Source of the DNA: Pyrococcus horikoshii OT3
GTDB taxonomy: Archaea > Methanobacteriota_B > Thermococci > Thermococcales > Thermococcaceae
Direction of reading: 5' to 3'
Assembly: GCF_000011105.1 (NCBI RefSeq)
Contig: NC_000961.1
Location: forward strand, 854,662 to 918,661
Length of the DNA: 64,000 nt
Shown: positions 1 to 64,000 of the stretch, piece after piece
Numbering within the stretch: the first letter of the stretch is position 1
How the letters are laid out: each line of letters opens with the position of its first letter
Position numbers and translations under genes: made by a program
The notes under the pieces: model-generated
What the model saw: the letters and a program-made list of their open reading frames with translations, nothing else
Databases searched by the model: none
Told to the model about the DNA's origin: nothing

Positions 1-517
1 GCTCTTTACTTGGTAAAGGTTCCCCGAACCACACCACATCTGGCCTTAGAAGCGAACCACACTTTGGGCACTTTGGAAGATCCTCGCTTAAAATCTCATC
101 TATCCTTCCACTTTCCTTTAAATGCTCTCTAAACTCACAGCTTGTGCACCTAACCCGAAATATGTTCCCATGTAATTCAATCAAATTCTTAGTCCCTGCT
201 TCCCTGTGTAAATCATCAACATTTTGGGTGATTACTGCCTTTAAGATCCCCATTTTTTCCAGTTCAACTAGGGCATAGTGAGCAGGGTTTGGCTTAGCCT
301 TCAGGATTTTCTTGATCCTCCACTTATAGAAGTCCCAAACTAGCTTTGGATTTCTCTCAAAAGCCTCTGGAGTCGCCAACTCTTCCGGCCTATACTTCTT
401 CCATAGCCCATCTTTACCCCTGAATGTTGGAATCCCGCTCTCGGCACTTATACCTGCCCCAGTAAATGCTATGACATTTTTCGATGAAGCTAAAACCCTC
501 GCTACCTCGGCCATCAT
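1..517 (-). CDS. cobB: Sir2-family NAD-dependent protein deacylase (C-terminus outside window)
   Basis: Sirtuin that removes acyl groups from lysines using NAD; in archaea a known target is the chromatin protein Alba. About 172 N-terminal residues are in the window; the C-terminal part lies beyond base 1. Visible motifs are the NAD-binding [15 protein letters not shown] near residue 20, the TQNVDDLH segment and catalytic His in ELHGN, and a zinc ribbon with CTSC and CPKC pairs followed by RPDVVWFGE. The start is the ATG at 517; a second ATG lies at 514. A TATA-like element centred near 543 is 26 bp upstream, so the transcript is probably leaderless. It diverges from the ASCH-domain gene. Family assignment is secure; the substrate is not known from sequence. 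Confidence 0.93.
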
Positions 518-535
518 CAAACTTTATTTAGACGA

Positions 536-575
536 ACGTCTTAAAAACTGTTCCTTCAGGGTATGTTTTTATACC
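536..575. promoter_or_regulatory. Divergent promoter region for the sirtuin and ASCH genes
   Basis: Two TATA-like elements face opposite ways in a 77-bp intergenic region. On the minus strand TTTTTAAG (539-546) is 26 bp from the sirtuin ATG at 517. On the plus strand TTTTTATA (566-573) is about 25 bp before the ASCH-protein ATG at 595. Both spacings fit leaderless archaeal transcripts. This is read directly from the sequence; transcription starts are inferred. Confidence 0.6.
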
Positions 576-594
576 CTTAACTCAACAATAAACC

Positions 595-1122
595 ATGCAA
601 CATGTCATCGCGCTTCACCAAGTTTATGGTGAACTAATATTTAGAGGGTTAAAATGGCATGAAATTAGGAGGAGTAGGGTGTTTGAAGAGGGAGACATCG
701 TTTTTCTTTACATAGCTAGAGGGGATCTGTACACTTTAAAGAAGACCCTTAGGAAGCTTGGGTTAACTGAAGAGCAGACAATAACAAAGAGAGGAACGAT
801 AGCTGGAGGGTTTGAAGTTGGAGAAGTCATTAAGGCCGACTTTGAAACCCTGTGGGAGTTGACGAAGGATAGTAGTGGATTAAGCTTTGTGCATGGCGAG
901 GAAGAAGGAAAGAGATGGCTTAAGAGGTACATAAACGATTACGGCTATGCCTTCGTCATAGAAAAGCCCTTCCTGTTTAAGGATCCCGTTACAAGGGAAG
1001 AACTCAAGGAAAAGTACGGAGTTCACGTTGAGGGAATAGTCCATCTATCCTTAAGAACCAGACGTCCCTGGGTTAGGGAACTTCTGGAGGATCTCATGAG
1101 CAGAGACTTTGAGTACATTTAA
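595..1122 (+). CDS. ASCH/PUA-like domain protein (DUF365 type)
   Basis: 175-residue protein that looks like the archaeal DUF365/ASCH group, a PUA-like beta-barrel fold thought to bind RNA. The N-terminal stretch around LKWHEIRRSR (about 19-28) followed by GDIVFLYIARG (about 33-43) is typical: a basic helix followed by a strand lining the putative ligand groove. No catalytic residues are evident. The start is the ATG at 595, set by a TATA box about 25 bp upstream. It stands alone between the divergent sirtuin gene and mrp. Function is unknown; a role in RNA modification or translation control is only inferred from the fold. Confidence 0.6.
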   Translation: MQHVIALHQVYGELIFRGLKWHEIRRSRVFEEGDIVFLYIARGDLYTLKKTLRKLGLTEEQTITKRGTIAGGFEVGEVIKADFETLWELTKDSSGLSFVHGEEEGKRWLKRYINDYGYAFVIEKPFLFKDPVTREELKEKYGVHVEGIVHLSLRTRRPWVRELLEDLMSRDFEYI

Positions 1123-1204
1123 TACACAAATTTGCTCCAAAAGCAACAAAATAGCACAAAGGTTTTTAAACTAGATTAGGTATTATCCATCGGGTGAAAA
1201 GCGA

Positions 1205-2092
1205 ATGACGATAAAAACGCCCACCGTAAAGGTACCTGGACTTGGCACTGATCCCTTAGAGCAAAGAATTAAGGAGAAGGAGAAGAAGTGGAAATATAAG
1301 ATAGCAGTCCTCAGCGGTAAGGGAGGAGTGGGAAAGAGCACCGTCGCGGTTAACCTCACAGCGGCCCTTGCAAAGATGGGATACTTTGTTGGAATATTGG
1401 ATGCCGATATTCATGGTCCAAATGTCGCTAAGATGCTCGGCGTAGACAAGGAGGAGGTCTATGCTGAGAAGTTTGATGACGGTCACTTCGAGATGATACC
1501 ACCAACAACGGATTTCATGGGACAGGTGACCCCAATAAAGGTCATGAGCATGGGAATGATGGTTCCCGAAGATCAGCCAGTAATCTGGAGGGGACCGCTA
1601 GTTACTAAGGCCATAAAACAACTCCTTGGAGACGTTAAGTGGGGCTCCTTAGACTTCATGATAATAGACTTTCCCCCAGGGACTGGAGATGAAATCCTCA
1701 CGGTTGTGCAATCTATTAAACTTGATGCAGCTATAATAGTCACGACCCCCCAGGAAGTAGCCCTACTTGACACAGGAAAAGCAGTGAACATGATGAAGAA
1801 AATGGAGGTTCCATACGTGGCCGTTGTTGAAAATATGAGCTATCTCATATGTCCCCACTGTGGAAATAAGATAGACATATTTGGAGAAGGAGGAGGGGAG
1901 AAGCTCGCTCAAAAGGAGGGAGTTGACTTCCTGGGTAAGATTCCAATAGATTTGAAGGCCAGGGAAGCGAGCGATTTAGGGATACCTATAGTTTTATACG
2001 AGGATACACCCGCGGCTAAGGCTTTCATGGAGTTAGCCGAAAAATTAGTTAACAAGCTCAAGGAAATTAAGGGTGATGGAGGAAAGGAGTGA
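1205..2092 (+). CDS. Mrp/NBP35-type iron-sulfur cluster carrier ATPase
   Basis: 295-residue cytoplasmic P-loop ATPase of the ApbC/Mrp/NBP35 group, which carries and transfers [4Fe-4S] clusters to apo-proteins. The deviant Walker A GKGGVGKST is at about residues 39-47, switch-type DADIHGPN follows near 67, the IIDFPPGTGDE signature near 155 is diagnostic of Mrp, and the cluster-binding CPHCG pair is near 217. Length is normal. The start ATG at 1205 is preceded by GGGTGA and by a TATA-like GTTTTTAAAC near 1161-1170. The next gene overlaps its 3' end, so the two are probably one transcription unit. Confidence 0.92.
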   Translation: MTIKTPTVKVPGLGTDPLEQRIKEKEKKWKYKIAVLSGKGGVGKSTVAVNLTAALAKMGYFVGILDADIHGPNVAKMLGVDKEEVYAEKFDDGHFEMIPPTTDFMGQVTPIKVMSMGMMVPEDQPVIWRGPLVTKAIKQLLGDVKWGSLDFMIIDFPPGTGDEILTVVQSIKLDAAIIVTTPQEVALLDTGKAVNMMKKMEVPYVAVVENMSYLICPHCGNKIDIFGEGGGEKLAQKEGVDFLGKIPIDLKAREASDLGIPIVLYEDTPAAKAFMELAEKLVNKLKEIKGDGGKE

Positions 2093-2879
2093 GGGAGTTA
2101 TCTTAGCTTTAATTGGAATGCTCCTCTATGGGCTTGAACCGGTGGTTATAAGTTACAATCCAGTCAATCCAATAAGCTTCGCATTCTTTTCTGCTTTTTT
2201 GGCTTCCTTAATCCTACTACCTTTTGCCAACTTTGAAGAAGTTAAAGTTAATTGGAAGAGAGGGTTATTCATAGGATTCTTTGGAACATTCTTAGCTTAC
2301 TTAGCTTATTCATTTGGAACTAAGATGTCGAGTTCTGTCAATGCAGCGCTAATAACAAGGACGGAGGTACTATTTTCATTTATTCTATCTTACGTTATCC
2401 TAGGGGAAGCGATAAGTAAGAGTAGGATTGCTTACTCAACTTTGGTCATTATCGGAGTTGTTCTGGTCATGACTCAGGGAAAGAGGGTTACACTAAATCC
2501 AGGTGACGGCCTTTTATTGCTAGTCCCACTATTCTGGCAGATGGGTCATGTTATAGCAAAAAGGACGAAAGCTGGGCCTCAGACGATAGCATTACTGAGG
2601 AATTCTTTTGGGGCCCTATTCCTTTTTGTACCAGCTTTACTTACCGGAATATCCTTCACCCTTTATTCCGTCGTGGAGGGTGTTATCATAGCCTTAGGCC
2701 AGCTCATATGGTACTCAGCGATAAAGAGAATAGATCTATCCCTTGCAACCGCAATAATAACTCCAGCTCCCGCTGTCGCTATAGGAATTGCCCTAATTAC
2801 CGGAACACCAGTAACACCTTGGCATATATTTGGTTTTCTGTTCATAACCGTGGGAACGCTTGGGCTTACTAGAGATTGA
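2076..2879 (+). CDS. EamA/DMT-superfamily membrane transporter
   Basis: 267-residue integral membrane protein with about ten hydrophobic segments in two similar halves, as in the EamA (DUF6) group of drug/metabolite transporters. The second half carries the usual alternation of short loops and long helices ending at GTLGLTRD. Substrate cannot be predicted. I chose ATG 2076; a GTG directly before it (2073) is an alternative. Either start overlaps the 3' end of mrp by about 17-20 bp, suggesting translational coupling. Its last 11 bp overlap the convergent panB gene. Confidence 0.85.
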
Positions 2880-3720
2880 GCTTTTTCATGACATTGTCTT
2901 TAATCCTTTTGAACTCTTCCTTATCTTGAAACTCCCAGTAATGCTCTCTTCCTGGGAATTTCCCCTCCTTAACCTCTTCCCTGAAGGTTGAGATGGCCCT
3001 TAATATCTCTTCCTTCAGGTTAGCATATCTCTTGGCAAAAGGTGGAGAACTCTCATATAAACCCAAGACATCGTGCCAAACTAGGACTTGTCCATCCACA
3101 TAGGGTCCTGATCCTATTCCTATCGTTGGAATCGATACTTCCTCCGTCACTAGTTTAGCAACATCCGCTAAGACAAACTCCAAAACAATGGCAAATGCCC
3201 CAGCTTTTTCCAAAGCTTTTGCATCCCTGAGTATCTCCTCAACCTCCTCCTCAGTTCCCCCCATTATTCTATAACCTCCAAGCCTTAGGTACCTCTGGGG
3301 AGTTAATCCCGTATGTCCCATAACTGGAATTCCGATCCTAACGAGTTTTTTAACGAGCTTTCTATGATCGTAGCCACCTTCAATCTTAACGGCATCGGCC
3401 CCAGCTTGAACTAGCTTTATGGCGTTCTTAATTCCCTCCTCAACGCTAACTTCGTAACTGCCAAAGGGCATATCGGCCAAAACTAGGGCCCTCTTCACGG
3501 CTTTAGCAACGGCCCTAGTATGGAAAATCATCTGCTCCATCGTGACGTTAAGGGTACTTGGTTCTCCATAAACAACCATACCAAGGGAGTCACCAATGAA
3601 AACTATATCGAACCCGGCCTTATCCGCTAGTAACGCTGAAGGATAATCGTAAGCTGTTATCATGGTTATCTTTTCCTTTCCCTTCATCTCCCTTATTCTT
3701 TTTGGAGTGATCTCTCTCAT
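2869..3720 (-). CDS. panB: 3-methyl-2-oxobutanoate hydroxymethyltransferase (PanB)
   Basis: 283-residue ketopantoate hydroxymethyltransferase. It transfers a hydroxymethyl group from methylene-tetrahydrofolate to 2-oxoisovalerate, the first step to pantoate and coenzyme A. Family signatures are the TAYDYPSA segment near residue 22, the metal-binding [10 protein letters not shown] near 43-52, ADMPFGSYE near 82, the VKIEGG loop near 112 and [10 protein letters not shown] near 133. Length is normal. The ATG at 3720 has GGTGGT just upstream. It lies 30 bp downstream of the STAND regulator on the same strand and is convergent with the EamA gene, with an 11-bp 3' overlap. Confidence 0.95.
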
Positions 3721-3750
3721 TTTACCACCAATATATTCAATTTATTCCAA

Positions 3751-6006
3751 TTACTTAAAGTTTGAGAGATCAAAGACCTTCTTTAACTCATCGAGTACTG
3801 CCTCAAATAACCATGGATATTCCTTTAAATGCGCCTTTCCAAGATTATAATCTTCCCTCCAGTCATCTCCTTTTAGAAAATCTACAGCAGCCAGGAAAAT
3901 GTATCCAGCCCAAGCAAGCGGATAATCTGTGCTTTGAGCTATCCTTATCATTTCTTTTGCAAACTTTTCGGCCTTCTCAAGGTTTTTAGTTGCTATGTAA
4001 GATACGGAACCATAGGCCATTGCATCGGTGGCCCTCCTATAGTTCCTAATCATGAGGAAGTAGTTTGCGGCCTTTTCACTATACTCTGAAGCCTTTTCGT
4101 AAAGTTTAAGCTGGTAATATCCCTTGGCAAGTTCCATGTATGAGATATGCTCGAGAAATTTAATTCCATAAGCCTTAGCCATCTTAAGCGCTTCTTGATA
4201 GTAGGAGATCCCCTTCTCATAATTCCCCATATGAAGATAGATATCCCCAACATGAAGTAGCACAAGACCTTCCTTTTCCGGATCACCGATTTTCCTTATT
4301 ATTTCAAGTTCCTTCAAGGCACTCTTTAATGCTTCCCTTGAGTTTTCTTTATAGTACTCATATTTCGTCTTCTCAGCATAATAAGAGAACCAGGCATACA
4401 TATCATTGATCTTTTCAACTATCTCCTTGGTCTTTTTGAGGTATCTCTCAGCCTTCTCCAAGTTTTCGAGCTCCATATAAGCATCGGCAAGCCAGCTGTA
4501 AATCTCACATTTAAAGAATTCGTCTACGTATGGTTCCGCCTCCTTCAACAGTTTAATTGCTTTCTCAAATAATCCCCTTTGTACCTCTATAATTGCAATC
4601 TCTATCTTCGCATAGGGATTATCCTCAACCTCCATTAAAAGCCTCTGATACATCCTTGGAAAGTCAACAATTATCCTGTAGAACTCTTTGACCCTTAATT
4701 CCACTAAATTTCTTATCAATTCACTAGATCCAACCTTTATCGCATATTTAAATGCTCTAAGAAAATTTATGGGAGTTTTGCTCTTTAGGAGAAAGTTTAC
4801 ATGTCTAAGGTAGACCTCCTTCTCTTCCTGATTTGAAACTTCCCTTACAAATTCCCTAACCATGTCATGGACGAAATATTTCTCCCCCTTCTTTTCAATT
4901 AAGCCTTTCTTCATTAGAGAGTAGAGTGGTACGAATGGATTCCTATCGTACAGGAACTTTATCCCCTCATATTCAATCGGCTCATCAAAAAGGGAGAGTA
5001 TTGAGAGTAGATCCTTCTCCTCCTCGTTCAGCATTTGATAAACTTCTTCAAACAGAAAGTTGAACACAGTATCCTTTCCAGTGGCTAAGATCTCGGAGCT
5101 CTCTAAAATCAAGTTTAACATCAAGGGATGCCCAAATGTCAGCTTATATAACTTTGCAAACTCTTCCGGGGTCATAGACTTCTCTTTTTCCCTTGCCAAA
5201 GAGTAGGCTTCTTCAGGATTTAGCCCCTTTAAATTCACATAAGTGACACCCTCATTTCCTAAATTCGGTCTTATCCTAGTTGTTATAATAACCTTCCCCT
5301 TCTTGATCCTAGGTGCAAGGTAAGAGAGAAGGTAATTTACCTTCTCATCCTGAAACTTGTGAAAATCATCGATGATAATTATCGCCCCAGTTTTTTCAAT
5401 TCCCTCCGTGATGAGTTTGAAAATATCATTTTCGTTATTTCCTCCACCTCTTAGGTACTCAAGGAGGTCCTCAAAACCAATAGAGCTTAGGAATAAGCCT
5501 AACTGCCATGCGAAGTATTTGAAATCCTCAAGGCCAGTCACGTTGTACCAATATGCATTTGGAAAAGCCTTTGCAGCAAGACTCGTTTTTCCTATCCCAG
5601 CTATTCCATATATCACTACAACCCCCTTTGCATTCCTAATAATACTAAGCTCCCTCTTCCTACCCACGAAAACTTCAACCCTTGGAGAAGACTCCCACTC
5701 TATAGGGGCTTCATAACTCTCATTTTCACCAACTTTAACCTCAAGCTTAGTTGGGTGCATGAAGATTCTTATCTCAGAAACCTTAAGCGAGTATACTCTC
5801 ACATTCTTCCCATCAACCCTCTCCCACTTTCCCTTAATGAGACCCAATCTTTCTAGTTGTCTAAGCCTTCTTGAGATATCAGTTTCATCCCTGTTAAGAA
5901 TTCTTGCCAATTCCCTAGGATGAAAAGAGCTTGACCTCAAAAGTGTTAGTATCTTCAGATTTATAGGATTCGACAGGGCCTTGAAAATTTTCGAAGGCTC
6001 CAACAT
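3751..6006 (-). CDS. ArsR-HTH / STAND NTPase / TPR regulator (MalT-like architecture)
   Basis: 751-residue predicted signalling ATPase. An ArsR-type winged helix occupies about residues 5-75 (KALSNPINLKIL, then the ISRRLRQLERLGLIKG recognition region). A STAND NTPase follows: Walker A GIAGIGKTS near 134-142, Walker B AIIIIDDFHKF near 207. The C-terminal half (about 440-740) is a helical array of TPR-like repeats such as LEKAERYLKKTKEI. I start at the ATG at 6006, preceded by AAGGTG, because a TATA-like CTTATAAAAG (6038-6047) sits upstream; the longer frame to 6078 would begin upstream of that box. The inducer and targets are unknown. It lies between the giant surface-protein gene and panB. 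Confidence 0.75.
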   Translation of the reverse strand: MLEPSKIFKALSNPINLKILTLLRSSSFHPRELARILNRDETDISRRLRQLERLGLIKGKWERVDGKNVRVYSLKVSEIRIFMHPTKLEVKVGENESYEAPIEWESSPRVEVFVGRKRELSIIRNAKGVVVIYGIAGIGKTSLAAKAFPNAYWYNVTGLEDFKYFAWQLGLFLSSIGFEDLLEYLRGGGNNENDIFKLITEGIEKTGAIIIIDDFHKFQDEKVNYLLSYLAPRIKKGKVIITTRIRPNLGNEGVTYVNLKGLNPEEAYSLAREKEKSMTPEEFAKLYKLTFGHPLMLNLILESSEILATGKDTVFNFLFEEVYQMLNEEEKDLLSILSLFDEPIEYEGIKFLYDRNPFVPLYSLMKKGLIEKKGEKYFVHDMVREFVREVSNQEEKEVYLRHVNFLLKSKTPINFLRAFKYAIKVGSSELIRNLVELRVKEFYRIIVDFPRMYQRLLMEVEDNPYAKIEIAIIEVQRGLFEKAIKLLKEAEPYVDEFFKCEIYSWLADAYMELENLEKAERYLKKTKEIVEKINDMYAWFSYYAEKTKYEYYKENSREALKSALKELEIIRKIGDPEKEGLVLLHVGDIYLHMGNYEKGISYYQEALKMAKAYGIKFLEHISYMELAKGYYQLKLYEKASEYSEKAANYFLMIRNYRRATDAMAYGSVSYIATKNLEKAEKFAKEMIRIAQSTDYPLAWAGYIFLAAVDFLKGDDWREDYNLGKAHLKEYPWLFEAVLDELKKVFDLSNFK

Positions 6007-6037
6007 GCACACCTTAAGTTGGCAATAAGGAAAAACC

Positions 6038-6047
6038 CTTATAAAAG
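6038..6047 (-). promoter_or_regulatory. TATA-like element of the STAND regulator gene
   Basis: On the minus strand this reads CTTTTATAAG, with the purine-rich AAAAGT before it as a possible BRE. It is centred about 37 bp upstream of the ATG at 6006, predicting a leader of roughly ten bases that includes the GGTG ribosome site. It is the main argument against the longer open frame starting at 6078. Confidence 0.55.
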
Positions 6048-6074
6048 ACTTTTTGTCAAAAGTTTTCGAAAAGA

Positions 6075-9000
6075 TCAAGAGATGGAAAGAAGCTCCAAAG
6101 CTTTCCTTTCAGTGAGGTAAGCCTTTCTCATATATACTGCGTACCAGTAGATAGCTGAAGGTGAAGGAATTCTTGGATAATACTCCCTTCCCTTTAGATA
6201 GTACTTCTCAGCTTCCTCGTGGAGTCTAATGGCCTCTTGTGAAGTTTCATTGCTCATCTTCATAATGAACTCCTCCTTCAGGCGCAGGTAATTCCTTTCC
6301 CAGATGATCCCAGCGTAGTACAAGACCCTAAAGATATCCTTCTTTTCAATTTTGCTTAACGTTACCTCTACTATCGGATCCTCAGAGAGGAATATGAATA
6401 GGTATCCCTTGGAGAGCTTGTAATAATTACCATGCTTTTCATCCCTCGTTACAGTCCCATTCTTTATGATTCTAATAGAGCTAACTTTCATTCCCTCTAA
6501 TGGAACTACTAGGATTGCATAGCCTCTGCTTATGCTTATCCTATACCTAATTTCATGCACTTTCTTCCCGTTCTCCTCGAATATCCTTGATGTTTTAGAG
6601 ATGTTTTCTATAGTTGAATTTATCCTAGCTAAGAGCCACGGATCCTTCCTACCCCTCTCATCTATTACCAACGTTCCTCCAGATGGGATCTTAAATCTTA
6701 GGCTCTCCTTCACAATCTCTACGATTATATCCCCCTCGAAATACACTCTAGTCTTAATATCTCCAGGAATCGTAACTATCTCGGTTCCATTGATGATCCT
6801 AACTTTAACGCTCCTATTAATGGTGAAGTTTACAGTGCTACATCCAACGTTACCCCATTTGTCACTTGCAAAAACATTTAGCTCATACTTACCGTCATCT
6901 AGCTCAACCCTTCCGATCCAAGTCTCGTTAACTTTTTCGAGGCTTAAGCTTTCACCGTTTATTGTGGCGGTAACATTAGCTATTCCAGATTCATCCGTAG
7001 CTCTGACCTTAATCTCTCTAATCGTCTCATTATAAGTCATGTTCCTGGGGAATAATATCTCCACAAGTGGGGGTATTTTATCCTCAACTTTTCTAGCCCT
7101 ACCGGATAATATGACTTCTTGGGTTAACTTCAGGGTTACCCTGGTGTAGTTCATAATTCCAACGATAGTTGCGTTCCTCTCGTACTCTGCACTCATCTCG
7201 CCAATGTCATTCTTAAGGTTCTTTTCAACGCTTATCAAGCTCCAGTTTTCTACGTTAACTTCTATGATTTCCTCAAAGTATTCTAGAGGAAGCGTAACGT
7301 TCCTCAACGTTAGATTAACCCAGACCTCAAAGTCTTTCAGGAAGTCCTTCCAAGATGTTGTGTTGTAGAATCCGAAATCTTTTGTATAGGAATACTCCTT
7401 GACCATCGTTAGGGTCGAACTACCGAAGACAACTACCTCCTTGCTTATGCTTGAGCTTAAGTTGTAGCTATCCCATACCGTCAGCGTAACGTTGTACCTT
7501 CCTCCCTTCCTATAAGTGTGGGTTGGATTTACTAATAAACTCGATTCATTGTCACCGAAATCCCATAGGTACTTTGAGATACCATCTTCATCACTTGCAT
7601 TTGCTTCAAACTTAACTGTGAGGTTATCTACCTCCCAGGAGAAGTCAACGCTTGGAGGCTCATTCACCCTGAATATGACACTTTTACTCACATTGTAGCT
7701 GACATCCCACGCGTAAATGGTGAAGTTGTGCCATCCATAGTCCAGCTTGATAAACCCGGAATAGCTTGCATTTGAAGATATTAGCTCTCCATTCAAATAA
7801 GCTACAACCCCTACTAGATCGTGGTTAACGACTGTATAGTTTATCATTACCTCCCTCGAATTGTATACCTTCTCTTCAGGGCTTTCTATGTATATCACTG
7901 GGGCCTCCGGGTTTAAGTAAATCCAGAGACTTACATTACCCCTATTCCCAAATTCATCTTCCGCGTATATAGCTACAGTGTTGTTTCCGATGTTGAGTGG
8001 AACTATCCCCTCCCAAGTGGAGCAGGTTCCGTTGCTTTCTACCTCCGTGAATTCCTTTGTATAGTTTCCTACCGCTCCCCAGACTAAAGTTATTCCCGTT
8101 TCATCGCAGGTTCTAACTTGAATCTTGGGTATCTCCGAATAAATTCCACTACTTGGGGTTACGTTAAGAGTTGGAGGAGATTCATCGAGCTCATGAGTGG
8201 CATTTCCAAGGAGAACAACCAACTGAGTTACGTTTACAATTAAGTATTTGAACTCTTCTAAGCCCTCAACTCTTACCCTTCTTGCATAGGTAGCGTTTAT
8301 CCATCCCCATCCCTTTGTTATATTCAGCATCTCTGAATAGTTCAGTAAGCTCCAGTTTCCTGGGAAGTAGTTCAGGACCTTAAAGTTAACTTTAGGAAGT
8401 TCTATTGTCGAAAGCGCCTCTTCAACCCAGCCCTCAAAGTCTCTCTTGAATTCATTCCAGTAGAAGGATTTGTAATGACCGAAGTCCTTCTCTTTAATGT
8501 AATTTTCAGTTAAGTTCCCATATACCTTCCTGTATGCAGTTACTGTTTTCGATAAGTTGTTAGCTGTGACTGTGTAATTACCTTCCTTCCTTATCTCAAC
8601 CGTGGAATTGATAACCTTCCACCTTCCACTCTCTATTATTTCGCTTCCCTCGGCTATCGTACTGTTTCCTAACTTAATAATATAAGAGTACTCACCACTC
8701 ACATCCCCAACGTTCGTCACGTTGAAGGTTATGGATAAGTTGAAGGGAACTATACCCCATTGAGGCTCAACTTTTAAACTTTCATTAAATTTTGGACCTA
8801 AATAAACCTTAATTTCCATAGTTTTCGAACTTTCTGTCCCTTTATCATCCCTAACCGTTAGTGTCACGTTATAGGTTCCCGGCTCTCTAAATACATAACT
8901 TACCTTATCCCCCACAAAGCTCTCGTTTCCAATCTTCCAAGTGTAAGCTATTATACTACCATCGGGATCATAGCTCAGGGATCCGTCTAGTACCACAGTT

Positions 9001-12000
9001 TCATTGGCAATCACAGGCTCTTTTACATATATCCTTGGAATTGGGGGTTGATTCGACTTGAGTATGTAAAACTCTGGAGTTCCCAAGTCAAGGACATGAA
9101 GCGTGCCATTTTCCATCCATTGATCCATCGGATTCTTCCCGTCACTCCTTACAACGCTACCCTTAAAGGGAACCGTGAAGTAAACCCAGAAAGGAGTTTT
9201 CATCTCTGGAATTATCTTTCTCATGCTCCCCTCCTCAACTTCCGTGAAATTCAGCAAGAGTACGTTGTAGTCAAATCCCCGGGAGTCTATTATCTTCTCA
9301 GGCTTTCCATCCCCATCATCATCAACTAAAAAGTCAAGCATCCCATCGTCATTCTCCGTGTTATTAAACGCCCTAATTAGGAAGTGCGTTCTAACTTCTT
9401 TAATCAACGAAGTTTCGTTTCCTCCTAGTTCATCGCTGTGCTTAAATGTTGCATTATACTGAAGGAACTTTCCACTGACTTCAGCGATCATGAGCCATGC
9501 GGCCGTTGAACTCTCTCCTGGGTTCAAGTCCCCAAAGTCTATTGTCAGGCTATTTGGAACTTTTTTACCATTTACTAGCGTCCCTATTATCTTAAAGTCT
9601 ATGTACACTCCAGGATAGTTAGATCTCTCAATTTTAGGCTGAGCTGAGGCTATACGCAATTTCCTTGCAGTTCCATATCCCACGTTCTTAACCCTAACCC
9701 CGAAGATGAAAGGTATTGGAAGTTCCTTCTCAGGGGTGTAGGGATCATCTCCAAACACATAGGAGGGGAGAACGTAGTCTAAGACAAGCTGTGGAACAGG
9801 TTCCACCTCTATCATAGCGGGCCAGGTCTCGTAAACTAACTTCGTACTTCCCACTCTAGCTGTTATATTAGCCATAACATAGTACCGCGCTCTGAACTTC
9901 TCAGCTGCTCCAACCTTTGGAATAATAAGCCACTTCATCTCGGCCGTTTTCTCTGGCTCCAGGGAACTTCCACTTAATCCAGCCTTTTCATCTAACCGTA
10001 CAAAGAACTTGTCGTCTACTCTATTGCCTTCTTCATCGAAGAATATTACTCTTACACTAACGTTCTCTAAACTATAATTCCTGTTAGTGTTTGTGAACTT
10101 CAATGAAGCTCTAAACGCTTGCCTCTCAAAGGTTAACCTCTGCTCTATCGTTAGAACGAGATCAACACACATGTGAAGCGTATTGCTCGGTTCCTCTTCA
10201 TCATGAGTTTCAGATTCTCTAAATAACCTACAAACCCTTTCTTTAACTACATCCTCTGAGGAACAAGTGCTACAGCTCATGGAGGTGCTGGACTTCTTAA
10301 CTGTGGGTAGACCACCACAAGTAAACCTTCCAACGGCCGTTCCACCGTCCCCTCCACCTGCAAGTCCACTTGGTATCATAGAAGGATATCCTCCTAGGGA
10401 ACCACTTGCAATAATTTGAATTGGCCTAATTTCCTCCCCCTCAGGTAGGGTACAATCGTTGCGCATTAGACAGATCGCACAGTTCAAAAACAGCTGAGCT
10501 ATGTATGGAGGAAGGTCCTCAGCCGCTTTGTCCAAAAGCTGGAGCAAACCTACACCACTTGCAATCCCTCCAAGGGCTCCTCCCATCTTGGACATCACAT
10601 TTAAAACTATGCCATTTGCGATATTCACAGCCTTCTTATAGTCAACTTTAAGCTGTCCATTTTCTATCTTTCCAACGCCCATTCCGAGAGCGTAAACTGG
10701 AGTAGCCGTTCTGCTAACTGCAAATCCGGCTATGTCCCCTTTTGGAGTCTTTATGAGGGTTAGCTGTAACGAGTTTATTTCTTGGTAAGCTACCGGATCA
10801 AACATGAAGAGCGAAGCCAAATTAGCCTTAACGGAGTTGAAGGTCTTCACGTAGTTCTCCATGTTCTCCTTAGTTGGGTTAGCTTTATAGGCATTATACG
10901 CATCGAAGAGCGATTCAAGATTGTTAAGAGCCTCTCCAGCCAAAGTTGAGAGAACTCCCGTATCGTCAATGTTACCGAGGGCTTGTCCAACCTTTTGGGC
11001 TATAGCCATAAAGGCTAATTTTCCAGCAACCGGAAATACGCTCTCCCAACAGCCCTTGCACGTGGGCTTTACGACTATCTGATGGATCCTCTGGGCTTTG
11101 AGCGTTATTTTCCCGGCTTCTTCAACGCAAACCACGCCGGCCTTAAGCTTGAAAACCTTAGTTTCGTGAAGGCATGGATTTATAGGTGGTGAACGGGAAT
11201 AGTAAATTCTAACGACATAGGGAACTATCACGGCTTCTCCTGGCTTCAACTCATCTATCCTGTTAATACCAAACTCAACGTCAATATAGTGACTCCCACC
11301 GCTCTCGAAAGTTACATTGTAGACGGAGATGTATTGATGCGTGTTCCTCACGATAACCTGCCCTCTAAACTCTAGCATCCCTTCTTCAGCTAGCTTTTCG
11401 TAGTCTACGTATACCTCAAGGTCTCCCCCTTCCATCCTTATTTCAGGGGCCGGAACGTGAGTTGAGTACCACATCTCATGCTTTATTATGTACACATCCT
11501 GAATGGTTACCGGAACTACCTCCCACTCAACCTCAAGAATTGAAGGTGTTAGAATAATGGAGACGTTCTTCTCAACACCGACCTCTATGGTTATTGAAGT
11601 ACTATATCCGTAGTACCCTTCAAGAGAAGCGAAGAGCTTATATTCACCTATAGGAACATTTTCAACTTCGAGGGTGCCATTTTTGTTAGTGTATCCTTCA
11701 AAGTGGAAGTATCCGTTGTAAAGTGTCAGCTTGACGTTTTCTAACCTCGTTGCATTGGGATCCATTACAGTTACCTTAACGCCTCCCGTCGCATTTGGGG
11801 TAACCCTAATTCTCATTGGGACTTTTATTGGGTTATAGTTCGAGGAAGATATCGTTATCTCACCTTTAAAGGTTCCAGTAACGTTCCTAGGTGGCTCTAT
11901 GTAAAGGGAAATGCTCTCATTATCTTTTGGATCAACCTCTGTGAAGTTTGACACTACCTTAACCCAGGGGATTGAAGATCTAATGCTAACGTTTCTTAAT

Positions 12001-15000
12001 GCAGTGAATCCTAAGTTTCTAACAACTACCTCCGCACTCGCAGTTTCGTTTGTGAGAACTCCAACATCCAGGAAGTTAGGAGATGTAACTATAGCTGGGG
12101 CTGGAGGAAGGACTTTCAACTTTAAGGTTAAGCTCCTAGTGATGTTCAATCCAAGTTGCCTTGCTTTGAACGTTATCATGATGCTCCCGTTTACAGCGTT
12201 CTTACTTGATAGCCCAATGTTTATAATATTACTTCCTGGTTTAAGATGAAGAACTTTGGGAATTGAAACCTCATATTCTGGAGGGGCCTTAACGCTGACC
12301 GAAACGTCGGAAGCCCTCCAATAGTTTATCAATCTAACCCTCACGGTTCCATTAAACTCAACTGGAACGGTGAGGAGGTACAAGCTTGGAATTACTTCGA
12401 TTCCTACAACATCAAATTCAGCATCCCTCTCAAGTAGCTCAATCTTTGGATGAGTTGCACTGACTATGAAGTGACCTGACTCCCCCTTAAAGGGCCTAAA
12501 GGTTAAGTTGAAATACCCATTCTCATTCGTCGTAACTATGTACTCCCTAACGAACCCTCCTCTTGCTATTGATACCTTCACTGGAACGTTTGATAGCATC
12601 CCGCTCTCGTTGTAAGCTACCCCCGTAATAAGGATCTCCTTTCCAACCTCATAAACGCTACTAACGCTAACATCGGCATTGTATTCAGGTTGCTCAGCAG
12701 TTAGCGTTAAGCTTTTCCTAAATTTGCCCACATCAGTGTTAACCGTAGCATTTATCTCAACGTTTTCCTCAGAGATTAAATACTCAAAAGATTCCTCAAC
12801 TGAGAGATTTGGAGGGAGTTCTATGGATAATCTTTTGCTCATTCCGTTTAGCTCTATGCTCTTAACGAAAATAGGAGCAGAACCAATGTTCCTGAACGAA
12901 ACGTAGATTTTCGCCTTTCCTCCCTTGATGAAGTTCTCTGTGGATATAGTTATTGGATTAAGCACAGACTCGCTTACATTAACGATTTTTCTTACCTCAA
13001 CATCTGCTATCCTAAAGGTTAAATTATAGCTTCCCTTCTTGGGAGGAACTATTTTATATCTAAGTACGGTTTTCTTCCCAGGAGGTATTGTTAATGGAGC
13101 TTCTATTAGCTCTCCTGAGGAATTATCCAGCTTCATTAATGTTTCTGAGGTGTTAAGCTCCACAATTCCACAGTTCCTAATCTCGACCTCGACTAAACCA
13201 GGGAATCCTGCAAGTAGTTTACCTACCCTTATTTCTGGGTTTTCTCCCTCTCTAACCTTGGCGCGGTGAATAATCCTAGCGGTTGAGTTTCCTACCTTTA
13301 GCTCTCCCCTAATTAGAGTTAGTCCTCTCGGCACCATGAACACGAATTCATGGCTTGATCTTCCTCTAGGAACTTCAACTTTCCTACTAAGCTTTTCAAT
13401 CTCATTTCCGAATTCGTCTATAAGGATTATAGACAACGTTCCGTTAGCTTCTCCGTCTAAGTTTTCCACCTTGACTTTTACAGCTCCTGGGTAGCCTGCG
13501 GTTAGGTTTTCCTCATCAACCTCAAGCTTAACTGGAAAGACTTCCGTCTTCTCACTTTCGAATCCAGAGAAATCGATGGCCGAGATGCTGTAGTTTAGGG
13601 TTCCTGAATAAATATCTCTAAAGTTAGGTTTTTCAATTGGGACTTCATTTAACCTTTTGCCATCTTTATAAATGAAGTAACCCGCGACGTCAGAGTCTGG
13701 ACTTGGGAGCCAACTAAGTTCAACGTAACTCCCGTTTAGCATCAACGTAACCCCGGATGGTGGAGAGGGAACACCATTTACAGTGAATCTAATGATTTTC
13801 TCGGCCAAGTTACCGGCTTTATCCTTGGCAGTCACGTTTAACGTGTATGTCCCATCTAATTTTATAGGCCCACTGAACTCCCTTCCGTTAACCTTTACCT
13901 TATACCAGTCAAGATTATCGTCGATTACCTGGACTCCAGGAACTACGGTTCCGTTGTAGAGAGTTCCATCTGTTAAGTTACATACTATCCTGGGGGGCTC
14001 CCTATCCAGCGTGAAGTTCCAGCTGTAAGTTATCTCGTTACCGGCCCTATCTACGGCCTTAACAGTCACGGTATACTTTCCATCTAGGAGGGGTGTTGAA
14101 TTCTGGAAGATTAGCCATCCTCCTGAGAATTTTGTACTCCCAGGAACAGACGTTCCTTCGCGATAAACCTCGATCTCTCCAAACTTAACTCCCGAACCCT
14201 CATCTCTCAGATAAGCCCCTATATAGGGTTTGTTCGTAAACGTTCCATTTTCTGGATAGGTTAACTTTAGAACTGGGGGTTCTTCATCCTCTATAAATAC
14301 TTTTACCATTCCTTCGTTGTTGCTTTCGTTTTCCTCGTATACTTCATCATACGGGTCCACAATGGCCCTAAGAGCGTACTCCCCATAACTAGCCCTCCAC
14401 TTAAATTCCAGGGTTATGCTTTCTCCCTTGTCTATCTTAGTTACCCTGTTTATACCTACAAAAGAGCTGTTAGCATAGAGAACAATGTAGAAGGGTAACT
14501 TACTAGATTCGCCAATATTCTTCACGGTTACCTTGATAATAATCTCCTCCCCAGCTACCTCCTTTCCAGAGTGGGTAATGTTTTCAACAGTAAGATCTGG
14601 GGATGGGACGCTAACTTCAATATCCAGCTTATTGTTCTCCTCATCCCACTCCCTTACAGAATTATACGGATCCGCGATCACGCTCACGTTGTAATCTCCA
14701 GAGTCAACGAGCCAGGGAACATTAACTTCAATTTCTTCCCCAGGAGTGATGCTATCTACGTAAGCGCTCCCAAGTTTTCTTCTCTTGTTCCTGATCAAAA
14801 GGTAAACGCCGGACTTATAGTCCCCAGAGTTCCGAATTCTAACTTTTGCATTGACCATTTCACCCGGGTAAGTAAAGTTCCCAAGGTCTGCACTAACTAC
14901 TACTATGTCGGGGGCCTTTACGTAAGATCTAACTGAGATCTCGTTATTATCTTCGTTAAGCTCAACTACGGCATTTGTTGGATCAACAACCACCTTAAAC

Positions 15001-18000
15001 GTCGAGTTTCCTGGGTAAGGTCTTATCGTTAGCGTTACCTCTTTTACTTCTCCCGAAGCTAGGGAATAAACAGGAGCGCTTCCCAAAAGTTTTCCATCCT
15101 GATAAAGGGAAACGTAAAATATCCTCTTTACATCCTGTCCTCCAGAGTTCTTTATGGTAGCATTAACTTTAAAGTAGCTGTTTGCATGCATACTTGGAAT
15201 GTTCAAGCTCAAAACCTCGATGTCCGGGAGTACTATTGTTACGTTCTCGACTATTGCATTGTTATCCTCGTTAGACTCTGGTATGTAGTCCTGGGGATCC
15301 ACAACAATCCTAACCTCTTTTCTTCCCCCACTGCTAAACCGCCACCTTAAAGTTCTCTCAGCGGTTTCTCCGTGTAGGAGCTTGTTTATCCAAACAGATG
15401 ACTTGGGCTCACCATCAACGAACATTTGAACATAGAATCCCCTGTAGACGTCTCCTCCTGTATTGGTAACGTTAACTTTATATGCCAGGTATCCTCTCCT
15501 AACCTCTTCCTCGAGCCATTCATATCCACTTAACATAAGCTCGGGCGATTCAACGTAATAAGTCCTTTCTATTATGTTGTTACTCTCGTTACCTTCTACA
15601 ATCCTGTTTCCAGGATCGACCTCTACCTTAACTCTGACCTCACCCACCCTATCAACGTACCAGGGTAAGGTCACACTCTTACTTTCGTTCTCCTTTATTC
15701 CATATACCGTCCTATAGTACCTCTCCCCACTTACATTAAAGAGAACCGTTATTGGCCTGTATATGGAATCCCCTAGGTTCTTAACCGTGGCATTTATCCT
15801 AACAAACTTTCCATAGGCTAGATCCTCTACACTCAAGTTTTCCAACTTAAAATCAGGAGTTCCTACGTTCCCTAAGAAAGCTGAGAATTCGTTATTGCTC
15901 TCATTACCTTCAGGGATGCTATTATAGTAATCCACAACTATCTTCACCGTTAAGTTCCCGGGCTTGGCGTTATACCACCTCCAATTGAATTCCTTGGTTT
16001 CTCCTTTCCCAAAACTCCAGTTCCTAGGATACGCGTTCGTTGAGTATATTTTCCTCGTACCGTTCCAGATCTCAGCCCTAACGGTAAAGCTCTTAAGAAA
16101 CGGCTGTCCGAGGTTTTTAACGTAGATTGTAAATAGCACATTCTCACCAGAGGTGAAGTTATAGGGAGCCCAAGTAATCCCCTCAACTTTAAGATCCGGT
16201 TTCCCAAAGCTTAAGCTGAACGTCAAGTTATTGTTCTCTTCATTTTCCTCTATCCACCTATTGTAAGGATCTAAAACTATGCTTAAGTTGTGCTTTCCTG
16301 AGGAAGGTAGATAGCGGAGGGTAACATCCCTAGAAGCTCCGCTCTCAAGTCCATAAACTGAAGTAGAGGTTTTAATAATTCCATTATCAAAGAGATCAAC
16401 CCTGATACCATCACTAAAGTTTCCTCCCAGGTTTGAGATGTTTAAAACTATTGGATAGGCCTTGTAGAGGTAGGCTGTTCCATTGAGAATCTCATCTGGA
16501 ATTGAGTAGTTCAATATAGCAAAGTCTGGCTTCTCTAGCGTTAGGATGAGGGTATCGTTGTTGTTCTCGTAGATATTTTCGTACTCATCTACTATCCTTC
16601 CCATTATCTTATTCGTTCCACCGTTTAAGGTAATCCATACAACTTGGGAAATGTTAGCTCCTGGGGAAAGCGTTGCAGGGGCCAGTTCGTACCTTCCCAG
16701 GGTATGGGTTTTCCCATTTTCATCTTCAAGGGTTACGTAAAGACCTAAATATGGGCTATACCAGCTACTTCTGTCTATCCTTAGCGTTGCATTACCGACG
16801 TTCTTCACTAAGAACGTTATCTTAACGTCTTTCCCTGCCGAGAGTTCTCCACTGGGTGGGATTATACCCAATTCGAGGTCAGGATAACCCGTCGTATAGT
16901 TGATTATAAGGGAGTTATCCGAGTACGATGTCTCATTAACTTTCATGTTATAGTTTACCGTTACGTTTATCGTTGAACCTGGGGGAAGCATGGCCAGGGA
17001 ATCAATTGAGATCGTGTAATTATCACGTATTATCCCCCTTAGATAAGACACCTTCCATCCATATTCAGTTTTGATCTTCACGGGTACTTGATAAGAGGTT
17101 GCATTGTAAGGAGCCCCCACATTCCCTATGGTAATGTTTAGTGGGATGTAACCGACTGTGTTATTGGGTAGGGAGATTTCTTTCACAACGAAGTTAGGCT
17201 TTGGAATATAGCCCATATTATAAAAGATCACGTTATTTCCCTCATTTGTCTCGGAAATCACGTTATGTGGATCAACAACAAAAATCAACGTGGAGTTCCC
17301 ACCGTTTATGGGGAGGCTTATTATCGTCCATTTTTCTTCCCCGGATTTTATACCTCTCAAATAAGCAATACTACTCCTCAAGCCACCGTAAACGGCTATT
17401 GAGAAATATCCAGAATAATCCTCTCCCTCATTCTTAACGGTCACATTGAACTTTGCTTTACTACCAGCAATCCCATCGAAACTTAGAAGTTCAACTTTTG
17501 AAATTTTGAAGTCGGGTGCATTGACAAAGATCAACCTAGAGAGCCTATTGTTACCTTCATTTATCTCGTCTACGTAGGAATATGGGTCTACGACAACGGT
17601 TAGGTTAACGAGGCCAGCATTACCAGGTTTCCAAGTTAACGTCACATTCGTTTCATTGTTGATCCTAACCCTTCTCCAGTCCTTGGATGTTCCATTTTCG
17701 TAAAGCTTAACTAGGACGTTTCTACCGTAGCAACCCCCTAGATTATCTAAGGTAACATTGACTTCGTATAGATTGCCGATACTCACATTCCCTGGGATGT
17801 TCAGCGATTTAACAGTAAAGTCGGGTTTTTCTATGATGATGTGGTATGGAACTTCAACCTTGTTGTCGCTCTCATTACTTTCCTCAACTTCGTTCCATGG
17901 ATCAATCTCAATAACTACTTTTTCGAGGGTTCCTGCCTTGATCATAGGGGTAAAAATAACCTCACTCTCCTCCTCACCCTTAGTTGATATATACCGGGTA

Positions 18001-19385
18001 TATGACCGATTACCTTCCTCATAAACGAGGGTTAGCCTAACGGGGATACTCCAGTTTGCGGTGCTAGTAACGTTAACTCTAACTTCCCCTGTAGAGTCCA
18101 CACAAGTCGGTAGGTCAATGGAATAGTTTCCTACCTCGAAGTTGGGTAGAGGGAAATTGTAGTTCCCTAGGAGGTAAATGTTATTGCTACTATTTATATC
18201 CCCTTTACCCTCAACTAGGAGTGCCAAAGTATAGTTTCCTCCCTGAACTAACCATGAGATTTCTCCTTCAGCGATCCCATTATAAAAGCTTAGATACTCT
18301 ATCTTCTCTTCAACTCCATTGCGAAGTAGTTTTACCTTTGCAGAGGGAATTTTTGACGTGGTTCTTACCTTAAAATTTATGGAAGCAAATTCTCCTGGGA
18401 TTAAATTATTAATGGAGGCGTTTTCTACCCAATAATCTCCGGGCCAAACCCCTACTTCAGCTAAATTGTTAGAAAGATCGGGGTCATCCATGCAGTTGGC
18501 AAAAACCTCAACGTGATAATTGGACAGGGGAAGCGTTAGAAGATAGCTTCCGCTCTCACGAACTTGATAAGTATAGAGCTTTGGGGTTCCCAATGGAACT
18601 TGGATTGCAAAGCTCTTTCCCTCTCCCTTTGTAAACCCCTTAACATCACCTGAAACCTTAGAATAATAACCAGAGAACAGATCATAGTCATGATAAGAAT
18701 ACTCTAGAGATTTGTAGCTCCAGGTTATAGTTCCGTTAGAGTTTATTATGACTTGAAAGTTTATATTATCTACAATTTCACTCTCATAATCTTCATATGT
18801 TGATGCCAGCCACTCGATCACGATCTTGTCTTGAAGGTTAACTAGGAGGAGGTAACCATCATATGTCACGAGATCCTCATCGAGTCCAAAGATCACGTCA
18901 CTCTCGTAAAATTCTCCCTCTTCATGTATTCCGTAGTAATCCTCAATTCTTGGCTCCTCATACTCCTCAAGAAGCTCAATCAGGCCGTTAGTATTTACAG
19001 CTATCTTCTTTATCTCCCTCCCAAAGTAGTTAAGCGAGAATGGAAGCTCATAAATGAAGTAGCCATCATCCTCCCTCATTATAACGTTTCCATCTCTAAG
19101 GTATTCTCCGTAGGTTGCCTCAGTTGCACTTTCAATGTACTCACTTAAGTTCATCCATGTAAATGAGATCTCACTAACATTTGGGGCCTCGATAGGGGAG
19201 AAAACTGAAAACGTTAGGTTACAAGACCCAGCATCATATAGCGTTGCGTTGATAACTACACTGTCTCCAGCGAGATAATAGTCAGCAAATACTTTAGTAT
19301 CTTTACTACCTTCCCCTAGCGCCCAAGGTGGTATTAAAGAAATAAAAAGGATGAGCGTTAAGATTAACCCCTTAATATTTATCAT
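6075..19385 (-). CDS. Giant exported CARDB/PKD multidomain surface protein, 4436 residues
   Basis: Very large exported protein with a signal peptide at residues 1-24 (hydrophobic core LILTLILFISLIPPWALG). Residues about 50-290 hold a nidogen-like segment. About 13 CARDB-type Ig repeats follow (about 300-1690), each ending in a signature like ENEENNN or EGNESNN. Then come Ig-like triple-strand domains (EPPVLKLTYPENG), an Fn3 domain near 1875, more Ig-like repeats, a carboxypeptidase-regulatory-like domain near 2540-2600, a Cys-containing region near 2750-3050, two PKD domains (near 3450 and 3910) each followed by a shared unfamiliar module, and a helical C-terminus. No C-terminal membrane anchor is obvious. 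It is rich in N-glycosylation sequons. Adhesion or cell-envelope scaffolding is inferred from domains only. Confidence 0.85.
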   Translation of the reverse strand: MINIKGLILTLILFISLIPPWALGEGSKDTKVFADYYLAGDSVVINATLYDAGSCNLTFSVFSPIEAPNVSEISFTWMNLSEYIESATEATYGEYLRDGNVIMREDDGYFIYELPFSLNYFGREIKKIAVNTNGLIELLEEYEEPRIEDYYGIHEEGEFYESDVIFGLDEDLVTYDGYLLLVNLQDKIVIEWLASTYEDYESEIVDNINFQVIINSNGTITWSYKSLEYSYHDYDLFSGYYSKVSGDVKGFTKGEGKSFAIQVPLGTPKLYTYQVRESGSYLLTLPLSNYHVEVFANCMDDPDLSNNLAEVGVWPGDYWVENASINNLIPGEFASINFKVRTTSKIPSAKVKLLRNGVEEKIEYLSFYNGIAEGEISWLVQGGNYTLALLVEGKGDINSSNNIYLLGNYNFPLPNFEVGNYSIDLPTCVDSTGEVRVNVTSTANWSIPVRLTLVYEEGNRSYTRYISTKGEEESEVIFTPMIKAGTLEKVVIEIDPWNEVEESNESDNKVEVPYHIIIEKPDFTVKSLNIPGNVSIGNLYEVNVTLDNLGGCYGRNVLVKLYENGTSKDWRRVRINNETNVTLTWKPGNAGLVNLTVVVDPYSYVDEINEGNNRLSRLIFVNAPDFKISKVELLSFDGIAGSKAKFNVTVKNEGEDYSGYFSIAVYGGLRSSIAYLRGIKSGEEKWTIISLPINGGNSTLIFVVDPHNVISETNEGNNVIFYNMGYIPKPNFVVKEISLPNNTVGYIPLNITIGNVGAPYNATSYQVPVKIKTEYGWKVSYLRGIIRDNYTISIDSLAMLPPGSTINVTVNYNMKVNETSYSDNSLIINYTTGYPDLELGIIPPSGELSAGKDVKITFLVKNVGNATLRIDRSSWYSPYLGLYVTLEDENGKTHTLGRYELAPATLSPGANISQVVWITLNGGTNKIMGRIVDEYENIYENNNDTLILTLEKPDFAILNYSIPDEILNGTAYLYKAYPIVLNISNLGGNFSDGIRVDLFDNGIIKTSTSVYGLESGASRDVTLRYLPSSGKHNLSIVLDPYNRWIEENEENNNLTFSLSFGKPDLKVEGITWAPYNFTSGENVLFTIYVKNLGQPFLKSFTVRAEIWNGTRKIYSTNAYPRNWSFGKGETKEFNWRWYNAKPGNLTVKIVVDYYNSIPEGNESNNEFSAFLGNVGTPDFKLENLSVEDLAYGKFVRINATVKNLGDSIYRPITVLFNVSGERYYRTVYGIKENESKSVTLPWYVDRVGEVRVKVEVDPGNRIVEGNESNNIIERTYYVESPELMLSGYEWLEEEVRRGYLAYKVNVTNTGGDVYRGFYVQMFVDGEPKSSVWINKLLHGETAERTLRWRFSSGGRKEVRIVVDPQDYIPESNEDNNAIVENVTIVLPDIEVLSLNIPSMHANSYFKVNATIKNSGGQDVKRIFYVSLYQDGKLLGSAPVYSLASGEVKEVTLTIRPYPGNSTFKVVVDPTNAVVELNEDNNEISVRSYVKAPDIVVVSADLGNFTYPGEMVNAKVRIRNSGDYKSGVYLLIRNKRRKLGSAYVDSITPGEEIEVNVPWLVDSGDYNVSVIADPYNSVREWDEENNKLDIEVSVPSPDLTVENITHSGKEVAGEEIIIKVTVKNIGESSKLPFYIVLYANSSFVGINRVTKIDKGESITLEFKWRASYGEYALRAIVDPYDEVYEENESNNEGMVKVFIEDEEPPVLKLTYPENGTFTNKPYIGAYLRDEGSGVKFGEIEVYREGTSVPGSTKFSGGWLIFQNSTPLLDGKYTVTVKAVDRAGNEITYSWNFTLDREPPRIVCNLTDGTLYNGTVVPGVQVIDDNLDWYKVKVNGREFSGPIKLDGTYTLNVTAKDKAGNLAEKIIRFTVNGVPSPPSGVTLMLNGSYVELSWLPSPDSDVAGYFIYKDGKRLNEVPIEKPNFRDIYSGTLNYSISAIDFSGFESEKTEVFPVKLEVDEENLTAGYPGAVKVKVENLDGEANGTLSIILIDEFGNEIEKLSRKVEVPRGRSSHEFVFMVPRGLTLIRGELKVGNSTARIIHRAKVREGENPEIRVGKLLAGFPGLVEVEIRNCGIVELNTSETLMKLDNSSGELIEAPLTIPPGKKTVLRYKIVPPKKGSYNLTFRIADVEVRKIVNVSESVLNPITISTENFIKGGKAKIYVSFRNIGSAPIFVKSIELNGMSKRLSIELPPNLSVEESFEYLISEENVEINATVNTDVGKFRKSLTLTAEQPEYNADVSVSSVYEVGKEILITGVAYNESGMLSNVPVKVSIARGGFVREYIVTTNENGYFNLTFRPFKGESGHFIVSATHPKIELLERDAEFDVVGIEVIPSLYLLTVPVEFNGTVRVRLINYWRASDVSVSVKAPPEYEVSIPKVLHLKPGSNIINIGLSSKNAVNGSIMITFKARQLGLNITRSLTLKLKVLPPAPAIVTSPNFLDVGVLTNETASAEVVVRNLGFTALRNVSIRSSIPWVKVVSNFTEVDPKDNESISLYIEPPRNVTGTFKGEITISSSNYNPIKVPMRIRVTPNATGGVKVTVMDPNATRLENVKLTLYNGYFHFEGYTNKNGTLEVENVPIGEYKLFASLEGYYGYSTSITIEVGVEKNVSIILTPSILEVEWEVVPVTIQDVYIIKHEMWYSTHVPAPEIRMEGGDLEVYVDYEKLAEEGMLEFRGQVIVRNTHQYISVYNVTFESGGSHYIDVEFGINRIDELKPGEAVIVPYVVRIYYSRSPPINPCLHETKVFKLKAGVVCVEEAGKITLKAQRIHQIVVKPTCKGCWESVFPVAGKLAFMAIAQKVGQALGNIDDTGVLSTLAGEALNNLESLFDAYNAYKANPTKENMENYVKTFNSVKANLASLFMFDPVAYQEINSLQLTLIKTPKGDIAGFAVSRTATPVYALGMGVGKIENGQLKVDYKKAVNIANGIVLNVMSKMGGALGGIASGVGLLQLLDKAAEDLPPYIAQLFLNCAICLMRNDCTLPEGEEIRPIQIIASGSLGGYPSMIPSGLAGGGDGGTAVGRFTCGGLPTVKKSSTSMSCSTCSSEDVVKERVCRLFRESETHDEEEPSNTLHMCVDLVLTIEQRLTFERQAFRASLKFTNTNRNYSLENVSVRVIFFDEEGNRVDDKFFVRLDEKAGLSGSSLEPEKTAEMKWLIIPKVGAAEKFRARYYVMANITARVGSTKLVYETWPAMIEVEPVPQLVLDYVLPSYVFGDDPYTPEKELPIPFIFGVRVKNVGYGTARKLRIASAQPKIERSNYPGVYIDFKIIGTLVNGKKVPNSLTIDFGDLNPGESSTAAWLMIAEVSGKFLQYNATFKHSDELGGNETSLIKEVRTHFLIRAFNNTENDDGMLDFLVDDDGDGKPEKIIDSRGFDYNVLLLNFTEVEEGSMRKIIPEMKTPFWVYFTVPFKGSVVRSDGKNPMDQWMENGTLHVLDLGTPEFYILKSNQPPIPRIYVKEPVIANETVVLDGSLSYDPDGSIIAYTWKIGNESFVGDKVSYVFREPGTYNVTLTVRDDKGTESSKTMEIKVYLGPKFNESLKVEPQWGIVPFNLSITFNVTNVGDVSGEYSYIIKLGNSTIAEGSEIIESGRWKVINSTVEIRKEGNYTVTANNLSKTVTAYRKVYGNLTENYIKEKDFGHYKSFYWNEFKRDFEGWVEEALSTIELPKVNFKVLNYFPGNWSLLNYSEMLNITKGWGWINATYARRVRVEGLEEFKYLIVNVTQLVVLLGNATHELDESPPTLNVTPSSGIYSEIPKIQVRTCDETGITLVWGAVGNYTKEFTEVESNGTCSTWEGIVPLNIGNNTVAIYAEDEFGNRGNVSLWIYLNPEAPVIYIESPEEKVYNSREVMINYTVVNHDLVGVVAYLNGELISSNASYSGFIKLDYGWHNFTIYAWDVSYNVSKSVIFRVNEPPSVDFSWEVDNLTVKFEANASDEDGISKYLWDFGDNESSLLVNPTHTYRKGGRYNVTLTVWDSYNLSSSISKEVVVFGSSTLTMVKEYSYTKDFGFYNTTSWKDFLKDFEVWVNLTLRNVTLPLEYFEEIIEVNVENWSLISVEKNLKNDIGEMSAEYERNATIVGIMNYTRVTLKLTQEVILSGRARKVEDKIPPLVEILFPRNMTYNETIREIKVRATDESGIANVTATINGESLSLEKVNETWIGRVELDDGKYELNVFASDKWGNVGCSTVNFTINRSVKVRIINGTEIVTIPGDIKTRVYFEGDIIVEIVKESLRFKIPSGGTLVIDERGRKDPWLLARINSTIENISKTSRIFEENGKKVHEIRYRISISRGYAILVVPLEGMKVSSIRIIKNGTVTRDEKHGNYYKLSKGYLFIFLSEDPIVEVTLSKIEKKDIFRVLYYAGIIWERNYLRLKEEFIMKMSNETSQEAIRLHEEAEKYYLKGREYYPRIPSPSAIYWYAVYMRKAYLTERKALELLSIS

Positions 19386-19593
19386 TTTCCTTTACCTCCA
19401 TTGACTTCTCAATCTGAAGAACGAGAAACTTTTCTTCAGCCCTAAGAACCTTGAGGACAGTTTCCCTATCTACCCCCGTAGAATGAATTATGTACTCTAC
19501 AAGCTCTTCACCAATCTCCCTAAGCAATATGATCCACCAAAAAATTATAGGAAGAAGTAGGAAATATGATGTGGGTTTGAAGAAAATAATCAA
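19372..19593 (-). CDS. Small single-pass membrane protein
   Basis: 73-residue frame starting with TTG. The first 25 residues are a hydrophobic segment (YFLLLPIIFWWIILL), followed by a charged helical tail containing GEELVEYIIHSTGVDRETVLKVLRAEE, which may be cytoplasmic. No family is recognised. It sits 9 bp after the PAC2 gene and overlaps the first 14 bp of the giant surface-protein gene, so the three are probably co-transcribed. The compact packing supports it as real, but the non-ATG start and lack of a clear ribosome site leave doubt. Confidence 0.5.
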   Translation of the reverse strand: MIIFFKPTSYFLLLPIIFWWIILLREIGEELVEYIIHSTGVDRETVLKVLRAEEKFLVLQIEKSMEVKENDKY

Positions 19594-19602
19594 ACCCAGG
19601 AA

Positions 19603-20406
19603 TTAGAGGTATCCCCTATCCTCCTCTTCATGGGTTGGCCTAGGTAGTTGTTGCTCCATTATAGTCCTTTGCATTTCCTCAACCTTTCTGAGTATCTCTT
19701 CCGTTTCTTTAGCCCTCTCCTCCAATGCGGTCATGTCTATTTCAAGTCCAAGTATCTTTGCTACTGCTGTCAGAACGGCCTTTGCGGCCTTCGCATCAAC
19801 TATGTATCCCAAGCTCTCACCGAGCAGGCTTATCCCGAACATGCCTCTTAACTTCCCTATCCCCAAAAGAAGACCTGCAGCACCTACTATGGCCCCTCCC
19901 TCATCTTCCCTCCACATGACGTTTACTTTGCAATCCTTCAGTTTCTCTTGATAATATGAGATTAAATCCGGGTGCGTAACCGCCGCTAAAACTCTAGGTT
20001 CGCCCTGAAGCTCTGGAACTTGATAACCGCCCATGGTTATTATCTCCCTCGTCCCAAATTCCTGGACAAAGTCGAGCATTTTTCCGGCCACTTCGAAGTG
20101 GCCGTAGCTATCGGTAGGAGGAACCTGGGTATCCCCCGTGACGATTATCAAATCCCTATGCTCATCGTCAGGGCTCTTCCAGTAGTAAAATTCATTCTTC
20201 ATCAACTCAACTATCGAGCCTTTCCTAATCAAAACCTGATGCATGAAGTGCGGTGAATACAGTTCCGCAAACTTCTTAGCCTTTAACTCTTGAATTAAAT
20301 GCTCAGCAGCAAGTTTTCCAACCAATCCAATCCCAGGAAGACCCTCTATAAAGACCGGATCATAAATATCTGGCCTCTCATGAACAACAATTATGGTTTC
20401 CTTCAT
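19603..20406 (-). CDS. PAC2-family protein, proteasome assembly chaperone-like
   Basis: 267-residue protein of the PAC2 family, relatives of eukaryotic proteasome assembly chaperones and of archaeal PbaA/PbaB. The diagnostic N-terminal FIEGLPGIGLVGKLAAEHLI (about 18-37) is present, as are the GGYQVPE loop near 147 and AIVGAAGLLLGIGKLRG near 191. A predicted coiled coil near 225-250 is followed by a C-terminal GYL that resembles, but is not a perfect, HbYX proteasome-docking motif. The gene order aIF2-alpha, nop10, PAC2 recurs in many archaea. It overlaps nop10 by 4 bp, indicating translational coupling. Confidence 0.82.
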   Translation of the reverse strand: MKETIIVVHERPDIYDPVFIEGLPGIGLVGKLAAEHLIQELKAKKFAELYSPHFMHQVLIRKGSIVELMKNEFYYWKSPDDEHRDLIIVTGDTQVPPTDSYGHFEVAGKMLDFVQEFGTREIITMGGYQVPELQGEPRVLAAVTHPDLISYYQEKLKDCKVNVMWREDEGGAIVGAAGLLLGIGKLRGMFGISLLGESLGYIVDAKAAKAVLTAVAKILGLEIDMTALEERAKETEEILRKVEEMQRTIMEQQLPRPTHEEEDRGYL

Positions 20407-20585
20407 TTTTCCTTCCTCCCAATTCCTAGGAGTTCTCTCTTTAACCTCCTCCTATATTCTCCATATGGATCTTCAGGTGAGAACCTTGGTGGATGTGCTA
20501 CTTTAGTCTTTTCCCCGCACACTGGGCATATCTCTTTAAGGGTATACCTCCCACATCTAGGGCACTTCCTTATTCTAAACCTCAT
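20403..20585 (-). CDS. nop10: Nop10, H/ACA snoRNP subunit
   Basis: 60-residue ribonucleoprotein subunit that bridges Cbf5 and L7Ae in H/ACA pseudouridylation complexes. Two zinc-binding pairs, CPRCG and CPVCG, form an N-terminal zinc ribbon. They are followed by the conserved HPPRFSPEDPYGEYRRRLK segment that wraps around Cbf5. Length is typical. It starts 6 bp after the aIF2-alpha stop and its own stop overlaps the PAC2 start, so it is in one operon with both. Confidence 0.97.
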   Translation of the reverse strand: MRFRIRKCPRCGRYTLKEICPVCGEKTKVAHPPRFSPEDPYGEYRRRLKRELLGIGRKEK

Positions 20586-20591
20586 CTCCCT

Positions 20592-21419
20592 TCACTTCTT
20601 TCTCTTCTTAACCTTCCTTATTCTCTTCTCCTTCCTCAACAAAGTTGCCTCTCCACCTGCTTGCTTTATAACCCTAAGTATCTCCTCCGCTATATCCTCG
20701 AGAACTTCTTCGGCCTTGTAGTAGTCTGGGGCCGTGATGTCTATCCTATACCTCGGTGCTCCTTGATATGTGAACTTAACTTCAATATCTTTCTCCTTGT
20801 TAGCTCTATCCCTGGCCCTTATCAAAGCTTCCTTTATTATCTCAACTCCGTTTGGCTTTGGAACGGTTATCTCAAATTCTGCATCTATAGTTACAGTTGG
20901 AACCTCAACGTAGTTCTCCACTATCTCCTTAAGAACGGGTAACCATTCATCAGGAACATGACCTTTTAAAACTTCAATTCCATCCTTTGCAGCATCTTCA
21001 AACGCTGCATAGACCTCTCCCCATTCTTCTTCCAGCGGAACCCAAACCTCCCTCCACGCAGCTTCAAAATCTTTTCCAAGCTTCTCCGCTGCGAGTCTTA
21101 GTAAGTTCTCAGCTTTCTGAGCTCTCTTAAACTCCTGTAGCTTTGCCTTCCTCTGTTGCTGTGTAACTCTTCTGAGACTTAGATCTATATGACCCTTCCT
21201 TGGATCAACCCTGATAACCTTGGCAACAACTTTCTGTCCCTCTTTGAGGTAGTCTCTAATGTTCCTAACCCACGTCGAGGCCACTTCGCTTATGTGCATG
21301 AACGCTTCCTTCCCAGGATACTCATCAAGCTCGAGGAATGCTCCATAATTATGAATCCTCTTGACAGTAGCGACTACAAACTCACCCTCCTCCGGATATT
21401 CCCTGGCCTTTCTTGGCAT
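20592..21419 (-). CDS. eif2a: Translation initiation factor aIF2 subunit alpha
   Basis: 275-residue alpha subunit of the heterotrimeric initiator-tRNA carrier aIF2. The N-terminal S1 domain spans about 10-85 (FVVATVKRIHNYGAFLEL, HISEVASTWVRNI, GHIDLSLRRV), followed by a helical domain and the alpha-beta domain that contacts aIF2-gamma. The C-terminus is very basic (KRIRKVKKRKK). I start at ATG 21419, which has an ideal GGAGGTGA ribosome site; a 9-residue longer reading is possible but less likely. First gene of the aif2a-nop10-PAC2 operon, diverging from pus10. Confidence 0.96.
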   Translation of the reverse strand: MPRKAREYPEEGEFVVATVKRIHNYGAFLELDEYPGKEAFMHISEVASTWVRNIRDYLKEGQKVVAKVIRVDPRKGHIDLSLRRVTQQQRKAKLQEFKRAQKAENLLRLAAEKLGKDFEAAWREVWVPLEEEWGEVYAAFEDAAKDGIEVLKGHVPDEWLPVLKEIVENYVEVPTVTIDAEFEITVPKPNGVEIIKEALIRARDRANKEKDIEVKFTYQGAPRYRIDITAPDYYKAEEVLEDIAEEILRVIKQAGGEATLLRKEKRIRKVKKRKK

Positions 21420-21455
21420 TGTCTCACCTCCAAGAAGTGCATCCAATGAACATCC

Positions 21456-21463
21456 TTTTAAAG
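21456..21463 (+). promoter_or_regulatory. TATA-like element of pus10
   Basis: TTTTAAAG is centred 25 bp before the ATG at 21485. The spacing predicts a leaderless transcript starting at that codon. This excludes the upstream in-frame ATGs at 21413 and 21446, which lie before the box. Confidence 0.6.
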
Positions 21464-21484
21464 TTGCCCCTTAAAATTCCCTTG

Positions 21485-22660
21485 ATGATAATTGAAAAAG
21501 CCAGAGAAATCCTAGAAAAGCACCCTCTTTGCAATCACTGTCTCGGAAGGATGTTTGCTAAGCTAGGAAAAGGAACCAACGAGGAAAGGGGAAAGGCCAT
21601 AAGGCTGATTCTTAGCATGGAGCTTAATAGGGAAGTTAAAGAACCAGAGAACTGCGAACTCTGTCAAGGAATTTTCCGAAGAATGAATGAACTTTTAGAT
21701 TTGGTGAGGAACGCCGTTGAAGATTATGAATTCCAGACCTTTCAGATAGGTTCCAGGTTTCCCAAGGATATTCTAGAAAAAGAGAAAAAGATCTGGGAGG
21801 AGTTCGGAATAACAACTGGGGAACCAATTAATAGAGAATTCAATAGAGAACTGGGAAAATTATTTGCAAAGGTCACAGGAAAAATTCCGAATAGGGAGAG
21901 GCCTGATATAGTTATAATCGTTGAACCATTCTCAAGCAAAGTTGAGCTACAAGTTAATCCAATCTATGTAGCAGGTAGGTATAGAAAGCTCGTAAGGGGA
22001 ATTCCCCAAACTCCTGCCCCTGGTTTTGAGGAGAGCATAGCAACCATAATCTGCAGGGTTTTTAAGAAGAACTTTAGGGGAAAGTGTATCTTTAAGGGGG
22101 CCGGAAGGGAGGATGTTGACGTGAGAACCCTTGGAAGGGGAAGACCCTTCGTCGTTGAAATCAAAAAGCCAAGGAAGAGAAAGGTAGATTTAAAATTGAT
22201 AGAGGAGGAAATAAATTCCTCAGGGAAAGTAGAAGTTCTTGAGCTTAAATTTATAACGCCCGAAGAGTCCGAGAAGATTCTAACAGCCAGGCACAAAAAG
22301 ATATACGAAGCATTGGTTTACGTTAAGGATGGGGTAAGTGCGGAGGAAGTAGAAAAGGTCGTCAAATCTCTCAAAGGTTCTGAGATAAAGCAGAGAACTC
22401 CTAGAAGAGTCCTTAATAGTAGGGCCGACATCGTTAGAGTGAGAAGGGTGTATAATGTCAGTGGAGAATACATCGACGAGCATCATTTTAAGCTAAAATT
22501 GGTGACCGACGGTGGCCTTTACATAAAGGAGCTTATATCCGGAGATAAAGGAAGGACTAAGCCTTCAGTATCTGAAATATTGGGGAAAGAAGCTTGGTGT
22601 GAGATATTGGACGTTCTAGATGTTTTAGATGGTGATGAAAATGTTGAGGGAGATAGTTGA
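21485..22660 (+). CDS. pus10: tRNA pseudouridine(54/55) synthase Pus10
   Basis: 391-residue archaeal Pus10, which makes pseudouridine 55 (and 54) in the tRNA T-arm. The N-terminal THUMP-containing domain has the [15 protein letters not shown] and CELCQG cysteine pairs, a likely zinc site. The catalytic half holds the conserved [20 protein letters not shown] segment (catalytic Asp in the DVD stretch, near residue 210), then RVRRVY and [21 protein letters not shown]. The start is set by the leaderless promoter. It diverges from aif2a. Its 3' end overlaps the start of the UbiD-family gene by about 20 bp. Confidence 0.95.
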
Positions 22661-23903
22661 AAGCTTTGAAGATCTAGTAGTTATTGATAAGCCCGTCAAG
22701 AAAGAGCTTGAACTGACTAAATTCCTTTTAAAATACAAGGATAAGCCCGTTCTCTTTAAGGATGTTGAAGGATGGGAGGTCGCTGGAAACCTCTGGTCGA
22801 GCAGGGAGAGGATAGCTAAGTTCCTTAACACGGATAATAAAGGGCTTTTAGAGCTTCTCTACGAAGCTATGGAAAAGCCAAAACCATTCTCGGTTGTTGA
22901 GAAAGCAGAATTCCTGAAGAATAGGGAGAAAGTTAACCTGCTCGAGCTTCCAATACCCAAGTATTACCCAAAAGATGGTGGCCCCTATCTCACGTCTGCA
23001 ATGGTGATAGCTAAGAAGGAATTCGTGAACGTTTCTTTTCATAGGATGATGGTTCTCGATGAGGAGAGGGCCGTTATAAGGCTCGTTCCAAGGCACCTCT
23101 ACTCTATGTGGAAGGATAGCGTTGAGCACGGAGAAGAACTTGAGGTTAGAATAGTCCTGGGTAATCCGGTTCACCTCCTATTAGCAGGGGCTACGAGCGT
23201 TGCTTATGGAGTTAGTGAGCTGGAAATAGCATCTGCAATCTCTTTAAAGGCATTCGGAAGGCCCCTTGAAGTAATTAACCTAGATGGAATTCCAACTCCC
23301 GTTGATAGTGAATTCGTCTTTAAGGCTAAGATTACTGATGAAGTAGCCGATGAAGGTCCCTTCGTCGATATAACGGGAACCTACGACATCGTTAGGAAGC
23401 AACCAATTGTCATCTTTGAGGAGATGTACCACGTAGATGATCCGATATTTCACGCCCTTCTCCCTGGGGGATACGAGCATTACATGCTAATGGGATTACC
23501 AAAGGAACCTCAGATATATGCAAGCGTTAAGAAAGTTGTTCCAAAGGTTCATGGGGTTAGATTAACAGAAGGAGGTTGCATGTGGCTCCATGCGGTAGTT
23601 TCGATAACGAAACAACATGAAGGGGATGGCAAAAATGCCATTTTAGCGGCTTTCGCAGGTCATCCCAGCTTAAAGAGGGTTGTAGTGGTCGATGAAGATG
23701 TCAACATCTACGATGACAGGGAAGTTGAATGGGCTATAGCGACGAGGTTTCAACCAGACAGGGATTTAGTGATAATCCCAAATGCAAGGGGATCTTCCCT
23801 AGATCCATCTGGAAAGGATGGTCTAACGGCGAAGTGGGGAATAGATGCAACAAAGCCATTGGATAAAAAGAAAGAGTTTGAGAAGGCTTCCTTAGATTTT
23901 TGA
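22641..23903 (+). CDS. UbiD-family decarboxylase, probable anhydromevalonate phosphate decarboxylase
   Basis: 420-residue member of the UbiD family of prenylated-FMN decarboxylases. Conserved features include [18 protein letters not shown] near 100, RLVPRHL near 146, the [10 protein letters not shown] stretch near 235 carrying the family acidic residues, and the Gly-rich [14 protein letters not shown] near 275. Most archaea have a UbiD homologue that converts trans-anhydromevalonate phosphate to isopentenyl phosphate in the modified mevalonate pathway. This is the natural candidate, but the assignment is by family and lineage. I start at ATG 22641, with GGTGAT 4 bp upstream; in-frame ATGs at 22629 and 22635 are alternatives. 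Translation is probably coupled to pus10. Confidence 0.8.
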
Positions 23904-23943
23904 GTTAATAACCTTGAAGTAAGAATGGAAGGAAGAAACAGAG

Positions 23944-26847
23944 TCACTCGATGAAGATGGCAGGCTTAAGCGGCATTGCTTGCTTTTTCTTCCCTCCCTT
24001 ATCTTCGGTTGGATTTATGATTATCTCAATTCCTAGTTCCTTCTCCATGAACTCCTTGGCCTCTCTTAGGGCTTTCTCTTCATTGATCCTCTTGACATCA
24101 AAGGTTCTCTCCTTTATCAGCTTCTGAACGATCTTGGCAACCTCCTTTCCGTGCTTCCTTATCTCAGAATCCTTCATCAACTCCTCCATAGAGGACTTGA
24201 AGTCCCTTTTCTCACTGACTACCTCCGCAACTTTCCACTTCCAGTCTTCAGCTGTGTATATGTAAGCCCTCTTTGCGTTCTCTATCTTAGCTACCTCTAT
24301 TATCTCCTTAATATCCTCCATAACTGATCTGATGAATTCTTCTTCCGCTTCTATTGTCTCGTTCCACCACTCCTCAACCGGCTCTGGCCACTTTGCTAGG
24401 CTAACGAAGCCTTCACCTCCAAGCTTCTCCCAGAGTTCCTCACATATGTGCGGCGTAAATGGGGCCATAAGTCTAACCCACACATCCGCTAGGGTTCTAA
24501 GCACGTACCTCTTAGCCTCGTCATCCCTTCCCTCGGTTCTTCTTAGGTACCACCTTAAGTCATTCATTATACTGTAGAAGGCCCATTGAACAGCGGTTCT
24601 AGTCCTAAACTCTTCAAGGGCATTAGTTGTCTCTTTTATAGCTTTGTTAAGCCTGTGGAGCATCCATCTATCTATATCCTTCAGCTCGACATTTCCTTTT
24701 ACCTCGTACTCTGCGAATTGACTTATTAGCTCGTAGAACCTTTCGATCTGCTTCCTCAGCTTTCCTACCTCCTTCCTCCTCCAGTCAAAGTCACTGTCAT
24801 GCTCGGCCAAGCTCATTATGTAAAGCCTAACGACATCCGCTCCATTCTCTTCGATGGCATCTATGAAGTTTAGAACGTTCCCCTTGCTCTTACTCATCTT
24901 TTGCCCCTCTAGAGTTCCGAAGCCGTTAACTGCGATTCCCTTGGGCCAATGCTCCTCCCGGAATATCGCCACGTGGTTGAATATGAAGAAAGTCAAGTGG
25001 TTTGGAATTAAGTCTTTACCTGAGCACCTCCAGTCTAGAGGATACCAGTACTCAAACTCTTCCTTCATCTCGTGAATTATCTCAGCTGGGATTCCAGTTT
25101 TTTTCTCAAGCTCCTTCTCCTTATCCTCGCTGAACTCCTCCAGGAATATGTAGTCGAAGAACTCCGGAGTTAGTTTCTCTGGATCTAGCTTCCCTTCCTG
25201 TCTTAGCTTGTTTATGTGCCTGCTGATCGTGTAATAGGCCATGTAGATCGTGGAATCGCTCAAACTCTCAATAACCCACTCAGGATCCCAGGGTAGGGGG
25301 GTTCCAAGCCCAATCTTTCTCGCGCATGCCTTCTTGTCAAGCCAATCTATTATAGCTTCAAACTGAGCCCTCCTGGTCTCTGGTAGAATCTTCATCCTTT
25401 CAAGTGCTTTTCTTGCTTTTTCTTTCCACTCTGGATTTCCATAGTCAATGAACCACTGATCATGGATTATCTTTATTACGGCCCTGTTTCCAAACCTTGA
25501 GATTACGTTCTTCTCGGCGAACTCGTACATTATCTCAGCTATACCTTTTTCCAGCATTTCCTTGGCTATAGCTTCTTTAACCTCCTGGACGGGCTTCCCC
25601 TCGTATGGGGGTACCTTGAATATACCCTTATGGTACTCGGCCTTGTATATAGTTTTAGTTGCCTGCTCCAGTTTCTCCTTATCCTTTTGACTCTTTATGC
25701 CAAGTTTATTTACCTCCTCAACCGCTGGGAAGTCTCCATATCCTTCAAGCTTTATCAGGGAGATGTACGTTATGTTCTCGACGATCCTTGGATCTATGTC
25801 GTACTTCTCAAGTATTTCAGTTTCCCTCTTCAAATCTTCAAGGGCTACGTGGTCGAACGGAGCATGGGCAGGAACGCTCATCACGACTCCAGTAGCGTTG
25901 TCCGGATCGACAAATTCTGCTGGCAAGATAATAACTTCATCCCCACTCACCGGATTTCTCACGTACTTTCCGATTAGCTTCTCTCCCTTGAATTCTTCGA
26001 TCACCTCTATTTCCCTATCCTGGAAGGAGAGCTTGTAAGCAGCTTCTTTACTGACTATCCAAGTTTCTTCCTTATCCTTTCTCCTGACCTTAGCTTTCAC
26101 GTAGGTTGCATTTGGATTTACCCACATATTGGTGACTCCATAGACGGTTTCAGGCCTTAGGGTTGCGGCAGGTAGATATATTACCTCCCCGTTTTCCCTC
26201 AATTCGAACTTTATTATTATGTAATCAAGTATCGGAACATCTTCCCCTTCCATGAGGTCGTGATCTCCAAGTGGGGTTCCAACCACGGGATCCCATCTCA
26301 CTCTATGGGCCCCTTTAACGATGTAGCCTTTCTCCTTCAGCTTCCAGAACTGCCACTCAATGAACTTGCTGAACGGCGGGAATAGGGAGGTTGTGTAGAA
26401 CTCCCTGCTCCAGTCAACGCTAAATCCAGCCCTTATAAACGTCTCTTTTGCTGCTTTCATGAAATACTTAACTATGTTTATTGGATCCTCAAAAGTCCAC
26501 AAAATTTCCTCCGGAACCTTATATACATCCCTATAGATCCATATCGTTTTTGGATCCCTATTCTTTATCCTCTCGGCTATCCCAACTATTGGAGAACCTG
26601 TAATGTGCCATGCCATTGGGAATAGGACGTTGTACCCCTGCATTCTCTTGAATCTGGCTATCACATCTGGAATCGTATAAGTCCTTGCGTGCCCTACGTG
26701 TAGGTGTCCTGACAGATAGGGAAATGCCACTGTAATGTAGAACTTCTTCTCCTTTGGCTTATCTCTTATATTCGGTTCAAAAATCTTCGCCTCAAGCCAC
26801 CTTTTCTGCCATTTCTCCTCAATAGCCTTGAAGTTAAGCTCAGCCAT
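23944..26847 (-). CDS. leuS: Leucyl-tRNA synthetase
   Basis: 967-residue class I synthetase of the archaeal/eukaryotic type. The HIGH motif is present as HVGH (about 50-53) and KMSKS as GQKMSKSKGN near 680. The CP1 editing domain between them contains the LRPETVYGVTN and VPAHAPFDH elements. An archaeal C-terminal extension ends in MPLKPAIFIE. Length is normal. The ATG at 26847 has a GGGAGGT ribosome site about 10 bp upstream. Unusually for this genome, the promoter lies about 130 bp upstream and the leader carries a small reading frame and hairpin (separate entries). Confidence 0.98.
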   Translation of the reverse strand: MAELNFKAIEEKWQKRWLEAKIFEPNIRDKPKEKKFYITVAFPYLSGHLHVGHARTYTIPDVIARFKRMQGYNVLFPMAWHITGSPIVGIAERIKNRDPKTIWIYRDVYKVPEEILWTFEDPINIVKYFMKAAKETFIRAGFSVDWSREFYTTSLFPPFSKFIEWQFWKLKEKGYIVKGAHRVRWDPVVGTPLGDHDLMEGEDVPILDYIIIKFELRENGEVIYLPAATLRPETVYGVTNMWVNPNATYVKAKVRRKDKEETWIVSKEAAYKLSFQDREIEVIEEFKGEKLIGKYVRNPVSGDEVIILPAEFVDPDNATGVVMSVPAHAPFDHVALEDLKRETEILEKYDIDPRIVENITYISLIKLEGYGDFPAVEEVNKLGIKSQKDKEKLEQATKTIYKAEYHKGIFKVPPYEGKPVQEVKEAIAKEMLEKGIAEIMYEFAEKNVISRFGNRAVIKIIHDQWFIDYGNPEWKEKARKALERMKILPETRRAQFEAIIDWLDKKACARKIGLGTPLPWDPEWVIESLSDSTIYMAYYTISRHINKLRQEGKLDPEKLTPEFFDYIFLEEFSEDKEKELEKKTGIPAEIIHEMKEEFEYWYPLDWRCSGKDLIPNHLTFFIFNHVAIFREEHWPKGIAVNGFGTLEGQKMSKSKGNVLNFIDAIEENGADVVRLYIMSLAEHDSDFDWRRKEVGKLRKQIERFYELISQFAEYEVKGNVELKDIDRWMLHRLNKAIKETTNALEEFRTRTAVQWAFYSIMNDLRWYLRRTEGRDDEAKRYVLRTLADVWVRLMAPFTPHICEELWEKLGGEGFVSLAKWPEPVEEWWNETIEAEEEFIRSVMEDIKEIIEVAKIENAKRAYIYTAEDWKWKVAEVVSEKRDFKSSMEELMKDSEIRKHGKEVAKIVQKLIKERTFDVKRINEEKALREAKEFMEKELGIEIIINPTEDKGGKKKQAMPLKPAIFIE

Positions 26848-26986
26848 GCCTAAAACCTCCCTTTAATTTTGTAAGAGAAGAGCTAGAATAACAAGTAGGG
26901 AAGTCAGTGGACATCAAAGATACGGAGGAGAAGGTACTCCCTCCTCATTGGCATCGCTTCTTGTAAGGGTCTTGGGTATTTAAAAG
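26848..26986 (-). promoter_or_regulatory. leuS promoter and long structured leader
   Basis: On the minus strand a TATA-like CTTTTAAATA (26977-26986) predicts a start near 26954, giving a leader of roughly 107 bases. That is long for an archaeon whose neighbours are leaderless or nearly so. The leader has a GC-rich hairpin at about 26924-26944 (arms GGAGG and CCTCC plus an inner GAG/CTC with a bulge). The hairpin overlaps the Leu codons of a 16-codon frame beginning at the predicted transcript 5' end. A GGGAGGT ribosome site then precedes leuS. Regulation by leucine or tRNA-Leu charging is a hypothesis. Confidence 0.5.
26904..26954 (-). CDS. Candidate leucine-rich leader peptide upstream of leuS
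   Basis: A 16-codon frame reads MPMRREYLLLRIFDVH and ends in TGA 56 bp before the leuS ATG. Its ATG is 27 bp from the centre of the TATA-like box, exactly where a leaderless message would start. It has three consecutive Leu codons (CTT CTC CTC) and lies in front of the leucyl-tRNA synthetase gene. The Leu codons are in the 3' arm of a predicted hairpin. This resembles bacterial attenuation peptides, but the match could be chance. No homologues were checked. Confidence 0.35.
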   Translation of the reverse strand: MPMRREYLLLRIFDVH

Positions 26987-27078
26987 TTTTGATTTAGTTT
27001 TACTATGCACAATATAACTAAAATACCAAAATACTTATAAATATTTAATTTATGACTAATGCATTGAGGTGACTTAAA

Positions 27079-28109
27079 ATGGATAAAAAATATTTTTATC
27101 AATAGTAAGATATCTAATAATATTTTATTGTTAGTGTATTTTCCAACATACACAATAGCCAGTGACTCCAGAAATATTGAAAAAGAGAATTATAATGCGC
27201 TTAAAGAAATTGCAGAGATCGAACAAGAGTTAATAGAGAGAGAAAGGCGCGATCCAAAAGTCCAAGAATACTATAAGATTCTTAAACTTATGGAAATGAA
27301 CAATATTGACACTAGAAAATTTTTCCTTAAACTTGAGAATAGGATAAGAAAAACTCATGAAATTATAACAATTGAAAAAGCAATAGAGTTAGCTAAGGAA
27401 TATTACGAAAATGTAACTGGAAAATCAATAGAAAATGAGCTCCTTATGGTCAATCTTCCAGATATAGGTTACAAAGATAATGAATACTTCAAGCCTTTAG
27501 CGTCTAGTGACGAAGTCGATGTAATATATGATGTCAATAATCCTTCCACTTCTAGTAGTAGTAGAATATATGTTAGGACTCTTACTAAGTTGAGGTTTGA
27601 TGTTATTATACTTGGACTTCTTACCATTCGCCTGAAGAGGAGAAAAATTGGGTTCTGGAGGATTTACAAGATAAATCATGATAAAACAGATACACATAAA
27701 ATATTTTGTCAATGCAAAAAGCCAAAAAGCATACTACGAGGGAGAAAATTGGGGAGTTCAGATGACCACACTTAAGCCTCTATACCCAATTTAACCTATG
27801 AAAGCTTTGAAAACCATGGACTTCCCTGGTTATCGCGAGTATCCTTATGCTTGGGTTGAGCTTTGGAGTGAGGCTAATTATTATCCTGATAGTGATAAGT
27901 GGACGTTTGTTGGGTATCCTCATGATTGGGATGGGGGTGCGGGAAGGATTAAGGGTAGTGGGGAAGTGCACACGAGTGCCGGATATGCAATGATAGACTA
28001 CAGTCCATACCCACTATTGGCCTACAGAGAATTTGGAGGCGGTTCTGAAACCCACATCTCAATAAAACTATACTCCACAATATTGCACCAACAACAAATC
28101 CAACGCTAA
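27079..28109 (+). pseudogene. Decayed exported-protein gene with several frameshifts and one in-frame stop
   Basis: A GAGGTGA ribosome site (27066-27072) precedes ATG 27079, but that frame stops after MDKKYFYQ. The frame then shifts into a hydrophobic stretch (NILLLVYFPTYTIAS) like the core of a signal peptide, and a helical, charged region to about 27605. From 27601 another frame carries YYTWTSYHSPEEEKNW. From about 27675 a third frame carries IKYFVNAKSQKAYYEGENWG, hits TAA at 27792, and continues in the same frame as a Trp/Tyr/Gly-rich C-terminal domain (WVELWSEANYYPDSDKW) to 28109. Together they read as one gene of about 340 codons. I do not recognise the family. The tract is AT-richer than its neighbours. 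Confidence 0.6.
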
Positions 28110-28166
28110 CACTTTAATTTTATATTTTTTATAGTTTAAAATTAATTTCTCGAGGAGGTGGAGAAT

Positions 28167-29128
28167 ATGAAAAGTCTTATTTTTATCATCAACAACTGCA
28201 TACTCCACCCTTGGAACATTGCTAGGATACGTTGATGGGTATAAAATATTCTATTCAGAATATTATAAGGTGACAGTTGTTGATCCCGAGGGAAGGATAG
28301 TTTGGTCAATCCCATTACGTTATTATTCCTCAGTTGCCCTAGGAAAAGATTTTCTAATAGTCGCCAATCCAGACGAGGACATGTATAAGGTTAACGTAAC
28401 GATTTACCTGCCAAAAACTAACGAAACATTCCAGTACTTCTTCCCCCTCGATCGACCAAATACGATAATAAAAGCCGTTGCAAATGGAAGTTATGCAGTT
28501 GTTGGTGTACCCTACACGTGGATGCTCTATTATTTTAAGAGGGAAAAGCTCCTTTGGGAAGGTTCACTCTCAATTGAATGTGGCTATGAGGATTATCCCT
28601 ACTTTACTTTACACCTAAGCAGGAATGGCTTTGGCTATGCAATATCAAGCGATGGCTATGCTGTCACTTTCTTTAGTCCCAATATGTGGGGGAGTTTTTT
28701 CACCTAACGAGGACGAGAATTATTGCCTAAGCTTCGTTGAAGAGCCACCAAAGAATCTTAGCCAGGTTCTCGGCGCTGAAATTCTTACTAAATGCTTAGT
28801 CCTTAAGATGAAGTACAGAGGTAAAGAAAAGGGGCTCTACTTCTACAAGTTTGAGGCACATAGCGGGGATGACTTTACATTTAAAGCTGAATACACGGAA
28901 AACACACTAGCAAATTCTGAGTATCTTCTAGCTTTTTACAAGGATTATATTGCTCTCTTTAACTGCTCTGGAGAAGTCCTCCGTATCAAAGGAACCTTTA
29001 ACGAGGCATATCTTGCAGGAGAGGGCTTTGCTCTCGTTAAATATAGAGAGAACGAAGTTTATATTACCCTTTTAAAGGTAGAAGAGAAGCCCGAAGTCAG
29101 GTTCATTAGAGCTGCCCTTTGGAAATGA
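28167..29128 (+). pseudogene. Frameshifted exported beta-propeller-like protein gene
   Basis: A strong GAGGAGGTGGAG ribosome site precedes ATG 28167, but its frame ends after about 22 codons. Shifting one base in the AAAA run just after the start gives VLFLSSTTAYSTLGTLLGYVDGY and a 150-residue propeller-like stretch (KVTVVDPEGRIVWS, ALGKDFLIVANP, AISSDGYAVTF). At GGGGGAGTTTTTT near 28690-28700 the frame shifts again; the remaining 140 residues (FSPNEDENYCLSF onward, LLAFYKDYIALFNCSGEVL) run to 29128. The intact protein would be about 320 residues and exported. Both breaks sit at homopolymers, so sequencing error is possible, but the neighbour is also broken. Confidence 0.6.
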
Positions 29129-29141
29129 ATAGACAGAAAGA

Positions 29142-30041
29142 TTAAGAGCACTCCTTTAGCATTAAGAAGAGGAGAAGTAATACTAAAACAAATCCAGGAC
29201 CACAAATCTGGGTTAAATTGCTTGATGTACTAGGAGTATTTGTTCCTGTTCTAGTTTTATTGCAAGTAATCTTTTGTAGGGGTTCTATGGGTAGTTTTAC
29301 GATTGTTCCATTCTCAATCCCAAAGATTAGTGGAACATCACGTATGCTCATGCTAATGGGAACGGTAATGACACTCTCATTGACGAGTACAACTCTATTC
29401 TTTGCTTTAAAAGCCGTCAATGAAGAGTTTACCACCCCAAGTCTAGTCATAAACCGCTTTTCTCTAATTCTACTTCCATGAAGTTTTGACGTGGGAGGCT
29501 CAAAGAGTTTGATCAATGTGTCATTGCAATTTTTGAGTGAAGTTCCGTTAGGATAAGTTATGTCAATGCATTTTGAAACCAATTCAAAGCAATCGTCTTT
29601 AAACCGGTAAACCTCCTCCACTCGAATATTCCTTATAAGGGGAAAGCTTCTGGGCTTGCCATTAATTGTGAGAGTGACGTTTTTGTATGTTTCCCTATAC
29701 GTGGAAATTCGCACGGCGTAGAGGGTGTCATTTAGGAATCCTGCTGGCATTGTCCAGTCAAGTGGAGGGCCGAATCCACCCACGAGGAATGCCCTCCTAC
29801 CATCAGTAAGGATTAGGTAGGAATTCACAGTGTCAACCCTCTCAACCCACTCACCAGCAATCATTTCGCAAATGTAGCTCCAATGAGAGACCTCCACTAA
29901 AATCCAACCATCCACCTGGGAGACAGAACTAACACTGTAAACCTCGTGCGGAGAACAATCCGCAGACACCACTGGGCAGAGGAACATAAGAGAGAAAAGT
30001 AAAATAGGAACGAGAAGAGGAGATGGAAATCGTTTACACAT
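29142..30041 (-). CDS. CGP-CTERM surface protein
   Basis: 299-residue exported protein with an N-terminal signal peptide (LLVPILLFSLMFLCPVVSA) and an extracellular domain with several Cys and many N-glycosylation sequons. A Thr/Ser-rich linker (TRTGTNTPSTSSN) is followed by CGPG and a hydrophobic helix. This is the CGP-CTERM sorting signal of Thermococcales, expected to be processed and lipid-modified at the Cys. The tail after the helix is LKECS rather than the usual Arg cluster. The body is unrecognised. It overlaps the upstream DUF4855 gene by 8 bp, so the two are likely one operon. Confidence 0.75.
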   Translation of the reverse strand: MCKRFPSPLLVPILLFSLMFLCPVVSADCSPHEVYSVSSVSQVDGWILVEVSHWSYICEMIAGEWVERVDTVNSYLILTDGRRAFLVGGFGPPLDWTMPAGFLNDTLYAVRISTYRETYKNVTLTINGKPRSFPLIRNIRVEEVYRFKDDCFELVSKCIDITYPNGTSLKNCNDTLIKLFEPPTSKLHGSRIREKRFMTRLGVVNSSLTAFKAKNRVVLVNESVITVPISMSIRDVPLIFGIENGTIVKLPIEPLQKITCNKTRTGTNTPSTSSNLTQICGPGFVLVLLLLFLMLKECS

Positions 30042-31113
30042 ATTCCTCCCCTAGTCTTCTTGAGAAACCTTCCATTTCGTCAATGACCTTAAAGTCTACA
30101 CTAAAATAATAAGCCAAGTCTTTATATTTTTCACCAAGTACATCCTTTTGAGATTTTAAATAATGGAACGCTATTTCTTTCGCATCGTATGTATATTGAA
30201 TTAAGCACTCACGAGTAAACCCAGAACCACATCTCTCTATTAGGGATTCCCTAAAGTTCTCTTCTATATGTGTCTGAGAAATGTAGTCGTAGAGAATGCT
30301 CCGATATACTTCCATTTCTATCGAAACTATAGTGTTCAAGTTCTGTTTTTTAATGTGATCTCTTAAAGTAGTATAAACCCATCTAACCTTTTCAACAAGT
30401 TTCTCATATGTATAGTCCGTCCTACCTGATTTTTCAGTTAAAATAGAATTCTGATAATAATTCGGCTGAACGAAAACATAATCAAAGTAGCCTCCAATGC
30501 TAGGAATTCCATCAAAGTTATAATCATTTAGAAATGAAATACCCCTATTTCCAGTTGCTGGGATCCAAATTAATTCGAGCCCATGGCTGTGAATGTAGTC
30601 GCTCATTTCTTGAATAAATTGGATGTAGTCTTCTTTATACTGTTCCTTATCATTAATTTTTAACTTCTCAATAGCTGGGTCATTGATTGTTCCTTGTAGG
30701 CAGCTTTCGTAGCTCCAGTAGAAGCCGAGTCTGTTGTCATCATCAACCCCGAGGACTCCGTCAATCCAACTCCTCCAGTAAGAGTTTTCGAACCCATTGG
30801 CAGGGTTATCCCTAAGCTCACCACTACCATAGGAGAATGGTATTGTGATGTAATAATCTATTGAGGTGATGTGAGTCCTAATCCACAGTGCTAGGTAACG
30901 AGCATCCGCAAACCCATTCCCAGTGTAGTTGATTCCCCTCCCCTCCTCACCTAGGAAGACTACCCTATCAAAACCCCTCTCCTTAAACAACTGGACCTCA
31001 TCATAATACGTTCCTGGACTCCTCCCACCAAGAGTCATCCTAGACTCATAACCACCCAGAGTATCATTCCACCTTATCCACCACAAGCCAATCCCCAACA
31101 CAAGAATCACCAA
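30034..31113 (-). CDS. DUF4855-family exported protein, glycosidase-like
   Basis: 359-residue protein resembling the DUF4855 family, whose members look like TIM-barrel glycoside hydrolases but have no proven activity. Visible family-like segments are LGFYWSYESC near 138, LIWIPATGNRG near 181, the FDYVFVQPNYYQ strand near 211 and SIEMEVYRS near 265. The N-terminus is a short hydrophobic stretch (VILVLGIGLWW) lacking the usual Lys/Arg, so the signal may be truncated. The start is TTG 31113 or GTG 31110; a TATA-like TTTTTATG about 25 bp upstream supports a leaderless non-ATG start. In-frame TAG lies three codons upstream. Co-transcribed with the CGP-CTERM gene. Confidence 0.6.
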   Translation of the reverse strand: MVILVLGIGLWWIRWNDTLGGYESRMTLGGRSPGTYYDEVQLFKERGFDRVVFLGEEGRGINYTGNGFADARYLALWIRTHITSIDYYITIPFSYGSGELRDNPANGFENSYWRSWIDGVLGVDDDNRLGFYWSYESCLQGTINDPAIEKLKINDKEQYKEDYIQFIQEMSDYIHSHGLELIWIPATGNRGISFLNDYNFDGIPSIGGYFDYVFVQPNYYQNSILTEKSGRTDYTYEKLVEKVRWVYTTLRDHIKKQNLNTIVSIEMEVYRSILYDYISQTHIEENFRESLIERCGSGFTRECLIQYTYDAKEIAFHYLKSQKDVLGEKYKDLAYYFSVDFKVIDEMEGFSRRLGEEYV

Positions 31114-31265
31114 ATTTAACTAATTCCTATAGTACATAAAAACCTTATGGATAAATAAAGTGAGTCCAGAGTAGTAGAATAATAACACTTACCATTAAAA
31201 TAAAAAATTACAATAACACATTACAACACATTTTGCAAAATGCTGCATATTAAAGAAAAGGTAAA

Positions 31266-32336
31266 CTAGAGGATAATTAACTCTCTTTCAGCTTTAGTTA
31301 GCCTTCTTCCCTTTCCCTCATCAACTACAATGTCATCCTCTATCCTCACTCCTCCCAAGCCTGGAACGTAAATTCCAGGTTCTATCGTGAACGTCATCCC
31401 ATTCTTGAGTATCACTTCACCATCCGGGCCTATGTACGGCTCTTCATGAACGTCGAGACCTAAGCCATGACCAGTTCTGTGGATGAAGTATTCACCGTAG
31501 CCAGCCTTGGAGATAACTTCCCTCGCCCTGGAGTCAACATCTTTAGCTTTTATTCCCTCCCTGACTGCTTTAAAAGCACTCTCTTGGGCATCCTTAACTA
31601 CCTCGTAGATCTTAACCAACCTTTCGTCAAGTTCCCCTAAGCCTATAGTTCTCGTTATATCCGAGCAGTAACCTTTCCATCTCGCACCGTAATCTAAGAT
31701 AATGATGTCTCCTTTCCTGATCTTCCTCTCACCCGGTTCATGGTGGGGATTGGCGGCATTTTCCCCAGAAGCTACTATAGGTTCGAATGCTATTCCATCG
31801 GAGAGCTCCCTTATTAGGAGTTCTATCTTTAGTGCAAGCTCCCTCTCCTTCATCCCTATGAGGTCCCAAGTTAAGATCTCCTCGAAGACCTTGTCGGCTA
31901 TTCTTGAAGCGTGCTCCATCATCTTTACCTCTTCCTTATCCTTTATCATCCTTAGCTCTTTAATTAGCGAACTCAAAGGCTGAAAGGTAAACTTACCTAG
32001 CTTCATTATCCCTATTAGCCAATCCGCCCTCATCGTATCCTCGATCAATATTCTACCCTTAGAAATTCCTAGCTCTTCTAGTATTTCTCTAAGCTTGGCG
32101 TAGGGATTCTCACCGTCGTGCCAGAAGGTAGCTGGAAAGTTATTTACGACGTTTTCATATAGGCTGGGAGCTAAAAACCGGTAATCTCCTTCTGCTGAAA
32201 CTGCGAGGATTGCTAGTCTTTCCCCAACCTCGTGCAACCTCAAACCCGTAAGGTAGTAGAGGTTCGTTCCTGGGCTTATGAGGGCTCCATCGAATCCTCT
32301 CTCTCCTAAAAGGTGAATGAACTTTTCAAGCCTCAT
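31266..32336 (-). CDS. pepQ: Xaa-Pro dipeptidase (prolidase), M24 family
   Basis: 356-residue cytoplasmic metallopeptidase that splits dipeptides with C-terminal proline. The pita-bread domain carries all five dinuclear-metal ligands: D215 (ILDYGARW), D226 (CSDITRT), H290 (HRTGHGLGLDVHEE), E319 (TIEPGIYVPG) and E333 (VRIEDDIVV). The N-terminal creatinase-like domain spans about 1-120. Length fits Pyrococcus prolidases. The ATG at 32336 is 27 bp from a TATA-like TTTTTATATT, so it is probably leaderless. It adjoins remnants of another peptidase and an amino-acid permease, which may once have formed a peptide-use locus. Confidence 0.94.
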   Translation of the reverse strand: MRLEKFIHLLGERGFDGALISPGTNLYYLTGLRLHEVGERLAILAVSAEGDYRFLAPSLYENVVNNFPATFWHDGENPYAKLREILEELGISKGRILIEDTMRADWLIGIMKLGKFTFQPLSSLIKELRMIKDKEEVKMMEHASRIADKVFEEILTWDLIGMKERELALKIELLIRELSDGIAFEPIVASGENAANPHHEPGERKIRKGDIIILDYGARWKGYCSDITRTIGLGELDERLVKIYEVVKDAQESAFKAVREGIKAKDVDSRAREVISKAGYGEYFIHRTGHGLGLDVHEEPYIGPDGEVILKNGMTFTIEPGIYVPGLGGVRIEDDIVVDEGKGRRLTKAERELIIL

Positions 32337-32375
32337 GAGGTTAAGTTAATAGAAAAATATAAAAATTAATCGGAG

Positions 32376-32721
32376 TCACTTGCTCCCGTAGAGTTTGTCG
32401 TAGTATTCTCCAAGTAAATTCCTGGCTACAGTTTCTTCTCCAAGTTCTTGCCACCTCTTCTTTGAAGCGTAATACAGAACTAACCCCAGGAGGATCCAGA
32501 ATATGAGGACTCCGTATTCATGCGGCCATTCTAAGCTCATTGACGTTCCTGGGATTAGAGGTATTATCACGACTATGGTCACTAAGATTAAGGCTATTAT
32601 CCCAGTTATTATCCCTCCAGGCGGTCTTGAATGGCCTCTCTAGCTGAGGATACTTTATCCTCATGAGGATCATCGAGATAACCGAGATGCCCCAGGCAAA
32701 TCCAATCGCAACTCCTGTGAT
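32376..32721 (-). pseudogene. C-terminal remnant of an APC amino-acid permease
   Basis: About 110 codons reading ITGVAIGFAWGISVISMILMR then, after a frameshift near 32625, RPPGGIITGIIALILVTIVVI and on through SASKKRW-type cytoplasmic tail to ELGEETVARNLLGEYYDKLYG. The pattern of a basic PERPF-like loop and paired helices is typical of the end of APC-superfamily permeases. The rest of the protein (some ten helices) is missing. Its upstream end abuts, with a few bases of overlap, the 3' end of the M19 dipeptidase remnant, so a deletion has joined the two. Confidence 0.6.
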
Positions 32722-33440
32722 CTATTAACCTGTCAAGGGTTGGGTTCTTTTCATCCACGAACAATCCGGCCGAGTTGAGTCCTATTACTCCATCCCTCTC
32801 AGCGATGGCTTGTATCTGTTCATCGGTGAGGTTCCTTGGATGATTTTACAAGGGCCCTACAGTTGGAGTGGGGGGCTATTATTGGGCCTTTTGAGAACTC
32901 AATAACATCCCAGAATCCGGGATCGTTTAGGTGGGAAACGTCTATTATTATTCCAAGCTTTTCGGCCTGCTCAACAACCTCAACACCGAATGGAGTTAGT
33001 CCTCCAGGAGTTCCAGACTTTTGGGGCTTTAAAAATGCTCCATCACCTACGTAGTTTCTCCTGCTGTGGGTAAAAGTTAAAACTCTAAGTCCAAGCTTGT
33101 AGAATATCCTTAGCATCTCTATATCATTTCCTAGCGGTTCCGCTCCCTCCATTCCAAGGATAAATGCTATTTTTCCTTCAAAGGGTTATTTCTGGAGTTG
33201 TTTCGAGTTCTTCGTACAAATAAGCTATGTAATCTAGCGCATGCCTTAGGGCCATCTCCGGAAGGGAGCTCGTGTCTAGATATATAGCTAGAACTCTTCC
33301 ATTTATCCCTCCCTTTTTCATCCCTGGGAGAAAGTCCTCTGCTATTACGTTTTTCCTTCCCCGGCCCTATGATCCCTGAAGACGTTGTAGAGTATATCAG
33401 AATGCGCATCAAAAACGAAGGCTTCTTCATGAATCTCCAT
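32717..33440 (-). pseudogene. Frameshifted M19 (membrane/renal) dipeptidase remnant
   Basis: Reading from ATG 33440, preceded by GGTGA, the N-terminus is HEEAFVFDAHSDILYNVF, containing the HxD zinc motif of peptidase M19. Frameshifts then occur near 33367, near 33315 and after ITL near 33178. The rest includes ILGMEGAEPLGNDIEML (zinc-bridging Glu), IIDVSHLNDPGFWDV and APHSNCRAL (zinc His residues), another shift near 32845, then NLTDEQIQAIAERDGVIG and NPTLDRLIDH, where it stops abruptly. At least four shifts are needed. The last third of the enzyme is deleted and replaced by the permease remnant. Confidence 0.7.
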
Positions 33441-33638
33441 ATGCTTCACCTTCGGCGATTTATGTTATTTTTGGCCTCCATTAGATATAAATTTTCTCTG
33501 AAAACTTTTAATAATATGACATATATCGCCAAATTTCTTGCTATTTTTTGCGAAAATAGCATCATATTTACAAAATATATATAAAATATATATCTAGCAG
33601 TTTTTTGTGAGAAGATTTGATGATCTATCACTTAAAAA
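33441..33638. other. AT-rich intergenic tract with a perfect hairpin
   Basis: About 200 bp without a convincing gene. Short frames exist on both strands but are low-complexity. The tract includes an AT-alternating run (AAATATATATAAAATATATAT near 33575) and a perfect inverted repeat at 33540-33560, GCTATTTT / TTGCG / AAAATAGC. The hairpin could be a terminator, an operator or a remnant end of a deleted element; nothing further can be said. Confidence 0.4.
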
Positions 33639-33908
33639 TTACACATTGTGAACGGGGATAATTTCTGAGTTTAACATGTTTTTGTAATTCTCTATACACT
33701 CTCCCCCTTCTTCTAATTTGTTCATTTTTCTCTCAGTTCTCTCAATGTAATTATAACTCTTGAAGCTCTCCGGAGATCTAACGATCATAACTTCTCCGCT
33801 AAACTCGTTTAGCTTTCTCTCAATGACCTTAATCGAAAAATCAATCCCTTTCCTGAATTCGGTAATTATATCTCTAGAGGATCCCTTAGCCTTTGAAATA
33901 TCGGCCAA
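33639..33908 (-). CDS. Hypothetical 89-residue protein downstream of archaeal ATPase
   Basis: TTG-initiated frame starting 3 bp after the ATPase stop. It is charged and mostly helical (KAKGSSRDIITEFRKG, IKVIERKLNEFSGEV, YIERTERKMNKLEEGG). No family is recognised. The reading could be a real small gene coupled to the ATPase, or a leftover of a larger decayed gene; the AT-rich DNA beyond it favours caution. Confidence 0.3.
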   Translation of the reverse strand: MADISKAKGSSRDIITEFRKGIDFSIKVIERKLNEFSGEVMIVRSPESFKSYNYIERTERKMNKLEEGGECIENYKNMLNSEIIPVHNV

Positions 33909-33911
33909 TTC

Positions 33912-35309
33912 TCAAGACCTCTTAGGATCCTCGAAATCTTTCAAGTCCCATACGAGGTAACTCTCTTCTCTAAGCTTCTCTTTTCCCTCGAGGCTTTTAG
34001 TTACTAATCCGTAATATTTTTCCCAATTGTCTAGTTCGACAAGCTTGGCTTTCCGTTCTAAGTCCTTCAAAATTCCTCTTGCTTCCCTCTTGCTCAAATC
34101 CTTCCACTTCACCTCTATAAAGAGGACTTTCTTCTCGCGCTCATTCAAAGCCACCAAATCAATCTCCTCGTTCTTATACCACCACCTCCCAACCCTACTG
34201 AACCTAAAGTCAGTCAGCTTTGTGAAGACCTCGGGTTTTCTCAAGAGGCGTTCAAAGACTCCTCCCATGTATTCCTTGAAATCCTCCTTGGAGCGCTCCC
34301 AGATCTCTTTGCCCAGTCCGGCCTCAAGATAGCTCTTGTTCGGGAGAACGTAGCGGAACCAGAAGGCTAGATAGTTATCCGTTATCGAGTACCTGCCCCG
34401 CTTTAAGGCTTCCTTCCTTGAGGCCGTAACCGGTACCTCCCTCTCTACCATTCCAAGTTTTTCAAGGACGTTAAGGTACTTAGACACGAGACTCTTATCA
34501 AGGCCCGTGGCGTTCACTATCTCACCAAACCTGCTCCTTCCGCTTGCAATTGCCTGGAGTATTATGAAATAGTTCGCCGGTTCTCGCATCTCTTCCTTCA
34601 GGAGTATCTCGGCCTCCTCATAGAGGAAAGCCCCCTTCGAGAGAACCTTCTCCACAACGTTCTCGTCGAAGTTCTTCTCTGGATTAAATTGGAGAAGATA
34701 TGCAGGAATCCCCCCGAGGACACCGTAAACTTTCACAAGCTCCTCGGTAGAATAGCTTGGGAAGAACTCCCTTAAGCTCCAGAAGGGAAGCTCACCAACC
34801 TTCCACTGGCCAGTCCTCCTTCCATAGAGTGGGCTTTTGTAGCCGAGAACTTCGGTTTCCATAGAGGAGACGCTCGATCCGCAGAGGATCAGCATTAGAT
34901 CGCTCTTCGAGAGCTCCATATCCCATGCCCTCTGGATAAGAGACAATACAGGCTTATAATGCTCGATTAGATAGGGAAACTCGTCAATAATGAGAACTAC
35001 TCTCCTTCCCTGAACTCTCTTCGAAAACTCGATGAGGAGCTCATCTATATCGCTGAACTCTACCCTCGAAAACAGTCTATCTCCAAGAAAGTCTCCCATC
35101 ATTCTCTGAAGCTCGCGAAGGTTGTCCCGGTAGGGCTTCTCGCTTGCCAGAAAATAAACATGCTCTTTATTCCTAGCAAAGTGCAGGAGAAGCTCTGTTT
35201 TCCCTATTCTCCTTCGTCCATAAATTATCAGGAGTTCTGCGTTTCCTGAGGCGTATCTTTCCTCAAGGAAGGCCAGCTCCCTCTCCCTGTCCACGAACTT
35301 TTGTATACT
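33912..35309 (-). CDS. Archaeal AAA-type ATPase with DUF234 domain (copy 1)
   Basis: 465-residue member of the archaeal ATPase plus DUF234 group (COG1672-like). N-terminal P-loop: FVDRERELAFLEERY, Walker A YGRRRIGKTELL near 32-42, Walker B VVLIIDEFPYL near 115. A winged helix follows near 265-310 (SRFGEIVNATGLDKSLVSKYLNVLEKLGMV). The C-terminal DUF234 domain looks like a nuclease-type fold: [35 protein letters not shown], with an E-D-EVK arrangement. I start at ATG 35309 (second in frame), aligning with its paralogue and about 32 bp from a TATA-like CTTAAATA. The start overlaps a palindrome. Function is unknown; such genes are numerous in Pyrococcus. Confidence 0.85.
   Translation of the reverse strand, partial: SIQKFVDRERELAFLEERYASGNAELLIIYGRRRIGKTELLLHFARNKEHVYFLASEKPYRDNLRELQRMMGDFLGDRLFSRVEFSDIDELLIEFSKRVQGRRVVLIIDEFPYLIEHYKPVLSLIQRAWDMELSKSDLMLILCGSSVSSMETEVLGYKSPLYGRRTGQWKVGELPFWSLREFFPSYSTEELVKVYGVLGGIPAYLLQFNPEKNFDENVVEKVLSKGAFLYEEAEILLKEEMREPANYFIILQAIASGRSRFGEIVNATGLDKSLVSKYLNVLEKLGMVEREVPVTASRKEALKRGRYSITDNYLAFWFRYVLPNKSYLEAGLGKEIWERSKEDFKEYMGGVFERLLRKPEVFTKLTDFRFSRVGRWWYKNEEIDLVALNEREKKVLFIEVKWKDLSKREARGILKDLERKAKLVELDNWEKYYGLVTKSLEGKEKLREESYLVWDLKDFEDPKRS
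34060..34208 (-). repeat. 149-bp identical block, copy 1 (inside ATPase C-terminus)
   Basis: Identical base for base to 35535-35683 in the neighbouring paralogue, covering the [16 protein letters not shown] through ILKDL coding segment. Outside the block the two genes are clearly diverged. This is the mark of recent gene conversion or of a duplicated cassette. Confidence 0.9.
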
Positions 35310-35328
35310 CATGAGTATAATACTCATG
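35304..35328. promoter_or_regulatory. Interlocking palindromes at the start of ATPase copy 1
   Basis: TATACTCATGAGTATA (35304-35319) is a perfect 16-bp palindrome. It overlaps a perfect 19-bp palindrome CATGAGTATAATACTCATG (35310-35328). Together they cover both candidate start codons. The half-site TACT-N4-AGTA also occurs at the start of the second ATPase, suggesting a shared operator. Confidence 0.55.
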
Positions 35329-35389
35329 CTTCAACTATTTAAGAATTCCGGTTATTGTGCTGGTGGGATAAAAACACTTCACTTATTCC

Positions 35390-36781
35390 TTAGAAGGCCA
35401 TCCTATGGATGTCTTCTAGATCCCAAGCGAGCCATCCTTCTTCTTTAATCTCATCTTTTCCTCTGACGCTTTTAGCTACAAGCCCATAATGCTTTCCCCA
35501 CTCATCCAACCCAACGAGTTTAGCCTTTCTCTTCAAGTCCTTCAAAATTCCTCTTGCTTCCCTCTTGCTCAAATCCTTCCACTTCACCTCTATAAAGAGG
35601 ACTTTCTTCTCGCGCTCATTCAAAGCCACCAAATCAATCTCCTCGTTCTTATACCACCACCTCCCAACCCTACTGAACCTAAATGGAAGCCTTTCACTCT
35701 TGTTCAACCTCAAAAGGAATTCTTTAGCCACACCTTCAAAGACTTCTCCAGTGTAATGGTCTATGTCATCCATTACAGTATCAACTAGAAGCTCTCCGTT
35801 TCCGCTTTCGATCAGGTCGGCATTTGGGTAAACGTAGCGGAACCAGAAGGCAAAGTAGTTATCCGCTATATAGTATCTTCCCTTTCTGCTCTTCCTACTT
35901 GCAGTTATCGGCACTTCTCTCCTAACGAGGTCGAGATCTATGAGTACGCTAAGGTACTTCCCAACGGTGGCCCTCTCAAGGCCGGTCTCGTTCACTATCT
36001 CGCCCAGAGTGGTATTACCCCTGGCTATCGCTTCCATTATGGCGAAGTAATTCCTGGGTTCATCAAGCTCCTCCCGAAGGATAAAGAGTGCATCGCCATA
36101 GAGTAAGGAGTCAACTCGGAAGTAACTCTTAAGGTTCTCCTCGAGACTCTTTTCATCGCTGAACTCAAGAAGGTATGCCGGCGTGCCTCCTAAAATCCCA
36201 TAAACCCTTACAAAATCTTCAAGCGAATATTTTGGAAGAAATTCACGTGCGTTGAAGAAATCAAGGGGTTTAAGCTTGAGCTGAGCTGTCCTCCTACCGT
36301 AGAGCGGACTTTTATAACCTAAGAGTCTCTCCGTCATTGATACACTTGAGCCAGAGACTATGAGGAATATTTTTTTCTTTGAGAGCTTCATCTCCCAGTA
36401 CTCCTGGAGAATTGAGGGTAGGGCCTTGTTTCCCTTCACTAGATAGGGAAACTCGTCTATAGCTATGATGAAAGGCTTTTCAGCTTTAGTCGAGAGGTAT
36501 TCAAAGAACGCATCCAAACTTCTCAGTGGATTCTTTTTGAGGAATGAATCATTAAAGTATTCTGCAAGGCGAAGGGAGAAGCGCTCAAGGTTCTCTATTT
36601 CGCTTGTCTCCCTCGCAAGCAGATAAAGGCCTCCATGCCTCCTTAAGAACTCAAGTATAAGAGCAGTTTTTCCCACTCTTCTCCTACCATAGATCACAAT
36701 GAACTGGGCTTTTCCACTCTTCAGCCTCTCCTCAAGAAGACCAAGTTCTTTTTTTCTGTCTATGAACAATTGTTTACTCAC
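35390..36781 (-). CDS. Archaeal AAA-type ATPase with DUF234 domain (copy 2)
   Basis: 463-residue paralogue of the neighbouring ATPase with the same layout: [16 protein letters not shown], Walker [14 protein letters not shown] near 31-42, Walker [12 protein letters not shown] near 110, winged helix [26 protein letters not shown] near 265, and a C-terminal DUF234 domain with [23 protein letters not shown] start at GTG 36781, which aligns with copy 1. A TATA-like CTTAAATAATT about 27 bp upstream makes it leaderless; the frame extends further upstream but beyond the promoter. Both genes are on the minus strand, with about 80 bp between them. Confidence 0.85.
35535..35683 (-). repeat. 149-bp identical block, copy 2
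   Basis: Second copy of the block at 34060-34208, in the DUF234-coding part of ATPase copy 2. The first mismatches lie immediately outside both ends. Confidence 0.9.
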
Positions 36782-36805
36782 CAGTAATTTACTTGCGAGT
36801 AAATT
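36773..36805. promoter_or_regulatory. Two palindromes at the start of ATPase copy 2
   Basis: AATTTACTTGCGAGTAAATT (36786-36805) has perfect 8-bp arms around TGCG and lies between the TATA box and the GTG start. TTACTCACCAGTAA (36774-36787) has 5-bp arms and covers the start. Both share the TTACT-N4-AGTAA theme seen at copy 1, as expected for an autoregulatory operator. Confidence 0.5.
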
Positions 36806-36886
36806 ATTTAAGAATTTCGATGCGAGACTTAAGGTTAAGTCTTTTAACTCCGCAACGCTTAAAAACTCACCTTCCAACATCCTTCG

Positions 36887-36951
36887 ACTTGGCGGGGTCA
36901 ACCCGCGGGATGTCCCCGGATGGGGGAACCACAAACCAGGGAGGGAGAGCA
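36887..36951 (+). promoter_or_regulatory. GC-rich structured leader of the L15e gene
   Basis: A TATA-like CTTAAAAAC (36858-36866) predicts transcription from about 36888, leaving a 65-base leader that is far more GC-rich than its surroundings. Two tandem hairpins can be drawn: GCGGG/GTCAA/CCCGC (36892-36906) and TCCCC/GGATG/GGGGA (36913-36927). They are followed by the purine-rich GGGAGGGAG ribosome site. It may be an autoregulatory leader bound by L15e, or an uncharacterised RNA element. Confidence 0.4.
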
Positions 36952-37536
36952 ATGGGAATGTATAAGTATATTAGGGAAGCTTGGAAGAGTCCCAAGAAGA
37001 GTTACGTCGGTCAACTTTTAAAGCAAAGGATGATAAAGTGGAGAAGGGAACCCTCTGTAGTTAGGATAGAAAGGCCAACCAGGCTTGACAGGGCTAGGGC
37101 TTTGGGATACCAAGCAAAGCAAGGTTACATCATCGTAAGGGTTAGGGTTAGGAGAGGAGGTAGAAAGAGGCCCAGGTGGAAGGGTGGAAGGAAGCCAAGT
37201 AAGATGGGTCAGGTTAAGTACTCACCAAAGAAGTCGTTACAATGGATTGCAGAGGAAAAAGCTGCAAGAAAGTTCCCAAACCTTGAGGTTCTCAACAGCT
37301 ATTGGGTTGGAGAAGATGGAATGTACAAGTGGTTTGAGGTAATAATGGTCGATCCTCACCACCCAGTTATTAAGTCAGATCCTAAGATCGCCTGGATCGC
37401 CCTTAAGCACCACAAGGGTAGGGTGTTTAGAGGTCTTACCTCCGCTGGAAAGAAGGGTAGGGGACTTAGGAACAAGGGTAAGGGAGCTGAGAAAATTAGG
37501 CCAAGCATTAGGGCTAATGAGGGTAAAGGTAAGTGA
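36952..37536 (+). CDS. rpl15e: Large-subunit ribosomal protein L15e
   Basis: 194-residue archaeal/eukaryotic ribosomal protein eL15. It begins [17 protein letters not shown] and contains the basic [20 protein letters not shown]-like stretch (here [20 protein letters not shown]), then the conserved [23 protein letters not shown]-type motif and the glycine/lysine-rich [18 protein letters not shown] tail that contacts 23S rRNA. ATG 36952 is set by the GGGAGGGAG site. Upstream in-frame ATGs lie before the promoter and encode nothing conserved. The hydrogenase-protease gene follows after 30 bp. Confidence 0.97.
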
Positions 37537-37566
37537 TTTTTCTCCCTTATCTATCTCTTATGGGCG

Positions 37567-38010
37567 ATGAAGGTCGTAATCTGCTGTATTGGAAATGAAC
37601 TCAAAGGTGATGACGCTTTTGGAATTCTTGTATATGAAATGCTTAAGGGTAAAATTAGGGATGAAGCTCTCCTCATAAACTGCGGTAACGTTCCTGAAAA
37701 TTACATTGGAAAAATAATTGATGCAGATCCCGATTTGGTTATACTTGTTGATGCGGTTCACTTCGGAGGAAAGCCAGGTGAGCTAGTAATCGTCGATCCA
37801 GAGGAGACCTTGGGAGAAGCTTTCTCTACTCATAGCTTACCCCTAAAGGTTCTAACTAAATTCATAAGGGAGAATACTAGGGCCAAGGTTTTACTTCTAG
37901 GTTGCCAGCCCAGGAATGTTGAGTTCCTTGGAGTGGTTAGTGAAGAGGTAAAGGCTGCTGCTGAGAGGGCAACTAATTACATAGTTAGATTATTAGGTAA
38001 TTATGTGTAG
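37567..38010 (+). CDS. hycI: [NiFe]-hydrogenase maturation endopeptidase
   Basis: 147-residue protease of the HyaD/HybD/HycI family. These clip the C-terminal tail of the [NiFe]-hydrogenase large subunit after nickel insertion. Nickel-sensing ligands seen in HybD have clear counterparts: E11 in [12 protein letters not shown]62 in LVDAVHFGG and H89 in STHSLPL. Length is normal. No hydrogenase structural genes are in the window, so the client hydrogenase is encoded elsewhere. Its last 18 bp overlap the convergent mobA gene. Confidence 0.88.
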
Positions 38011-38571
38011 ATCCTCTTTCCTGTTAACATTGAAGAAGCTCTCCCTCCACTCCACGGGCAGTTTCTCAATGCTAATGTAGCAAACGTTAGGTATCTCCCT
38101 TATAGCATCTCCAAGCTTGTACTTCCCCTTTCTTATTCTCTCTCCCAGAATTTCCCTGAACTCCCTGGAGTACGCTGCATGTAGTGGTTCTAGGTACCCA
38201 TTGCTCCATCTTGGCACGCATGCAATTTTCCTTGAATTATTGAATTCTTTAATTATATAATCAATGAATTCTGGAATTAAGGATGGCATATCCCCACCGA
38301 CGACAAGGACTTCCCCCAGGGATAGTGCAGAGTACAAACCGGAGATAGGTCCTATCTCAAGCTCATCTACTATAACCTCATACCCGAACTCTCTCATAAC
38401 TTTCTCGTTATGTGAGGATGCTACTATGACGACCCTCTTAATTAAATTGCATTTCTCAAGTCTGTCAATGGTGTGAAGGATGAGGGGCTTCCCATTAATC
38501 TCAAATAGAAGCTTATCTTCTCCGAACCTTCTACTTTTACCCCCAGCAAGCACCGCTGCTATGAGTTTCAT
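37993..38571 (-). CDS. mobA: Molybdenum cofactor guanylyltransferase MobA-like
   Basis: 192-residue nucleotidyltransferase of the MobA type, which links GMP to molybdopterin. The N-terminal nucleotide-binding loop [24 protein letters not shown] (about 7-30) and the metal-binding GGDMPSL near 92 are characteristic; PLHAAYS near 128 matches the family. The substrate in Pyrococcus is probably tungstopterin. It diverges from the radical SAM gene over a 62-bp promoter region that contains a DtxR-like box. Confidence 0.85.
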
Positions 38572-38606
38572 ATTTCTGTTTTGGTTTGGTCAAGCTTTAA
38601 ATTTAT

Positions 38607-38620
38607 TTAGGCTTACCTAA
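38607..38620. promoter_or_regulatory. DtxR/IdeR-like box TTAGGCTTACCTAA
   Basis: A near-palindromic 14-mer located between a TATA-like CTTTAAATT (about 38595-38603) and the radical SAM ATG at 38634. It differs by one base from the copy at 39594-39607, which equals the last 14 bases of the classical DtxR consensus. Its placement at the expected transcription start is typical of a repressor site. Confidence 0.6.
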
Positions 38621-38633
38621 TCGTGGTGATTAT

Positions 38634-39563
38634 ATGTTAGCTTTCGGTCCCGTGCCTTCAAGGAGGTTGGGGAGGAGCTTAGGGGTTAACAACATTCCGG
38701 CAAAGATATGTTCTTACGCCTGTGTCTACTGCCAGATAGGTAAAACCTTGAAGATGGAAGTTGAAAGAAGGAAGTTCTACGAACCTGAGAGGATATACAA
38801 CGATGTTTCTGCTAAAGTGAAAAGCGGTGAAAGAATAGATTACATAACCTTCGTTCCAGATGGGGAACCCACTCTTGACATTAACCTAGGTAAAGAAGCT
38901 GAAATGCTAAGGGATTTTGGCATTAAACTAGCAATTCTAACAAATTCCTCCTTGATATGGAGGGAAGATGTTAGGGAGGATTTGATGAACTTCGATCTTG
39001 TCTCCCTTAAACTTGACGCTGTAAGCGATGATATCTGGAGGAAGGTAAACAGGCCTCACAAGAGCCTAAGCCTCGAGAAAATCCTTGAGGGAATGCTGGA
39101 TTTCAGGAAAGAGTTCAAGGGGACGATAATTACCGAGACGATGCTCATAAATATAGATTATGGAGAAGAATTGGAGAAAATTGCAACTTTTCTCAAGGAG
39201 TTAAAGCCCGATAAAGCCTACATAGCGATACCGACGAGGCCTCCAGCTGAAAGCTGGGTGAAGCCTGCTAGTGAAGTTATTATAAATAAAGCTTACCAAC
39301 TCTTCTCTGAGGCCCTGGGAGAAGAGAGGGTTGAGTACCTCATAGGTTATGAAGGAAACGCCTTCGCATTCACGGGGAACGTTGAGGAGGATTTGCTAAG
39401 CATAACTGCGGTTCATCCTATGCGGGAGGAAGCCGTGAGGGAGTTGCTTAGAAAAGCTGGTGCATCCTGGGATGTTGTTGAGAAGATGATCAAAGAGGGA
39501 AAGCTGATAGAGCTCGAATACAACGGAAAGAAGTTCTATATGAGGAAACTTGGGAGCAGATGA
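38634..39563 (+). CDS. Radical SAM protein (COG0731-like iron-sulfur oxidoreductase)
   Basis: 309-residue radical SAM enzyme with the cluster motif C26-x3-C30-x2-C33 (KICSYACVYCQ). FGPVPSRRLGRSLG at the N-terminus and YITFVPDGEPTLD near 85, with the usual GE motif for SAM binding, mark a group related to COG0731. The C-terminal part has a short winged-helix-like region (AVHPMREEAVRELLRKAG). Substrate is unknown. A DtxR-like box in its promoter and another before the following MinD-like pair suggest iron-responsive co-regulation with an iron-sulfur assembly module. The ATG follows GTGGTGAT. Confidence 0.85.
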   Translation: MLAFGPVPSRRLGRSLGVNNIPAKICSYACVYCQIGKTLKMEVERRKFYEPERIYNDVSAKVKSGERIDYITFVPDGEPTLDINLGKEAEMLRDFGIKLAILTNSSLIWREDVREDLMNFDLVSLKLDAVSDDIWRKVNRPHKSLSLEKILEGMLDFRKEFKGTIITETMLINIDYGEELEKIATFLKELKPDKAYIAIPTRPPAESWVKPASEVIINKAYQLFSEALGEERVEYLIGYEGNAFAFTGNVEEDLLSITAVHPMREEAVRELLRKAGASWDVVEKMIKEGKLIELEYNGKKFYMRKLGSR

Positions 39564-39565
39564 TA

Positions 39566-39581
39566 TTGTGCATATGCACAA
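39566..39581. promoter_or_regulatory. 16-bp perfect palindrome TTGTGCATATGCACAA (copy 1)
   Basis: Lies directly upstream of the TATA-like TTTAAAAAC (39584-39592) of the MinD-like operon. An identical palindrome occurs at 41665-41680 at the promoter of the small gene after tRNA-Leu. Two identical perfect 16-mers 2.1 kb apart flanking one module strongly suggest a transcription-factor site. I do not recognise the factor. Confidence 0.65.
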
Positions 39582-39593
39582 CGTTTAAAAACG

Positions 39594-39607
39594 TTAGGCT
39601 AACCTAA
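39594..39607. promoter_or_regulatory. DtxR/IdeR-like box TTAGGCTAACCTAA
   Basis: Exactly matches the last 14 bases of the 19-bp DtxR/IdeR consensus. It lies between the TATA box and the predicted start near 39613 of the MinD-like operon, a position that would block transcription. The same box, with one change, precedes the radical SAM gene. Confidence 0.65.
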
Positions 39608-39624
39608 TTCTAGGAGGTGAAGGG

Positions 39625-40485
39625 ATGCAGATAGCGGTGAGCGGCGGAAAAGGAGGGACGGGAAAATCTACAGTTGCAATAAACCTTGCCGTTGAGCTTG
39701 CAAAGAAGTTCAAGCTTGTACTAGCCGATCTCGATGTTGAAGCACCAAACGATCACTTACTCTTGGGAGTTGAGCTTCAGAACGAGAGGGAGGTTCATCA
39801 GTTCATGCCAAAGTTTAACTATTCCAAGTGCATAAAGTGCAGGAAGTGTGCTGAAGCTTGTGAGGAGCACGCGATAGTCACCCTTAGAGATGGAACTCCG
39901 TTCTTAATGCCCACGTTATGTTCAGGTTGCAGGGCCTGTGAGATAGTATGCCCGGTTCCAGGAGCTATCGAGGAAGGTTCCAGGTTAATAGGACACACTT
40001 ATGAAACCTTGACTCCATATGGCTTTACTCTCGTCACGGGAAAATTAAGAGAGGGAGAGGAAAGATCAATGCCCCTAGTAGTGGCCGCGAAGAGGAGGGC
40101 TAAGGAACTTAAGTGGGATCTCCTAATTGTTGATACTGCTGCTGGTACCGGAAATACCGTTTCGAAGGCCATTGAAGGTTCTCAACTTTTGATAGCTGTT
40201 ACCGAACCGACTCCCCTGGGAATTCATGACACTGAGCTAATCCTTAAGCTTGGAGAGCTTATGAGGATAGAAACTTGGATTGTGATAAACAGGTCAGACT
40301 TGGGGGATGTAAAAGAAGTTTATAGGAGAGCGAAGAAGTACAATGCTGAGGTTATAGCGGAAATTCCTTACAGCGAAAACATAGTGAAAACTTACGTGGC
40401 TGGAAAGCCGATAGTAACTACTGATTACCCAGAGGCCGGAATATTTAGGGAGATCGCTGAGAAGGTTTATGAATTCCTGAGGTGA
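39625..40485 (+). CDS. MinD-like P-loop ATPase with inserted 2x[4Fe-4S] ferredoxin domain (1)
   Basis: 286-residue ATPase of the Mrp/MinD superfamily with a bacterial-ferredoxin insert. Walker A GKGGTGKST is at 8-16, DLDVEAPNDH near 36-45 follows, and the insert has two clusters (C69/C72/C75/C79 and C99/C102/C105/C109-Pro). LLIVDTAAGTGNTVS near 177 is the Walker B/switch region. Such pairs occur in anaerobes next to NifX/NifB-like and small metal-binding proteins and are thought to handle iron-sulfur or metal clusters. The ATG has an AGGAGGTGAA site. The second ATPase follows with overlap, so they probably work as a heterodimer. Confidence 0.85.
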   Translation: MQIAVSGGKGGTGKSTVAINLAVELAKKFKLVLADLDVEAPNDHLLLGVELQNEREVHQFMPKFNYSKCIKCRKCAEACEEHAIVTLRDGTPFLMPTLCSGCRACEIVCPVPGAIEEGSRLIGHTYETLTPYGFTLVTGKLREGEERSMPLVVAAKRRAKELKWDLLIVDTAAGTGNTVSKAIEGSQLLIAVTEPTPLGIHDTELILKLGELMRIETWIVINRSDLGDVKEVYRRAKKYNAEVIAEIPYSENIVKTYVAGKPIVTTDYPEAGIFREIAEKVYEFLR

Positions 40486-40490
40486 TGAAA

Positions 40491-41384
40491 ATGCAAGTGG
40501 TTATAGCGAGCGGTAAAGGAGGCGTTGGGAAGAGTTCAATAACGGCTTCCCTTCTGTATCTGTTGAAGGATGAGTACAAGTTAATAGCTGTAGATGCAGA
40601 TGCCGAAGCTCCAAATCTAGGTCTCCTACTTGGAGTAACCGAATGGGAAATTGAGAGAGAACATATTGGAGCTAAAATAGCTAGGATAAACCCAGAGAGT
40701 TGTATAAGGTGTGGCCTTTGCCAAATGAGGTGCCCCTACGAATGCATATACGTTGATGAGGAAGGAAACTACGTTGTTAATGAGCTCACCTGTGAAGGAT
40801 GCAACGTTTGTGGGCTGGTCTGTCCAGTTCCTGGGACGATAACTCTTGAGGAAGTTCGCTCTGGAATAATAAGGAAAGCTACAACAAAGTATGGCTTTCC
40901 AATAATCTCCGCTCAGCTTGACGTTGGAAAGCCTGAGAGTGGAAAGCTCGTCACTGAGGAGAAGGAATGGGCCAGTAAAATCATGAAGGAAGAGGGGTTA
41001 GAGCATATGATCGTTGATTCAGCAGCAGGAATAGGGTGTCAGGTCATAGCGAGCGTTGGGGGTGCGGATGTTGCAATACTCATAGCTGAGCCAACTCCAG
41101 CTTCCCTAAGCGACGTTCAGAGAGTTTACAAGGTTGTCCAACACTTTAGGGAACCTGCTTACTTAATAATAAACAAAGCCGACATAAATCCGGGATTCAC
41201 TAAGCTAAGGGAATGGGCCGAGAGCGAGGGGATTCCGATACTGGGTGAGGTTCCATATGACTCATCCATTCCCAGGAGCATGTCTATGCTTAAGCCATTC
41301 GTAGAGGCATTTCCCGACTCAAAGGCTTCGGAAGCAATTAGAGGGATAGCTGAGAGAATAAAAGAGGAGATACTCAAAGGTTGA
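40491..41384 (+). CDS. MinD-like P-loop ATPase with inserted 2x[4Fe-4S] ferredoxin domain (2)
   Basis: 297-residue partner of the preceding ATPase. Walker A GKGGVGKSS is at 8-16. The ferredoxin insert has C71/C74/C77/C81 and C101/C104/C107/C111, and MIVDSAAGIGCQV near 180 matches the switch region. I chose ATG 40491, five bases after GGTGA; the ATG at 40485 overlapping the upstream stop (TGATG) is equally possible. Coupled translation with the first ATPase is clear. The nucleotide-binding lysine and both clusters are intact, so it should be active. Confidence 0.85.
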   Translation: MQVVIASGKGGVGKSSITASLLYLLKDEYKLIAVDADAEAPNLGLLLGVTEWEIEREHIGAKIARINPESCIRCGLCQMRCPYECIYVDEEGNYVVNELTCEGCNVCGLVCPVPGTITLEEVRSGIIRKATTKYGFPIISAQLDVGKPESGKLVTEEKEWASKIMKEEGLEHMIVDSAAGIGCQVIASVGGADVAILIAEPTPASLSDVQRVYKVVQHFREPAYLIINKADINPGFTKLREWAESEGIPILGEVPYDSSIPRSMSMLKPFVEAFPDSKASEAIRGIAERIKEEILKG

Positions 41385-41427
41385 CCTCGAAACTTTTATA
41401 AATTCCTTTATTTGTAAATCGTCTTGA

Positions 41428-41515
41428 GCGGGGGTTGCCGAGCCTGGTCAAAGGCGCGGGATTCAGGGTCCCGTCCCGTAGGGGTTCCGGGGTTCAAATC
41501 CCCGCCCCCGCACCA
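41428..41515 (+). tRNA. tRNA-Leu (anticodon CAG)
   Basis: 88-base class II tRNA. Acceptor stem GCGGGGG pairs with CCCCCGC; the anticodon stem GGGA/TCCC encloses TTCAGGG with anticodon CAG. A long variable arm (around CCCGTAGGGG) precedes the T-arm CGGGGTTCAAATCCCCG. The CCA end is encoded (41513-41515). A TATA-like CTTTTATAAA near 41392-41401 lies about 30 bp upstream, and a T-rich stretch follows. No intron is seen. Confidence 0.96.
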
Positions 41516-41663
41516 CTTAAATTTTCTTATACCAACTCTCTTTGTTATGAAGTCCTGTTTTTGATCCTTATATGCATTGTAAAAGTGAAGACCTTGTATA
41601 TCTTAACTAAACCCCCATCTAACATCTAAATTACCCAAAACTGCTTAATAAATTTATAAGATT

Positions 41664-41681
41664 TTTGTGCATATGCACAAA
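41664..41681. promoter_or_regulatory. 18-bp perfect palindrome TTTGTGCATATGCACAAA (copy 2)
   Basis: Contains the identical 16-mer found at 39566-39581. Here it lies just downstream of a TATA-like AATTTATAAG (41651-41660), across the predicted start, and about 12 bp before the ATG of the small interrupted gene. That is a repressor-like position, unlike copy 1, which is upstream of its TATA box. Confidence 0.65.
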
Positions 41682-41692
41682 TAGTGACGTTC

Positions 41693-41881
41693 ATGCCAAG
41701 GGGATGGGGAAGAGGAAGAAGATGGTTTGGTAGGGGCTGAAGGTTTGCTCCCTAGGGTTCATGGCCAGGTAGAGGGCTATTTAGCTATCTGCCACCATGG
41801 CAGAGGCCGGGATGGATATATGGAAGGCCCTCCTGGAGGCGTGCTTATGCGCTAGCTTATTATCCTTTGCTATGGATTTGA
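41693..41881 (+). pseudogene. Small Trp/Gly/Arg-rich protein gene with in-frame TGA and TAG
   Basis: One continuous frame from ATG 41693 to TGA 41879 encodes 62 positions: MPRGWGRGRRWFGRG, then TGA (41738-41740), RFAP, TAG (41753-41755), then GSWPGRGLFSYLPPWQRPG and a Tyr/Trp-rich tail. It resembles the small MPRGWGRGRGW-type proteins that sit beside NifX/MinD-like genes in Thermococcales (recall). No frameshift is needed; only the two stops interrupt it, and both could come from TGG by a single change. It has its own TATA box and the palindromic site. Either a pseudogene or stop-codon readthrough. Confidence 0.6.
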
Positions 41882-41923
41882 GTAATAGCCTGTTAAAGAA
41901 TGGGGACATATTCGTCGGGAAGT

Positions 41924-42430
41924 CTAAATTCCTAAGAATTCGCAAAGGAGCCTGAAAAATTTAGTTACTTTGCTGTTTGGAGTTATCAGGTGATAAAGGA
42001 CTAGCTCATCCTTAACCTCATCACTCTTAAATTTCTCTGGTAGTTCGCTGAATGATTTTACTCTTTTAAGAATCCTTATTACTTCCCATCCATTGGGGAT
42101 CAACCTATTAAAATATTCTCCCAGCCACTCCTCATTGATTTTCCTAACGAACAACTCGCCCTCTCGCGAGAGGCGATAGTAAGTGTGATGCTTGTGTACT
42201 TCAAAAGCTTTCTTAAACTTCGCTCTACTCCTCTTTATTGTGCTCCCTGAATCTCGCTCTATTAATCCAATTTCAATGAGATCCTTTATAGCATCCTCAA
42301 TGAGGGGAAGAGGTAGTTTACTCATCCTTGCCATCATCTTGGCATAGTCCACACTAGCTTTCTTTAGATGAACTAAGATATAAAGGTGAATTGGAAGAAG
42401 TTTAAGTTTTTGATAATGCTCTCTTCCCAT
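41924..42430 (-). CDS. DUF2250-type winged-helix protein
   Basis: 168-residue basic protein with an N-terminal winged helix. LYILVHLKKASVDYAKMMARMSKLPLPLIEDAIKDLIEIGLIERD (about 17-60) gives helix-turn-helix plus wing. Then come HKHHTYYRLSREGELFVR and a C-terminal helical part. It resembles the archaeal DUF2250 family, presumed DNA-binding. The ATG follows GAGGGG and is preceded by a TATA-like CTTATAAACG near 42467-42476. Its position beside the MinD-like module makes it a candidate for the factor that binds the nearby palindromes, but that is speculation. Confidence 0.6.
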   Translation of the reverse strand: MGREHYQKLKLLPIHLYILVHLKKASVDYAKMMARMSKLPLPLIEDAIKDLIEIGLIERDSGSTIKRSRAKFKKAFEVHKHHTYYRLSREGELFVRKINEEWLGEYFNRLIPNGWEVIRILKRVKSFSELPEKFKSDEVKDELVLYHLITPNSKVTKFFRLLCEFLGI

Positions 42431-42636
42431 ATTTTCCCCTCATCTTCAAATTCTCTACTTTCCTTTCTTATAAACGTTGGTAGGTAACAGTGGAAATCTC
42501 AGAATCATCTATGTTCGAGTTTTTCTATTTCACATTATTGTTGGCAACGTTCTTGGTGAAATTGCTGTCATTGCGGCAACCATACTAAGAATAAGACTAA
42601 TATTAAAGGCTCTAGGACTTATGTGAGGGATGAAAA
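42431..42636. other. Intergenic region with possible hydrophobic coding remnant
   Basis: Contains the promoter of the DUF2250 gene on the minus strand. On the plus strand, 42510-42623, two overlapping frames are hydrophobic (for example HIIVGNVLGEIAVIAATIL). Neither has a ribosome site or a recognisable family. They may be the end of a lost membrane-protein gene. Confidence 0.25.
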
Positions 42637-43353
42637 GTGTACGGGTGGAGGAGAAGGATAGGATTGATAGTCCCATCCTCTAATACAACAATGGAGCCTG
42701 AATTTTGGAAGATGGCCCCTGAGGGAGTGTCAATACACACCGCAAGAATGAGGCTGAGGGAGGTTACCGAGGAAAGTCTACTTGAGATGGAGAGACACGC
42801 CAAGGATGCAGCACTTGAGCTTGCGGATGCTGAGGTTGATGTAATAGTCTACGGTTGCACGTCGGGGAGTCTAATTAAGGGGAAGGGGTATGACAAGGAG
42901 ATAGCAAAGAACCTTGAAGAGGCTTCAGGAATTAAAACGATAACGACTTCCACCGCTGTTTTAAATGCCCTAAATACCTTGGATATCCAAAAGGTTGTTG
43001 TAGCGACTCCATACATAGATTCCGTGAATGAAAGGGAGAAAGAATTCCTCGAAGCAAATGGAATTGAGGTGCTAAGGATTAAGGGGTTAGGAATAGTCAA
43101 GAATACTGAGATAGGAAGACAAGAACCATGGGTTGCTTATAAGTTAGCTTTGGAGGTTTACACTCCCGAAGCAGATGGATTGTTTATTAGTTGCACGAAC
43201 TTTAGAACAATTGAAATTATAGACAAGCTTGAAGTTGAGCTTGGAGTACCCGTGGTTACGAGCAATCAAGCTACCATGTGGTACGCACTTAAAACTATGA
43301 AAGTTAAGGAGAAGTATGATATGTATGGAACGCTCTTAAAAGAGAAACTGTAA
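42637..43353 (+). CDS. Asp/Glu racemase-superfamily protein (maleate isomerase-like)
   Basis: 238-residue member of the maleate cis-trans isomerase/arylmalonate decarboxylase branch of the Asp/Glu racemase superfamily. [18 protein letters not shown] at the N-terminus and two candidate catalytic cysteines, in VYGCTSGS near 72 and FISCTNFR near 184, are in the expected places. The start is GTG 42637; in-frame TGA lies two codons upstream and GTGAGGGA serves as ribosome site. It ends 11 bp before pxpA, so it is likely the first gene of the 5-oxoprolinase operon. A role in isomerising a related acid or 5-oxoproline is inferred from context only. Confidence 0.75.
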
Positions 43354-43364
43354 GGGGGATAAGT

Positions 43365-44132
43365 ATGAGGGTTGATCTGAATTCAGACCTCGGTGAAAGT
43401 TTTGGAAGGTACAAGCTTGGTTTAGATGAAGAAGTAATGAAGTACATCACCTCGGCGAACGTGGCTTGTGGTTGGCATGCTGGGGATCCCCTAGTTATGA
43501 GGAAAACAGTTAGACTAGCCAAGGAGAATGATGTTCAAGTTGGAGCACACCCAGGATATCCCGACTTAATGGGCTTCGGGAGGAGGTATATGAAGCTGAC
43601 CCCGGAAGAAGCTAGGAACTACATCCTTTATCAAGTCGGTGCATTGTATGCATTTGCCAAAGCTGAGGGGCTCGAGTTGCAACACGTCAAGCCCCATGGG
43701 GCACTATATAATGCCATGGTCAAGGAGGAAGACTTAGCTAGAGCTGTTATAGAGGGAATACTCGATTTTGATAAGGATCTAATCCTCGTAACGCTCTCTA
43801 ATTCTAGAGTAGCAGATATTGCTGAGGAGATGGGGCTTAAGGTAGCCCACGAAGTGTTCGCTGATAGGGCCTACAATCCAGACGGTACCCTAGTTCCCAG
43901 GGGAAGACCAGGGGCCGTTATAGAGGATAAGGAAGAGATAGCTGAAAGGGTAATTTCAATGGTTAAAGATGGGGGAATTAGAGCGATAAATGGAGAGTGG
44001 GTGGATCTTAAGGTTGACACGATATGCGTTCACGGGGACAATCCAAAAGCTGTAGAGATAACATCCTACATAAGGAAAGTTCTGGAAGAGGAGGGAGTTA
44101 AGATAGTTCCGATGAAGGAATTCATTAGGTGA
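43365..44132 (+). CDS. pxpA: 5-oxoprolinase subunit PxpA (LamB/YcsF family)
   Basis: 255-residue subunit of the prokaryotic ATP-dependent 5-oxoprolinase PxpABC, which opens 5-oxoproline (pyroglutamate), a spontaneous breakdown product of glutamine, to glutamate. Family signatures are [16 protein letters not shown] at the N-terminus, [12 protein letters not shown] near 34-45, [16 protein letters not shown] near 61-76, [10 protein letters not shown] near 106, and [18 protein letters not shown] near 165. Length is normal. Genes for B and C follow immediately. GGGGGATAAG precedes the start. Confidence 0.93.
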
Positions 44133-44138
44133 AGTCCA

Positions 44139-44816
44139 ATGATAATAAAGCCGGCCGGAGACTCTGCCTTTTTAATTTCTTTTGGAGATGAAATAAGCGA
44201 AGAGATAAACGATAGGGTTCACTCTCTCGCAAAAGCTATAGAAAAAGAGTCACCAGAATGGCTAGTTGAATTAGTTCCAGCGTACTCCTCCCTCCTCGTG
44301 ATTTATGATCCATTAAAAGCTAGCTACGAAGAGGTTGAATCATACTTAAAGAGGATATCAGCTCGAGAAGTTGAGAGGATAAAGGGAAAGACCATTGAGA
44401 TTCCAGTTGCATATGGCGGTGAGTTCGGCCCAGATATAGAGTTCGTAGCTCAATATAACGGGTTGAGCGTTGATGATGTAATTGAGATCCACTCAAAACC
44501 ACTTTACAGGGTCTACTTCCTGGGTTTCCTTCCTGGCTTTGCTTATCTTGGGGGTATGGATGAGAGGATAGCAACGCCAAGGCTTGAGAAGCCCCGCTTG
44601 AAGGTTCCAGCAGGAAGCGTTGGAATAGCTGGAAAGCAGACCGGATGGTATGCAATAGAGAGCCCAGGAGGATGGAGGATAATCGGAAGGATTCCTTTGA
44701 GAACCTTTAACCCAGGGAAAGTTCCCCCGAGCATAGTTCTTCCTGGGGACTATGTGAAGTTCGTTCCAATAGATGAAAAGGAGTTCTGGGAAATATATGG
44801 GAGGGAATGGGAATGA
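44139..44816 (+). CDS. pxpB: 5-oxoprolinase subunit PxpB (KipI-like)
   Basis: 225-residue subunit B of 5-oxoprolinase, also known from Bacillus as the kinase-inhibitor-like KipI. The cyclophilin-like C-terminal domain carries YRVYFLGFLPGFAYLGG near 125-141, TPRLEKPRLKVPAGSVGIAG-type region near 147-166 and the GGWRIIGRIPLRTF stretch near 176. It begins 6 bp after pxpA and overlaps pxpC, so the three are translated together. Confidence 0.92.
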   Translation: MIIKPAGDSAFLISFGDEISEEINDRVHSLAKAIEKESPEWLVELVPAYSSLLVIYDPLKASYEEVESYLKRISAREVERIKGKTIEIPVAYGGEFGPDIEFVAQYNGLSVDDVIEIHSKPLYRVYFLGFLPGFAYLGGMDERIATPRLEKPRLKVPAGSVGIAGKQTGWYAIESPGGWRIIGRIPLRTFNPGKVPPSIVLPGDYVKFVPIDEKEFWEIYGREWE

Positions 44817-45802
44817 TAGAAATAATATCAGCTCCTTCTCCCCTTTTAATTCAGGATCTAGGGAGGAGGGGGTATCTAAAGTACGGTGTTCCTAAGTCTG
44901 GGGTCATGGATGAAGTCTCTGCAAGGCTTGCAAATTATCTCGTTGGTAATCCTGATGATTCTCCACTGCTTGAGTTCACGTTAGTGGGGCCTACGATAAG
45001 GTTTAATTCTTCAGCAGTATTCGCGGTAGCTGGGGATGTAGACGTTTACCTTAACGATGTCAAAATAGAGCCTTGGAGAAGCTATTGGGCTAAAAGGGGA
45101 GACATCTTAAGGGTTGGAATGCTGAAATCAGGTATGTATGGGTACATAGCCTTTGCCGGTGGAATAGAGTGTGATAGGATACTTGGAAGTTGCTCAACTT
45201 ATTTAAGGGCTAATTTTGGGAAACCTTTAAAGCCAGGAGATAAGCTTAAGCTAGGTTACGCAATCTTAACGGAAAAGGTTGGGAAATCCTTACCTGAAGA
45301 GTTCATTCCAAAGTATGGAAAAGAGATAAGGGTAATTCTTGGCCCGAACCTTGAGAACTTCACTAGGAATGGTATCGAGACTTTCTTAATATCCGAGTAC
45401 GTTGTAACGAAAGAATCCGACAGGATGGGTTATCGTTTGGATGGTCCCAGGATAGAGCATTCCGATAAGGGTGCTGATATAATAACCGAAGCAATCCCCT
45501 TGGGCTCGATTCAAGTTCCAGCTAATGGGAAACCTATTGTGATGCTCGCGGATGCTCAAACCACCGGGGGTTACGCTAAGATAGCTGTGGTCTCCAAGGT
45601 TGATCTCCCAGCGATCGCTCAGAAGAGGCCTGGGGAGAAAGTGAAGTTTAGGGAAATTAGCGTGAAAGAAGCTCAGGAGCTTTTAAAGGCTAGGGAAAGA
45701 ACTATGAAAGCTCTAAGAAAGGCCTTAACTGCCGAAGGTAACCTGTTCAGGATCAAGATCAAGGATTTTGAAGGATTGATTTTTGCATACACCGACGAAT
45801 AA
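44813..45802 (+). CDS. pxpC: 5-oxoprolinase subunit PxpC (KipA-like, biotin-dependent-carboxylase fold)
   Basis: 329-residue subunit C, related to the C-terminal half of urea amidolyase and KipA. PSPLLIQDLGRRGYLKYGVPKSGVMD near the N-terminus is the family signature; SDRMGYRLDGP near 203 and GSIQVPANGKPIVMLADAQTTGGYAKI near 228-254 are also conserved. I start at ATG 44813, which overlaps the pxpB stop (ATGA) with GGAGGG upstream; ATG 44807 is possible. Its end comes 31 bp before the DUF424 start, with the DUF424 promoter at its 3' end. Confidence 0.92.
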   Translation: MIEIISAPSPLLIQDLGRRGYLKYGVPKSGVMDEVSARLANYLVGNPDDSPLLEFTLVGPTIRFNSSAVFAVAGDVDVYLNDVKIEPWRSYWAKRGDILRVGMLKSGMYGYIAFAGGIECDRILGSCSTYLRANFGKPLKPGDKLKLGYAILTEKVGKSLPEEFIPKYGKEIRVILGPNLENFTRNGIETFLISEYVVTKESDRMGYRLDGPRIEHSDKGADIITEAIPLGSIQVPANGKPIVMLADAQTTGGYAKIAVVSKVDLPAIAQKRPGEKVKFREISVKEAQELLKARERTMKALRKALTAEGNLFRIKIKDFEGLIFAYTDE

Positions 45803-45833
45803 CTTAAAAGGGATAAGACTAAGCAAAGTCGAG

Positions 45834-46142
45834 ATGAGTGGGAAGATATATGTTAAAATCTATAGAGTCCAGGGAGAAGTGCTGTTGGCAGCTTGCGATG
45901 AGGAGTTGCTGGGTAAAACCTTTCGAGAAGGAGAGCTTAAATTAGAAGTCAAGGAAAGGTTTTACAAGGGTGAATTAGTTGATGTTGAATCCCTAGGGAA
46001 ATTTCTTGAGGAAGCAACGATAGCAAATTTAACTGGTGAGAGGGTTATAAAGAAGGCCATTGAGCTGGGCTACATAGATGAGGGTAGGGTTTTAAGAATT
46101 CAGGGTGTGCCCCATGCTCAAATGGCGAAGATGATGTGGTGA
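45834..46142 (+). CDS. DUF424-family protein
   Basis: 102-residue member of the archaeal DUF424 family, small proteins of unknown function whose genes often neighbour NMD3 or translation genes. The core YRVQGEVLLAACDEELLGKTFREGELKLEV is at the N-terminus and IGYIDEGRVLRIQGVPHAQM-like end (here LGYIDEGRVLRIQGVPHAQM) at the C-terminus. ATG 45834 is about 27 bp from a TATA-like CTTAAAAG (45803-45810), so it is leaderless. Frame upstream of the promoter is excluded. It directly precedes nmd3 and is probably co-transcribed with it. Confidence 0.8.
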   Translation: MSGKIYVKIYRVQGEVLLAACDEELLGKTFREGELKLEVKERFYKGELVDVESLGKFLEEATIANLTGERVIKKAIELGYIDEGRVLRIQGVPHAQMAKMMW

Positions 46143-46147
46143 GGGAT

Positions 46148-47305
46148 ATGAGGTTCTGCTATAGGTGCGGGATAAGCGAGGAAGAGGGAGGTCCATTAAT
46201 AAATGGGCTCTGTCAAGTCTGCTTTAGGAAGGAGAATCCTGTCCTCTTGCTTCCCTCTGAGATAAATACAGAGCTCTGTCAAAACTGTGGAAGCTATAAG
46301 AAGAGGGGGGTCTGGGTAGATCCTAAGAATTATGAGCTTGAAGCTTTAATATTTGAAGTTGCGGAGAATGCCCTCTTAGAGGCCTTGGAGGATAACTTAA
46401 AGGTTAAGGACTTTGAAGTTGTTAACTGGGAAGAGCTTGATGAGATATCGGAGATACCAGTGGGGAAAGCCTTCGTAGCCTATAGGGTGGTCGATTATCA
46501 CATAGAGTACTTCCCAGCTATAGTCATCTATGAGGTTAGATCCAAGGCTAGAATACATGAGCTTCAGGTGGAACCTCACGATGAGAGGACTACTGTTACA
46601 GTATATGTCAGGCAGACAGTCTGTCCAAGATGCCAAAAGTTCTTAGCAGGTTATTACGAGGCTATTCTCCAGGTTAGGGTTGAGGGTAGGGAGTTCACGA
46701 AGGAGGAAAGAGAGGAAATAACTAAACTTGTTCAGGAGAAGGTAGATGAGATCATGAAGAGGGATAGGATGGGCTTCATCCAGGATACTATAGAGAAGGA
46801 AGAAGGGATAGACTTCTACATGGGATCTACGAGTGCTGCTAGGAAGCTAGCAAATGCGATAAGGGAAAAATACGGTGGAACGATAAGTGAAGCCTATGAG
46901 CTGGTTGGAATGGATAGACAGACAAGCAGGGAAGTTTACAGGACTAGCGTGACGGTTAGGTTACCAAAGTTCAGGAAAGGTGACGTCGTGGAGGATAGGT
47001 ATGGAAGGGTTTACGAGGTTGAAGAGGTTAATGGAAAAGGGATGAGATTAAAGAACCTTGAAACTTGGAAGAGTGAGCACTACGACTGGAAGACTATAAA
47101 GAGGGAGAGGGTGGATTTGGCGAACTATGAAGAGAAGAAAGCTATGCTGGTCAGTAAAACTCCCTCTGAAGTTCAGTTTATGGATATGGAAACTTACGAA
47201 ACTTTTGAGGTTAAGAAGCCTACAGATGAACTTAAGGAAGGTGAGGTGTATACGGTAGTTAGAGTTAAAGGGAGGATGTACGTGAAGGAGGAGGTGAAGG
47301 AATGA
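46148..47305 (+). CDS. nmd3: NMD3-family ribosome-associated protein
   Basis: 385-residue archaeal homologue of NMD3, the eukaryotic adaptor for 60S subunit export; in archaea a role in late large-subunit maturation or anti-association is likely. The N-terminus has zinc pairs CYRCG, CQVCF and CQNCG, with a further CPRCQ near 160. The middle domain (HELQVEPHDERTTVTVYVRQT) and a C-terminal SH3-like region (GDVVEDRYGRVYEVEEV) match the family. ATG 46148 follows GGTGAGG; an in-frame ATG at 46136 is possible. It overlaps cutA by 4 bp. Confidence 0.88.
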   Translation: MRFCYRCGISEEEGGPLINGLCQVCFRKENPVLLLPSEINTELCQNCGSYKKRGVWVDPKNYELEALIFEVAENALLEALEDNLKVKDFEVVNWEELDEISEIPVGKAFVAYRVVDYHIEYFPAIVIYEVRSKARIHELQVEPHDERTTVTVYVRQTVCPRCQKFLAGYYEAILQVRVEGREFTKEEREEITKLVQEKVDEIMKRDRMGFIQDTIEKEEGIDFYMGSTSAARKLANAIREKYGGTISEAYELVGMDRQTSREVYRTSVTVRLPKFRKGDVVEDRYGRVYEVEEVNGKGMRLKNLETWKSEHYDWKTIKRERVDLANYEEKKAMLVSKTPSEVQFMDMETYETFEVKKPTDELKEGEVYTVVRVKGRMYVKEEVKE

Positions 47306-47610
47306 TAATAGTTTACACGACTTTTCCGGACTGGGAGAGTGCTGAGAAAGTTGTGAAAACTCTTTTAAAAGAGAGGTTGATTGCATGCGCAAATTTAAGG
47401 GAGCACAGGGCCTTTTACTGGTGGGAAGGTAAGATCGAGGAAGATAAAGAAGTTGGAGCTATCCTTAAAACTAGGGAAGATCTGTGGGAAGAACTTAAGG
47501 AAAGGATAAAGGAGCTTCATCCTTACGATGTTCCGGCCATAATCAGGATTGACGTTGATGATGTTAACGAGGATTACCTCAAATGGTTAATTGAAGAGAC
47601 GAAAAAATGA
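47302..47610 (+). CDS. cutA: CutA1 divalent-cation tolerance protein
   Basis: 102-residue trimeric ferredoxin-like-fold protein of the CutA1 family. IVYTTFPDWESAEKVVKTLLKERLIACANL at the N-terminus, FYWWEGKIEEDKEVGAILKTR near 33-53 and the HPYDVPAI motif near 73-80 are all characteristic. The family binds copper in some species; its real role is unsettled. Length and charge-rich composition fit the hyperthermostable Pyrococcus protein. Its ATGA overlap with nmd3 shows coupling. The stop codon lies within the C box of a guide RNA. Confidence 0.96.
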   Translation: MIIVYTTFPDWESAEKVVKTLLKERLIACANLREHRAFYWWEGKIEEDKEVGAILKTREDLWEELKERIKELHPYDVPAIIRIDVDDVNEDYLKWLIEETKK

Positions 47611-47660
47611 TGAGTACGGGGCCACCTGAGCGGTGATGAGGTTTCTCCCAAGTCTGATTA
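47603..47660 (+). ncRNA. C/D box guide RNA
   Basis: All four boxes are present with correct spacing: C box ATGATGA (47607-47613), D' box CTGA (47626-47629), C' box GTGATGA (47633-47639) and D box CTGA (47654-47657). The two 12-14-base guides between them are GTACGGGGCCAC and GTTTCTCCCAAGT. The first could pair with GUGGCCCCGUAC; CCCCGUAC is a recognisable stretch of domain I of 23S rRNA, so a 23S methylation target is likely (inference). The second target is not identified. It is wedged between the convergent cutA and metG genes and overlaps the cutA stop and the last base(s) of metG. Confidence 0.85.
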
Positions 47661-49829
47661 CCTAACCTTTGCTCCCAACTTAACCTCTTTGTCGGGCATC
47701 AGTAAAGCAACGTTCTCGCCATCGTCAGCGGCCAGGAGCATTCCCTGGCTTTCAACCCCTCTAAGCTTTTTAGGCTCTAAGTTTGCAACAATAATGACGT
47801 ACTTGTTGAGCAATTCTTCTGGCTTGTAATACTTCTTAAGCCCGGCCACTAAAGTTCTAACTTCTTTCCCCAGGTCAACTTTAACTATATATAGCTTGTC
47901 TGCATTTGGATGATCCTTTACCTCGATTATCTTCCCTACCCTAAGGTCGAGCTTTGCAAAGTCCTCAAACTTAACGTACTCCATCTCCTTCTCCTCCTTC
48001 CCTTCTTCAAGTTTAATATCCTTATAAATTCTCTTAAGGATGATTTTGGACTCTTCTCCAAACTTTTCTTTGGCAACCTTAATCACATCTTCCCTCTTGT
48101 AATACTTCTCAAGCAACATTTTAGCTCCTTCTGGGTTATTCCTCCCCATGTAATTTAATATGAAGTATATTATTTGTTCATCTGTAACCTTCTTGAAGAG
48201 TATCTCTGCTTTTCTCACTCTATGGCCCGCTGGAAGCTCTTTGAACTTCCACTTCTTGACTTCGTCCAGGTTGAGAAGATGCCATATCTTTTCGCTTGCA
48301 TCCGGGAGGAAGGGTTCGAGTAGTATCCCAAGGGCCTTAACTATCTGGAGTGATATGTTAACGGTGGTCCCCGTCCTTGCCCTATCTTCTTTAGCAGTCT
48401 TCCAGGGTTGTTTATGGTCGAAGTACTTATTACCGAATGATGCGAGCTCCATAACCCTTTTAAGAGCGTCTTTGAACCGGTAGTTCATTATAAGTTCTCC
48501 AACTTCCTCAAATGCCTTTTCTATTTCTTCGAGGGCTTGTCTATCTAGCTCATCGAGTTCTCCCCTCTCTGGGACTATCCCATCAAAGTACCTGTTCACA
48601 AAGGTCATCGCCCTGTGCACGAAGTTTCCTAAGTTATTGACGAGCTCCTCGTTTATCCTAGTCTTGAATTCGGCAAAGCTAAAGTCTGAATCTCTAGTTT
48701 CTGGCATTATGGTTGTCAAATAGTATCTTAGATAATCCGCTGGGAAGACATCAAGGAACTCATGAACCCAGATCGCCCAGTTCCTGCTTGTAGAGAACTT
48801 CTTTCCTTCCAAGGTTAGGTACTCATTAGCTGGAATATCATACGGTAGATTCCACTCGGCCTCTACTTCCTCATCCTTGTACTTTCCATAGGCCATGAGA
48901 AAGGCAGGCCAGAATATCGCATGGAACGGTATGTTATCCTTTCCTATGAAATGTATGACTCTCGTTTCACTATCTATGTTTAGCCAGTATTTCTTCCACT
49001 CATTTGGCTTTCCAAGTCTCTTGAAGTATTCCATGGTTATTGAGATGTATCCTATTGGAGCCTCAAACCACACGTAGAGAACTTTATTCTTCATATCCTC
49101 TTCATCAAGAGGTACTGGTATCCCCCAGTTTAGGTCTCTAGTTATAGCCCTCTCTTCCAACCCTTCCTCTATCCACTTCAAAACCATATTCTTTACGTTA
49201 GGCTTCCAGGGCTGATTCTCTATCCATCTTTTCAATTTCTCCGCGAAATCCTGCATTTTTATATAATAATGGGCCGATTCTCTGAATGAGATCGGCCTCC
49301 CGCAGAGGGCACACCTTGGATTTATAAGTATCTCAGGTGTTAGAGGTCTTCCACAGACTTCACATTGATCTCCTCTCTGGTTCTCGGCCCCACAGAATGG
49401 GCATGTCCCTATAACGAATCTATCGGGTAGGAACATCTTATCATGCTCACAATAGGCCTGCTTGGTAACCTTCTTTACTAAGTGACCATTCTCGTAAGCT
49501 TTCAGGAAAAACTGTTGGCTTAGCTTATAATGAATTGGTAATTCCGTTCTACCAAAGAAATCAAAGCTTATCTTAGCCCTTTGAAACGTTATCTTTATGT
49601 GCTCATGAAATTCATCAACTATCTCCCTGGGGCTCCTCCCCTCTTTAAGGGCCCTAAATGATATGGGTGTTCCATGTTCGTCGGTGCCGCAGATGAAAAC
49701 TACATCCTCCCCTTTAAGCCTTAGGTATCTAACGAAGATATCCGCTGGAAGGTATGCTCCTGCTAGGTGGCCTGCATGAATCGGTCCATTAGCATAGGGT
49801 AATGCGGAGGTGACCATATATCTGACCAT
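47658..49829 (-). CDS. metG: Methionyl-tRNA synthetase
   Basis: 723-residue class I synthetase. HIGH is present as HAGH (18-21) and KMSKS as KKFSTS near 345. The zinc-knuckle region carries CEHDKMF, CPFCG, CEVCG and CALCG pairs, as in the archaeal two-knuckle form. The C-terminal 110 residues form an EMAP II/Trbp111-like tRNA-binding domain (FAKLDLRVGKIIEVKDHPNADKLY, LKKLRGVESQGMLLAAD), joined by a Lys/Glu linker. Length is typical. The ATG has a GGGGGTGAT site and a short leader from a TATA-like GTTTAAAATT near 49864-49873. Confidence 0.97.
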   Translation of the reverse strand: MVRYMVTSALPYANGPIHAGHLAGAYLPADIFVRYLRLKGEDVVFICGTDEHGTPISFRALKEGRSPREIVDEFHEHIKITFQRAKISFDFFGRTELPIHYKLSQQFFLKAYENGHLVKKVTKQAYCEHDKMFLPDRFVIGTCPFCGAENQRGDQCEVCGRPLTPEILINPRCALCGRPISFRESAHYYIKMQDFAEKLKRWIENQPWKPNVKNMVLKWIEEGLEERAITRDLNWGIPVPLDEEDMKNKVLYVWFEAPIGYISITMEYFKRLGKPNEWKKYWLNIDSETRVIHFIGKDNIPFHAIFWPAFLMAYGKYKDEEVEAEWNLPYDIPANEYLTLEGKKFSTSRNWAIWVHEFLDVFPADYLRYYLTTIMPETRDSDFSFAEFKTRINEELVNNLGNFVHRAMTFVNRYFDGIVPERGELDELDRQALEEIEKAFEEVGELIMNYRFKDALKRVMELASFGNKYFDHKQPWKTAKEDRARTGTTVNISLQIVKALGILLEPFLPDASEKIWHLLNLDEVKKWKFKELPAGHRVRKAEILFKKVTDEQIIYFILNYMGRNNPEGAKMLLEKYYKREDVIKVAKEKFGEESKIILKRIYKDIKLEEGKEEKEMEYVKFEDFAKLDLRVGKIIEVKDHPNADKLYIVKVDLGKEVRTLVAGLKKYYKPEELLNKYVIIVANLEPKKLRGVESQGMLLAADDGENVALLMPDKEVKLGAKVR

Positions 49830-49903
49830 TTTATCACCCCCTCAACTCTTCAACGTTAGCGCTAATTTTAAACATTACGGATAGTTATTATAACATTTTC
49901 CTA

Positions 49904-50755
49904 TTATGCATATCTCTGCATATCAATTGCTAGCTCAACCCAGTTTTCCCTTCCGACTTTATACAGTTTCACGAGGCCCATCTGCTCAAGCCTCCTTATC
50001 ATCCTCCACACTGTAGTCTTTGGAAGGTTAAGGGCTTTCCTTAATTCTGCCTGTCTGCACTTTCCACCTTTTTCTATTAAATATATTATAGCATTGAGCT
50101 CATCGTCGTTTAAATTGTACTCTTTAGCAAGTTTTCTAAGCTTATCCTCTGAATACTTCCTTTCCTCTCTTTTACTTCCCTTTAATGCTAAAATGCCAGC
50201 AGTAATAGCAACGAGGATTATCGCTCCAGCTATAGCCCTGTGAGAGATGCCGGCCTTTTTGGGGAGGAGGGATTTGAAGGTGTAGCAAATGGTTACGTTC
50301 CCGGGCCCCATTACAATGGTATCATTTGAGTACGCTATTGGAAGATCCGAGATGGAGATCACGCTTGCTTCTAGGGGAAGGATCACTTTAACTGGGGCTT
50401 GGGTAACGTTAAATTTTAAAGTCCAAAGGGCCCCCTCTCTTTTAACGTAGTTCTTAACCGTGTATATTACCGTTACCCTCCTGACATCAAGTGTCTCAAT
50501 CTTTACAAAGCTTCCATCGGATTCATATTCTAACAGGGTTCTGTTGTCAGAGATAACTAAGATATCCTCAGCTTTTCCCAGGGTAGGGACCTTGATAAAT
50601 ACTTCATAATCCTCCGGATATATCACTTCTTTAACGGTTATCGAGCCATCTCTCCAAACGAAAATTGTCATGTTCTCAACGATATAAGCAGATGTGAAGC
50701 TGAGGAAAAGTGTGAGGAACATTATTGACACTCCCACTTTCTTGATAAAATTCAT
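49904..50755 (-). CDS. Membrane-anchored winged-helix regulator with exported sensor domain
   Basis: 283-residue protein with an unusual layout. A signal peptide (VGVSIMFLTLFLSFTSA) is followed by an external beta-rich domain of about 150 residues. A transmembrane helix (AIAGAIILVAITAGILAL, near 173-190), a basic KREER stop-transfer and a cytoplasmic winged helix follow; LNAIIYLIEKGGKCRQAELRKALNLPKTTVWRMIRRLEQMGLVKL (about 221-265) is the DNA-binding part. This is a one-component transmembrane regulator. ATG 50755 overlaps the upstream gene stop (TGATG). The upstream gene encodes an exported coiled-coil protein, a likely partner. Confidence 0.75.
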   Translation of the reverse strand: MNFIKKVGVSIMFLTLFLSFTSAYIVENMTIFVWRDGSITVKEVIYPEDYEVFIKVPTLGKAEDILVISDNRTLLEYESDGSFVKIETLDVRRVTVIYTVKNYVKREGALWTLKFNVTQAPVKVILPLEASVISISDLPIAYSNDTIVMGPGNVTICYTFKSLLPKKAGISHRAIAGAIILVAITAGILALKGSKREERKYSEDKLRKLAKEYNLNDDELNAIIYLIEKGGKCRQAELRKALNLPKTTVWRMIRRLEQMGLVKLYKVGRENWVELAIDMQRYA

Positions 50756-51744
50756 CACCTACCCTCCTCCCTGGCTACATAATCAAGTATCTTGCTGGCC
50801 CTTAACACCCTAAGATAAGCAATTTCCGTTCTGTTAAGCCTTAGATCTTCCTTGGCGAGGTCAAGATCAAAAGAAGCAACGTCAACTAATTCTCTTAACT
50901 TTCCCCCTTTATATTGCTTTGCTACGATCTCTAATTTAAGTATTAGCAATCTACTATTCTCCCTGAAGAGCCTTTCGATGATCTCTCTATGGTAATGATT
51001 GAGCTCCTCCTGCAAATATGTAAGGGTATCCAAGTTTTCTTGGAGGAGAACTAAAGCTTCTATATCTCTATTCTCCTCGGCTAAGTTTTCTGCATTTTTC
51101 ATTATTTCCTTAATTTTTTCGATTTTTTCTTCTAACTTGGCATATTCACTCTCATTCAAGGCTACTCCAACTTGAATGGCATACTTTATCGTTGCGTTGT
51201 ACTTCCTTAAGAGTAAGTTAAATAGAGTTGTGGGCTCGCCCTGAAATGATCTTTCTGGAATGTATAAGTTCAGCTTTTTTTCTCCATTCTTTATATGTTT
51301 TCTTGCCTTGTCCAAATCTCCCTTCTTGAGGCTACTTCTAGCTTCATCTATTTCCTTAATTATGGGATCCACATCTTGCCCAGTTTCGTTTAAAATTGAA
51401 ACGTAAAATTCGAGCCTGTCTAACTCTCCCCTAACCTCAAACTCCGGGGGTAGTTCAACTCTTTCCTTTTCTACAAGGTTGGTGACTTCTCTGGAAGAGG
51501 AAAATGTTAACGAAAATGCTTTTTCAATGTTATCACTCGATAAAAGTTCTCCAACTCTCGAGCTCTCCTCTTCGAGATGGTTAGCAACATCATCATATCC
51601 CAGGATTTTGCATATCTCTATTGAATTTTCAAGAATCTTAACTAACCCATTAACATCATAGATGTGGGAGTTTGCAAGCGTTGGAGTTAGGATAGCAATA
51701 GTGAGTATTATAGCCAGGATTACCTTTTTTATTGGAGTTTTCAT
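50755..51744 (-). CDS. Exported helical/coiled-coil protein
   Basis: 329-residue protein with a signal peptide (VILAIILTIAILTPTLA) and an otherwise almost entirely helical, charged mature part with heptad-like stretches (LEEKIEKIKEIMKNAENLAEENRDIEALV, YLQEELNHYHREIIERLF). No membrane anchor follows the signal sequence. No family is recognised. It is coupled by a 1-bp overlap to the membrane-anchored winged-helix protein, suggesting that it senses or delivers a signal outside the membrane. Confidence 0.65.
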   Translation of the reverse strand: MKTPIKKVILAIILTIAILTPTLANSHIYDVNGLVKILENSIEICKILGYDDVANHLEEESSRVGELLSSDNIEKAFSLTFSSSREVTNLVEKERVELPPEFEVRGELDRLEFYVSILNETGQDVDPIIKEIDEARSSLKKGDLDKARKHIKNGEKKLNLYIPERSFQGEPTTLFNLLLRKYNATIKYAIQVGVALNESEYAKLEEKIEKIKEIMKNAENLAEENRDIEALVLLQENLDTLTYLQEELNHYHREIIERLFRENSRLLILKLEIVAKQYKGGKLRELVDVASFDLDLAKEDLRLNRTEIAYLRVLRASKILDYVAREEGR

Positions 51745-51828
51745 GTCAATTTCTAAGCTTTGAAAGAACCTCTTTAAATATTTTGATTCTTGAGAACTTT
51801 TTTAAACCAAAGATCGACACTACCTTCC

Positions 51829-52953
51829 ATGGAAAAATATGCAGTTATCCTGGGTAAAAACCCAGAGCTGAGTTTAGTTGAGCTTAAAGCCTTTTCTAGA
51901 AGGTTTAGGCTTGGGGTTAGAATTTTAGAGGAGCGAATTTATGGATCGAATAAAAGCTTTGCTATTATACAGGCAAAAGAAGACATTGAAAAATACTTCA
52001 GATGGATTGGAGGATCGTTGAAACTTGTAAGACTTATAGGGGAAGGGGTTGATAGTATTCGGGATCTTGAGTACTCGAAACTATTTACGGTTAGCGTATA
52101 TGGAAGGAGAGTTGATTGGAAGGAATGGAGAAGATTTGGCTCCATGATAAAGGAAGTATTTAAGGAGAAGGACTCTGCAAAATTCTTTAAGCCGGCCAAT
52201 ACGTATGCAATGCCAAGTGAGCTAATTCTAAAGGGGTTCCCAAAAGTTAAGGATGTAGTTCTTCTCTTCGTGGACGATAAAGTCCTAGTTGGTGAGACGG
52301 TTAGGGTTACCGATCCGTTTGAGCTTAAAAAGTTGGATGTAGAGAGGCCGGTCGTAAGGCCTACCATTTCAATTCCTCCCAGGCTCGCTAGGGTTATGGT
52401 AAACCTCTCCGAGATTAGAAGGGGAAACGTTCTAGATCCTTTTTGCGGGACGGGAACGATAGTTATGGAACTTACGCTTCAAGGATTGAATGCGTATGGA
52501 ACTGATATAGAAGAGGGTAGGGTGAGGGATGCCAAGAAGAACATAGATTGGTTGAGGAAAGAGTTTAGGATTAGGAAGTATCCAGTACTTAAGGTTTGCG
52601 ACGTTAGAAGGCTAAGAAAATGTTTTCCTAGGACAAGGTTTGATGCAATAATAACGGAACCTTACATGGGAAAACCTCTCAAGTATAAGCCGAGTAGAGG
52701 TGAAGCCATTAAAATTGCTAAGGGGTTAGACAGGTTATATTATCAAGCGTTCGAAAGCTTTGCCGATGTACTTAAGAGGGGTTCAATTATCGTTTTCGTG
52801 TTCCCAGCTTTTAGCTTATCCAATGGAGAAGTATATAGAAGGAATAGGCCGTGGCTGGAGGAGCTTGGATTTAAGGTTCTTTACAGGGTGAGCGAGGGAG
52901 AAGAGGAGCATAGGATAGTGAGGGATATCCACGTTATTAAGTTCATTCGATAA
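51829..52953 (+). CDS. Trm11/TrmG10-like RNA methyltransferase
   Basis: 374-residue Rossmann-fold SAM-dependent methyltransferase. The SAM-binding motif VLDPFCGTGTIVMEL is near 204-218, GTDIEEGRVRDAKKN near 229 is motif II, and the catalytic motif IV reads ITEPYMGKPL near 283 instead of the DPPY of tRNA m2G10 methyltransferases. The N-terminal 160 residues probably form a substrate-binding domain. The substrate is therefore uncertain: tRNA or rRNA. ATG 51829 is about 26 bp from a TATA-like TTTTTTAAA, fitting a leaderless start; frame upstream of that box is excluded. Confidence 0.75.
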   Translation: MEKYAVILGKNPELSLVELKAFSRRFRLGVRILEERIYGSNKSFAIIQAKEDIEKYFRWIGGSLKLVRLIGEGVDSIRDLEYSKLFTVSVYGRRVDWKEWRRFGSMIKEVFKEKDSAKFFKPANTYAMPSELILKGFPKVKDVVLLFVDDKVLVGETVRVTDPFELKKLDVERPVVRPTISIPPRLARVMVNLSEIRRGNVLDPFCGTGTIVMELTLQGLNAYGTDIEEGRVRDAKKNIDWLRKEFRIRKYPVLKVCDVRRLRKCFPRTRFDAIITEPYMGKPLKYKPSRGEAIKIAKGLDRLYYQAFESFADVLKRGSIIVFVFPAFSLSNGEVYRRNRPWLEELGFKVLYRVSEGEEEHRIVRDIHVIKFIR

Positions 52954-52994
52954 AGCTAAAAATTCGAGAAGCTCTAGTTATCCTGGGGATCTCT

Positions 52995-53537
52995 ATGCCT
53001 GAAGAAGCCTTAATAGTTGTTGATATGCAGAGAGATTTCATGCCTGGAGGAGCTCTTCCGGTTCCTGAGGGAGATAAGATAATTCCAAAGGTTAACGAGT
53101 ACATAAGGAAGTTTAAGGAAAAGGGAGCTTTAATAGTGGCCACAAGGGATTGGCATCCTGAAAATCACATAAGCTTTAGGGAGAGGGGAGGCCCCTGGCC
53201 CAGGCATTGCGTTCAAAACACTCCTGGTGCAGAGTTCGTGGTAGATTTACCGGAAGATGCCGTGATCATTTCGAAAGCTACAGAGCCAGATAAAGAAGCA
53301 TATTCTGGCTTTGAAGGTACAGATCTTGCGAAAATTCTAAGAGGGAATGGAGTTAAGAGAGTTTATATCTGTGGTGTTGCTACGGAGTACTGCGTCAGGG
53401 CAACGGCCTTAGACGCTCTTAAGCATGGGTTTGAAGTCTACCTCTTAAGGGATGCAGTAAAGGGAATCAAACCTGAAGACGAGGAGAGAGCCCTTGAGGA
53501 GATGAAATCTAGAGGGATTAAGATCGTTCAGTTTTAG
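52995..53537 (+). CDS. pncA: Nicotinamidase / pyrazinamidase
   Basis: 180-residue amidase of the isochorismatase-like family that converts nicotinamide to nicotinate for NAD salvage. The catalytic triad D10 (VVDMQRDF), K94 (ISKAT) and C133 (ATEYCVRA) is intact. The zinc ligands D52, H54 (RDWHPENH) and H71 (WPRHC) are present, as is the cis-peptide GVATEYC. Length is exact for the family. The ATG is read from 52995. Its last 20 bp overlap the convergent AI-2E-family gene. The partial sirtuin at the window start also produces nicotinamide, a possible metabolic link only. Confidence 0.96.
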   Translation: MPEEALIVVDMQRDFMPGGALPVPEGDKIIPKVNEYIRKFKEKGALIVATRDWHPENHISFRERGGPWPRHCVQNTPGAEFVVDLPEDAVIISKATEPDKEAYSGFEGTDLAKILRGNGVKRVYICGVATEYCVRATALDALKHGFEVYLLRDAVKGIKPEDEERALEEMKSRGIKIVQF

Positions 53538-54504
53538 CCTGAACGTTTTTCCATTCCCTTAACATTTCTATTGCCACATTCAGTACTATGGGCCCGATTA
53601 TCAATCCCTTTAATCCCAATCCCCACGTTCCCCCTATCATTCCAATTAGTACAAGCACATCGTTGAACTCTGCCTCTCTTGCAACTAGCTTTGGTCTTAT
53701 CGTAAAGTCAGGGAGGGGAGAAACAAGGGTGAATCCATAAACTGCTAGCCCTATTCCCGCTATTATGTGCCCCTGCTTAACTAGATAGAACGCTCCAGCT
53801 AGCCATATCATCCAACCCTCGAAGAGTGGAATGAAAGAGAATAAAACTGTTAATAAACCCGCTAAAATTGCTGTGGGTAGGTTAGATACCTTAAAAATTA
53901 AGAATCCGAGGGTCATTAAAATACCCTTCACAATGTTTAGGAGCAACCATACCCTTATAAGGGCCTGAAGGGTTAAATTCCCTCTTTCTATTATTCTAAT
54001 TAACTTCTCATCCTCAAAGGTTATTAATTCTCTAGCTTCCTTTTCCTTGACCAGGAAGAAGTAAACGAAGGTTAGATAGACTATAACCTGAAGTAGATAC
54101 TTTGGGACTGAAAATGTAAGCGAAACCAAATATCCCTTTCCCCTCTCAATGAACTCATCTATAACCCCCTCAAGGGATGATATCACAGACTTAGGGACTA
54201 GGGGAATATTAATCTTAATCTTCTCCAGGTTCGTTAGGTAATCGTAGGCCTGACCAATAACCGGGGTTAAGGTGTACACGAGGATCAGGAGGATCATTAA
54301 AGCACCTAGCAATAAGAACAGCGTTAAGAGGATCGCGGAATTTTTAGATCCTATCCTCTCTTTAAGCTTAATATGGAGAGGATAGAGAGCATATGCAGTT
54401 ATGAATGCAAAGAATAATGGAGAGAAGAAGGGTAATATAGTCTTTATGGCCAGCGCGACTAATGTTATTATAATGATCCATGTGACTACCCTGCTAACCT
54501 CCAT
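53518..54504 (-). CDS. AI-2E transporter-family (PerM/YdiK) membrane protein
   Basis: 328-residue membrane protein with about seven to eight helices and a soluble segment between about 130 and 190. The pattern RVVTWIIIITLVALAIKTILPFF at the N-terminus and GIGLAVYGFTLVSPLPDFTIRPKLVAREAEFNDVLVLIGMIGG near the C-terminus, with a conserved GP in IIGPIVL, marks the AI-2E exporter/PerM family. Substrate in archaea is unknown; some relatives are Na+/H+ antiporters. I start at ATG 54504, which overlaps the HIT gene by 11 bp; the longer frame runs deep into that gene and is unlikely. Confidence 0.85.
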   Translation of the reverse strand: MEVSRVVTWIIIITLVALAIKTILPFFSPLFFAFITAYALYPLHIKLKERIGSKNSAILLTLFLLLGALMILLILVYTLTPVIGQAYDYLTNLEKIKINIPLVPKSVISSLEGVIDEFIERGKGYLVSLTFSVPKYLLQVIVYLTFVYFFLVKEKEARELITFEDEKLIRIIERGNLTLQALIRVWLLLNIVKGILMTLGFLIFKVSNLPTAILAGLLTVLFSFIPLFEGWMIWLAGAFYLVKQGHIIAGIGLAVYGFTLVSPLPDFTIRPKLVAREAEFNDVLVLIGMIGGTWGLGLKGLIIGPIVLNVAIEMLREWKNVQAKTERS

Positions 54505-54946
54505 GAAGGGCCCTCCTAAGTTCCTCCACTTTCTCCCTAGGTAGTCTATTCTTTGTCCATCTTTCCTCATCTTCCAAGTTCTCATCCTTTACATCTAGAA
54601 CCGCTTTCCTTATACCTCCCTTAGGATATTTACAATCATTATTAAACCTCGGAATGACGTGAATGTGTAAATGCTCCACGGTTTGACCTGCGGCTTTTCC
54701 TATATTAATCCCAACGTTGAAACCATCAGGGTTCAACGTTTTCTTTAGTGCCTCAATTGCAATTTCAATTCCCCTTAATAAGCTTGCTTTTTCTCCCTCG
54801 GAGAGCTCTTCAAGTTTTGTGACATGCCTTCTTGGGACAATGAGCAGGTGGCCAGGATTGGCCGGATAGTTATCTAGTAGTATCCTTATTGTGTCATCCT
54901 CATATAGGATATTCTCCTTAATTGGGTTGCAGAATGGACATTTCAT
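54494..54946 (-). CDS. HIT-family nucleotide hydrolase/transferase
   Basis: 150-residue HIT protein. The histidine triad TVEHLHIHVIPR places the active-site histidines at 92, 94 and 96; LLDNYPANPGHLLIVPRRHV near 24-42 forms the nucleotide-binding edge. An N-terminal CPFC could bind zinc with downstream histidines. The group includes Fhit-like dinucleotide hydrolases and Hint AMP-lysine hydrolases; which applies is not decidable. It overlaps the downstream membrane-protein gene and diverges from tRNA-Tyr. Confidence 0.9.
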   Translation of the reverse strand: MKCPFCNPIKENILYEDDTIRILLDNYPANPGHLLIVPRRHVTKLEELSEGEKASLLRGIEIAIEALKKTLNPDGFNVGINIGKAAGQTVEHLHIHVIPRFNNDCKYPKGGIRKAVLDVKDENLEDEERWTKNRLPREKVEELRRALHGG

Positions 54947-55037
54947 AAAGCAAATTTCGCTATCCTTGTTTAAAACTCCTCGCGAAAACTTTATAAACCC
55001 ACATTTAGTGAGATGATTTTGGGATTACCTGTAGGGT

Positions 55038-55115
55038 CCCGCGGTAGCCTAGCCTGGGAGTGGCGGCGGACTGTAGATCCGCAGGTCCCCGGTTCAAATC
55101 CGGGCCGCGGGACCA
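55038..55115 (+). tRNA. tRNA-Tyr (anticodon GTA)
   Basis: 78-base tRNA with acceptor CCCGCGG pairing with CCGCGGG, the archaeal C1-G72 identity of tRNA-Tyr. The anticodon stem GCGGA/TCCGC encloses CTGTAGA with anticodon GTA. The T-arm is CCCGGTTCAAATCCGGG and CCA is encoded (55113-55115). A TATA-like CTTTATAAAC near 54988-54997 is about 45 bp upstream, so a short 5' leader is expected. No intron is apparent. Confidence 0.96.
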
Positions 55116-55147
55116 CCAGAATTCTCACAACTTTTAAGGCGATTAAT

Positions 55148-56071
55148 ATGAAGGTAATTCCATTGGCATCCGAAAGCCTTGGAGTAAGAAGCTTGGCCCT
55201 CTTCTTGAAGATTGGAAAAGTTGGAATACTAATAGATCCAGGCGTAGCCTTGGGCCCGAAAAGGTATGCACTCCCCCCAGCACAAGCTGAAATGAAAGCC
55301 CTCTCCCTGGCAAGGGAAAAGATTCAGGAATACGCTAAAAAGGCCCAAATAGTTACTATATCCCACTACCACTATGACCATCATACCCCCTTCTTTGAGG
55401 GGATATATGAAAGCTCTTCCGTTGAGAAAGCCAGGGAGATATACGCTGGCAAACTCCTACTAATAAAGCATCCTACTGAAAATATAAACAACAGTCAGAA
55501 AAAGAGAGCTCACGAGTTTCTTAAGAATGCCAAAGAGATCGCTAAGGATATAAAGTTTGCCGATTCTCAAAGCTTTGACTTTGGAAGCTTTACAATCGAG
55601 TTTTCCCCTCCAGTTCCTCATGGAAGGGAAGGATCCAAGCTTGGCTACGTTCTTATGGTTCTCGTTGATGATGGGAAGAAAAGTGTTCTCCATGCCAGTG
55701 ACACTCAGCTGATAAATGACAAGGCCGTGGAGTGGATAATAGAGAAGAACCCCGATATCTTGATCGCAGGCGGACCTCCTACTTATCTAGCCCATAGGGT
55801 TGGAAACGTCAAGGAAATTGGGATGAAGAATATAAATAGGATAATATCCGAGACGAATGCAAAGATAGTTCTAGACCATCACATAATTAGGGACAAGGGA
55901 TATGAGAGGTTCTTTAGCGAGCTAGATGAGAGGCCTTTAACTTTCGCCGAGTTTCTTGGAAAGGAAAGTGCGCCTTTAGAGGCCTACAGAAGGGAACTTC
56001 ATAAGCTTGAGAAGGGGGAGGAAGTGGAGGTTCCTGGTGGAATTAAAAAATTCTTAAAGGGCTTGAAATGA
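55148..56071 (+). CDS. UPF0282-family metallo-beta-lactamase-fold hydrolase
   Basis: 307-residue protein of the UPF0282 family, an archaeal branch of metallo-beta-lactamase-fold hydrolases. The metal-binding SHYHYDHHTPF near 84-94 is intact; VPHGREGSKLGYVL near 160 and HASDTQ near 182 supply further ligands, and the conserved LDHHIIRD near 241 follows. Substrate is unknown. The true start is ATG 55148; an open frame further upstream runs through tRNA-Tyr and is not coding. It overlaps the helicase gene by 4 bp, so the two are one operon. Confidence 0.87.
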   Translation: MKVIPLASESLGVRSLALFLKIGKVGILIDPGVALGPKRYALPPAQAEMKALSLAREKIQEYAKKAQIVTISHYHYDHHTPFFEGIYESSSVEKAREIYAGKLLLIKHPTENINNSQKKRAHEFLKNAKEIAKDIKFADSQSFDFGSFTIEFSPPVPHGREGSKLGYVLMVLVDDGKKSVLHASDTQLINDKAVEWIIEKNPDILIAGGPPTYLAHRVGNVKEIGMKNINRIISETNAKIVLDHHIIRDKGYERFFSELDERPLTFAEFLGKESAPLEAYRRELHKLEKGEEVEVPGGIKKFLKGLK

Positions 56072-58689
56072 TAGAGGAACTATTTAAAGGGCTTGAAACC
56101 GAAATAGTCAATGCTGATGAAATTCCACCAAGATCTGGGAAGTATGGAGACTTCAAATTTAAGAATCGCGAAGTTAATGAGCTCGTCAAAAGGTTAGGTT
56201 TTAGGTTATATTCTCATCAAGTAAAGGCCCTTAACCTTCTGTATTCTGGTAAGAATGTTGTTGTTTCAACTCCAACCGCAAGTGGAAAGAGTGAGATATT
56301 TAGGCTCTTCATCTTTGATAGTTTCCTCGAAAATCCTAGCTCTACTTTTCTCTTAGTTTACCCCACCAGGGCTTTAATAAACAATCAAATGGAGAAGTTT
56401 GATAATGAAAACAAGGTCTTCGCTGAGATAACTGGGATGAAGGTTAAGGCATCCATATTAACTGGGGATGTGGATTGGAGTGAGAGGAAAAAGATTGTCA
56501 GAAATAAGCCGAATGTTATATTTACAACTCCAGATATGCTGCACCATACGATACTTCCCAGGTGGCTCGAGTACAAGTGGTTGCTAAAGAACCTGAAGCT
56601 ACTAGTTGTAGATGAGCTCCACACCTATAGGGGGGTCTTTGGGAGTAACGTTGCGTATGTTTTTAGGAGGGTCTTCTTTAGACTTAGAAGGCTTAATTCT
56701 AGTCCTCTAATTTTAGCCCTCTCAGCTACTTTAAGAAATCCAAAAGAGTTTGCTGAGAGCTTTTTTGGTTTTGAGTTTGAGGAAGTTACCGAAGCTGGAA
56801 ATCCAAGCCCCAGGAGATATATAATAATGTTCGAGCCAAAGAGGTTTAGCGGGGAGCAACTGATAAAGCAAGTAATCGATAAGTTAATTAGAAACAACGT
56901 TAAGACTCTCGTTTTCTTTGACTCTAGAAAGGGAACCGAGAGGATAATGAGGATGTTCCTTTTCTCTGAATTCTTTGATAAAATAACGACTTATAAGGGG
57001 ACATTAACAAAACTCGAAAGGTGGAAAATAGAGAGAGATTTTAGGGAGGGAAACCTTAAGGTTCTCTTAGCTACCAACGCCCTGGAACTCGGTATAGACG
57101 TGGGAGATTTGGATGCAGTAATAAATTATGGAATCCCATCGGATGGCTTATTTTCCCTAATTCAGAGATTTGGGAGAGCTGGAAGGGATCCCAATAGGGT
57201 TGCAATAAATGGGATAATACTTCGCAAAAATGGGCTTGACTACTACTATAAGGAGCACTTTGATGAGTTGGTTGAAGGAATAGAGAAGGGTCTCGTCGAT
57301 AAAATACCCGTAAACTTGGGTAATGAGAAGATAGCAAAGAAGCATCTTCACTACCTTTTGTCTGAATTGGGTGTAGTGGGGAAGGATGAAATACCTGAGT
57401 ATTGGGTAAAGGTTCTGGAAGATTTAAAGCATGAAGGGATCGTTGACGAATACAAAAACCCAATAACCGGTAAATTTGAGGTTAGGGTTAGAAAACCCGC
57501 GGTGTATTCCTCAATAAGAACGGCGAGTGATGAAAGCTTTTTCCTAGTAATCGATGAAGGATGGATAAGGAGAACGCTTAGAAGGAAGAGGGGAATCGAA
57601 CTTTTAAGGTTTATAAACTACCTCAAAGCGAGAGGGTTGATCATAGAGGAAGTAGATGAGGTTGAGTTTCACAGGAGTCTTCTCCCAGGGATGGTGTACC
57701 CCTCCAGGGGAAGGCTTTACATGGCCGTAGATAGGTTAAAGGTTGAAAAGTTTAACTTCGTTTTTGCTAGGGAGATTCCCATGAACGAAGACTTGGAAAC
57801 AAACGTTAGTAAAGTTGAGAGCGTTGAGATCTTAAACACTTACGAGGGAAAGAATATTGGCCCAGTTAAAGTTTATTTCGGGAGAATAAGGGTTAAACAG
57901 GAATACAATGGATACGCCGTGAAAGGTAAAGACGTTGAAAAGCACGTCGATAGGTTGGAGAAACTTAAAGATGAGGGTATCCTTAGGGGTGAGGTTGAGG
58001 TTGCAGTAACGATGTTTGAGGACTGGTGGAAGTTTGCGAGGGTGTCTTTTTATGACCCCTACGTTAGGGAGTTTGAAACCGAAGGAATTTGGCTGATATT
58101 CCCAAAGGAGATAGAGGATGTTCCAGCTGAAGAGTTTAGGTACTTCTTCTCAATAGCCTCGGATTATAATTATGACTTGGCGATGTTCCTGTTTAATAAG
58201 CTAAGCAGGAAGATGCTCTTTCCGAGTCTTCTAGGGGCTACATCTCACTATATAAGGAGGATCATCGAAAAATACGCTAAGGATGAAGGTCTTGGAGAAG
58301 ATTTCATTTTTGCCGTTAAAAAGATGATAGATAGTAAAGATGGGATAGGTTCAGGCCTTCATGCGATAGAGCACAACCTCATCAAGATAGCCCCTGTCGT
58401 AACCTACGTAGACTCAAGGGAACTTGGAGGTTACAGTTACGATAACTTCAATGGATTTCCTGTTATCTTCATATACGATGGAAACGAGGGTGGTTCCGGA
58501 ATCGTTAAATCGATATATGAGAACATTGAGAAGTTAATGGTAAGGAGTAGGGAGCACATAGCTAAGTGTCCATGTAAGGATGGTTGTCCCGCGTGTATAT
58601 ACTCTCCGAAGTGTGGAACGTTTAATGAGTTTCTTGACAAGTGGATGGCGATAAAGATCTGGGAGAAGGTTCTCGATCATAAAGCTTAA
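56068..58689 (+). CDS. DEAD/H helicase with DUF1998 zinc domain (Hrq1/MrfA-like)
   Basis: 873-residue superfamily 2 helicase. Walker A STPTASGKSE near 64-73, DELH box VVDELHTYRG near 176, SATLRNP near 217 and the C-terminal helicase motif QRFGRAGRDP near 368 are all present. A Hrq1-type C-terminal DUF1998/MZB zinc module ends the protein (CPCKDGCPACIYSPKCG). Bacterial MrfA and fungal Hrq1 of this type unwind DNA 3' to 5' and act in mitomycin or crosslink repair. A repair role is thus likely. It starts inside the UPF0282 gene (ATGA overlap). Confidence 0.87.
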   Translation: MIEELFKGLETEIVNADEIPPRSGKYGDFKFKNREVNELVKRLGFRLYSHQVKALNLLYSGKNVVVSTPTASGKSEIFRLFIFDSFLENPSSTFLLVYPTRALINNQMEKFDNENKVFAEITGMKVKASILTGDVDWSERKKIVRNKPNVIFTTPDMLHHTILPRWLEYKWLLKNLKLLVVDELHTYRGVFGSNVAYVFRRVFFRLRRLNSSPLILALSATLRNPKEFAESFFGFEFEEVTEAGNPSPRRYIIMFEPKRFSGEQLIKQVIDKLIRNNVKTLVFFDSRKGTERIMRMFLFSEFFDKITTYKGTLTKLERWKIERDFREGNLKVLLATNALELGIDVGDLDAVINYGIPSDGLFSLIQRFGRAGRDPNRVAINGIILRKNGLDYYYKEHFDELVEGIEKGLVDKIPVNLGNEKIAKKHLHYLLSELGVVGKDEIPEYWVKVLEDLKHEGIVDEYKNPITGKFEVRVRKPAVYSSIRTASDESFFLVIDEGWIRRTLRRKRGIELLRFINYLKARGLIIEEVDEVEFHRSLLPGMVYPSRGRLYMAVDRLKVEKFNFVFAREIPMNEDLETNVSKVESVEILNTYEGKNIGPVKVYFGRIRVKQEYNGYAVKGKDVEKHVDRLEKLKDEGILRGEVEVAVTMFEDWWKFARVSFYDPYVREFETEGIWLIFPKEIEDVPAEEFRYFFSIASDYNYDLAMFLFNKLSRKMLFPSLLGATSHYIRRIIEKYAKDEGLGEDFIFAVKKMIDSKDGIGSGLHAIEHNLIKIAPVVTYVDSRELGGYSYDNFNGFPVIFIYDGNEGGSGIVKSIYENIEKLMVRSREHIAKCPCKDGCPACIYSPKCGTFNEFLDKWMAIKIWEKVLDHKA

Positions 58690-58740
58690 ATACTTCAACA
58701 TTTTTAGTTAATTTTGGTAAGAAAAAGGAGGTGGTGAAGG

Positions 58741-59499
58741 ATGGTGTATGTAGCGGTTCTCGCGAACATAGCTGGAAACTTCCCAGCGCTTACTGCAGCT
58801 TTGGAGAAGATAGAGGAGTTAAAAGAGGAAGGTTATGAAATTGAAAAGTACTACATCCTGGGGAACATAGTGGGACTATTCCCTTATCCGAGGGAAGTTA
58901 TCGAGGCAATAAAGAACTTAGCGAAAACAAGTAATGTCAAGGTAATAAGGGGAAAGTATGACCAGTTAATAGCGATGAGCGATCCCCATGCTGGAGATCC
59001 AAAGTACATAGACAAGCTCGAGATCCCGGATCACTTAAAGGCCACGCTAAAGTACACTTGGGAAAAGCTGGGGCACGAAGGGAGGGAGTACCTAAGAGAT
59101 CTTCCAATATACCTAGTTGATAAAATAGGGAAGAATGAGATATTTGGCGTTTACGGTAGTCCCGTAAACCCATTCGATGGGGAAATTCTTCCAGATCAAC
59201 CAACTAGCTATTACGAAGCTATAATGAGGCCCGTTAAGGAATATGAAATGCTCCTGGTGGCTAGTCCTAGGTATCCCCTTGACGCAATGACAATGTATGG
59301 AAGGGTAGTTTGCCCAGGAAGCATTGGATTTCCCCCAGCTAGAGAGCACAAGGCGACATTCGCATTGGTAGATGCTGAAACTTTGAAGGTAAAGTTCATT
59401 GAAGTTGAGTATGACAAGAAGATAATAGAAGACAGGATAAAGCTGGAGAAGCTTCCGGAAGAAGTTATAAAGATCTTATATCATGGAGGAAAAGCCTGA
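58741..59499 (+). CDS. Metallophosphoesterase-fold protein with degenerate active site
   Basis: 252-residue protein of the calcineurin-like phosphoesterase fold. Every canonical metal motif is altered: DxHGN is NIAGN (near 8-14), GDxxG is GNIVG, GNHD is GKYD (near 76-79), and the GHTH stretch is ASPRYP, while the following GxxxxPGSIGFP is conserved. The fold is thus kept but dinuclear metal binding should be lost. A related Pyrococcus furiosus protein is known to be of this length (recall). The ATG has an AGGAGGTGGTGAAGG site. Function is unknown, perhaps regulatory or binding. Its 3' end overlaps the convergent flippase gene by 35 bp. Confidence 0.75.
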   Translation: MVYVAVLANIAGNFPALTAALEKIEELKEEGYEIEKYYILGNIVGLFPYPREVIEAIKNLAKTSNVKVIRGKYDQLIAMSDPHAGDPKYIDKLEIPDHLKATLKYTWEKLGHEGREYLRDLPIYLVDKIGKNEIFGVYGSPVNPFDGEILPDQPTSYYEAIMRPVKEYEMLLVASPRYPLDAMTMYGRVVCPGSIGFPPAREHKATFALVDAETLKVKFIEVEYDKKIIEDRIKLEKLPEEVIKILYHGGKA

Positions 59500-60763
59500 T
59501 CTTTCTCCATTCTATTATTAGGTACGCTATGACTAAAATAATGGGACTTATAAATTTGCTGAGTAACTGAAGGATGATTGCAAGAAAGAGTGGAACCGTT
59601 ATTCTAGGTTTCACACCGAATTCTTTTACAGTCTTTGCAAGGGTTAAAGCGAAGATCGTTGAATAACCCATTATTAAACCGATCAATGTGCCGAGAGCTC
59701 CGTGCTTTGGAATTAAAAGTAACCAAGATATGAGGGAAACTATAGAGCCTGAAATAGCGTAGATTGACGAGCTCCTTATGAACTTCGTTGCGCTTAGCAG
59801 ATTTATTAGGGGATTGTATGATACATATATTTCAACACCTATAAGTGCTGGTAGAAGGAGCGTTCCCAATTTTAGCCTGAAGATCCTTTCGATAATTGGC
59901 TGGAAAGCTAAAATCGCAAATACGATGATCGCTGTTGCTATGGATAGCATCTCCACGGAGACCTCCGCTAATCTCTTGGAGGTTTCCATGCTCCCCTTTC
60001 CATAATCGTAGGCAAAAATCGGGACTATGGCGGATTGCACTACTTGGGGAAGATAAGATAAGAGGAATGCTGTTGAGAGGATTGCAGAAACTATGCCAGC
60101 GCTTTCACTTCCGGAAAGAATATCGGTCAAAAAGTAGGGCCCTTGGATTAGGAATATTCCAGAGGCGGATCCAAGGAAAGCCCATACTGAATACTTAGCA
60201 AGCAATATGAAGTCATTTATCCTTGGTTTTCCGATTAGCTTTTCCCTGCTTAAATATACTACGCCAAATACCGATATCGTAGCCAGGAACAGATAGTAAG
60301 GAAGCAACGGATCACCCAGGAATCCCAGGAGGAAGAGCGTGAAGCCAAGCATTATAGAATACGCATAAACTTCTCCCCTATGGAGACCGTATATAAATGA
60401 CCTGAAAGTCAACTGAATAGCCCTTAAGATCGATAATAAAGCCAGACTAAAATTTATCGGCATAAGAACTAAGCCAAGCAAAGGAGAAAGGAAGGAAATG
60501 CCTGCAATAGATTTTATCCTATTTTTTTCTCCTCTTCCCAGGAACTCGGCCGTGTACTTCCCCACTCCTATAGAAAAGAATGCAAGAAATCCGGCCAAGA
60601 AAAAGGCCTGCGATATTAAAGAGTTGATTTCACCGAGAACTTCAACCCCAAACTTCCTACTTATGATAACATTGTAAAGAAATCTGCTACCCCCAAAGAG
60701 GGCCAGAGCAATTACACTTGCGATGGAATGCCTAACTATTACCCTTTTTCTATTCATGCTCAT
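59465..60763 (-). CDS. MOP-superfamily polysaccharide flippase (Wzx/oligosaccharide flippase-like)
   Basis: 432-residue membrane protein with about 12 to 14 helices, opening with RHSIASVIALALFGGSRFLYNVIISRKFGVEVLGEINSLI, a typical start of the oligosaccharide/lipid-linked-glycan flippase family. A basic loop after the third helix (FLGRGEKNRIKSIAG) and the middle ATKFIRSSSIYAISGSIVSLI region fit. It may flip lipid-linked glycans for surface glycosylation or polysaccharide; no glycosyltransferases lie nearby. The ATG at 60763 or the second in-frame ATG at 60757 may be used. Confidence 0.8.
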   Translation of the reverse strand: MSMNRKRVIVRHSIASVIALALFGGSRFLYNVIISRKFGVEVLGEINSLISQAFFLAGFLAFFSIGVGKYTAEFLGRGEKNRIKSIAGISFLSPLLGLVLMPINFSLALLSILRAIQLTFRSFIYGLHRGEVYAYSIMLGFTLFLLGFLGDPLLPYYLFLATISVFGVVYLSREKLIGKPRINDFILLAKYSVWAFLGSASGIFLIQGPYFLTDILSGSESAGIVSAILSTAFLLSYLPQVVQSAIVPIFAYDYGKGSMETSKRLAEVSVEMLSIATAIIVFAILAFQPIIERIFRLKLGTLLLPALIGVEIYVSYNPLINLLSATKFIRSSSIYAISGSIVSLISWLLLIPKHGALGTLIGLIMGYSTIFALTLAKTVKEFGVKPRITVPLFLAIILQLLSKFISPIILVIAYLIIEWRKIRLFLHDIRSL

Positions 60764-60837
60764 ATGTTTGAACCTAAGATTAAAACGGTAACGAAAGATT
60801 AAAATTAAAAGAATCAGCCTACAATCTAGGTGGTTAC

Positions 60838-62280
60838 ATGGTGGAGAGGAAGAGGTGGAGTGAGGAATTTAGTGAGTGGTTCAATGAGGTAATAGAGGAA
60901 GCCGGAATTTTAGATAAGAGGTATCCCGTCAAGGGAATGAATGTGTGGCTTCCATATGGGCTTAAAATAATGAGGAATATTGAGAAGTTCATCCACGAGG
61001 AGATGGAGAGGACTGGTCACCAGGAAGTTTTATTCCCAGCTCTAATCCCTGAAACCGAGTTTAAGAAAGAGGCCGAGCATATAGCTGGTTTTGAGGGAGA
61101 GGTATTTTGGGTTACCCACGCGGGCCATGAACCTTTAGATGTAAGGTTAGTATTAAGGCCGACAAGCGAGACGGCCATGTATTCAATGTTTGCCCTATGG
61201 ATTAGATCTCACGCTGACTTACCGTTTAAGGTTTATCAGATAGTGAATGTCTATAGATATGAAACAAAGCACACGAGGCCCTTAATAAGGGTTAGGGAGA
61301 TAAGCAGATTCTTTGAAGCTCACACGGCCCATGCAGATTTTGAAGATGCCGAGAGGCAGATAAAAGAGGATCTCGAGATATTCGATAATTTAATGAGGAA
61401 GCTTGCATTGGCTTACATAATTTCCAAGAGGCCGGAGTGGGATAAGTTCCCTGGGGCTTTCTATTCCCTGGGAGCTGAAGTAGTTATGCCCGATGGAAGG
61501 ACTTTGCAGATAGGGACGATGCACAACTATAAGCAGAACTTCTCTAAGGCTTACAACATATTATACGAAAAGGAAGATGGAACCCATGACTACGTTCACC
61601 AAACGACATTTGGGATGAGCGAAAGATTGCTAGCCGCAGTTATAGCAATTCATGGAGACGATAGAGGAATGGTTTTACCCCCAACGATTGCTCCGATTCA
61701 GGTAGTGATAGTTCCAATTCCAAAGAAGGGAAGTGAGGAAGAAGTTTACAGTTACGCTAAGGGAATAGAGGAGGAACTTAGGGATGCTGGAATAAGGGTT
61801 TACCTTGATCTAAGGGATAAGAGGCCAGGATGGAAATTCTACGATTGGGAACTCAAGGGAGTTCCAGTTAGGGTTGAAGTAGGACCCATAGACGTTCAAA
61901 ACTCAACGGTAGTTCTAGCTAGGAGGGATAAGCTTGAAAAGATCACGGTTAAGAGGGAAGAGCTCGTGGATAAGGTGAGGGAGCTCTTTGAGGATATAAT
62001 GGAATTCTTATACGAGAGGGCTAATGAATGGCTTGAATCCCATATAAAGAGGGTTGATACTTTAGAAGAAGCTAAAGCCGTCTTTGAAGACAGGAGGGGC
62101 ATAGTCGAAATTCCATGGTGTGGAGAGGAGAGCTGTGGCTTGAAGATGGAGGAAGAGCTTGAAGCTAAGATGCTTGGAATCCCCTATCCTGAAGAAAAAG
62201 CGAAAGCCCCTGAAGGATCCAAGTGCCCGGTTTGTGGAAGGGAAGCGAAGTTTATAGCTAGATTCGCTAGAACCTATTAG
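60838..62280 (+). CDS. proS: Prolyl-tRNA synthetase, archaeal type
   Basis: 480-residue class II synthetase of the archaeal/eukaryotic form without the bacterial editing insert. Motif 1 around [19 protein letters not shown], motif 2 [30 protein letters not shown] near 138-167 and motif 3 [24 protein letters not shown] near 260-283 are clear. The anticodon-binding domain and a C-terminal zinc-binding domain with CGEESCG and CPVCGR follow, ending in the conserved Tyr. The GTGG-like ATG start at 60838 sits after GGTGG. Confidence 0.97.
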
Positions 62281-62290
62281 GTGTTTCCTC

Positions 62291-62851
62291 ATGATAATTC
62301 TTTTAGTTGGAATGCCAGGCTCTGGAAAAGGAGAAGTAGCAAAAGCATTTAGGAGAAGAGGAATCCCAGTAATTTCTATGGGTGATGCAATTAGGGAAGA
62401 AGCAGAAAAAAGGGGAATTCCAAAAACTCCGGAAGGATTAAAATACGTAAGCTTAAAGGTTAGAGAAGAGCTTGGCCCTGGAGCCGTTGCTATATTAACG
62501 ATTCCAAAGGTTAGAGGGATCATAAAAAGGAAGGGGATAGTGGTCATAGAGGGTGTCAGGAGTCCTGCTGAAGTCCAAGAATTTAGAAGGGAGTTCAAAA
62601 ATGAGAGGGTAATAATTCTGGCAATTCACTCTCCACCTAAGGTAAGGTTTGAGAGGCTAAGGAGAAGGGGAAGGAGTGACGATCCAAAGACCTGGAATGA
62701 GTTTTTAGATAGGGATAAAAAGGAGCTTGGATTTGGGATAGGAGAGGTTATGTCTTTAGCGGATTATGTGATATTGAACAATTGTACATTCAATGAATTC
62801 CAAAGGAAGATCGAAAAAGTTGTCTCTAAGATACTGAGCAATTGGCCCTGA
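62291..62851 (+). CDS. UPF0200 nucleoside/CoA-kinase-like P-loop protein
   Basis: 186-residue P-loop protein of the UPF0200 family, related to adenylate/dephospho-CoA kinases. Walker A VGMPGSGKGEVAKAF is at 6-20; ISMGDAIREEAEKRG near 29 is NMP-binding-like, VVIEGVRSPAEV near 85 forms the core, and RFERLRRRGRSDDPKTW near 117 is the lid. UPF0200 is not the characterised archaeal dephospho-CoA kinase, so the substrate is open. It begins 10 bp after proS on the same strand and is probably co-transcribed. Confidence 0.82.
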   Translation: MIILLVGMPGSGKGEVAKAFRRRGIPVISMGDAIREEAEKRGIPKTPEGLKYVSLKVREELGPGAVAILTIPKVRGIIKRKGIVVIEGVRSPAEVQEFRREFKNERVIILAIHSPPKVRFERLRRRGRSDDPKTWNEFLDRDKKELGFGIGEVMSLADYVILNNCTFNEFQRKIEKVVSKILSNWP

Positions 62852-62932
62852 ATCCCTTTTCTTTTAGCAGGGAGATAAGGTTTAAAAATAGTGGTAGGGG
62901 TATTTATAAAGGATTTTTAAGGAGGTGTTAAG

Positions 62933-63508
62933 ATGGTGGATACAAGCAATGTCAAGCTAAGGATCGAGAATATAGTGGCTTCCGTAGATCTTTTTGCTCA
63001 GCTCGATCTCGAGAAGGTTCTGGATATATGCCCAAATTCTAAATATAATCCAGAAGAGTTTCCCGGTATCATCTGTCGTTTTGATGATCCGAAAGTTGCT
63101 TTGCTGATATTTAGCTCCGGTAAACTCGTCGTTACGGGGGCAAAGAGTATCCAGGACATAGAAAGAGCAGTTGCAAAGCTGATCCAAAAGCTTAAGGGAA
63201 TTGGAGTAAAGTTCAAGAGGGCTCCCCTAATAGATGTACAAAACATGGTCTTTAGTGGGGATATAGGAAGGGAGTTCAATCTCGATAACGTTGCATTGAC
63301 CCTTCCCAACTGTGAATATGAACCTGAACAGTTCCCTGGAGTTATATACAGAGTTAAGGAACCAAGGGCTGTAATACTACTGTTCTCTTCTGGTAAGATA
63401 GTTTGCTCTGGAGCTAAAAGCGAAGCTGACGCTTGGGAAGCAGTTAGGAAGTTGTTAAGAGAGCTTGAGAAATATGGCCTAATAGAGGAAGAAGAGGAGG
63501 AGCTCTAG
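62933..63508 (+). CDS. tbp: TATA-box-binding protein
   Basis: 191-residue TBP with two direct repeats of the saddle fold, about 8-95 and 98-187. Each contains the FPGI/FPGV-x-R and SSGK(L/I)V-x-(T/S)GAKS signatures, and an acidic tail (EEEEEEL) follows. The archaeal-type tail and length match Pyrococcus TBP exactly by recall. It has an AAGGAGGTG site and two upstream TATA-like runs, TTTAAAAATA (62881-62890) and TATTTATAAA (62901-62910). The first gives a short leader containing the ribosome site. Confidence 0.98.
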
Positions 63509-63512
63509 TTTT

Positions 63513-63929
63513 TTATTCTATTGGAACCCCATCTTTAGTCCTTGGGGCCAACCATTTCATGAGTTTTTGAGGTTCCTTTGTTCTAATTGTAATCGTTATT
63601 GGCCCCAGGGGAGAATCTTCGTTGAAGTTCACCTTCCCAACGTAAGCGACTTGCTTGTGAACTTTTATTATAATTTCTTCCCCAAAGTATCCCTCCTCAA
63701 GCATCATTCTTGCAGTGTCGAGAATTTGCTGTCCTCTGAAGAGCTCATACAAACGCTGAAGGGCCCTCTTATCCTTGGTTCTACCTACTAGAATCACGTA
63801 TTCCCCTTTATCAAACGCTTCAAATTGTAGACCAGGAATTAAATTCAGCATCGCTTTCTTTACCTTTCTGATGTCTTCAGTGGGGTATACGTAGGCCTCA
63901 ACTTCCACTTCCTCAAACATGGTCATCAT
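63513..63929 (-). CDS. UPF0201-family protein (COG1325-like)
   Basis: 138-residue archaeal protein of the UPF0201 family, related to COG1325, which has been proposed to be associated with RNA metabolism or the exosome. Visible features are [23 protein letters not shown] at the N-terminus, the central [10 protein letters not shown] helix and the C-terminal [25 protein letters not shown]. Three ATGs lie close together at 63929, 63926 and 63920; a TATA-like TTTTTAATG about 24-27 bp upstream of the first two favours a leaderless start there. It is convergent with tbp, with 4 bp between stops. Confidence 0.75.
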
Positions 63930-64000
63930 AGGGAGAATTGGATATACATTAAAAACGTTTGGTTGTTAAATTTAGATTCATACCATTACCTGGGAACCTG

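Follow-up and report, generated by a model that had tools for sequence, protein, structure and literature searches.

The region upstream of the leucyl-tRNA synthetase gene leuS in Pyrococcus horikoshii OT3 appears, from its sequence, to be an amino-acid-sensing frameshift leader, and the regions upstream of ileS, valS and a gene for a winged-helix protein appear to share its logic; we give this reading a probability of about 0.8. The architecture of these leaders is conserved, they carry cognate codons, and their +1 frame is under selection to stay open. Control of leuS by the Leu codon of a short leader frame that seems to be leaderless or nearly so, as a sequence-only reading of the P. horikoshii DNA had proposed, is strongly supported by this conservation and by the Ile and Val counterparts at ileS and valS. 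The same reading had placed ribosome stalling in the arm of a hairpin, a part that fits the leaders less well, and the leader evidence points to a programmed +1 frameshift rather than to hairpin attenuation.

The leuS leader of P. horikoshii

The window, as we call the whole stretch of 64,000 nucleotides analysed, carries leuS (leucyl-tRNA synthetase, 967 aa) on the minus strand at 23944..26847, and all leader features given below lie on the same strand. Reading of the sequence places a TATA-like promoter element, CTTTTAAATA, at 26977..26986, followed by an ATG at 26954 that opens a leader frame of 16 codons (MPMRREYLLLRIFDVH; frame 0, 26904..26954, also drawn from the leader alignment). Its stop codon TGA (26906-26904) is 56 nt upstream of the leuS ATG (26847), and a separate leuS Shine-Dalgarno (SD) site, GGGAGG, is found downstream of the frame at 26856..26861. 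The sequence-only reading had described all of these elements correctly. It had also stated that the metG and proS upstream regions lack such frames, and indeed no core was seen there when the window was read by eye.

Within the leader frame, the first ATG is present as described, but comparison of leaders shows a second in-frame ATG (26946..26948; MRREYLL...) to be the best conserved start, the first having become ATA in many ileS copies. The second ATG is followed by an SD-like purine run, AGGAGGGA (26938..26945; AGGGGGGA in most species), by the presumed shift (P-site) codon CTT (26931..26933; GTT in other species and TTT in ileS) and by the hungry codon CTC (Leu; 26928..26930), which leader comparison suggests as the sensor. 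Skipping of base 26930 would bring a ribosome into a +1 frame, SSVSLMSTDFPTCYSSSSLTKLKGGFRHG, read from the sequence at 26840..26929, the TGA stop of which (26842-26840) lies inside leuS codons 2-3. Elsewhere on the minus strand of the window (6075-19385) there is one ORF of 4436 aa, apparently for a giant repetitive secreted protein.

Conservation of the cassette

The pattern GATGCCNATGAGGRGGGA, with at most one mismatch, is present in 91 of 94 Thermococcaceae genomes and almost never in a reversed-pattern control, a frequency far above chance. It usually occurs twice per genome, the second place being upstream of ileS. In the leuS upstream regions of about 75 Thermococcaceae genomes a near-invariant block, GATGCYNATGAGGRGGGAKNNN(C/G)TTCTC, is located at the predicted transcript start, and the extended pattern ATGAGGRGGGANNNNNTTMTC was found in all six Thermococcaceae genera but not in any of the 21 further genomes of the class. 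The conserved core can be written as ATG AGG RGG GAN NNN NTT, followed by the hungry codon. Conservation of the frame in relatives, which had been suggested as a check on the leader, was borne out by alignment: it is in register in all 78 distinct core-bearing leuS leaders. A TATA-like 8-mer likewise precedes every one of them (78/78), its centre lying 31-35 nt upstream of the second ATG and some 25-29 nt upstream of the first; from this position the transcript is predicted to start at the first ATG or slightly before it. One Pyrococcus genome also carries a broken extra copy of leuS (G007:C1:675064-677156), of about 84% identity and with an internal TGA.

Upstream of valS a shorter, related cassette, GGTGGTGNMT ATC GTC, is present; with three more specified bases it has an exact match in 67 of the 94 genomes and none in the reversed control. 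A short element, TTCTGGGTTAG or close variants of it, is common to ileS and valS leaders (e.g. L163, L254, L255).

Hungry codons and P-site codons

The in-register codon that follows NTT is CTC in the leuS leaders, once replaced by CTT (also Leu), and ATC (Ile) in the ileS leaders. The hungry codon of the valS cassette is GTC (Val), and valS, initially taken as a control, thereby proved to be a further positive. Cognate codon and synthetase thus match in three cases, leuS, ileS and valS. The winged-helix gene has a core of the leuS/ileS type with TGC (Cys), or in one case TGT, also Cys. The leuS leaders share a single, essentially invariant regulatory codon rather than a run of such codons, and the neighbouring codons vary. 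The three consecutive Leu codons noticed in P. horikoshii accordingly differ in standing: the second is the essentially invariant CTC (CTT once), the first is either CTT or GTT, and the third, although present in P. horikoshii, is elsewhere often His, Arg, Asn or Ser.

The P-site codons are CTT or GTT in leuS and the winged-helix gene, TTT in ileS and AUC in valS. On a +1 slip the valS AUC would become UCG, with which re-pairing is not possible, and a slip there would therefore need out-of-frame A-site binding or another route.

The +1 frame is kept open

From the shift site to the synthetase start the +1 frame is free of stops in 77 of 78 distinct leuS leaders (1 stop vs. about 104 in dinucleotide shuffles), in 32 of 32 distinct ileS leaders (0 vs. 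about 29 in dinucleotide shuffles) and in 31 of 32 distinct valS leaders (1 vs. about 61 in mononucleotide shuffles). Frame 0 always ends early and is open to the synthetase in none of the leuS, ileS and valS leaders, and for frame +2 the open fractions are 22/78, 5/32 and 0/32, respectively. Since the leaders are related, substitution counts on a tree are the fairer test, and they were used in place of identity clustering, which chained the leaders into one group and had little power. The 881 substitutions counted for leuS would be expected to create about 29 new +1 stops, and none is present; for ileS, 269 substitutions and about 8 expected stops are likewise set against none, and for valS, 589 substitutions and about 20 expected stops against one. 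The +1 stop itself lies near the synthetase start and often overlaps it, as ATGGCTGA in leuS and ATGA in ileS, being found at +8 nt in 33 leuS leaders and at +4 (the ATGA overlap) in 22 of 32 ileS leaders.

The sequence of the +1 peptide is not conserved. Its dN/dS of about 0.7 in leuS and about 1.4 in ileS led us to reject a functional +1 peptide and indicates that translation, not a peptide, is under selection. What selection maintains, as judged from these comparisons, is that ribosomes can travel on from the leader codon until they reach the synthetase start.

Ribosomes could enter the +1 frame without a frameshift if it were another upstream frame with its own initiation and coupled to the synthetase, and possible starts do exist: 53 of the 78 leuS +1 frames, that of P. 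horikoshii included, hold some ATG, GTG or TTG, and 11 hold an ATG. Yet 25 leuS, 24 ileS and 10 valS +1 frames have none of the three codons, the stretch without stops sets in at the shift site, where a start further on would not keep the first codons open, and the winged-helix and MFS genes described below lack starts near their beginning. We regard independent initiation as very improbable beside a frameshift.

Genes read in the +1 frame

In all 29 genomes with the winged-helix cassette (29/29), the winged-helix protein (about 70-90 aa; L220-L248; Pfam HTH_20 and MarR_2) is encoded in the +1 frame, in most of them without a usual start. The +1 frame also has a stop 3 to about 24 nt upstream, in one genus as a TAG directly upstream of the shift site, and in the Pyrococcus loci frame 0 has a stop directly after TGC; between them these stops confine the shift to NTT-TGC. 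Expression of the winged-helix protein seems to require a +1 shift at the Cys codon, and its targets possibly belong to cysteine or sulfur metabolism.

In three genomes (G028, G086 and G087; L300, L301 and L302) the valS +1 frame is an MFS transporter gene of 401-404 codons (E 1e-28), which ends 4 or 14 nt before valS and has no start codon near its beginning. The transporter, lying between the valS cassette and valS, may be controlled jointly with valS. If the frameshift reading is true, the missing usual start of the winged-helix gene and of these MFS genes is explained by their beginning in another frame. One of the three genomes also has a TnpB/IS605-OrfB-like gene (Pfam Cas12f1-like_TNB, E 7e-23) inserted in its leuS leader (G087:C1:227900-229500; L306), directly after the shift site and in the +1 frame. 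This gene has neither a start nor a stop of its own, and the leuS +1 frame, open over 428 codons, continues through it until 14 nt beyond the leuS ATG.

An apparent need of the winged-helix gene for the shift for any expression at all would also suit a +1 shift that is real but constitutive, the cognate codon then being incidental or a remnant. Against this, the codon matches the synthetase for Leu, Ile and Val alike and has been kept, and the sole leuS variant, CTT, is a synonymous Leu codon. A constitutive shift is accordingly improbable in our view, and a shift that responds to the cognate tRNA is preferred.

G-run, SD pairing and RNA structure

Most cores contain GGGGGG; P. horikoshii leuS and several Pyrococcus cores have AGGAGGGA instead, with no run above three G, and the valS cassette has no G-run. 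The frequent G6 run might suggest that RNA polymerase, not the ribosome, changes frame by slippage, but the Pyrococcus cores and the valS cassette provide no such run, and polymerase slippage would leave the cognate codon unexplained, which makes it hardly credible. With an assumed anti-SD sequence, the predicted core/anti-SD duplex in leuS has a mean of -9.8 kcal/mol vs. -5.1 kcal/mol for the best other leader site; on the same assumption, core duplexes of -9.8 and -9.2 kcal/mol stand against about -5 kcal/mol elsewhere in the leader, and pairing is predicted to be strong in all cores. The SD spacing of leuS and ileS exceeds that of E. coli prfB.

We also considered control of the classical kind, by ribosome-mediated attenuation or at the level of translation, in which stalling at Leu codons alters RNA pairing around the leuS site. 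It would account for cognate codons in a leader frame, and in many Thermococcus leuS leaders the G-run could, by reading, pair with a downstream C-run. However, the GC-rich hairpin proposed for P. horikoshii, with the Leu codons in its 3' arm, is weak: the 118-nt leuS leader folds no better than its shuffles (z = -1.0), and the arm on the Leu side is absent from the homologous ileS leaders. Other readings suit the leader better than stalling within the hairpin arm, given this absence from ileS, a +1 frame that is stop-free in every lineage, which attenuation does not predict, and a single essential Leu codon. Nor would it account for the +1 frames that encode winged-helix, MFS and TnpB-like proteins, and we consider attenuation unlikely, the evidence as a whole favouring the frameshift leader.

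The C-run, CCCCCTAT, is seen in leuS leaders such as L014 and L028, and its pairing with the core G-run could fold the leuS leader when it is free of ribosomes. Calculated accessibility indicates a slight effect of sequestration of the synthetase SD site in leuS and none in ileS, and for these two leaders such calculations did not discriminate between leader unfolding and reinitiation. A search of Rfam gave no T-box match among families up to E = 5 and no relevant family.

Proposed mechanism

From sequence we infer that a slip occurs, that starvation triggers it, that the G-run has a part in it and that leuS expression gains by it, and the following model is proposed. Translation would begin on MPMRREY..., at the mRNA 5' end, and the ribosomes would then cross the internal SD-like G-run. 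With ample CUC-reading Leu-tRNA, CUC would be decoded in frame, and the TGA that lies 56 nt short of leuS would end translation. When Leu-tRNA is scarce, the A site would stay empty at CUC while the SD-like run holds the ribosome, allowing a +1 slip, and the shifted ribosome would translate the +1 frame as far as the stop overlapping the leuS start. This passage would open the leader and deliver ribosomes to leuS by coupled termination and reinitiation, and leuS synthesis would rise as Leu-tRNA falls. Archaea are known to couple translation where a stop and a start codon overlap (PMC6728339). The same logic would apply to ileS with AUC, to valS with GUC and to the winged-helix gene with UGC. 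The model predicts exact sites, products and codon swaps.

If true, it would represent a previously unreported way of sensing amino-acid shortage and a case of cellular archaeal genes regulated by +1 frameshifting, and it would explain how an archaeal lineage can adjust its branched-chain tRNA synthetases to demand with neither attenuators nor T-boxes. It would also be a natural regulatory use of hungry-codon frameshifting; whether such frameshifting is used under natural conditions is left open in a review of frameshifting (PMC5009743), to which these leaders would then give a natural answer.

Comparison with known systems

No report of frameshifting in the leuS, ileS or valS leaders of Thermococcales was found in the open-access literature, subscription papers and supplements being outside the search, and neither Pyrococcus nor Thermococcus is mentioned in the main text of two reviews, PMC5009743 and PMC8211752, the latter on archaeal recoding. 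The closest parallel in design is the +1 frameshift of bacterial prfB (release factor 2), which, as described in the main text of PMC5009743, has a short frame 0 with an internal SD-like run, a slippery NUU followed by a slow A-site codon, and an effect that is obtained only after the +1 shift. The leaders described here share the short frame 0 followed by an open +1 frame at a fixed site, and their SD-like run, NUU codon (AUC in valS) and slow codon would act likewise. In prfB the factor that decodes the slow codon exerts negative feedback, which also resembles the proposed circuit. Unlike the UGA of prfB, the slow codon here is a sense codon (CTC, ATC, GTC or TGC), which in the synthetase leaders matches the enzyme under control, and the shifted peptide is expendable, the target being a separate downstream synthetase or regulator gene, whereas the prfB shift yields RF2 itself. 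The leaders are moreover archaeal and differ in SD spacing.

The nearest leader example is the ketolide-induced frameshift of ErmCL/ermC, in which, according to section 28 of the same review (PMC5009743), ribosomes shifted in the leader enter the spacer and the downstream gene is turned on, as proposed here. That system is bacterial and triggered by an antibiotic, while the proposed trigger here is aminoacyl-tRNA. The present system works like prfB, yet it is a member of neither the prfB nor the ErmCL type.

With leader-peptide attenuation the leaders share a cognate codon in a leader frame that would sense charged tRNA, but they have no regulatory codon cluster and apparently no conserved alternative hairpins, and their output would come from a change of reading frame. 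As in T-box riboswitches, the specificity would lie in one specifier codon, which is swapped from one synthetase gene to another; unlike in T-boxes, which gave no Rfam match here, this codon would be read by the ribosome in a translated frame. The parts are known and the frameshift chemistry may be prfB-like; the sensing logic appeared nowhere in the open-access literature searched. Probably, though with somewhat less assurance than we attach to the leuS leader itself, these leaders constitute a third general cis-acting sensor of aminoacyl-tRNA beside attenuation and T-boxes, namely a cassette retargeted by one codon, in which scarcity of a charged tRNA would cause a +1 frameshift and thereby translation of the matching synthetase.
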